DNA of 21,958 nucleotides. Source: a virus. Below the pieces are notes generated by a model. The model searched no databases and had not been told where the DNA came from. It was given only the letters and a program-made list of their open reading frames with translations. The DNA is taken from the IMG/VR virus record IMGVR_UViG_3300025137_000344, positions 1 through 21,958 of that record; one strand, given 5' to 3'. Numbering within the stretch: position 1 is the first letter of the stretch; each line of letters opens with the position of its first letter. The position numbers were made by a program, and so were the translations under genes. Below, in pieces: positions 1 to 21,958 of this stretch.

Positions 1-339
1 TTCTTCATGATAACCTTCTTCTAAAAAGGTAGTAAGGTCTACAATCTCATCGACTGATCTATTACAAGAACTAGTAGTACCCTCGTTATCGTTGGCTAAA
101 ACACATCGACCTGCATAAGCTTGGTCACCTAATTTAAACCATCTGTTTTGGTTATTAAAACGTCCTTCATCATCAACAATCATAATAACATCTGCACCTA
201 AATAAACTATATCTATTAGATTGCATTGCATAGTTGTTTTAACTTGGGAAATTAAATCTTCCTCGTTAAAAACTACTCTACTAACACTTTCATCAAAAGG
301 GTCTATTAATATTAAATCAACTTCATTTTTATTACTCAT
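1..339 (-). CDS. DUF3846-like phage protein, C-terminus cut by the window edge
   Basis: This frame is open from an ATG at 337-339 to the left edge, giving 113 residues with no stop. A GGGAGC ribosome-binding site lies about 7 bases upstream of the ATG. The middle of the protein has the pattern VDDEGRF...W.KLGDQAYAGRCVLANDNEG. This is the arrangement I associate with DUF3846: a 'D-x-G-x-h' strand followed by 'h-G-x-x-h-x-G-x-x-x-h...D-x-E-G'. Such proteins occur in phages and plasmids and have no established biochemical role. It is the most distal gene of the left-pointing cluster in the window, 12 bases beyond the end of the 89-residue gene. The reading frame is certain; the family call is moderate and made from pattern memory. 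Confidence 0.75.
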   Translation of the reverse strand, partial: MSNKNEVDLILIDPFDESVSRVVFNEEDLISQVKTTMQCNLIDIVYLGADVIMIVDDEGRFNNQNRWFKLGDQAYAGRCVLANDNEGTTSSCNRSVDEIVDLTTFLEEGYHEE

Positions 340-351
340 AGTCTTGCTCCC

Positions 352-621
352 TTAGTACATTAATCTTTTGATATAAGATTCAGTACCATTATCAACTATC
401 TTGTATTGATAGTTTTCGTCGTTCCAACTATGACCGCACCAAGCACCGCCATTAGTTTCAGCATCTTTATAAGTAAAATGGCTACTCACTAAACGCCAGT
501 CCCAAAGTCCATCTAGAGGTTTTTCAAATACTCGGTATCTGAGTACTTTTTCATCGTAATAATGATTACCTCTCTGGTCTTCGTAAACGCCTTTTTCTAT
601 TTCTTTATATACTGGCTTCAT
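352..621 (-). CDS. hypothetical protein, 89 aa
   Basis: I do not recognise this protein. It is acidic to neutral and rich in aromatic residues, with a motif GNHYYDEK near residues 19-26 and GGAWCGHSWND near residues 58-68. It has no membrane segment and no cysteine pair. Its ATG overlaps the TGA of the preceding 59-residue gene (ATGA), so translation is probably coupled. The dense Trp/Tyr content suggests a compact folded domain, but no role can be assigned. Confidence 0.75.
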   Translation of the reverse strand: MKPVYKEIEKGVYEDQRGNHYYDEKVLRYRVFEKPLDGLWDWRLVSSHFTYKDAETNGGAWCGHSWNDENYQYKIVDNGTESYIKRLMY

Positions 622-797
622 GGTTCTATCATATCCATTCTTGCTGGTATAACATGTATAAAGTTACACAAAATACAACATCTACCTTCTGCGTAAGGCT
701 CAGCGTTTTCACCTGAGTCCCAGTACACTTTACCTTCTGGGGTTTTTTTCTGTTCTATGTCACCTTTACAGATAACACACTTTTTTGGTTCACTCAT
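618..797 (-). CDS. small Cys-rich (zinc-ribbon-like) phage protein, 59 aa
   Basis: An ATG at 795-797 follows a GGAGAAAACT ribosome-binding site and opens a 59-residue frame ending at TGA 618-620. The protein has a CVIC pair at residues 7-10 and an EGRCCILCN motif near residues 37-45, giving a CxxC...CCxxC layout that should bind one zinc ion. The middle has the signature GENAEPYAEGRC, followed by VIPAR. I recognise this as a recurrent small phage protein ('NAEP...GRCC..CN') of unknown function. It shares its stop with the ATG of the next gene. The family is common, but no role (DNA, RNA or protein binding) is established. Confidence 0.8.
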   Translation of the reverse strand: MSEPKKCVICKGDIEQKKTPEGKVYWDSGENAEPYAEGRCCILCNFIHVIPARMDMIEP

Positions 798-833
798 AGT
801 TTTCTCCTTTATTAATTAACTATACATATAGTA

Positions 834-1034
834 TTACTTGGATGGGCTAAGTGGTAAAGCATCGTCAAAAGTATCTTTATTTGGGTAAACCTCTTTATAA
901 CAAGCTTTACAGACACACATGGTCATAGTTTTCATAGGGTGTAAAGTATATTTAGTCCACACCTTTGTTTTATTTTTACCGAATAATGTAGGGACTATCG
1001 GCTCCCTACATTTATCGCATCGTAAGTGTTTCAA
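834..1034 (-). CDS. small Cys-rich protein, 66 aa, TTG start
   Basis: The frame starts at a TTG (1032-1034) that overlaps the TGA of the 88-residue gene (TTGA), so translation probably depends on re-initiation. The next in-frame ATG would remove the first cysteine pair. Cysteines C6 and C9 (CDKC) and C40, C42 and C45 (CVCKAC) could form a zinc-binding knuckle. The protein is basic in the middle and ends in a short acidic/proline tail. The family was not recognised. It is one of three Cys-pair mini-proteins within about 1.3 kb, a pattern typical of phage early regions that encode host-takeover factors, though that role is only inference here. Confidence 0.65.
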   Translation of the reverse strand: MKHLRCDKCREPIVPTLFGKNKTKVWTKYTLHPMKTMTMCVCKACYKEVYPNKDTFDDALPLSPSK

Positions 1035-1297
1035 CTGACAATCTCTAAGGTTTTAATCTTATTGATATCGTAATTAAGGTCAGTAGCAGTATACAAACCA
1101 CCAGCTAATGCCTCTTTTACTGTTTTACCATTTACGGACTTAACTCTAGCGTTATTGTCCTCACTGGTCACTTTTTTACCTGTTGCTTTTAATTTAGCAT
1201 CAGGGTGAAATTTACCAAACTTCACTTTAGGTGTAGTCTTGGCTATCCTTACTTGGCTTTTCACCGAGTTAAGTTTTTTTGCTGTAGCTTTAGTCAT
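1031..1297 (-). CDS. basic hypothetical protein, 88 aa, with a C-terminal module shared with the 180-aa protein at 5299-5841
   Basis: The first 55 residues are very rich in Lys and Ala with few acidic residues, which suggests nucleic-acid binding or a flexible basic tail. The last 30 residues (VKEALAGGLYTATDLNYDI) are less charged. They align by eye with the end of the 180-residue protein (VLDKGVLTLNDIKYDI): both have a Leu, a Gly, a Thr, an Asp and a terminal YDI at matching spacing. The gene has a strong GGAGGG ribosome-binding site and sits about 45 bases downstream of a candidate promoter (1342-1370). Function is unknown. Confidence 0.75.
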   Translation of the reverse strand: MTKATAKKLNSVKSQVRIAKTTPKVKFGKFHPDAKLKATGKKVTSEDNNARVKSVNGKTVKEALAGGLYTATDLNYDINKIKTLEIVS

Positions 1298-1341
1298 ATT
1301 ATTGCCCTCCTTAAAAGGTTAGTTATTAAAGTTACTGAGTA

Positions 1342-1370
1342 ATAATAGGGTACATCAAAAGTAAAGTAAA
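1342..1370 (-). promoter_or_regulatory. candidate sigma70-type promoter P1 for the 88-aa gene block
   Basis: Read on the minus strand, TTTACT (1365-1370) is followed after exactly 17 bases by TATTAT (1342-1347). The start codon of the 88-residue gene lies 45 bases further on. The same -35-like hexamer and the same 17-base spacing recur at 2599-2627 and 4911-4939, which raises confidence in all three. Confidence 0.5.
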
Positions 1371-1409
1371 CCATAGTCAAAAGGTTTTAAATGAAGTGTT
1401 TGGTGTGAT

Positions 1410-1612
1410 GATGAAGTCAATATGGAGCCCCTCACGAGGAACTTCAACAACTTAATCCGCCACCAAACGAGCGGATAAATATAATTAACCCTCGTGAAGA
1501 GAAAAAGTGTGGCATTGGCTCAGTATAAATACTAAGCACTAGCCACTTGGAAGTCTAGTAGTTTAGAGTCACTTCTCGGGATAACTTCCTAGCACCCGAT
1601 GGCTGACTTTGC
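1410..1612 (-). ncRNA. candidate structured non-coding RNA (three helical domains, two possible pseudoknots)
   Basis: No credible protein is encoded here, yet the stretch is full of helices. Domain 1: 1604-1608 with 1567-1571, then 1595-1599 with 1576-1580; its loop (1583-1589) pairs with 1549-1555, a 7-bp pseudoknot. Domain 2: 1542-1546 with 1509-1513, then 1530-1537 with 1518-1525 around a 4-base loop. Domain 3: a 12-bp helix, 1490-1501 with 1428-1439, enclosing a 6-bp hairpin (1471-1476 with 1455-1460). A 7-bp helix (1440-1446 with 1412-1418) crosses it. Several positions pair as U-G on the minus strand but would be C-A mismatches on the plus strand (in 1518-1537, in 1428-1501 and in the pseudoknot), which fixes the likely strand. 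I recognise no known RNA class. Confidence 0.6.
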
Positions 1613-1647
1613 AAGTTTTCTAAGATTAACCAGTTATTATTATGAAA

Positions 1648-1675
1648 TTTAAAAAACGACTAATTGTTTTTTAAA
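1648..1675 (-). terminator. A/T-only 10-bp hairpin, possible weak terminator
   Basis: A perfect 10-base inverted repeat (arms 1648-1657 and 1666-1675, 8-base loop) lies between the end of the 61-residue gene and the structured RNA. On the minus strand the hairpin ends in a U-run that lies within the stem, so it may stop or pause transcription, but it has only one G-C pair. A second helix, 1751-1758 with 1680-1687 (8 bp), lies just upstream on the minus strand. The gap 1298-1765 thus holds a promoter, the RNA candidate and these two helices, with no coding sequence that I can support. Confidence 0.3.
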
Positions 1676-1765
1676 AAGACTTTACTCTCTGGTGTCACAC
1701 ACATCTTAGATCGATTTCGCCGTATACTTACTGAACAGCTGTTGATCGGTGAGTAAAGCCAAACA

Positions 1766-1951
1766 TCATGAAAACAGTTTTACTAAGTTTTCGTATCTCT
1801 CGCTGGGTAAGTGCTGTAAGTGTTTAGGTCTTTGACGTGAGTCTAGGTAATGTCTAGCACCACACTCCTCACACTCCATAACACTTTCTAGTACTCCCTG
1901 TGAATTAATTTTTATACCGTTACGCCAGTCATGTTTACATGCACTATCCAT
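1766..1951 (-). CDS. small zinc-ribbon-like protein, 61 aa
   Basis: The frame could be opened further upstream, but I chose the ATG at 1949-1951. It sits 7 bases after GGAGG and leaves only an 8-base overlap with the preceding gene. The protein has C5 and H7 (CKHDW) and C27 and C30 (CEECG) followed by ARHYLDSRQRP, a C-x-H...C-x-x-C layout typical of a small zinc ribbon. Phages often carry similar 'C.H.W...C..CG' mini-proteins of unknown function. It is the last gene before the structured RNA region. Confidence 0.75.
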   Translation of the reverse strand: MDSACKHDWRNGIKINSQGVLESVMECEECGARHYLDSRQRPKHLQHLPSERYENLVKLFS

Positions 1952-2144
1952 TAGTAGCCTCCGCTCTATTATTAATAGCATCAGCAAGCTCAATATGTGA
2001 TTCTACACATAACTTGATTTGTATAAAAGCACCATAGTTAGCTAAACTGCCTTCTATGTCGTTAGAGTCATTCATACTCGCGGTCATTACTTTATTTATA
2101 AGGGCTAAAGATTTTCCTAGCTCCTTTTTAGTTTCTTCATCCAT
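1944..2144 (-). CDS. hypothetical protein, 66 aa
   Basis: This is a small acidic, probably all-helical protein (residues 2-22 and 35-60 look helical), with one cysteine and no recognisable motif. Its ATG has an AGGAG ribosome-binding site 7 bases upstream, and a TTAATTAAT stretch precedes that. Its end overlaps the next gene by 8 bases. The family was not recognised. Confidence 0.7.
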   Translation of the reverse strand: MDEETKKELGKSLALINKVMTASMNDSNDIEGSLANYGAFIQIKLCVESHIELADAINNRAEATNG

Positions 2145-2184
2145 ATATATCTCCTATATATAATTAATTAAAAGTAAACTATAA

Positions 2185-2493
2185 CTATGATCCTTTATTA
2201 GGTATAGGATAGTCAAAATCTTTTATATTGAGTTCAAAGTGGTCTATTTGTCTAGCAAACAGCTCAGTAGTTGGTGGGTCGGGGTAGTTGTATGCGTCGT
2301 TAGTAAAGCTTTCTTCTAGGGTTACTTTTCTTACTATGCCGTCGCTTAAACCTTTATTGGCTCTATCAACTGCGTCATCTAATGAATTGGCTTTGACAGG
2401 GTACATCTCTACGTGTATAGTGGTGAGTGGTACATAGTATGTCTTCAAGTTTGGGTTATCACTGACTAATTTTAGTTTAGTTTTGTCTTTCAT
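2185..2493 (-). CDS. hypothetical protein, 102 aa
   Basis: I place the start at the ATG 2491-2493, directly after AGGAGCAAT. An in-frame GTG further upstream (2530-2532) falls inside a hairpin and lacks a ribosome-binding site. The protein begins with a strongly basic segment. It then has a TTIHVEMYPVKANSLDDAVD stretch that looks like a beta-strand/helix pair of the kind in small 'DUF'-type alpha-beta phage proteins, where a strand is followed by 'A-x-S-x-x-x-A' and a helix. Function is unknown. A promoter and a structured leader (2509-2627) lie immediately upstream. Confidence 0.75.
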   Translation of the reverse strand: MKDKTKLKLVSDNPNLKTYYVPLTTIHVEMYPVKANSLDDAVDRANKGLSDGIVRKVTLEESFTNDAYNYPDPPTTELFARQIDHFELNIKDFDYPIPNKGS

Positions 2494-2508
2494 ATTGCTC
2501 CTAGTAAG

Positions 2509-2576
2509 GTGGGCAGTTATAGTGATGCCCACACTTTGTGCTAGAAATTACGCTGCATTCAGTTACAGACTAGCAC
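2509..2576 (-). promoter_or_regulatory. structured 5' leader with two hairpins ahead of the 102-aa gene
   Basis: Read on the minus strand, the leader forms a 7-bp stem (2570-2576 with 2538-2544) enclosing a 5-bp hairpin (2564-2568 with 2553-2557, including one G-U pair that exists only on this strand). A 6-bp G+C-rich hairpin follows (2527-2532 with 2509-2514). It ends a few bases before the AGGAG ribosome-binding site at 2498-2502. This could be a cis-regulatory leader or a protein/ligand binding site. No known riboswitch was recognised. Confidence 0.4.
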
Positions 2577-2598
2577 TAGTTACTAACTAACTAAACTA

Positions 2599-2627
2599 AT
2601 TAAACCTTACATCCTTACCATAGTAAA
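2599..2627 (-). promoter_or_regulatory. candidate sigma70-type promoter P2
   Basis: On the minus strand, TTTACT (2622-2627) is followed after 17 bases by TTTAAT (2599-2604). The -35 hexamer starts right after the stop codon of the oxygenase gene, and the transcript would include the whole structured leader at 2509-2576. Confidence 0.5.
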
Positions 2628-2629
2628 GC

Positions 2630-3328
2630 CTAATCATACGCTCCTAGTAACCAAAATACCAATAAGTATCTATCACCTTTACCCACTTTTAGACCACGGT
2701 GCATGTGTGTAAAACTAGGGAAGAATAACGCATGACCTCTGGGTAAAGGGGGTACAACTCCCCTACCATGAAACTCAGTACCTCCACCTTCATAGTCCCC
2801 AGTATTTAAAGGCACTACTACGCTTATATCAGCACTAGCGTCATGATGCCACTCACCTTGTTCTCTTTTAGCTAGATTATAGTTAGCTAACTGTATTGAA
2901 TTTATTTTTAAACTGTAGCGTTGCCACACTGCGGTAAATAAAGGGTTCATGTGGTTGAGTACCACGCTGTGTAGATTTTCAGAAAGTTGTGGAATGTTAT
3001 CTTGTAGAGTTACTTCAGGGATCTGTCGTAGTTCATCTTCGTCATCGTTTTCGGTAAAACCTAAATAATGCTCGATGTTTTTAATTTCGTCAAGCATCAT
3101 ATCACAAAAATCTTCCGTAAATAAAGGCACGGAGTAAACGTCAGGTAATTCTTCTTTTATATATTCTTGTAAAGGTATTTTTAATTCTTGAGTACCGTCT
3201 CCTGAATGAAATTTTATAATTTCAGGTTCTGAGTCTTGTATTAATGCCAAGGTAGTCTTATCAATCATCCAATCTGATTGTATAGCTAACATAGTATTTT
3301 TAATTCTATAAGGTTTTGATCTATCCAT
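2630..3328 (-). CDS. 2OG-Fe(II) oxygenase, prolyl-4-hydroxylase type
   Basis: This 232-residue protein should use Fe(II) and 2-oxoglutarate to hydroxylate a substrate. The C-terminal half carries the double-stranded beta-helix signature: H161-x-D163 (WHHDAS), a following VVPLNTGDYEGGGTEF strand pair typical of the P4H subgroup, the distal iron ligand H210 (HMHRG) and R220 for 2-oxoglutarate (GDRYLLVFW). All metal and co-substrate ligands are therefore present. The first 130 residues are not recognised and may serve substrate recognition. Oxygenases of this type are common in marine phages with unknown substrates (protein, or in other subgroups nucleic acid). It is not of the TET/JBP subgroup, and it lies about 8 kb from the base-modification genes. 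The gene starts at ATG in a TAATG overlap with the preceding gene. Confidence 0.88.
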   Translation of the reverse strand: MDRSKPYRIKNTMLAIQSDWMIDKTTLALIQDSEPEIIKFHSGDGTQELKIPLQEYIKEELPDVYSVPLFTEDFCDMMLDEIKNIEHYLGFTENDDEDELRQIPEVTLQDNIPQLSENLHSVVLNHMNPLFTAVWQRYSLKINSIQLANYNLAKREQGEWHHDASADISVVVPLNTGDYEGGGTEFHGRGVVPPLPRGHALFFPSFTHMHRGLKVGKGDRYLLVFWLLGAYD

Positions 3329-3489
3329 TATTTGTCCTTTTTAAATAGTTTGTCAGCGGTTTTTTGCAGGGAACGCTCTAATAATTTATCTGCTAAGTCA
3401 CTGATCTTCGGTGTCTTTTTGAATATTTTATCCCAGTTATTTTTTATTTTGCTCGTATCTTCTGGACGTCTTTTACTACCTTTACTCAC
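3328..3489 (-). CDS. small conserved phage protein (SKGSKRRP family), 53 aa, GTG start
   Basis: A GTG at 3487-3489, preceded by AAGGAG, opens a 53-residue frame ending in TAA 3328-3330, which overlaps the next ATG. The N-terminus SKGSKRRPED followed by NNWDKIF matches a widespread tiny phage protein ('SKGSKQRP...nWD.iFg'). Such proteins are often encoded near packaging or replication genes and have no known role. It is highly basic and probably helical. It overlaps the terminase small subunit gene by 8 bases, so the two are likely co-translated. Confidence 0.78.
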   Translation of the reverse strand: MSKGSKRRPEDTSKIKNNWDKIFKKTPKISDLADKLLERSLQKTADKLFKKDK

Positions 3490-3958
3490 TTTCTATTTCT
3501 CCTTCTATGATTTTACCTGCTGGGAGTATCCCGCCAGTATCGTAATACATTTGTTTCATACGCTCTAAAACTTCTTCTTTTGACATAGTGTCAACTCTAT
3601 TGACAGTTAACTCACTACGATTAACATAAAGTCCTGCTGCTTTACCTCTAGCAACTTCCGCAGTTACCGCAGCAGACCATGCACCATTACGTACAGCACC
3701 TTCTCTTATATCTCGCAGATCAGTAAGATGGGTAGCTAAGTTAAGCTCAACTTTATTTGCAGCTTTTTCTTGTAATGCACCTATTCTTTGTTTAACTAGT
3801 GGGTTAGCTTCTGAGTCTAATAAATACCCAGCACGCGTGGCATTTTTCTCACTGTACCCTGCGTCAACTGCAGCATCTTTCTTTTTCATGCCTTTGGCTA
3901 CGTTTTGCGCATACTTCTCTTGTTTAGGAGTTAGTTTTTTTGTTTTTTCTTTTGTCAT
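3482..3958 (-). CDS. terS: terminase small subunit
   Basis: The small terminase subunit recognises the phage packaging site and recruits the large-subunit motor. This 158-residue protein has the expected size. Its N-terminus (residues 9-50) follows the Terminase_2 pattern: LTPKQEKYAQNVAKG, then DAAVDAGYSEKNATRAGYLL, which is the helix-turn-helix DNA-binding segment. A central oligomerisation helix follows, then WSAAVTAEVARGKAAGLY, a segment typical of this family. The acidic C-terminal tail should contact the large subunit. No large subunit is present in the window. The gene instead sits among small early genes. The start ATG follows GGAAAC and overlaps the previous gene by 35 bases. Confidence 0.85.
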   Translation of the reverse strand: MTKEKTKKLTPKQEKYAQNVAKGMKKKDAAVDAGYSEKNATRAGYLLDSEANPLVKQRIGALQEKAANKVELNLATHLTDLRDIREGAVRNGAWSAAVTAEVARGKAAGLYVNRSELTVNRVDTMSKEEVLERMKQMYYDTGGILPAGKIIEGEIESE

Positions 3959-4436
3959 TTTGTTTCCATTGTGCGTGTTTATGGTATTCTAAACGCTCTT
4001 TGTATTTTTTATCATTCTTTTCTTTTAGCCTACGATAACTTGCCGTAGCTAACCCCACACCACAATGTTCTTTATGGGAAAGTTGTAGTTGTTCAAAACC
4101 GTCATATATTACTAAAAGCTCATGTTCTATTTTAGCTTCTTGCTGAAGTTCGTGATTATAAATAGCCACACTCAGTATATCTTCGTCAATGTGGTAGTCG
4201 TCAAGTGAACCAAAAGCCATAGCTGAACCACCAAGTATCTCGTCATACTTAATAGATGAATCAGACATAATAGTTCTAGCCCCACCACCGTTTTTCTGTA
4301 AATCACCATAAATATTTTTATTCATATCATAACCTTTTTGTTTTCGACACTCTTCACTACAGTATTTCATACCTTTAGATTGTTGTTCTGAGGTTATAGG
4401 TTTATTACATTTTGAATAAAAACAAAGCACTTCCAT
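3924..4436 (-). CDS. hypothetical protein with N-terminal zinc-ribbon-like motif, 170 aa
   Basis: The N-terminus carries C5, C10, C26 and C30 (CFYSKCNKP...YCSEEC), a layout that could bind zinc in the style of 'C-x4-C...C-x3-C' knuckles in phage proteins with a 'YCSEECR' motif. The central part is acidic and the last 40 residues are strongly Lys-rich. The function was not recognised. It overlaps the terminase small subunit gene by 35 bases, in a different frame; both frames look genuine because the shared segment is Lys-rich in each. A role tied to packaging or DNA is only a guess from position. Confidence 0.72.
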   Translation of the reverse strand: MEVLCFYSKCNKPITSEQQSKGMKYCSEECRKQKGYDMNKNIYGDLQKNGGGARTIMSDSSIKYDEILGGSAMAFGSLDDYHIDEDILSVAIYNHELQQEAKIEHELLVIYDGFEQLQLSHKEHCGVGLATASYRRLKEKNDKKYKERLEYHKHAQWKQNDKRKNKKTNS

Positions 4437-4440
4437 TATA

Positions 4441-4677
4441 TCAAGTTTTTCTCCATATACGAAGTAACTTAGGTACTTGATCTGTGTAGGTTCTAGTCAC
4501 CATGGTTTTATCATTTCTTATACCGTAGTTACTTGCCGCAACACGTATTTTTGCAGCCACTTTAGGATCAGTGTATTCAATGTCCATGTGATCGCCTGTG
4601 TTGAGTCTGTAAAAATGGTATTTTTGGTTAGAAGTTTCTGCTCTGTCTGGTATCGGTATTTGAGTATTATTTTCCAT
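4441..4677 (-). CDS. small phage protein with ...AASNYG...RIWR motif, 78 aa
   Basis: The start is the ATG at 4675-4677; the longer in-frame start would overlap the upstream gene by 80 bases. The N-terminal IPIPDR, the central AKIRVAASNYGIRNDKTMVTRT and the C-terminal LLRIWRK resemble a small protein common in phages and plasmids. In that family a 'v..A...yg......r......RvWR' segment forms a compact helix-strand-strand DNA-mimic or DNA-binding-like fold. No function is established. A GGAGG lies 11 bases upstream, inside the preceding gene. Confidence 0.75.
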   Translation of the reverse strand: MENNTQIPIPDRAETSNQKYHFYRLNTGDHMDIEYTDPKVAAKIRVAASNYGIRNDKTMVTRTYTDQVPKLLRIWRKT

Positions 4678-4882
4678 TAACAAGTATGCCTCCACCTTTC
4701 CAGAAGTAACCATCCTGTTGTTTATTTTCTGTTCGATTAAATACATAGATAGTTTCTGGGTTATATCTTTGATCTATGAGGTTACAACACGACTCTATTT
4801 CACTTTCTTCGTAACAGATAATTTCTTCCCTGTTATCAAGTGATCTAGTGCCGTAACTCATTACCCACGTGTCTTTTGCCAT
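4667..4882 (-). CDS. hypothetical protein, 71 aa
   Basis: A small acidic protein with two adjacent cysteines near residues 32-33 and a C-terminal YFWKGGGILVNGK tail. The family was not recognised. The ATG follows AGGAG and is the first gene after candidate promoter P3 (4911-4939), so it leads the block that runs through the terminase small subunit and oxygenase genes. Confidence 0.7.
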   Translation of the reverse strand: MAKDTWVMSYGTRSLDNREEIICYEESEIESCCNLIDQRYNPETIYVFNRTENKQQDGYFWKGGGILVNGK

Positions 4883-4910
4883 ACTTAACTCCTATTAATA
4901 TATACCTTAT

Positions 4911-4939
4911 ATCATATTAATGTTTAGTATATAAGTAAA
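4911..4939 (-). promoter_or_regulatory. candidate sigma70-type promoter P3
   Basis: On the minus strand, TTTACT (4934-4939) is followed after exactly 17 bases by TATGAT (4911-4916), then an AGGAG ribosome-binding site and the ATG of the 71-residue gene. This is the best match of the three TTTACT promoters to the sigma70 form. Confidence 0.55.
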
Positions 4940-4987
4940 GCATCTTCTAAAAATACTTTATAGGTCGAGACGGTTTGATTTACTAGG

Positions 4988-5024
4988 TAAGGCGTTAGTA
5001 TTAAGCTATATAATCAACGCCTTA
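4988..5024 (-). terminator. 9-bp hairpin downstream of the 87-aa gene, without U-tract
   Basis: Arms 4988-4996 and 5016-5024 form a perfect 9-bp stem with a 19-base loop, 28 bases after the stop of the 87-residue gene and 48 bases before promoter P3. Neither strand shows a run of U after it, so it may protect the 3' end or mark a processing site rather than terminate. A smaller hairpin (about 5029-5041) lies just before it on the minus strand. Confidence 0.4.
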
Positions 5025-5051
5025 AAACGGCTCACAGTAAGCTTAATAGGG

Positions 5052-5315
5052 TTAAGAATAAAAGGGTACTTTATTTACTTTAAGGAATCGAAACTTACTT
5101 TCACCAGTAATGTTTTTTGAAGCTTTTAGTATAGAATTACTGATTTGATCTTTGTGTGTATCTAACCATTCAGGTAGGTAAAAATTATGAATTACAGATG
5201 TTTCTGCTAAGTTGACCTGTACGTTTAGTCTCATAGGTTCTTGTATTTTTAATTTAGGATCGTAGTAAACCACTTCCGCTATAGAGATAAACTTTTCTTT
5301 AATGTTTCTTGACAT
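5052..5315 (-). CDS. hypothetical protein, 87 aa
   Basis: A mixed alpha-beta protein with alternating hydrophobic strands (FISIAEVVYY, RLNVQVNL, FRFLKVNKV) around a helical middle. No cysteines and no recognised motif. It overlaps the 180-residue gene by 17 bases and has only a weak ribosome-binding site, so it is probably translated by coupling. It is the last gene of the block led by the DUF932 gene. Confidence 0.7.
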   Translation of the reverse strand: MSRNIKEKFISIAEVVYYDPKLKIQEPMRLNVQVNLAETSVIHNFYLPEWLDTHKDQISNSILKASKNITGESKFRFLKVNKVPFYS

Positions 5316-5841
5316 AGCCCAGCTTTATATCGTATTTAATATCATTTAAAGTAAGTACACCCTTATCTAAAACATTCTGTATTGTGGGTGTTTTACCTTT
5401 AAACACATACTGCTTTAATCTTTCTATATTCTTTTTACTCATAGGTGTTTTATCAGTTCTACTGAGTAACTGACTAGTGTCATAAGGATCTCTAGCACTC
5501 ACTACTTTACAGTATGTATTAGGTTTAGCAATATCAATACTTTTTGTTTTATATAAATTTTTCATATCATTCTCGGTTATAGGTTTAGCTTTCTTCATCA
5601 ATACTTTGTATAAGGCAAACTGTCCACACTTAGCAGTATCAAACTTCTTAGCTTTACCTGTGTATTCTTTATACCAACGTTCAGCTTGTACAACGCCTAG
5701 GGATGGTGACATCTTCATAGGATCACCTATGTGAACACCACCACCTTTGACTTTATGCATCTCAGTCATATTAAACTTCACTACCCGACTAGGAGAGTCA
5801 GGTAGAAAGTAAACAAAGTTTATGTCATACGCTGGGTGCAT
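5299..5841 (-). CDS. hypothetical protein, 180 aa, with a YDI-ending C-terminal module
   Basis: A basic protein of unknown function. It has a Gly-rich GGGVHIGDPMKMSPSLG segment near residues 33-49 followed by a Lys-rich helical middle. The C-terminus (GKTPTIQNVLDKGVLTLNDIKYDI) resembles that of the 88-residue protein at 1031-1297, which suggests a shared small domain, perhaps a docking or peptide-binding module. The ATG overlaps the TAA of the DUF932 gene (TAATG), and the start codon sits within an imperfect palindrome (GTGCATTATGCAC). Confidence 0.75.
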   Translation of the reverse strand: MHPAYDINFVYFLPDSPSRVVKFNMTEMHKVKGGGVHIGDPMKMSPSLGVVQAERWYKEYTGKAKKFDTAKCGQFALYKVLMKKAKPITENDMKNLYKTKSIDIAKPNTYCKVVSARDPYDTSQLLSRTDKTPMSKKNIERLKQYVFKGKTPTIQNVLDKGVLTLNDIKYDIKLGYVKKH

Positions 5842-6869
5842 TATGCACTCTTAGCGTAATCAATAGCTGTGGTCATAGCTCTAGTTTTAAGACTAGCTCT
5901 AGCTCCAAACCAAGCATTATGCATTGCTGCGTCACGGTCATGTCCCCATTTATGGTCAACCACAAAGGTAACAGCATTCATAGCACCCCACCACGTACCA
6001 GCACTACTTTTTAAATTAGCTCCTGGCTGTAGTTCTAACGCCTCATAAACCTTACTAGGTGCACGTTGAAACTCATCAAGCATAGTAGCACGGGCTAAAT
6101 ATGTTTTTTCAGTTTTACTTTGCTCTAGTAGTTTTTGTTGCATAGCTAGTTTAGGTTGCATAAGGTCAGCAATATAAGAAACAACCGTGTCTTTAGTGTA
6201 TTTTCTACTACATAAAAACTCTGCAGCTTCTTTATACTCTTTCATACGGTTACTTGCTAAACCTAGTGCCTGCTCTGCAGTTACTATAAGGTCTGTATCA
6301 AACGCTTTAGTATGTGCCATTTTAAAATGTGGCTGAGTCTTATCAGCTAAAGCCATACTAAGAGTATTATTACAAACTACCCTAATAGGTGTAAACCTAA
6401 TTTCATTAGACTTACCCCACTCGTGACTGACTGACACAAGTAAATTACCTAAAACTCTATCGTCTCCTGGTAGCGTAAAGCTTTCATCAACTTTAGCTAA
6501 ACCCCATATTTGACGACCGTTTTTTAGTGACCCTGCAGTTTCCATAGTCATTTTACCAGCGTCGGTAAACTTTTTGAAAAATGTAAATGCGTCACGGTTT
6601 TGGGTTGGTATAAACTTTGGTCCACAAGGTCCAAAGACTGTATTATCACTATCGCGTACTAATAGTGAGTGATTAGGTGCCATGATTAAGTCTTTAGACT
6701 TATCAGGGTCAGCGTCATCGTATGTGAATATCTCACGCTTACTTACTGTCCAATCAAGTCCAGCTTCAAGTAACATTTCTTCAGGTGTTAAGTTATTATC
6801 AACTTTAACGCCTAGCCCATGCCAGGGAACTTCCCCTGCATAAGCCATAGTTTCAACGGCTGCTGCCAT
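5841..6869 (-). CDS. DUF932 phage/plasmid-like protein
   Basis: This 342-residue protein matches the DUF932 family: MAYAGEVPWHGLGVKV at the start, KFIPTQNRDAFTFF around residue 85, ETAGSLKNGRQIWGLAK near residue 110, then RFTPIRVVCNNTLSMAL near residue 160, which is the family hallmark. DUF932 proteins occur in many phages and plasmids, and their molecular role is unknown; links to DNA recombination or repair have been suggested. The gene has the best ribosome-binding site of the window (AAGGAGGT) and its own upstream gap with a candidate promoter, so it may be highly expressed. Confidence 0.88.
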   Translation of the reverse strand: MAAAVETMAYAGEVPWHGLGVKVDNNLTPEEMLLEAGLDWTVSKREIFTYDDADPDKSKDLIMAPNHSLLVRDSDNTVFGPCGPKFIPTQNRDAFTFFKKFTDAGKMTMETAGSLKNGRQIWGLAKVDESFTLPGDDRVLGNLLVSVSHEWGKSNEIRFTPIRVVCNNTLSMALADKTQPHFKMAHTKAFDTDLIVTAEQALGLASNRMKEYKEAAEFLCSRKYTKDTVVSYIADLMQPKLAMQQKLLEQSKTEKTYLARATMLDEFQRAPSKVYEALELQPGANLKSSAGTWWGAMNAVTFVVDHKWGHDRDAAMHNAWFGARASLKTRAMTTAIDYAKSA

Positions 6870-6921
6870 AATATACCTCCTTAAAGGTTGTTTTGTTAGC
6901 CTGTATTAGCTAACTACCTTT

Positions 6922-6950
6922 AATATAGTTTAAGTCACTAATGATTAAAA
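6922..6950 (-). promoter_or_regulatory. weak candidate promoter for the DUF932 block
   Basis: On the minus strand, TTTTAA (6945-6950) is followed after 17 bases by TATATT (6922-6927). The -35 is poorer than in P1-P3, but the gap of about 100 bases and the strong ribosome-binding site downstream fit a transcription start. Confidence 0.3.
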
Positions 6951-6968
6951 GGATATTCAAAAAGATCA

Positions 6969-7283
6969 TTAACCAACAGTTGAAGACTCATACTTACCTT
7001 TAATAAGCCTAACGTTGTGATTGTTTAACCAGTTTCTTAACATCGTTGTTCTTTCTGGTGTTGTGAGATCTGGTGCGTTATCAATCAATGCTTTTCTATC
7101 CATATACATCTTGTATCCTTTGTAGTAGTCACCCTTACCTAGATAGTTAAACCTTACAATCTGCCAAACACGTTGTTTACTTATACCATATTTGATGCCT
7201 ATTTCTTCAAGTGTCATCTCACTGTTCATAGTATGCATAAATATGTCAAAATACATCTTATTCTTATCTGTACGTCTACTCAT
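6969..7283 (-). CDS. HTH protein with sigma-region-4-like motif
   Basis: Residues 24-45 (TLEEIGIKYGISKQRVWQIV) form a clear helix-turn-helix of the sigma70 region 4 type ('tl.eIa...gis..RV.QI'), so the 104-residue protein should bind DNA. The rest is basic and helical, with no other sigma regions, so it is more likely a small transcription regulator or sigma-like adaptor than a full sigma factor. It overlaps the polymerase gene by 8 bases, and GGAG lies 8 bases before the ATG. Targets are unknown; the TTTACT-type promoters nearby are possible ones. Confidence 0.75.
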   Translation of the reverse strand: MSRRTDKNKMYFDIFMHTMNSEMTLEEIGIKYGISKQRVWQIVRFNYLGKGDYYKGYKMYMDRKALIDNAPDLTTPERTTMLRNWLNNHNVRLIKGKYESSTVG

Positions 7284-9162
7284 TAAAAAACTCCTTATAA
7301 TGTATTGTAGCTTCTCCCCAACTTTTACCTACCTCAGCATCAACTTTATTGGGAACACATAAAGGTGTGCAATCTGACATAACCTGCATAATAAGTTCAC
7401 ACTGGTCAGGGTCAGTAACCGAAATATCTAATTCATCATGTACTTGAGTATGGGCGAGTATGCCCTCTTTATATAGTTCAACCATAGCTTGTTTAGTCAT
7501 ATCTGCTGCTGAGCCTTGAATAAGTCTATTCATAGCTTTATAGGTGTATGCTCTTTTAACTTGACTACCATATTCAGTAACAGCTTTTTCATATGGGTAG
7601 GGTGTCTTTCGATCATTCATAGGCTCATATAAATTAAATCTACACTTACGCCCAGCTATTGTGGTTATGTATCCACGGTTAGCACCAAGCCTAGCACACT
7701 GATCACGTAACCCTTTGATAAAAGGTACTCTTTTATGATATGTGTCAAATAGTATTTCTGCTTCTTGCATTGATAAGTCAAGTTGTTTAACTAGCTTTTC
7801 TTTGCCCATGCCATAACTTAAACCTAAGTTAATTATCTTAGCTTCTTTACGACTTATATTAGCCATGTCTGCTACTACCTGATGAAAATCTGCATTTCTA
7901 TTACGATAAGCATCTACTGCTTCTTCAGCACCTTCTTGTTCTGTAGCCGAAGCATAGTGTACTGTTAATCTAGGTTCTTGTTGAGAGTAATCAAAACAGC
8001 CCCAGTAATGATCTTTTTCAGGTACAAAAATGCTACGTATGAGTGGACCTATGTCTTCATTACGTGCTGGTACTTGTTGAAGGTTAGGGTTACTACTACT
8101 GAATCTACCTGTAACTGTACCTCCACGATCACTACGTAAAGGATGAAGCTCTCCGTGTATCCTACCTTTAACATTATGCTCTAATATCATTTTATCTATG
8201 AAAGTAGTTCTAGCTTTATTTAGCTTACGTGCTCTTACTATGTTGTTAGCTAACTTATGATCGTGGGCTTCTAACCAATCACCAGAAAAAGAAGGAGCAT
8301 TAGTTTTAGGTGTACGTGGGTAACTTAATCCTGCTCTATCGAATACTGTTGCTACTGATTGTGCTGCCCATAAATCTGGTCTAACTCCAAACTCTTTATG
8401 TATAGAAGTAAGTATCGTGTCTTCTTCTTTCTTTAGTTTCTTACTAACTTTTTCTGCCACGTCTAGATCTACTGGTACGCCTTTGTATCTCATGTCTAAG
8501 AGTATTGGTATAAGTGAAGTTTCAAGGTCGTATATCTTACCCACGTTCTCCAGTTTTATTAATTCTTTAAACACCTGCCATAACTGTAGTGTTAGTCCTG
8601 CATCTTTTTCTCCATATGGACCAACATACTTAGCTGGTAGTCTATACATTTCACTCTTAGGGTTTAGCCCATAAGCTTGTGCTGCTTCTATAAGTAAAGT
8701 TTCATCTTTAGTTTCTCCACAATATTTTTCACCTAGATTATTGAGTGAGTAGCTGTATTGATTTTCATCTATCAAGGGTGCAGCAAACATGGTGTCTTGT
8801 ATTTTACCGTGTACTTTTATACCATAACGTTTAAGCCAACCCATATCATAAAGAGAATTATGAAACACTTTATCATTCTCATATGTCATTTGTTTAGTCA
8901 TCCATTTAATAACTAAGTTTTTATCAAGATTACCACCACCCTCATGTTGTATAGGGAAATACATATTAAAATCTTTAGTGGCTATAGCTATACCTGTGAT
9001 ATAACCAGTATCAGTAAAAGCCCAAGATGGACCATGAGACATTAGAAGTGGATCATATGTTTCTAAATCTATTGCTACTTCATCGTACTTACTTAAATCA
9101 GGTAGACTATTAGGCGGAGTCCAATCTGCAGTTGGTGTGAATAAACTCACTTGTCTTGCCAT
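7276..9162 (-). CDS. polA: DNA polymerase I family A with 3'-5' exonuclease domain
   Basis: This is the replicative polymerase of the phage. The exonuclease domain (about residues 25-200) keeps D32 and E34 (IDLETYD), N102 and D106 (HNSLYDMGW) and Y183/D187 (YGEKDAG), so proofreading should be active. In the polymerase domain TGRFSSSNPNLQQVP (351-365), motif A with D391 (DYSQQEPRL), motif B with K442 and L446 (KIINLGLSYG) and motif C H575-D576-E577 are all intact. There is no 5' nuclease domain. The 628 residues fit T7-like or shorter phage PolA. L446 is at the position equivalent to E. coli F762, where phage enzymes have Phe, Tyr or Leu. The start ATG overlaps the nucleotidyltransferase gene by 16 bases. 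Confidence 0.96.
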   Translation of the reverse strand: MARQVSLFTPTADWTPPNSLPDLSKYDEVAIDLETYDPLLMSHGPSWAFTDTGYITGIAIATKDFNMYFPIQHEGGGNLDKNLVIKWMTKQMTYENDKVFHNSLYDMGWLKRYGIKVHGKIQDTMFAAPLIDENQYSYSLNNLGEKYCGETKDETLLIEAAQAYGLNPKSEMYRLPAKYVGPYGEKDAGLTLQLWQVFKELIKLENVGKIYDLETSLIPILLDMRYKGVPVDLDVAEKVSKKLKKEEDTILTSIHKEFGVRPDLWAAQSVATVFDRAGLSYPRTPKTNAPSFSGDWLEAHDHKLANNIVRARKLNKARTTFIDKMILEHNVKGRIHGELHPLRSDRGGTVTGRFSSSNPNLQQVPARNEDIGPLIRSIFVPEKDHYWGCFDYSQQEPRLTVHYASATEQEGAEEAVDAYRNRNADFHQVVADMANISRKEAKIINLGLSYGMGKEKLVKQLDLSMQEAEILFDTYHKRVPFIKGLRDQCARLGANRGYITTIAGRKCRFNLYEPMNDRKTPYPYEKAVTEYGSQVKRAYTYKAMNRLIQGSAADMTKQAMVELYKEGILAHTQVHDELDISVTDPDQCELIMQVMSDCTPLCVPNKVDAEVGKSWGEATIHYKEFFNE

Positions 9163-9560
9163 ACCCTTTTCCTTAATTCACTACTAGAAAAACTGTGTTG
9201 TCTGTAGTTATAGTAAACTTCTTTATGATCAAACTCTTTCTTACCTGTGAAATGTTTATTCATGTATTCCTCACCTATAATTCTTATATCCCAAGGTATA
9301 GTCCTGAGTATATTACGCAAGTCTTCTTCAGTTTCATAAACTATAGTTTCATCAACATACCTACAAGCATTAACTTGTATTTGTCTTTCTAATAAACTTT
9401 GAACTGGTTTATTTTTTCCCTCTCTTTCAAGACTAGGGTCGCTCTGGATAGCAACTATTAAATAATCACAGTTCTGTTTAGCTTCTGATAACATACTCAC
9501 ATGACCAGCATGAAATAAATCAAAAGCACCAAAAGTAATACCTTTAGATATAGGTGTCAT
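9147..9560 (-). CDS. cytidylyltransferase-like nucleotidyltransferase (TagD-type)
   Basis: The enzyme should transfer a nucleotidyl group from CTP or another NTP to a phosphorylated alcohol or sugar. It has GITFGAFDLFHAGHV near the N-terminus, with the HxGH signature (HAGH) that binds the triphosphate, and SFSSSELRKR near the end in place of the family's usual '(I/S)S(T/S)(T/S)xxxxR' motif. The length of about 137 residues is normal. There are three consecutive ATG codons. I use the last (9558-9560), which is 6 bases after GAGG; the frame reaches back to 9572. In phages such enzymes may make activated sugars or alcohols for DNA or surface modification, but the substrate cannot be read from sequence. 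Confidence 0.85.
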   Translation of the reverse strand: MTPISKGITFGAFDLFHAGHVSMLSEAKQNCDYLIVAIQSDPSLEREGKNKPVQSLLERQIQVNACRYVDETIVYETEEDLRNILRTIPWDIRIIGEEYMNKHFTGKKEFDHKEVYYNYRQHSFSSSELRKRVWQDK

Positions 9561-9858
9561 CATCATCCTCATCTACTGGAGCACAGTGAGCTTCTACTAG
9601 TAGTAAATATCTACGTAAATCACGTATATCATCTAATATACCGTGAGAAGTAGGATCTAACTCAATAGTTTTAAATACGTCGTAATCGTTATCTTTTACT
9701 TGATTTTCTATCCTATCCCATTTACGTGCTAACATCATAAAAGCACCTACGCCACCTCGTATACGCCAACTATCGCCATAGCTTTCCTGTGCTTTACGTA
9801 ACGCTACCGCATCACCAACACCTAAACTATGTATCTTATCAAAATCACTTCCTTCCAT
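9544..9858 (-). CDS. DUF1599 / nucleotide-modification-associated domain 1 (Nmad1-like) protein
   Basis: The 104-residue protein has the core YGDSWRIRGGVGAFMMLARK followed by WDRIE and a C-terminal helix ILDDIRDLRRYLLL. These are the features I associate with DUF1599, renamed Nmad1 because it recurs near phage base-modification genes. The fold is all-alpha and distantly MazG/dUTPase-like in reports, so action on nucleotides is plausible. A very acidic tail (DEDDDD) ends the protein. It lies between the nucleotidyltransferase and the HD nucleotidase and has a strong GGAGGT ribosome-binding site within the end of the HD gene. Confidence 0.75.
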   Translation of the reverse strand: MEGSDFDKIHSLGVGDAVALRKAQESYGDSWRIRGGVGAFMMLARKWDRIENQVKDNDYDVFKTIELDPTSHGILDDIRDLRRYLLLVEAHCAPVDEDDDDTYI

Positions 9859-10350
9859 TTATATACCTCCGTATATCTTAGTGAGATAACCTAATAATCG
9901 TTTACCTCTATCATTTAAATCGTTTGAAGCTAAATATTCCACCCCATTGCTGAATACTTCATTCATATTAGTGTTACCTAAACGCCTTTGACGTACACAG
10001 AATACAAGTAATTCAAACATATCGGCTTGTTTACCTAATTTAGTTTCTTCGGGGCTTAACTTATAAGCAACACCAATATCACTTTCATATTTATCTTCTA
10101 TCCTTTTTAACACTTTTACTAAATCAGGGTTAGCCCACTTAACAGGAGCAGGAATATCACCAGTAAACAATTCTGCTACGTCGTGAGTTAAGGCTCTTAA
10201 TATAGCTTCTTTACTTACGTTAGGTTCTAAGTGTTGTAGTATCATAGCTACGCCCCAAGAATGAGAAGCTACTGATTGCTCTCCTATAATCTCTAGTGTG
10301 TGGTAACGCTTAATAGCACCACCACGTATCATATTGAATAAATCATTCAT
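9859..10350 (-). CDS. HD-domain nucleotidase (YfbR-like 5'-deoxynucleotidase)
   Basis: YfbR-type enzymes remove the phosphate from dNMPs. The protein keeps the metal ligands H30 (SVASHSWG), H56-D57 (LRALTHDVAELFTGD) with E60 and D65, and D110 (KQADMFELLVF), and has RYH at 15-17 near the position of YfbR's RW pair. The start used here is the ATG at 10348-10350, which overlaps the preceding gene by 8 bases. The longer frame (to 10401) would overlap by 59 bases. With the ThyA-like enzyme and DUF1599 protein nearby, it could remove unwanted dNMPs, so that a modified base or dTMP dominates the pool. This is inference from context. Confidence 0.88.
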   Translation of the reverse strand: MNDLFNMIRGGAIKRYHTLEIIGEQSVASHSWGVAMILQHLEPNVSKEAILRALTHDVAELFTGDIPAPVKWANPDLVKVLKRIEDKYESDIGVAYKLSPEETKLGKQADMFELLVFCVRQRRLGNTNMNEVFSNGVEYLASNDLNDRGKRLLGYLTKIYGGI

Positions 10351-11029
10351 ATCTTTCACTACACATTTTTTCCTTACCGAAGTAGCACCACTTACAACCA
10401 AAAGTACTAGGTTTAGCTGGGAACTCAGTAGCAGTAGTCATAGCTACGGCTCGGTCATTTAACTTCTTTTGTTTATGAACTATATTGTCAGCACTATACT
10501 CATACCTGTCTATTTTACCATGGTCTAAATACCACAGCTCAGTAGTTATGGTTTTAATTTCAGGCATACGTTCTAGTACAACCGCACCATATAACTCACA
10601 TTGTTCTCTATGTGTTTCTTGATTACCATCATACCTACCTGTTTTAAAATCTATAACCCTAGCAGTATCTGTTCCATCTATGTGTACAAATGCATCTACT
10701 TTAGCTCTGCCCCATGTAGTATCACCAAACCATGGCGCAGGTTTCCAGTCTTTATCAAAAGCCCAGTCTCCTTCACAGGTAACATAACTTTTAAGGTGAA
10801 GTTCTTTTAATACATCAAAAGCTTCTTCAAAGTCTGCTAGAGGTTTAGGTATTTCATCATATCTACCTCTTATGTAATCTTCACACATAGTATGGATATC
10901 TTTACCTCTATCCATAGCTTTATTTCCAGGCTCTTTAATACGTTTGATGTAAGCAAAATGAGCTTTCTTAGGACACTTTTCAAAAGTACCTAATCTACTG
11001 TACGACCATTGATATATTTTATCACTCAT
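10343..11029 (-). CDS. PD-(D/E)XK nuclease, Cas4/AddB-RecB-like, with probable Fe-S cysteines
   Basis: This 228-residue nuclease has the RecB-family order: G42-x3-H46 (RGKDIH), D112 (KVDAF), D127-x-K129 (VIDFKTGR) and Q143-x3-Y147 (REQCELYG), all catalytic motifs of a DNA exonuclease. It has one N-terminal cysteine (C19, FEKCPKK) and three C-terminal ones (C212, C215, C223, GCKWC...MC). That 1+3 split is the hallmark of a 4Fe-4S cluster in Cas4, AddB and Dna2-type nucleases. It likely processes DNA ends in recombination or degrades host DNA. With the UvrD-like helicase at 14600-16102 it could form a split AddAB-like pair. No cas1/cas2 or repeats are present, so a CRISPR role is not supported. 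Confidence 0.9.
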   Translation of the reverse strand: MSDKIYQWSYSRLGTFEKCPKKAHFAYIKRIKEPGNKAMDRGKDIHTMCEDYIRGRYDEIPKPLADFEEAFDVLKELHLKSYVTCEGDWAFDKDWKPAPWFGDTTWGRAKVDAFVHIDGTDTARVIDFKTGRYDGNQETHREQCELYGAVVLERMPEIKTITTELWYLDHGKIDRYEYSADNIVHKQKKLNDRAVAMTTATEFPAKPSTFGCKWCYFGKEKMCSERYE

Positions 11030-12060
11030 TTAACTCTCCTTAATAACCAGTCAAAACCAGCAGTTGCCCAATCTGTTGCTATGCAATTTTGAACCTCAGA
11101 CATAGCATCGTCAGTTTCACCTTGCTTGTGTAAAAACCATGCATCTTGTAAAGGTACAGCTACACTACTAAAAAATACATCATCAAACTCTATGTCTTCA
11201 AAAGGTTTACGATCTAAAAATTTTACTAACTCTTTATTCCAATCTTCTATGTTATCGCTATTAAACATAGGGTAGTAATTAATAGATTTATTTGAATATG
11301 GATTCTCAAAATGCTTCATTGAGTAATAGTCAAAAGCATCAGACTCCTCTAGCCTAGAGTGCATTTCATCAAATACTTTAGTGTACGCGTGGAAACTATC
11401 ACTAACTTGAGTGTACTCACCTATTTCTACATCTATAGCACTAGCAACATATTCTTGTAGCATAGACATATGTACTATGTTAGCCCCAAATGTGCCCCAT
11501 ATAGCGTCATTAGACCTACAGCAAACTGTCATTAATAATCTGTTATTACGTATCTTGAAGTAAATAGTAGTGTTACAAGGTACATCTACGCCTTTACGGT
11601 CTAAGTCATTTACAGGATCCCACATCTGTAATACGCATCTTCTATCGGTAGGATCATCCTTTAATCTTTCAATAATAATATCTAACTGGTTTATAGTTCC
11701 TAAAGCTACACTAGAACCATCACGAAAATAATCTATCCATCTCCAACCATAAGCACCATGTAGTGTTTCACCATCATCACTATAGTCCCCCATACGATTG
11801 TTATACTGTTTAACAAAAGTTAAATCATTACGACCAGCTAACATCCACAAACCCTCCATAAAATGAAAGAATGGATTAGCATCTCTTACCTCTTCAAATA
11901 AGACTCTTTCCCAAGGTCTCTCATATACTGTACTTACAGCACACTCATGTTCTATTACATTACCTGCTCGACTTTCTTTTATATCTTCTTGATCAAAAGA
12001 AAGCATGTCCATGCCTTTTATAAAACCATCATTAACATTTCTACACTTAATTACATCCAT
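11026..12060 (-). CDS. thyA: thymidylate synthase ThyA-like enzyme (dTMP synthase or dUMP hydroxymethylase)
   Basis: This 344-residue enzyme methylates or hydroxymethylates dUMP using methylene-tetrahydrofolate. Conserved residues are E69 (FMEGLWML, E58 in E. coli), R140-R141 (TDRRCVLQMWDP), catalytic C162 (VPCNTT), R182-S183-x-D185 (CRSNDAIWG), N194 (GANIVH), and H224 and Y226 (SFHAY). The spacing from Cys to each matches E. coli TS within one residue. N194 corresponds to N177, which selects uracil rather than cytosine, so a dCMP hydroxymethylase is unlikely. The 'RSNDAIWG' variant motif is common in phage ThyA homologues. Tight TAATG coupling to the glycosyltransferase gene makes dUMP hydroxymethylation a real alternative to plain dTMP synthesis. 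Confidence 0.92.
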   Translation of the reverse strand: MDVIKCRNVNDGFIKGMDMLSFDQEDIKESRAGNVIEHECAVSTVYERPWERVLFEEVRDANPFFHFMEGLWMLAGRNDLTFVKQYNNRMGDYSDDGETLHGAYGWRWIDYFRDGSSVALGTINQLDIIIERLKDDPTDRRCVLQMWDPVNDLDRKGVDVPCNTTIYFKIRNNRLLMTVCCRSNDAIWGTFGANIVHMSMLQEYVASAIDVEIGEYTQVSDSFHAYTKVFDEMHSRLEESDAFDYYSMKHFENPYSNKSINYYPMFNSDNIEDWNKELVKFLDRKPFEDIEFDDVFFSSVAVPLQDAWFLHKQGETDDAMSEVQNCIATDWATAGFDWLLRRVK

Positions 12061-12842
12061 TAAAATAACTCCCCTGATTGTTTACTCACACCACTATTGT
12101 ATGCTCTTTTCCATTGAACATTTACATCCTTACGTATTCCTCCACCCCATGCTGTTTTAGTTTCTTTTTCTACTATCTTAACAAAGTCAGGGTGTAACTC
12201 GTGCAGTAACTCTGCACCTTTTGATTGTACTTCTTCAGTACGCCACTCGCTACAACCACCTGCAGCATTAGAAGATTTTTGACCTTGAGCATAGTAATAA
12301 CTAATTTTACTGCCTTTACCTTGACGCAGTAATTGTAAGTTTATGTCAAAGTCTTCCATAACTTCGGTTCTAGCTAACTCAATACCCTCAAACATATCTA
12401 AGTTATATCCTAGCACTCTCATGTATCTTGTATTCTCTACTGATAAATGTTCTACTCGGTTATTACCCTCTCTACCACTAACACCAACATGTGCGTAATC
12501 ATCAAGCCACTTATCTAATAACCCAAATAATGCTGGATATTCTTCAGGTTCCATGTATCTTAAATGCCAGTCTGTAGGAGACTTACGTATGTAAAAACGC
12601 AGGTCATCATCTAGCATAACTATTTTGGGGTCGGTAGTATTGTCATGTATAAACTTACGTTTACCTGATATACCTTTTATAGATGAAGGTATAACCATGT
12701 ACTTACAATCATATTTGTCTTTATATAAATGCTCCTCATCATCATCAATAACGAGGACTACTTCTTTACGCATCTCCTCTGGAAAAAATGACAGGGTAAC
12801 TTGATCGTGTGCTCTGCCTCTAGTTGGAATATAAATTATCAT
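12060..12842 (-). CDS. GT-A glycosyltransferase, resembling TET-associated (TAGT-like) phage glycosyltransferases
   Basis: A 260-residue protein with an N-terminal IPTRGRAHDQVTL strand-loop, VVLVIDDDEEHLY, SGKRKFIHDN, then KIVMLDDDLRF with the metal/sugar-nucleotide DDD motif at 78-80, and MEDFDINLQLLRQG (E163-D164) as candidate catalytic base region. This is the GT-A fold order. The IP(S/T)RGRA start is what I recall for phage base-modifying glycosyltransferases, including those next to TET/JBP genes. It lies between the ThyA-like and hypermodification genes with TAATG overlaps on both sides, so it may attach a sugar to a hydroxymethylated or further modified thymine in DNA. The donor sugar is unknown. 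Confidence 0.85.
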   Translation of the reverse strand: MIIYIPTRGRAHDQVTLSFFPEEMRKEVVLVIDDDEEHLYKDKYDCKYMVIPSSIKGISGKRKFIHDNTTDPKIVMLDDDLRFYIRKSPTDWHLRYMEPEEYPALFGLLDKWLDDYAHVGVSGREGNNRVEHLSVENTRYMRVLGYNLDMFEGIELARTEVMEDFDINLQLLRQGKGSKISYYYAQGQKSSNAAGGCSEWRTEEVQSKGAELLHELHPDFVKIVEKETKTAWGGGIRKDVNVQWKRAYNSGVSKQSGELF

Positions 12843-13711
12843 TATAGTATGTCCTCCTCATATTCACGTGGTTTATATCTGGATCGTGGTCTACCTTGAC
12901 CTAAACGCGTCCTCTCATATTTATCAAACTCGCATAAACAATGTTCTATGTCTCTCATTTCTAGTGGTAATGGTGTGTTATTTAATAAAGCCAGTAAGTC
13001 TCTCATTTCTTCTATGAATAATGGCTTCTTTTGTTTACTGTCTAACGGTCTACCGAATATTCTATTAAGTCCTCTCATAGCACCAGGTCCAGGATTAGCC
13101 CAAGTCATAATATCTGGTGCGTTACGCAACCATTTAGTATGGCGTAAATCAGTTACTACCTCGTAAGACATAAAATCACTAAACCCAGGATAAGGTAAAA
13201 AACTTTTCCAACAGTTTTCTATACTGCTAAAATCAAAATCACCGTGAGAGTTAGCATATAGTGGTGTGAGTATTTTGTCAACTGTTTGTTCTATCTTAGT
13301 TCCACCTAGCGTACCTGTTAACATATATGCGCCAGTGTAAACTTTCTCACCTTTGTCTTTACGCTCTTTCATAATACTTTTAATACGCTCTGCGTCAAAG
13401 GTAGAAGGAAAACCGATAGCTTCTAAAGTGGGTGGCCAATTGATTTGCCTAGCCATAGCCATAGCAAAAGGTAAGTTAGGATGGTCGGCGTGTGGCTCTC
13501 TCCAGTTTTCTCGTATCCAAATAGTTACTCTATCTAATTCACGATACACATTACAAAAGCTGTACTCAGTAAGTATAGCATCATCACTCCATGGATAGGG
13601 ATCATTATTTAACTCCTTCTTTATAAAAATATTATGACGCTCAATCATAAAGTTATTGAAATCTTCTACACGCCTTAAAGAGTTATTGCCTATTAAAGTC
13701 TTAAATATCAT
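12842..13711 (-). CDS. DNA base hypermodification protein (HMUDK_hel / alpha-glutamyl-putrescinyl-thymine pyrophosphorylase-like)
   Basis: The 289-residue protein has WSDDAILTEYSFCNVYRELD (41-60) followed by RVTIWIREN. This is the helical domain found in 5-hydroxymethyl-dU kinase/aGPT-PPlase proteins (Pfam HMUDK_hel). Further motifs are YTGAYML (125-131), YEVVTDLRHT, DIMTWANPGPGAMRGLNR (200-217), a helix-hairpin-helix-like segment, and MRDIEHCLCEFDKYER (252-267) with GRPRSRY. I recognise the set from proteins annotated as 'putative DNA base hypermodification protein'. The family was predicted to act on 5-substituted thymine in phage DNA, and related phage pathways have been shown to make such bases. 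There is no P-loop, so this is not the kinase itself. Its TAA overlaps the glycosyltransferase start. Confidence 0.88.
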   Translation of the reverse strand: MIFKTLIGNNSLRRVEDFNNFMIERHNIFIKKELNNDPYPWSDDAILTEYSFCNVYRELDRVTIWIRENWREPHADHPNLPFAMAMARQINWPPTLEAIGFPSTFDAERIKSIMKERKDKGEKVYTGAYMLTGTLGGTKIEQTVDKILTPLYANSHGDFDFSSIENCWKSFLPYPGFSDFMSYEVVTDLRHTKWLRNAPDIMTWANPGPGAMRGLNRIFGRPLDSKQKKPLFIEEMRDLLALLNNTPLPLEMRDIEHCLCEFDKYERTRLGQGRPRSRYKPREYEEDIL

Positions 13712-14052
13712 TTGTTATCTTTATCCTTATGTAAATTAATGAAGTATTGAGCCTCTACTAATACTAAAGGTTTACTTCGGTTACGTTTAATCACTACTAA
13801 TGGTTCGTATTTACCACAATTACTTTCAGCTTGTTCGTAAGCTTTCCACACGTTCACAGCTTCTTGATTCTTACACTCTATAGAGTATGGGAATATAGTT
13901 CTAGACTGTTTACCCATTATTATGTCTTCCCCTTGACTACCCATAGGTCTGCTTTCTAAATCTTCTGGGTCAAGACCTAATAGCTCTACTAACTTATTAG
14001 TAAACCATTGTTGTAGTTTACGACCTTTAGCTTTAGCACTACTAGGACGCAC
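13708..14052 (-). CDS. PD-(D/E)XK nuclease, Holliday-junction-resolvase-like, GTG start
   Basis: A small nuclease with KAKGRKLQQWFTNKL at its start, RPMGSQGEDI with catalytic D43, SIECKNQE with E59-x-K61, and Q74 in a following helix. This is the PD-(D/E)XK order of Hjc-like resolvases. The start used is GTG at 14050-14052, 4 bases after GGTGG, giving 114 residues and a 9-base overlap with the upstream gene. The frame could run to an ATG at 14100, but that would add a 59-base overlap and an N-terminus unlike the family. It probably resolves branched DNA in replication or recombination. Its TGA overlaps the hypermodification gene start (ATGA). Confidence 0.8.
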   Translation of the reverse strand: MRPSSAKAKGRKLQQWFTNKLVELLGLDPEDLESRPMGSQGEDIIMGKQSRTIFPYSIECKNQEAVNVWKAYEQAESNCGKYEPLVVIKRNRSKPLVLVEAQYFINLHKDKDNK

Positions 14053-14536
14053 GTTGCCACCAGTCTGGTTGCCTATTAGGTATTTTATTCCACTGGGCAT
14101 AATGCTTTTCGTTTACTACGTAATCACGGTAAGCTTTAACAGGGTCACTGTTTTTATACTCGTCGGGCATAGCTTGAGCCATAGGAGTTAAGTTACCGTC
14201 TTTAATAGTAAGGGGCATTTCTAATAAACAGTCTTTTAACTTTACGTAACTAAGGTGTTTTCTACCATACCTGTTTTCATACTCCTTAGATAAAGCAAGA
14301 AAATGACAGTATAACCAGTGATAGTTTTCACTAGTTTCCCTAGCCCATATACTACATGGGTGATTAATATGAGCAGTTTTATATAGCCCACGCTCATTAC
14401 AGTAATCGTCACCACTAAGCACACGGTGTGCAGTACTAAGCATTTGAGCTGACTCTAGAGGCATCTTGACTACTAGCTTATCGGGTAAACACATTGCTGC
14501 ATAAACAGGGTCTTTGTGTACGTAAAATATATTCAT
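14042..14536 (-). CDS. conserved phage protein of unknown function, 164 aa
   Basis: Features are DPVYAAMCLPDKLVVKM near the start, LESAQMLSTAHRVL, HINHPCSIWARETSENYHWL, then LALSKEYENRYGRKH and TPMAQAMPDEY. I recognise this as a protein recurrent in phage genomes ('SAQMLSTAHRVL ... HP...W...S..NY.WL'), of unknown biochemical role. Conserved His, Trp, Glu and Tyr suggest an enzyme. A resemblance to pyrimidine-dimer glycosylases is only superficial and I do not assign it. It starts the modification block and has no clear ribosome-binding site; a small repeat-rich gap (14537-14599) precedes it. Confidence 0.8.
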   Translation of the reverse strand: MNIFYVHKDPVYAAMCLPDKLVVKMPLESAQMLSTAHRVLSGDDYCNERGLYKTAHINHPCSIWARETSENYHWLYCHFLALSKEYENRYGRKHLSYVKLKDCLLEMPLTIKDGNLTPMAQAMPDEYKNSDPVKAYRDYVVNEKHYAQWNKIPNRQPDWWQRAS

Positions 14537-14562
14537 AAGTAAAGTATTAAATAAAAATTGTT

Positions 14563-14599
14563 AGTAAAATTTTACTTTACTTCCGCATAAAAAGTAAAG
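14563..14599. repeat. 14-bp perfect palindrome plus overlapping 8-bp inverted repeat
   Basis: AGTAAAATTTTACT at 14563-14576 is a perfect palindrome. Partly overlapping it, CTTTACTT (14575-14582) and AAGTAAAG (14592-14599) form a stem that ends exactly at the UvrD-like stop codon. A further AAGTAAAGT lies next to the start of the 164-residue gene. This could be an operator for a dimeric regulator or a weak terminator. Confidence 0.45.
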
Positions 14600-16102
14600 T
14601 TAAATCATTATTCTAAATTCTTTTCTAGTCCTCCCTTGTACTATGTGAAGATTCTCCTTAGCCCTCGTAACTCCTACATAAAACGCTCGGCACTCGTTAT
14701 CAGGGCTCCTTATAAGCTCGTCATATGTTTTAGTAGCTACGTCAGTTAAAAGTATAACATTATCACACTCTCCTCCTTTAGTAGCATGTATAGTATTCAT
14801 TTTAATTCGTGATGAATTTACTTTTTCACCCTTTCTTAAACCACTAATAATGTATTGTTTATTTGTATCCCCTAGTAAATCAAAACACTCATGCCATATG
14901 CCATCCACCATAAGACCATAGTCTTTTTTGAGTTGGTTGATATTAAAAAAAGCTTCTGGGTCTGCTTGTTTCATAGTTTTAAATCCTACTTTAACACCCT
15001 TACCTGCTTTCATGTAGCCATATATTTTTTTAATTCTGTACGCTTCTATACTTGTACCCTTTCGTAACTTTTCCCAGTCTCTTATAGCTTGTATCAGGTT
15101 GTCTGTGACACTAGGTTTGCCACTCTTAGTGTAGAAATATCCTGCATTTTTAACATGCTCTTCTACTTTAGTAAGTAAATAATTATTTCTTGCAAGAATT
15201 AACCACTCACCTTCAGCTATGTCTATGTGCTCAAAACTTTTATGATAAGTTACTGTGCCTTCTTCCTCTTTAGGTATCCATGTTTTTTCACGCCTACGCT
15301 TTATACGACTAACTATGTTTAAAGCTACGTCATGGACTCTCCTAGGTACTCTGTAGGACTGGTCAAGGTATATTTCATTACCGTCTAAGTTTATAAAGTG
15401 CTCTGTATCTGCGCCTGCCCATTTATAAATAGCTTGATCATCATCACCAGCTATGTAAACATTATCTACATCTTTAGCTAGTTTATGAACACACTTCCAT
15501 TGTAGAGCTGATAAGTCTTGAGCTTCGTCTACTATTAAAGCCTTTAGGTTAGGTGAATTATTCATACCTAAAAACCCAGACAACATATCTGTGTAGTCCA
15601 TTAAGAAGTTAGTCTGTTTATAATTGGTGTAACTCTTAACAAACCAATCAAAATGTATCCAGCTCACATCACTGTTAGCTAACTGCCAAGCACGTCTATA
15701 GTCCATACATGTATTACGTGCCATATTTTCTAAGAATAACATATTGTCACCTTTAGAGTTTAAAGCCATTAAGTTCTCACCATCCCAAGCACTACTGATT
15801 CTTTCACCTACTCCCTTACTAAAAGCACGTAAATCTTTACGATCCATTATGTCTGACTTAGTCAAACCCTGCCAAAAATAACATAAAGAATGTATAGTTC
15901 TAAAATACGTGTAAGAATCTTCAGCATAGTCAAACTTAACGATAGCCCTAGTAAGAGCTTCAGTTGCAGCTTTTTTAGTAAACGCAACATATGCTAACTC
16001 GTGTGGTCCAATGCCAGAGTCAAATAATTTTTCTACAGTATTTAAAAGGTAGGTGGTTTTACCTGTACCTGGAGGTCCAAGGACGATATTCCATGGTGTC
16101 AT
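14600..16102 (-). CDS. UvrD/Rep-family SF1A DNA helicase
   Basis: The 500-residue protein has every SF1A motif: Walker A GPPGTGKTT (9-17), Ia VAFTKKAATEAL (39-50), II VDEAQD (191-196), III GDDDQAIYKWAGA (219-231), IV QSYRVPRRV (248-256), V NTIHATKGGE (436-445) and VI YVGVTRAKENL (475-485). It should therefore unwind DNA 3' to 5' using ATP. It is about 200 residues shorter than UvrD or PcrA, mainly through small 1B/2B subdomains, as in other phage versions. It is coupled to the primase gene (ATGA overlap) with a GGAGG ribosome-binding site. It may act at the fork with the primase, or in recombination with the Cas4/AddB-like nuclease. Confidence 0.95.
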   Translation of the reverse strand: MTPWNIVLGPPGTGKTTYLLNTVEKLFDSGIGPHELAYVAFTKKAATEALTRAIVKFDYAEDSYTYFRTIHSLCYFWQGLTKSDIMDRKDLRAFSKGVGERISSAWDGENLMALNSKGDNMLFLENMARNTCMDYRRAWQLANSDVSWIHFDWFVKSYTNYKQTNFLMDYTDMLSGFLGMNNSPNLKALIVDEAQDLSALQWKCVHKLAKDVDNVYIAGDDDQAIYKWAGADTEHFINLDGNEIYLDQSYRVPRRVHDVALNIVSRIKRRREKTWIPKEEEGTVTYHKSFEHIDIAEGEWLILARNNYLLTKVEEHVKNAGYFYTKSGKPSVTDNLIQAIRDWEKLRKGTSIEAYRIKKIYGYMKAGKGVKVGFKTMKQADPEAFFNINQLKKDYGLMVDGIWHECFDLLGDTNKQYIISGLRKGEKVNSSRIKMNTIHATKGGECDNVILLTDVATKTYDELIRSPDNECRAFYVGVTRAKENLHIVQGRTRKEFRIMI

Positions 16103-17607
16103 ATCATATCCTCCTCAAAATTGTGTCCATCTAAAGTGTCTTCTTTATACTCAAACTCTTTGATGTACCAGACGTTAGTACCCCTACCTTTTAAATTCCA
16201 GAACTTAGTGTGAGCTTTCATGTCCCTAAGTTTAGATGCTATTCTATTAGTCTCTAACTCAGTAAACCTATGCTTAACTAAGAATTCTCTGAAATCTTTT
16301 ATTCTAAAATATGTGTACCCACCTTCACTATATGGTTTACCTAGTAATACTTCTTCCCTTGTACTGGCTTGTGCTAGGTCAGTGGTAAAAGATTCAAGTA
16401 GTTCTAAGAACTGACCTTCAGTTGAAACATCTGAAGTAACTTCTATAATTTCCATACCTGAATCCATCAGTGATTGTATTTGAGCTTGCCATGCACGTTC
16501 GTTAGTTTTAGGTGGCATAAGGTTAAGAGTTTCCATACAGACTCTTTGAAACTTAGTTTGATTCTGTAACTCTTCAGTAGTTAGTTCTAAACGCTTATCG
16601 TCTATAGATAAAAACCACAAAGGTGGTGTAGCATCTAGTTTAGCTAAACTTGAAAAAGTTGGTGTAGTATTACCTTGACCAACCCCAAACTTACATGTCC
16701 TACACTTTTGTGCATCACAGTAAGATCTTATAGGTTCATCGCTACACTTATAGTTGTACTCTTTCTTTTTAAGAGTACTTATTAAAGTCAGTACTTCTTG
16801 AGCAGGTAGTGGTGGACTCACATACTTACGGTTATACTCCTCTATTTGATTTTCCCACTTATCTGGTGTAGCTTGTTTAAGGTACACTCCCACATTAAAT
16901 AATCCATTGTTACGTGTACCTTCTGGGAAGCCTTGTTTTAACAGAGTCTTTAAACAAGGTGGTCCACCTTGTATGTCGTCTACTTCTGGTACTGATAAAG
17001 TTAGTAAGGTGTCATGAGTTATAGTCTTACTGCGAACATAAGCTATAAACTGCTCGGGTGATAAAGCAACTCCATTAGGGTTATGCCCATACCTTACTGA
17101 AGTTTCCCCTTCAAAGTATGGCATGTTTAACCAGCTACCTATGTCACCTCTATCTACTAAAACTTCTCTTTGTTTAGGGAATATCTCTACTCCACCGTAA
17201 CCTAATCCTGCTGCTAATTCTCTAAGTTTATCTTGCATATCGCCAGCAGGGATAAACTCTTCTATAAAACAATATACATGTGCACCACCACTTTTTGATC
17301 TACAGACCACTAAAGGTAGTTTAAATGATTCAATCTTTTTGACTAATTCAGGTATATCAAGTGGGTATGTATCTATATCAATAGCACCCCAACGTACCTG
17401 ATTTTCTTCATTGATAGGTATGATACCTAATCCATTTTTACCCTCTAAGTGTGAGAGCCAATGTTCTGAAGTTGGACCAGCTGTCTTTATAGTTTTAGCT
17501 ACGCCCTGTTGTTTCTGTGTATTACCATTTTGATTGACATTAAATATACCGTGTGCTCTACGTGAACCCTCAAAAATGTCGTATAAAGTTTTGTGTAATT
17601 CCAACAC
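16099..17607 (-). CDS. AEP-superfamily primase, TOTE/PriS-like
   Basis: The N-terminal 200 residues contain the archaeo-eukaryotic primase motifs: AIDIDTY with D77 and D79 for metal binding, CRSKSGGAHVYCF with S106 and H110, and GVEIFPKQREV. This matches primases of the TOTE-conflict/phage type. The middle (PPCLKTLLKQGFPEGTRNN, then a cluster C288, C297, C302, C305) resembles a metal- or Fe-S-binding segment behind such primases. The last 100 residues look like a winged-helix domain. The protein should synthesise primers at the fork. No DnaB/T7-type helicase is fused or adjacent. Translation starts at GTG 17605-17607 or the next TTG, since GGGGAG is only 3 bases from the GTG. The leader can form two alternative hairpins (17613-17643). 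Confidence 0.88.
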   Translation of the reverse strand: MLELHKTLYDIFEGSRRAHGIFNVNQNGNTQKQQGVAKTIKTAGPTSEHWLSHLEGKNGLGIIPINEENQVRWGAIDIDTYPLDIPELVKKIESFKLPLVVCRSKSGGAHVYCFIEEFIPAGDMQDKLRELAAGLGYGGVEIFPKQREVLVDRGDIGSWLNMPYFEGETSVRYGHNPNGVALSPEQFIAYVRSKTITHDTLLTLSVPEVDDIQGGPPCLKTLLKQGFPEGTRNNGLFNVGVYLKQATPDKWENQIEEYNRKYVSPPLPAQEVLTLISTLKKKEYNYKCSDEPIRSYCDAQKCRTCKFGVGQGNTTPTFSSLAKLDATPPLWFLSIDDKRLELTTEELQNQTKFQRVCMETLNLMPPKTNERAWQAQIQSLMDSGMEIIEVTSDVSTEGQFLELLESFTTDLAQASTREEVLLGKPYSEGGYTYFRIKDFREFLVKHRFTELETNRIASKLRDMKAHTKFWNLKGRGTNVWYIKEFEYKEDTLDGHNFEEDMI

Positions 17608-17612
17608 ATACT

Positions 17613-17643
17613 CCCCAAAATGGAAGGGGGATTTTACTCCCCC
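17613..17643 (-). promoter_or_regulatory. two mutually exclusive hairpins over the primase ribosome-binding site
   Basis: On the minus strand GGGGGA (17638-17643) pairs with UCCCCC (17626-17631) around a 6-base loop. Alternatively, the same C-run (17626-17629) pairs with GGGG (17613-17616), which is the primase ribosome-binding site. The first fold frees the site and the second hides it. The 42-base gap between the ssDNA-binding candidate and primase genes thus reads as an attenuator or translational switch. The first hairpin could also act as a weak terminator, but no U-run follows it. Confidence 0.45.
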
Positions 17644-17649
17644 TATTAA

Positions 17650-18420
17650 TTAGAACGGTGCGTCTTCCGTACCACCAACTTTGTCAGTGGATAGATTGAT
17701 GCCACCTACTTGCTCGGCAAAGTCTTTAGCTGCTTGATAGTACTGCATCTCATTTTGAGATACTTGACCTAATGCAGATATGCCCCAACCAAACCATGTA
17801 CCACGGTCGTTAGACTCTTGTACACAACCTAGTTGATACTTTTGACTAAAACTAGGTGGAGTAAATACTTTATCACCTTGCTTCATCTTAACACTAGCCA
17901 TCATAGAGTTCCACGTACGAGACCTTTTTAATTGTGTTCCCGCCATGGATATCATAGCTGTGTCAAAACCACCGTCTTTATTCATAACCAGTACAAAGTG
18001 TGTAGCTGAAGTTTGAATGTAGTTACCATTTTCTAAAACGTCTTGACCCATTTTATTTCGAGTAGTTGTACTTAAAATATTAGCGTCGTCGTGTTGAGCT
18101 ACTAACCCACCACCAGACTCTCTAGGAGTCCACTCTAAGAATAAACGCTTATAAGCCACAGGTAATACTACCAATGGATTATCGTCGTTATAGAGTACAC
18201 TACTAACAGTATTGATGATATCACCAGTACTAGCACCGTCAACATACTTACCGTCATGCTTATTAACTTCAGGACTCATAGCCTGTAGTATTTTTAAACG
18301 TGGTATAGTAACATCGTCAGCACCTATATTCTCTAGCCCACTACCAGCATCCTCCATAAAGGCTGTTGATACAGCTATGTCAGTTGTTTTATTGTCACTT
18401 GGTTCTTTTTTATTTGTCAT
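17650..18420 (-). CDS. probable ssDNA-binding-type protein with acidic C-terminal tip, 256 aa
   Basis: This resembles a phage protein often found beside primase and polymerase genes: GADDVTIPRLKILQ near residue 34, VVLPVAYKRLFLEW near residue 84, then VLVMNKDGG, LKRSRTWNSMM and QKYQLGCVQE. Beta-rich segments fit an OB-like core. The very end, GGTEDAPF, resembles the acidic SSB tip that recruits partner proteins. The function as an ssDNA-binding protein is an inference from that tip and from position, not from a recognised family motif. It is coupled to the 177-residue gene by an ATGA overlap and followed by the hairpin pair ahead of the primase. Confidence 0.75.
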   Translation of the reverse strand: MTNKKEPSDNKTTDIAVSTAFMEDAGSGLENIGADDVTIPRLKILQAMSPEVNKHDGKYVDGASTGDIINTVSSVLYNDDNPLVVLPVAYKRLFLEWTPRESGGGLVAQHDDANILSTTTRNKMGQDVLENGNYIQTSATHFVLVMNKDGGFDTAMISMAGTQLKRSRTWNSMMASVKMKQGDKVFTPPSFSQKYQLGCVQESNDRGTWFGWGISALGQVSQNEMQYYQAAKDFAEQVGGINLSTDKVGGTEDAPF

Positions 18421-18950
18421 TTTTTAATTATCCTTGTTTTTTGACCTATATAAACATTAAAAGTTTCAAGTGGCAGGTCGTTACCACTCTCAACTTGTTC
18501 CCTCACAAACGCTTTAAGAGTCATAGGCTCTACCCACTTTTTACCGCTGGTAGTAAACCCATCATCTTGAAGGTCTGTTAAGAGCTTTTCGGCATTGACG
18601 TCTTCGTCTCTACCAAAACTTACGGACACAGTATTTTTTATAATATCTCCGTGTCCATTATTCTGTAACCATGTGAAAGCTTCATCACGGTTATGTTCTG
18701 TTATCCTAGCAAAGTAATATGCATTGGTACTGATTTTAGCACCGTTAGATAAAGTAATTTCGCTTAGTCCTACCTCACTTAATAAAGCAGGTATTTCTTC
18801 TTCGGCTAATGCTTTTAATTCTTTTTGTGTAGCTTTTAAACTAGCCTGTTTTTCTTCAACAAGCTCTTCTAAGTTTAACATTTGAGTAGCTTTTTCGGTG
18901 AGCGTTTTTAAAGAGACCTCACTAACCTCTGTTTTTATGTCGTCAAACAT
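18417..18950 (-). CDS. conserved phage protein with N-terminal coiled coil, 177 aa
   Basis: Residues about 15-60 form a charged helix likely to coil (LEELVEEKQASLKATQKE...). After this come IPALLSEVGLSEITLSNG, FTWLQNNGHGDIIKNTVSV near residue 92, and MTLKAFVREQVESG near residue 142. The combination is recurrent in phage replication blocks, where it lies next to primase/helicase or SSB-like genes, but its role is unknown. A structural or loading function at the replication fork is a reasonable guess. It overlaps both neighbours by 4-8 bases, indicating coupled expression. Confidence 0.8.
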   Translation of the reverse strand: MFDDIKTEVSEVSLKTLTEKATQMLNLEELVEEKQASLKATQKELKALAEEEIPALLSEVGLSEITLSNGAKISTNAYYFARITEHNRDEAFTWLQNNGHGDIIKNTVSVSFGRDEDVNAEKLLTDLQDDGFTTSGKKWVEPMTLKAFVREQVESGNDLPLETFNVYIGQKTRIIKK

Positions 18951-19254
18951 TTATATTTACCTCAATAATATTGTATTTATAGTCACGGTTATCCCACTTT
19001 AATAATTTAACTTTACTTCGGTTATTAAGTAAAGCATAATGCATACATACCCCAATAGCAACAGGATCACCTATTAATAATAGATAATCATTGTCGTTAA
19101 AATCTTGAAGTTTTTTTCGTATTCTATTTACGGTGGGTACAGGACTATACATCATATTAGAACGGCTGTCCAATATAAATTCAAAGTCACCATACTCTAA
19201 AGCGGAAGAGATATTTTTATTATCACTTGGCTTCTCTACTATATATACACTCAT
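18943..19254 (-). CDS. conserved small phage protein (LLLIGDPVAIG motif), 103 aa
   Basis: An alpha-beta protein with YIVEKPSDNKN at the start, NDYLLLIGDPVAIGVCMHYAL near residues 55-75 and KLLKWDNRDYKYNIIEV at the end. I have seen the 'DYLLLIGDP.aIg...LkWDr....Y' pattern in small proteins of phage replication blocks. No function is known. It is the first gene of the long left-pointing transcript. Its leader contains a 9-bp hairpin (19281-19317) and ends in AAGAGACAAGAT just before the ATG, the same 12 bases that precede the divergent helicase gene. Confidence 0.78.
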   Translation of the reverse strand: MSVYIVEKPSDNKNISSALEYGDFEFILDSRSNMMYSPVPTVNRIRKKLQDFNDNDYLLLIGDPVAIGVCMHYALLNNRSKVKLLKWDNRDYKYNIIEVNINV

Positions 19255-19280
19255 CTTGTCTCTTTTATCTTTATTAAAAC

Positions 19281-19317
19281 GAGTGAGAGGATACGCGTAG
19301 TTCCAGAGCTCTCACTC
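19281..19317 (-). promoter_or_regulatory. 9-bp hairpin in the leader of the main leftward transcript
   Basis: Perfect arms at 19281-19289 and 19309-19317 (GAGTGAGAG/CTCTCACTC) with a 19-base loop lie 27 bases before the start codon on the minus strand. It is followed by GUUUUAAUAAAG, which is too weak for a confident terminator. It may be an attenuator or an RNA-stabilising 5' structure. Confidence 0.45.
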
Positions 19318-19392
19318 TACCTTTTAAGGATCACCCATATGACTAGGTGACAGTTAAGTAATAAATGAAAAATTATTTAACTTACCTATTAC

Positions 19393-19421
19393 TATATAGG
19401 GTAACTAAAAAATAATAAAGT
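19393..19421 (-). promoter_or_regulatory. candidate promoter of the main leftward replication transcript
   Basis: On the minus strand ACTTTA (19416-19421) and TATATA (19393-19398) are separated by 17 bases, upstream of the leader hairpin and the 103-residue gene. The sequence is very AT-rich, so chance matches are likely. Confidence 0.3.
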
Positions 19422-19470
19422 TTAATCTTTAAATATTTACGTTAAGGGTAATATCGCTAATAGGGTAGGG

Positions 19471-19565
19471 AAAAAATACTGTAGTGGAGAATGCTACAAG
19501 GCTATTGGCTGAAGCTATTAAGGGGCTATTAAGCTAAAACGTGCAATAACCTTTTTATTTTAACT
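19471..19565 (-). ncRNA. candidate small RNA with terminator-like end in the divergent region
   Basis: On the minus strand a 10-bp helix (19544-19553 with 19498-19507) includes a U-G pair at 19549/19502 that would be an A-C mismatch on the plus strand. It encloses an inner stem AGCUUAA/UUAA-UA-GCU. A 6-bp hairpin (about 19479-19499) followed by GUAUUUUUU (19471-19479) resembles a Rho-independent terminator. Upstream, TTGTCT (19593-19598) and TAAACT (19571-19576), spaced 16 bases, could be its promoter. The RNA would be about 95 bases and lies between two divergent genes. It contains no reading frame of note. Confidence 0.45.
19501..19535 (+). repeat. three GCTATT direct repeats
   Basis: GCTATT occurs at 19501, 19514 and 19525, with a related GCTAAT at 19456. 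They fall within the candidate small RNA. Alternatively they are iteron-like sites for a DNA-binding protein in a 349-base divergent gap, which is a common place for an origin or operator. No further iteron features are seen. Confidence 0.35.
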
Positions 19566-19580
19566 GACCTAGTTTATTAT
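19552..19580 (+). promoter_or_regulatory. weak candidate promoter for the SNF2-like gene
   Basis: TTTTTA (19552-19557) and TATTAT (19575-19580) are 17 bases apart and 23 bases before the ATG at 19604. The leader ends in AAGAGACAAGAT. Because of high AT content, this is a tentative call. Confidence 0.3.
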
Positions 19581-19603
19581 TACCTATATAAGAGACAAGA
19601 TAC

Positions 19604-21049
19604 ATGAACAATTTTATTTACAAGACTAAGCCCTATGACCATCAAATAGAAGCTTTAGTAGAATCATGCGATAAGAAAGAGTATGCTCTATTTATGGAGA
19701 TGGGCTGTGGTAAATCAAAAGTAATTATTGATAACTTTGTTCATTTGTATGGTCAAGGTAAAGTCAATAATATATTAATCGTTGCTCCTAAAGGTGTGTA
19801 TAGTACTTGGGTCAATAAAGAAATACAAACACACTTACCTGACCATGTAGCATACGATATGGTTAAGTGGACTGCAGGACATACACAGAAATTTCTTAAA
19901 GATTTAGAAAAGTTATTTGAATATGATGATAACTTAAAAATATTGGTTATGAATATAGAAGCTTTTAGTACTAAGAAAGGTTGTCAGTATGCTAATAAAT
20001 TCATACAAGCTAACAAAACCATGTTTATTATAGATGAAAGCACAACTATAAAAAACCCTTCCGCTAAACGCACTATCAGTTGTGTAAGGTTAGGTAAGTA
20101 CGCACACTACAGAAGGATACTAACAGGCTCACCTATTACTAAGAGTCCATTAGATTTATATAGTCAGTGTATGTTTTTAGATCCAGCATTATTAGGGTTC
20201 AGTAGTTACTTTTCATTTAGAGCAAGGTACGCAGACTTAAAAGAAATGACTGGTAACGGTAGAACTTTTAAAATGGTGACAGGTTATAAAAATTTAGAAG
20301 AGTTGAATGAAACTTTAGGTAAGTTTAGCCACAGAGTTTTGAAAAAAGATTGTTTAGATCTACCAGAAAAAATATATATACGTCGTGAAATACAAATGAC
20401 ACCTGAACAAACTAAAGCATACAAAGAGTTACAGAACTTTGCAGCTACACAATTGAAAAATAATAAGCTTGTTACTATAAATCATATTATGACTCAGATA
20501 ATACGTCTACATCAAATTTCATGTGGATTCATAGGGACTGATGACGGTAGTATTACCGAGTTATCTAACCAAAGAGAGTCAGAATTGTCCTCTATTTTAG
20601 AGGAAACAGACGGTAAAGCAATCATTTGGGCTAATTATCGACACGACATAGTAAAAATAGAAAAACTACTAAGTGATGCCTATGGTCCAGAATCAGTGGG
20701 TACTTACTACGGTGACGTACCTCAAGAACGTAGAGAGTTTGTTATTAATGAGTTTCAAAACCCTGATAGTCCTATGAGATTTTTTGTAGGGAACACTCAG
20801 ACTGGTGGTTATGGTATTACGTTAACAGCAGCAAGCACAGTAATATATTACAGTAATAACTACGATCTTGAAAAACGTTTACAATCTGAAGACCGTGCTC
20901 ATCGTATAGGTCAGACTAATAAAGTAACTTACATTGATATCGTTTGTGAAAAAACAGTAGATGAAAAAATAGTGAAAGCATTACGTAAAAAACAATCTAT
21001 AGCTAGTACAATCCTTGGTGAAGATAACTTAAAAGATTGGTTAACTTAA
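19604..21049 (+). CDS. SNF2-like SF2 helicase/ATPase
   Basis: The 481-residue protein has the SNF2-type motifs in order: YDHQIEAL (11-18) as Q-like motif, Walker A MEMGCGKSK (31-39), LIVAPKGVYSTW (58-69), IIDESTTIKNPSAKR (142-156) with DEST in place of DEGH, LTGSPI, a C-terminal RecA domain with IIWANYRHD and YYGD, and EDRAHRIGQTNKVTYID, the arginine-finger motif VI of the SNF2 group. It should translocate on double-stranded DNA with ATP. Phage members of this group are found with replication genes and may help fork restart or branch migration. It is the only plus-strand gene, divergent from the replication block. Its stop interlocks with that of the repeat protein. Confidence 0.93.
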   Translation: MNNFIYKTKPYDHQIEALVESCDKKEYALFMEMGCGKSKVIIDNFVHLYGQGKVNNILIVAPKGVYSTWVNKEIQTHLPDHVAYDMVKWTAGHTQKFLKDLEKLFEYDDNLKILVMNIEAFSTKKGCQYANKFIQANKTMFIIDESTTIKNPSAKRTISCVRLGKYAHYRRILTGSPITKSPLDLYSQCMFLDPALLGFSSYFSFRARYADLKEMTGNGRTFKMVTGYKNLEELNETLGKFSHRVLKKDCLDLPEKIYIRREIQMTPEQTKAYKELQNFAATQLKNNKLVTINHIMTQIIRLHQISCGFIGTDDGSITELSNQRESELSSILEETDGKAIIWANYRHDIVKIEKLLSDAYGPESVGTYYGDVPQERREFVINEFQNPDSPMRFFVGNTQTGGYGITLTAASTVIYYSNNYDLEKRLQSEDRAHRIGQTNKVTYIDIVCEKTVDEKIVKALRKKQSIASTILGEDNLKDWLT

Positions 21050-21958
21050 CCTCTTCCCACCCTTCTGCCACCACCTCTTAAAACGTCAGGAGAAACCATA
21101 GCTTCTATACCGCTAATTTGTCTCGGTGCTTTAGTTGCTGGGGGTGGTGCAACACTACTGATACCAGATATTTGTTCTTGAAGTTTAGCTATCATTTCTC
21201 GTAATCCTGCATCATCATAACTAGGAGAAGGTTCTCGTTGATTTTGTTTTTGCTCTATAGAAGTTATCATATCTCTTAAAGCTGTATCATCATAGATAGG
21301 TCTATTTTCTAAATCACCTTTGGTAGCGAAATCACCGAAGTCTGGTAAGTTTAAAGCTGATGGATCAAAGCCAGGTCTATTAGCGTTTTGTTCTATCATA
21401 TTTCTTAAAGCTGTGTCATCATATCCTGGACGTTGACCTATAGAAGTTATTTGATCTCTTAGTGCCGTATCATCATAGATAGGTCTATTTTCTAAATCAC
21501 CTTTGGTAGCGAATTGATTAGGATCAAAAGATGGAATTTTACCAATCATATCTCTAATTTCACTATCATCATAGCCTGGGATATTACCAATCATATCCCT
21601 AATTTCACTATCATCATAGCCTGGGATACTGCCTATACCTTCTTTGTTTTTACCTATAAGGTTTCTAAGTTCGCTGTCATCGTATTCGTATGATGGTGGA
21701 ATTTTACCAATCATATCTCTAATCTCTGAGTCATCATAACCTGGGATATTACCTATAAGGTCTCTAATCTCTGAGTCATCATAACCTGGGATGTTACCTA
21801 TACCTTCCCTGTTTTTACCTATAAGATCTCTAATCTCTGAGTCATCATAACCTGGGATGTTACCTATAAGATCTCTAAGTTCGCTGTCATCAAAACCTGG
21901 GATATTACCTATACCTTCCCTGTTTTTACCTATAAGATCTCTAAGTTCGCTGTCATCA
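21046..21958 (-). CDS. repeat-built protein (YDDSEIRDLIGNIPG units), N-terminus beyond the window
   Basis: The frame is open from the stop at 21046-21048 to the right edge, at least 303 residues. Eight DDSE(I/L)R units (15 residues each, or 22 with a KNREGIGNIPG insert) come first. They are followed by YDDTALR units and two near-identical copies of FATKGDLENRPIYDDTALRD. Each unit looks like a short amphipathic helix plus a turn, possibly an extended coiled or fibrous rod. The C-terminal tail is Pro/Gly/Arg-rich. Such Asp-rich repeat proteins occur in phage virions (fibre, tape or scaffold), but no specific match is certain. The in-frame ATG near 21714 is probably internal. It converges with the SNF2-like gene. 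Confidence 0.8.
   Translation of the reverse strand, partial: DDSELRDLIGKNREGIGNIPGFDDSELRDLIGNIPGYDDSEIRDLIGKNREGIGNIPGYDDSEIRDLIGNIPGYDDSEIRDMIGKIPPSYEYDDSELRNLIGKNKEGIGSIPGYDDSEIRDMIGNIPGYDDSEIRDMIGKIPSFDPNQFATKGDLENRPIYDDTALRDQITSIGQRPGYDDTALRNMIEQNANRPGFDPSALNLPDFGDFATKGDLENRPIYDDTALRDMITSIEQKQNQREPSPSYDDAGLREMIAKLQEQISGISSVAPPPATKAPRQISGIEAMVSPDVLRGGGRRVGRG
21538..21958 (-). repeat. in-frame 45/66-bp tandem repeats
   Basis: DDSE-containing units alternate at 45 and 66 bases (15 and 22 residues), so the unit pair repeats every 111 bases. The array opens in order 22, 15, 22, 15, 18, 22, 15, 15 residues when read from the right edge. Units to the right are nearly identical at DNA level, while those to the left have drifted, which suggests recent duplication at the N-terminal side. 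The repeat is protein-coding, not CRISPR. Confidence 0.8.

Follow-up and report, generated by a model that had tools for sequence, protein, structure and literature searches.

Several described RNAs frame the locus considered here. The mRNA leader of T4 gene 32 folds into a short H-type pseudoknot that precedes the gene for its own binding protein; phi29 carries a small prohead RNA with loop pairing; and GOLLD and ROOL are large, ornate, phage-associated RNAs found by comparative genomics. On the bacterial side, the suhB/alpha-r14 and CcsR 'cuckoo' small RNAs of alphaproteobacteria present, in simple hairpin loops, an unpaired C/U-rich motif that can pair with Shine-Dalgarno sequences. The structures of GOLLD and ROOL RNAs have been described (PMC12286853).

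Here, we analyzed a stretch of 21,958 nucleotides (the window; IMG/VR record IMGVR_UViG_3300025137_000344, positions 1–21,958) from an uncultivated marine phage whose DNA polymerase is nearest to those of 023Pt_psg01, DSL-LC04 and the pelagiphages HTVC023P and HTVC027P (48–52% identity). Pelagiphages are reported to be very abundant (PMC12753301). The minus strand of the window carries members of two multi-pseudoknot RNA families that covary strongly and match no catalogued family: element B (1398–1501, ~105 nt) and element A (1611–1760, ~150 nt). No match to either was obtained in Rfam, among GenBank phages or in the tested bacterial genomes. With Rfam 15 at the gathering threshold, no match was recovered in the window or in 13 relatives, only weak, unrelated sub-threshold ones, in keeping with the sequence-only reading, which had recognized no known class. 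BLASTN searches of 50,697 GenBank phages with the gap and with the regions of A and B returned chance matches or nothing, and HTVC023P, HTVC027P, 023Pt_psg01 and DSL-LC04 contained no convincing A or B. A pattern built on the core of A had a single match across 84,980 bacterial and archaeal species, which was not recovered by the A model and was discarded. Among open-licence papers, terms for non-coding RNA were absent from PMC9599517 and PMC12753301; our claim of newness covers the RNA families A and B, not phage non-coding RNA as such.

Compared with the systems above, A, and B in three contigs, resemble the T4 gene 32 leader as phage pseudoknots near a ribosome-binding site, but both are larger, lie before unrelated genes and are sometimes apart from any leader. 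Like GOLLD and ROOL, they are phage-associated structured RNAs recovered by comparative genomics, although they are far smaller and have no Rfam match. As small phage RNAs with loop pairing they recall the phi29 prohead RNA, yet they show no Rfam resemblance to it and occupy gaps between early genes. B, a candidate small RNA, further parallels the suhB/alpha-r14 and CcsR RNAs in its conserved unpaired motif rich in C and U, whereas those RNAs are bacterial with simple hairpin loops and B is a double pseudoknot found in phages, without an Rfam match. Both elements would be new targets for structural work and for mining metatranscriptomes, and they might expose a level of RNA-based control that phages exert over hosts difficult to study.

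The elements lie in the gap (1298–1765) between a 61-aa gene from the ORF list (1766–1951, minus strand), upstream of A, and an 88-aa gene (1031–1297, minus strand), downstream of B, whose product has no match in PHROG or Pfam. This gap holds a single ORF of at least 45 aa, on the plus strand and ending at 1342, and 1343–1765 contains none; ARAGORN found no tRNA or tmRNA genes in the window. The sequence-only reading had proposed that 1410–1612 forms a single structured RNA of about 200 nt, with six named helices and tertiary pairings and with U-G pairs specific to the minus strand. All six pairings do form, and on the minus strand they are complete (12/12, 8/8, 5/5, 5/5, 7/7 and 7/7 bp); the plus strand reaches just 10/12, 7/8, 5/5, 5/5, 6/7 and 6/7, dropping pairs in four of the six, as that strand assignment had anticipated. 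The minus strand of this interval also folds better than its dinucleotide-shuffled controls (-67.4 versus -50.4 kcal/mol; z -4.27; 0 of 200 shuffles as low), with z -2.42 for the plus strand. In a scan of the window in 436 windows of 200 nt, some coding stretches folded equally low or lower (e.g., 18501–18700, minus strand; z -7.5). Because coding windows score equally well, we rejected folding energy as the main proof; by itself it is weak evidence here, and the homologues decide.

Searching with the 88-aa protein yielded 27 IMG/VR loci, whose upstream regions proved to be built of separable modules. B is always present, a hairpin (1509–1546) occurs in three lineages, the pseudoknot at 1549–1608 in one, and A is separate and also found with other neighbors. 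Since these modules come and go independently, 1410–1612 is not one RNA, and that reading was rejected; what stands of the earlier proposal is an undescribed, pseudoknotted RNA structure on the minus strand. The homologues also exposed parts that had been missed, namely two helices of B (P2 and PK2 below) and the whole of A. The layout downstream of A differs: a 94–98-aa gene separates A and B in some contigs, B follows A directly in others, and the lineage of the window has extra parts between the two.

B is represented by 22 distinct homologues and matches its model at 90 bits in the window. Its helix P1 (12 bp; 1490–1501 with 1428–1439) and its first pseudoknot PK1 (1440–1451 with 1407–1418) extend or coincide with pairings named by the sequence-only reading (1490–1501/1428–1439 and 1440–1446/1412–1418), both of which are upheld by compensatory changes across homologues: 6 of 7 inner pairs of P1 and all 12 pairs of PK1 have changed on both sides. 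PK1 forms 10 of its 12 pairs in the window and 12 of 12 in L006. Helix P2 (1471–1476 with 1455–1460) is paired in 95.6% of cells, with four pairs changed on both sides. Its loop supplies the 5' strand of PK2 (1461–1468 with 1398–1405), which is paired in every sequence (100%), with three pairs changed on both sides; PK2 is B's second pseudoknot, distinct from the second one named earlier. Read 5' to 3', the order is P1a, a GUUA joint, the P2 hairpin with its 10-nt loop, PK1a, P1b, a CUCC joint, PK1b, a lone A residue and PK2b. B adopts an H-type pseudoknot in which the loop of an inserted hairpin pairs with the 3' end.

To quantify covariation of B, we aligned 19 distinct sequences with MAFFT, blind to structure, and counted four helices (P1, P2, PK1 and PK2; 33 pairs). 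Standard pairs filled 92.2% of 626 pair cells versus 78.0% in shuffled controls, both-side changes occurred in 115 cells versus 42, and the covariation score was 0.556 versus 0.290, with slid controls at or below 0.155; none of 500 shuffles reached the observed paired share, both-side changes or score. The covariation that the sequence-only reading left to be checked is therefore present. RNAalifold recovered PK1 and P2 unprompted, and an independent mutual-information ranking placed four structure pairs in the top 10 of 5025. On the minus strand, G-U cells outnumber A-C cells by 63 to 11, so B is read from that strand. Mean identity is 57% and little unpaired sequence is conserved; the unpaired CUCC in the loop joining P1 and PK1 (1424–1427) is fixed nonetheless, occurring once in 19 of 19 homologues and in three out-of-sample sequences. 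Its flanking bases are variable and thus point to no single target. Collectively, these data show that B is a conserved structured RNA of the minus strand with two pseudoknots.

The out-of-sample sequences came from a covariance model that treated P1 and P2 alone as pairs, run on 67 additional contigs that had been retrieved through another gene. It recovered three new B sequences (L156, L163 and L166). New base pairs appear in these, with PK1 (10–11 bp), PK2 (8 bp), P2 (5–6 bp) and CUCC all retained. A search of IMG/VR with a PK2-type DNA pattern returned known members plus 31 chance loci in which P2 has 0–2 bp. At the 88-aa-gene locus, the end of B invariably lies a few tens of bases ahead of a promoter-like site (19 sequences), which in the window is TTTACT-17-TATTAT (1342–1370, minus strand) and aligns at the same place in homologues. 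A T-rich stretch lies 3' of PK2, and no clear terminator was found after B. In the three new contigs, B instead follows a 2OG-oxygenase gene at a distance of ~330–420 nt and immediately precedes the Shine-Dalgarno sequence of a 103-aa gene, the product of which we judged by eye to be related to the 115-aa protein at 2185–2532 of the window. In this setting B resembles a portion of a 5' leader, an arrangement that also fits action in cis. B is therefore not bound to one gene, as the promoter-like site intervenes in 19 sequences and is absent in three, where the gene differs.

Between B and A, the window carries two further parts. Hairpin C (1509–1546, minus strand; z -4.5) combines GUGGC/GCCAC with GCUUAGUA/UACUGAGC and includes the previously proposed 1518–1525/1530–1537 helix; it persists in three lineages (the window, L006 and L004), where the base changes are compatible with pairing. 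Pseudoknot D (1549–1608, minus strand; z -1.1) pairs as the sequence-only reading had it; L004 lacks its 1549–1555/1583–1589 pairing and both 5-bp stems, which are confined to the window and the near-identical L006, and this one-lineage pseudoknot may be real. The pseudoknots at 1407–1451 and 1549–1589 use near-identical pairing words (GAAGUU with GACUUC); given these shared words, they could in principle swap partners.

Element A is a second, independent pseudoknotted RNA family beside B, with a model match at 1608–1764 (101 bits). Its 10-bp helix P1 (1751–1760 with 1678–1687) crosses the rest of the structure, and in most homologues at least 6 bp form at a similar place in unrelated sequence. 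P3 pairs 1703–1710 with 1619–1626 (97.5% paired). P6 (1735–1739 with 1719–1723), whose loop contains a P2 strand (1726–1731), is paired in 100% of 34 sequences, with two of five pairs changed on both sides; first suspected by eye, it was picked by a mutual-information scan as column pair 36–48. Across 34 homologues and helices P2, P3, P4 and P6, 96.8% of cells are paired, both-side changes occur in 227 cells versus 82.5 in shuffles, and the covariation score is 0.667 versus 0.230, a stronger signal than for B. The helices covary freely while the unpaired stretches GGCGNAAUC, AUGUGUGUGA and CUAAU are near-invariant across lineages. For both elements the structures are secure, and the functions are not.

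The core pattern of A matched 42 IMG/VR stretches (other loci include L041 2522–2715, L060 6120–6277 and L248 4604–4751), and its range spans contigs in which the oxygenase gene has ~58% identity to the window's own. The genes that follow A are unrelated: a 94–98-aa gene, a gene that we take from its sequence to encode a serine recombinase, a 48-aa ORF and zinc-ribbon-like genes. A ends 0–20 nt before the start codons of several of these. In the zinc-ribbon lineage, the end of its P2 carries GGAG just before the start codon, a position that would occlude the downstream ribosome-binding site; this placement is not seen in every lineage. Promoter-like sites flank A on both sides in L041, and in L157 A lies directly before one. 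Given where its P2 strand lies in several lineages, A probably serves in part as a translational leader.

Taking both elements together, our preferred explanation, to which we assign a probability of about 0.35, is that B is an autonomous small RNA acting in trans through CUCC and that A is an independent module, probably also a leader. B would be made from the early transcript or from its own promoter, and its knotted fold would release or protect it as an autonomous RNA. Acting in trans, it would offer the unpaired CUCC to Shine-Dalgarno sequences of the GGAG type, and such pairing would lower translation of host or phage mRNAs; the P2 strand of A, which in several lineages holds or abuts the ribosome-binding site of whichever gene follows, would make A a translational leader. 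We favor autonomous RNAs over elements dedicated to one gene, since the neighbors vary on both the upstream and the downstream side. The constancy of CUCC in the P1-PK1 joint of all B homologues suggests a candidate Shine-Dalgarno-pairing site; against the trans reading, B lacks a clear terminator after it, and the motif is four bases long and could instead serve protein binding or a tertiary contact. The packaging and sponge roles earlier raised for the interval RNA are not supported.

Almost equally likely is a role in cis at the ends of mRNAs. B, and A with it, would then be boundary elements that protect ends from exonucleases or set the translation of a neighbor, with no trans target, as might be expected of elements that are always intergenic and on the coding strand, with B directly before a Shine-Dalgarno sequence in three contigs and A close to start codons, its P2 strand carrying GGAG in the zinc-ribbon group. 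This fits less well with the promoter-like site that separates B from the next gene in 19 of 22 homologues, and with the positions of A in L041 and L157, which are not constant relative to its neighbors. Rather unlikely, in our estimate, is the joint proposal that HTVC023P-related marine phages carry an exchangeable set of intergenic multi-pseudoknot RNAs (A, B and perhaps the blocks E and F described below), in which A would represent a new RNA-switch class that governs the translation of various genes, and B, as a knotted small RNA, would redirect translation during infection by binding Shine-Dalgarno sequences. We regard a ligand-binding or self-cleaving RNA, above all for A, as less probable still: the near-constant unpaired core amid covarying helices and the partial overlap of P2 with ribosome-binding sites in one group would suit a riboswitch, but for a single metabolite, genes as unrelated as those after A would be out of the ordinary, we recognized no conserved cleavage site, and B has little conserved unpaired sequence.

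That B is instead a DNA-level or transcription element, such as a terminator or promoter-adjacent site, seems very improbable; its place directly before the promoter-like site in 19 sequences and the T-rich stretch after PK2 would be accounted for, whereas the both-side changes that keep RNA pairs, the preference for G-U over A-C on one strand, and the occurrence of B without that promoter, before another gene, would not. Least credible of all is a fold arising by chance from composition or left over from a coding gene. Some coding windows do match or beat its folding energy, yet the covariation of B and A exceeds all 500 shuffles (in score and pairs kept) and every slid control, chance matches to the PK2-type DNA pattern lack P2, and no open reading frame is shared; covariation refutes this reading for both elements.

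Several further features of this phage group were observed. Several transcription units are preceded by a promoter-like motif that recurs in the group, GCTTTACTTTACTT(T/A)TGAT and then TATAAT-like boxes, with sites at 1342–1370 (minus strand) in the window, at 3931 and 5928 in L010, at 3907 and 6175 in L016, and at 3929 in L024. Upstream of B, conserved intergenic blocks E and F (L163 ~6845–7040 and 7085–7150, with matching places in L156 and L166) each follow a promoter-like site and look like further structured RNAs. Within the 177-aa gene at 18417–18950 of the window, 18501–18720 (minus strand) folds far better than its shuffles (z -5.8), and 21046–21957 (minus strand) encodes a repetitive protein with many DDSEIRD(M/L)IG repeats.

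Follow-up and report, generated by a model that had tools for sequence, protein, structure and literature searches.

Gene content of the locus

The operon described here comes from a marine phage and was found in a window of 21,958 bases, a fragment of a genome that is itself incomplete. A first-pass annotation, made from the letters of the window, had described three translationally coupled genes for a ThyA-like enzyme, a glycosyltransferase and an HMUDK_hel/aGPT-PPlase-like protein, and three minus-strand ORFs were indeed located at the expected positions (Table 1). At both junctions of the set a single-base TAATG overlap was seen (...ACTATAATGATA... and ...TTTTAATGGAT...), with a purine-rich, Shine-Dalgarno-like stretch preceding the start codon, and ATGA overlaps join the set to both flanking genes (13708-13711 and 11026-11029), the latter linking a PDDEXK/Cas4-like nuclease gene to the gene of the ThyA homologue.

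Table 1. Features of the operon, with the matches that identify them.
Feature	Position	Strand	Evidence
HMUDK_hel (aGPT-PPlase clade 1), 289 aa, predicted 5hmdU-DNA recognition/base-flipping partner	12842..13711	-	PF18723 E 4e-48
TAGT, GT-A-type DNA glycosyltransferase, 260 aa, D78-D80 motif	12060..12842	-	PF20691 E 7e-24, phrog_842 E 6e-54
ThyA-family dUMP hydroxymethylase (HMase; predicted), 344 aa	11026..12060	-	PF00303 E 3e-22, phrog_5131 E 4e-111
PDDEXK/Cas4-like nuclease, in operon; role in modification not claimed	10343..11029	-	PF12705 E 2e-19
HD-domain 5'-deoxynucleotidase (YfbR-like), probable dNMP pool control	9859..10350	-	PF12917 E 2e-17
Small helical protein, possible all-alpha NTP pyrophosphatase	9544..9858	-	AF2 model, weak fold matches to MazG-type enzymes

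When the three proteins were searched with HMMs, as that annotation had proposed, each fell into the family named there and none into an unrelated one. HMUDK_hel matched PF18723 well over the curated cut-off (164.6 bits vs. 25), along profile positions 4-276 of 281 (Pfam), and the TAGT matched the whole of PF20691 (positions 1-205 of 205; 85.4 bits, cut-off 27.5). Both the IPTRGRA sequence and the DDD motif noticed in the TAGT are present, the latter being an acidic DxD-type GT-A metal/donor motif (D78-D79-D80) that is invariant among 29 TAGTs. The match of the ThyA homologue to Thymidylat_synt (PF00303) also lay well over the curated cut-off, and all nine substrate residues checked (E69, R140, C162, R182, S183, D185, N194, H224 and Y226) are present in it and do not vary across 153 aligned HMases, which with few exceptions come from HMUDK_hel loci; among them are the catalytic Cys and Glu (C162, E69), the phosphate Arg (R140, R182) and the ribose His and Tyr (H224, Y226).

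The HD nucleotidase was listed as an ORF with a TTG start at 10401, but the junction points to an ATG at 10350 as its likely start; the gene likewise neighbours the HMase in M6, Pam3 and MW202897. The small helical protein is kept with HMUDK_hel in 133 of 162 loci, and its Pam3 homologue is annotated 'nucleotide modification'. Elsewhere in the window, a 2OG-Fe(II) oxygenase (2630-3328) was weighed as a possible thymine hydroxylase and rejected, as it matches OGFOD2-like/phrog_61 types and not Tet/JBP. The Tet/JBP domain PF12851 had no match in 43 related records, an absence that weighs little since the control genomes were matchless too.

Predicted substrates of the ThyA homologue and the TAGT

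The position that sets base specificity in these enzymes is Asn in all 153 aligned HMases (N194 here) and Asp in the enzyme of the T4-like phage HY03; Asn marks a uracil substrate and Asp a cytosine substrate (PMC5175136). The closest annotated relatives are the HMases of M6-like phages (45% identity over 99%), whose 5hmdU-derived bases have been published (PMC6449724). From its phrog_5131 subfamily and these relatives, the ThyA homologue is predicted to make hydroxymethyl-dUMP rather than dTMP, and the TAGT would transfer a sugar onto the hydroxymethyl group of 5hmdU in DNA. The sugar-bearing, thymine-derived base foreseen by the first-pass annotation agrees with the uracil-type Asn and with this 45% identity.

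It is improbable that the ThyA homologue instead yields ordinary dTMP, or hydroxymethyl-dCMP, and that the target of the TAGT lies outside the thymine-derived bases of DNA. Thymidylate synthases and dUMP hydroxymethylases are not separable by sequence alone, the HMase of Brevibacterium phage LuckyBarnes was announced as a predicted dCMP-hydroxymethylase (PMC6588365), and the T-even TAGTs act on cytosine, namely on glucosylated 5hmC (PMC13216743). Against this stand the invariant Asn, the membership of the closest annotated HMases in phages with 5hmdU-derived bases, and the lack of HMUDK_hel matches in HY03 and DLP6, large phages with distant TAGTs, whereas W03 and W01 were matched by the same model.

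A 2026 study found TAGT homologues without a T-even alpha- or beta-glucosyltransferase in 288 of 753 phage genomes and called them potential novel transferases (PMC13216743); 5hmdU offers a testable substrate for those that are encoded together with a uracil-type HMase. Such a pair occurs in the complete circular genome MW202897, which has no HMUDK_hel. Therefore, HMUDK_hel is not always needed. No relatives of the MW202897 TAGT were found in IMG/VR.

HMUDK_hel, its partners and the missing kinase

Among 125 loci holding all three genes, many of them from one phage group, the same-strand order HMUDK_hel-TAGT-HMase was kept in 122, thus excluding chance as its origin. A ThyA-type HMase accompanied HMUDK_hel in 155 of 162 loci. 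The remaining neighbour varied: it was a TAGT in 124 loci, mostly from one phage group, a kinase in 20, a GT-B-like glycosyltransferase in 6, two of these in 2, and none was found in 10. Two observations speak against the pathway proposed below: in five Hyphomicrobium-like loci a transferase was looked for next to HMUDK_hel and HMase and none was found, and in Salmonella phage SFP10 48 kb lie between HMUDK_hel and the kinase. On the HMUDK_hel tree, in which one branch (L002) is very long, at least five changes between TAGT and kinase partners were counted, and a single clade of TAGT-partnered rows was rejected (AU p 2e-57).

A GT-B-like enzyme occupies the slot between HMUDK_hel and HMase in four loci (L171, L167, L172 and L173) and adjoins HMUDK_hel in L071, the sole case passing the Pfam cut-off. 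The enzyme of L171 is clearly homologous to that of L071 (41%), whereas BLASTP detected no homology between those of L173 and L071; the GT-B assignment of L172, L173, L065 and L175 comes from an iterative profile whose seed was partly made up of these sequences.

The absence of a P-loop 5hmdU kinase from the window had been pointed out before, and none was found there. Two explanations had been offered for it, a route different from those described or a kinase encoded outside the window. Among 50 whole records, comprising HMUDK_hel relatives and yardsticks, the TAGT was present in 40, the kinase PF18748 in 7 and the amino acid:DNA transferase (ADDT) PF18724 in 7. The kinase occurred in just one of the 40 TAGT records (G039), which carries TAGT, kinase and ADDT together. 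This near-exclusion of TAGT and kinase persisted when HMUDK_hel was thinned at 80, 70 and 60% identity (Fisher p 2e-7, 1e-5 and 0.002, respectively). Apart from G039, neither PF18748 nor PF18724, the marks of an M6/Vi01-type system, was found in the records of TAGT relatives, including kinase searches of records of 60-80 kb, and both were absent from the complete 50.8-kb LuckyBarnes genome; the genome behind the window is incomplete. As TAGT-bearing relatives, including a complete isolate genome, lack PF18748, the first explanation is favoured and the route appears to differ from the 5hmdU-kinase pathway.

The second explanation belongs to a wider alternative, an M6-type pathway whose kinase comes from a host gene, has diverged strongly or lies beyond the sequenced fragment. 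The fragmentary window speaks for it, as does the divergence of PF18748, some members of which score under the cut-off. However, a profile grown from M6 gp54 recovered the kinase in kinase-type loci and in only one TAGT-type locus, the long TAGT records and the LuckyBarnes genome lack PF18748, and the ADDT step is missing as well. A kinase outside the window is thus not supported by the whole records searched with PF18748 and the gp54-grown profile, and we consider the M6-type alternative unlikely.

The AlphaFold (AF2) model of HMUDK_hel (pLDDT 91) had as its nearest solved fold the PaMx11 glycinyltransferase PUGT (8z2n; Z 11.7, rmsd 3.8, 218 residues), with an identity of only 8% in the structural alignment, followed by HhH DNA glycosylases (Ogg/EndoIII/Mag chains; Z 8-11, 165-205 residues), bearing in mind that middling Z values come easily with helical folds. 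The resemblance to the HhH-GPD fold is one of the predicted model, and it was given by fold comparison only: Foldseek alone returned no match under E 0.1, and sequence searches of solved structures with HMUDK_hel, singly and as a profile, returned none. Functional HhH glycosylases carry a catalytic Asp after the hairpin motif; between R217 and M236, a range set by sequence and not by model coordinates, no conserved Asp was seen in 40 homologues.

Many polar residues of HMUDK_hel are invariant and its model resembles an amino-acid transferase, so the protein may itself be catalytic; R57, D60, D188, G208-P209-G210 and C260-E261 are invariant among its homologues. It could be an enzyme that acts on an activated 5hmdU by driving out a leaving group, in which case the TAGT would add its sugar to another group or to a product formed later. 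The older name aGPT-PPlase implies such catalysis, PUGT acts on 5-phosphomethyl-dU, and HMUDK_hel has collinear motifs in common with the ADDT family (GF..F..YE..TDLR and EHxLCE vs. GFGPWIGFK and ETxLCK), although the profile-to-profile match is weak (hhalign 12.5%). This enzymatic role is rather unlikely, though less so than a hidden kinase: as PF18748 and ADDT were not found in TAGT records save G039, the complete genome included, these have no known source of activated 5hmdU, and the conserved core of HMUDK_hel is the same with a kinase or a TAGT partner.

More probably, as its model and partners suggest, HMUDK_hel serves the transferase that happens to be its partner by binding 5hmdU or flipping it. 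Since the domain pairs more often with glycosyltransferases in the loci collected, its name is not evidence of kinase chemistry, and it is arguably a shared 5hmdU-handling module and not simply a kinase part. The fuller proposal sees in it an exchangeable module of base-flipping DNA-glycosylase ancestry that presents 5hmdU to three transferases unrelated to one another (a P-loop kinase, the GT-A TAGT and a GT-B-like enzyme); this proposal is put forward tentatively, at somewhat less than even odds.

Proposed pathway and known systems

Judging from the encoded proteins, most likely the thymine of this phage is replaced by hydroxymethyluracil and a sugar is attached to it, a glycosyltransferase standing in the place that a DNA-base kinase takes in better-known phages. 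We give a probability of roughly 60% to a route to glycosylated thymine that has no kinase step: 5hmdU would be synthesised at the nucleotide level, enter DNA by polymerisation and there be the direct target of the TAGT. Gene content, families, residues, near-exclusion of TAGT and kinase, partner exchange and predicted fold are observations; the chemistry of the four steps, the identity of the sugar and the role of HMUDK_hel are what we infer. First, the ThyA homologue would form 5-hydroxymethyl-dUMP from dUMP. Nucleotide kinases would then raise it to the triphosphate for polymerisation into phage DNA, competing nucleotides probably being trimmed by the HD nucleotidase and the small MazG-like protein. 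In the third step, the TAGT would take a sugar from a nucleotide-sugar and attach it to the 5hmdU of the DNA through its CH2OH; the product would be a base-J-like 5-(glycosyloxymethyl)-dU. Fourth, HMUDK_hel, with its DNA-glycosylase-like fold, would bind and probably flip 5hmdU, presenting it to the transferase encoded next to it, that is, the TAGT here, the P-loop kinase in M6-like phages and the GT-B-like enzyme elsewhere. A sugar-bearing thymine would presumably protect the phage DNA from host nucleases, and it might provide a tool for labelling 5hmdU.

The families were already known; what appears to be new is that they combine without a kinase, how widely they do so and that the partner is exchanged. 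Thymidine hypermodification of Pseudomonas phage M6 and YuA-like phages (HMase, 5hmdU DNA kinase, HMUDK_hel and ADDT; 5-NedU) shares the homologous HMase, a 41% identical HMUDK_hel and an HD nucleotidase in the same neighbourhood, but M6 has the kinase gp54 and the amino-acid transferase gp51, instead of which the window and the TAGT relatives have a glycosyltransferase. By gene-based comparison, gp38-gp41 of LuckyBarnes, an isolated phage of Brevibacterium iodinum, hold the same three families in one block without kinase or ADDT, but with two TAGT copies, the order HMase-TAGT-TAGT-HMUDK_hel and an HMUDK_hel only 27% identical. The T-even TAGTs (beta-glucosyl-HMC-alpha-glucosyltransferase, e.g. 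T6, HY03) have PF20691 in common with ours; they differ in their target, glucosylated 5hmC, and HY03 differs in its Asp (cytosine-type) HMase and in that no HMUDK_hel was found. Pam3 presents the same chassis (HMUDK_hel-Nmad5-HMase-HD-small protein) in another branch, with a P-loop NTPase and aGPT-PPlase2. PUGT, a 5-PmdU glycinyltransferase of the ADDT family, is close in fold to the HMUDK_hel model but belongs to a separate Pfam family and acts on a phosphorylated base.

Base J of kinetoplastids is a glycoside of 5hmdU in DNA, made by hydroxylation of thymine followed by glucosylation. The product class predicted here is the same, but JBP enzymes start base J by oxidising T that is already in DNA, whereas the present pathway is predicted to form 5hmdU at the nucleotide level. 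Should HMUDK_hel prove to be a 5hmdU-presenting module, kinase-free glycosylation of 5hmdU would be a prokaryotic-virus counterpart of base J and a widespread, unrecognised thymine modification of phages.

Operon layout and probable substrate of the ThyA homologue

The three genes all lie on the minus strand, HMUDK_hel first, followed by TAGT (a GT-A-type glycosyltransferase) and the ThyA-like hydroxymethylase (HMase). The single-base TAATG overlaps of the first-pass annotation were confirmed at both junctions, and ATGA overlaps tie the set to the preceding and succeeding genes. The proposed families also held, as Pfam (PF18723, PF20691 and PF00303, scores far over the cut-offs) and PHROGs (phrog_2396, phrog_842 and phrog_5131) agreed. 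The window, a 21,958-base fragment in IMG/VR, encodes a DNA polymerase that shares about half of its residues with the polymerases of phage 023Pt_psg01 and of Pelagibacter phages, and no comparable operon was present in the annotated HTVC023P region surrounding the polymerase.

Features of the window around the operon
Feature	Position	Strand	Remark
HMUDK_hel	13711-12842	minus
TAGT	12842-12060	minus
ThyA-like HMase	12060-11026	minus
Small protein	9544-9858	same as HMUDK_hel	in 133/162 HMUDK_hel loci
HldE/TagD-type nucleotidyltransferase	9147-9572		below curated NCBIfam cut-offs for these types

Over 99% of its length, the ThyA homologue matched the HMase from Pseudomonas phages of the M6-like type at 45% identity. 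The substrate residues attributed to it earlier are present and, like the catalytic ones, invariant in an alignment of 153 enzymes taken almost all from HMUDK_hel loci. At the base-specificity position all 153 carry Asn, and the enzyme of T4-like phage HY03 carries Asp. Asn at this site marks enzymes acting on uracil and Asp those acting on cytosine (PMC5175136), so the enzyme probably uses dUMP, with 5hmdU as the probable intermediate; hydroxymethylation rather than methylation would follow from the subfamily of the enzyme. The Asn in the HMase of Brevibacterium phage LuckyBarnes contradicts its announced prediction as a dCMP-hydroxymethylase (PMC6588365). At one locus (L048:2421-2867) a dUTPase gene sits between HMUDK_hel and TAGT, a position compatible with dUMP supply for the HMase.

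Alternative partners of HMUDK_hel

The missing 5hmdU kinase had been ascribed either to a different route or to a gene outside the window. Retrieval yielded 79 viral HMUDK_hel loci, and a search of 50 whole records, LuckyBarnes, M6 and MW202897 among them, favoured the former and disfavoured the latter: TAGT was found in 40, the kinase (PF18748) in seven and the amino acid:DNA transferase ADDT in seven, with only one record (G039) combining all three. The complete LuckyBarnes genome encodes HMase, two TAGTs and HMUDK_hel, and the PF18748 search found no kinase in it.

When ORFs were profiled at 162 HMUDK_hel loci, bacterial and archaeal assemblies included, the partner was TAGT alone in 124, kinase alone in 20, a GT-B-like glycosyltransferase alone in six, two partners in two and none in ten, several of these being truncated fragments and one (L064) having a TAGT match elsewhere in its record. 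The TAGT/kinase exclusion persisted after thinning at 80, 70 and 60% identity (Fisher p 2e-7, 1e-5 and 0.002), but these rows are related by descent and the tree was therefore given more weight. It required five TAGT/kinase changes and rejected a single TAGT-partnered clade (AU p 2e-57), one row (L002) lying on a very long branch.

The GT-B-like enzyme is often present where both TAGT and kinase are missing. In L171 its gene lies exactly between HMUDK_hel and HMase, and the protein is 41% identical to that of L071, which clears the Pfam cut-off for Glycos_transf_1. Thus, the slot beside HMUDK_hel houses enzymes of three unrelated folds, whose shared substrate would be the 5hmdU hydroxyl.

Three further loci were observed. 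At L069:8495-14504 a partial TAGT match occurs alongside kinase, ADDT and HMUDK_hel, a combination unique to this record, and a radical SAM/SPASM gene is also present; the pathway there may be a hybrid. In L058 a second TAGT gene (10453-11285) is apparently split over two frames, with an intact copy at 4800-5627. In L065:3-3022 HMUDK_hel adjoins a GT-B-like fragment and PIG-L deacetylase, APS-kinase-like and sulfotransferase-like genes, suggesting a more elaborate, perhaps sulfated, decoration.

Role of HMUDK_hel

An AlphaFold2 model built from 40 aligned homologues (mean pLDDT 91) matched best 8z2n (Z 11.7, rmsd 3.8, 218 residues), the PaMx11 5-phosphomethyl-dU glycinyltransferase of the ADDT family; HhH DNA glycosylases followed (Z 8-11). 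Such values come easily with helical folds, and weight was placed on the consistency of the list, almost all of it DNA glycosylases, a base-flipping class. Core residues were identical with either kinase or TAGT as partner, whereas residues ~131-147 differed between the two and could mark a partner interface, although that group is dominated by one lineage. HMUDK_hel probably recognises and flips 5hmdU on behalf of its partner; the rival reading makes it a transferase in its own right. Three observations limit the scheme: MW202897, a complete circular genome, combines TAGT with an HMase of the uracil type but lacks HMUDK_hel, in Salmonella phage SFP10 HMUDK_hel is distant from the kinase, and some bacterial assemblies have it with HMase alone.

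In Hyphomicrobium and related assemblies (L160:5856-10736; also L159, L161, L162 and L174) HMUDK_hel accompanies an HMase of the uracil type and two copies of the small protein, with recA and uracil-DNA glycosylase genes adjoining at least in L160, and no transferase was found in these five. Such loci look chromosomal rather than phage-borne and might represent a defence or bacterial base-modification system; DefensePredictor predicts aGPT-PPlase domains in defence (PMC13092281).

Accessory genes and known systems

The small protein lies on the HMUDK_hel strand in all 133 loci carrying it. Pfam assigns it to no family, and the closest folds to its model, at a weak level, are all-alpha NTP pyrophosphatases. 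A part in nucleotide-pool control is a reasonable guess. The nucleotidyltransferase, found in 51 TAGT-type and no kinase-type loci, could activate the sugar donor.

The chemistry of the operon, product included, is predicted from genes and models. T-even TAGTs target cytosine, and solitary TAGTs have been termed unexplained (PMC13216743). Phage M6 shares HMUDK_hel, HMase and an HD nucleotidase with the window, and cyanophage Pam3 these plus the small protein, but both carry P-loop kinase-type and ADDT-type genes. Given this common chassis, what sets TAGT phages apart from the M6 type seems to be the decorating branch and not 5hmdU synthesis.
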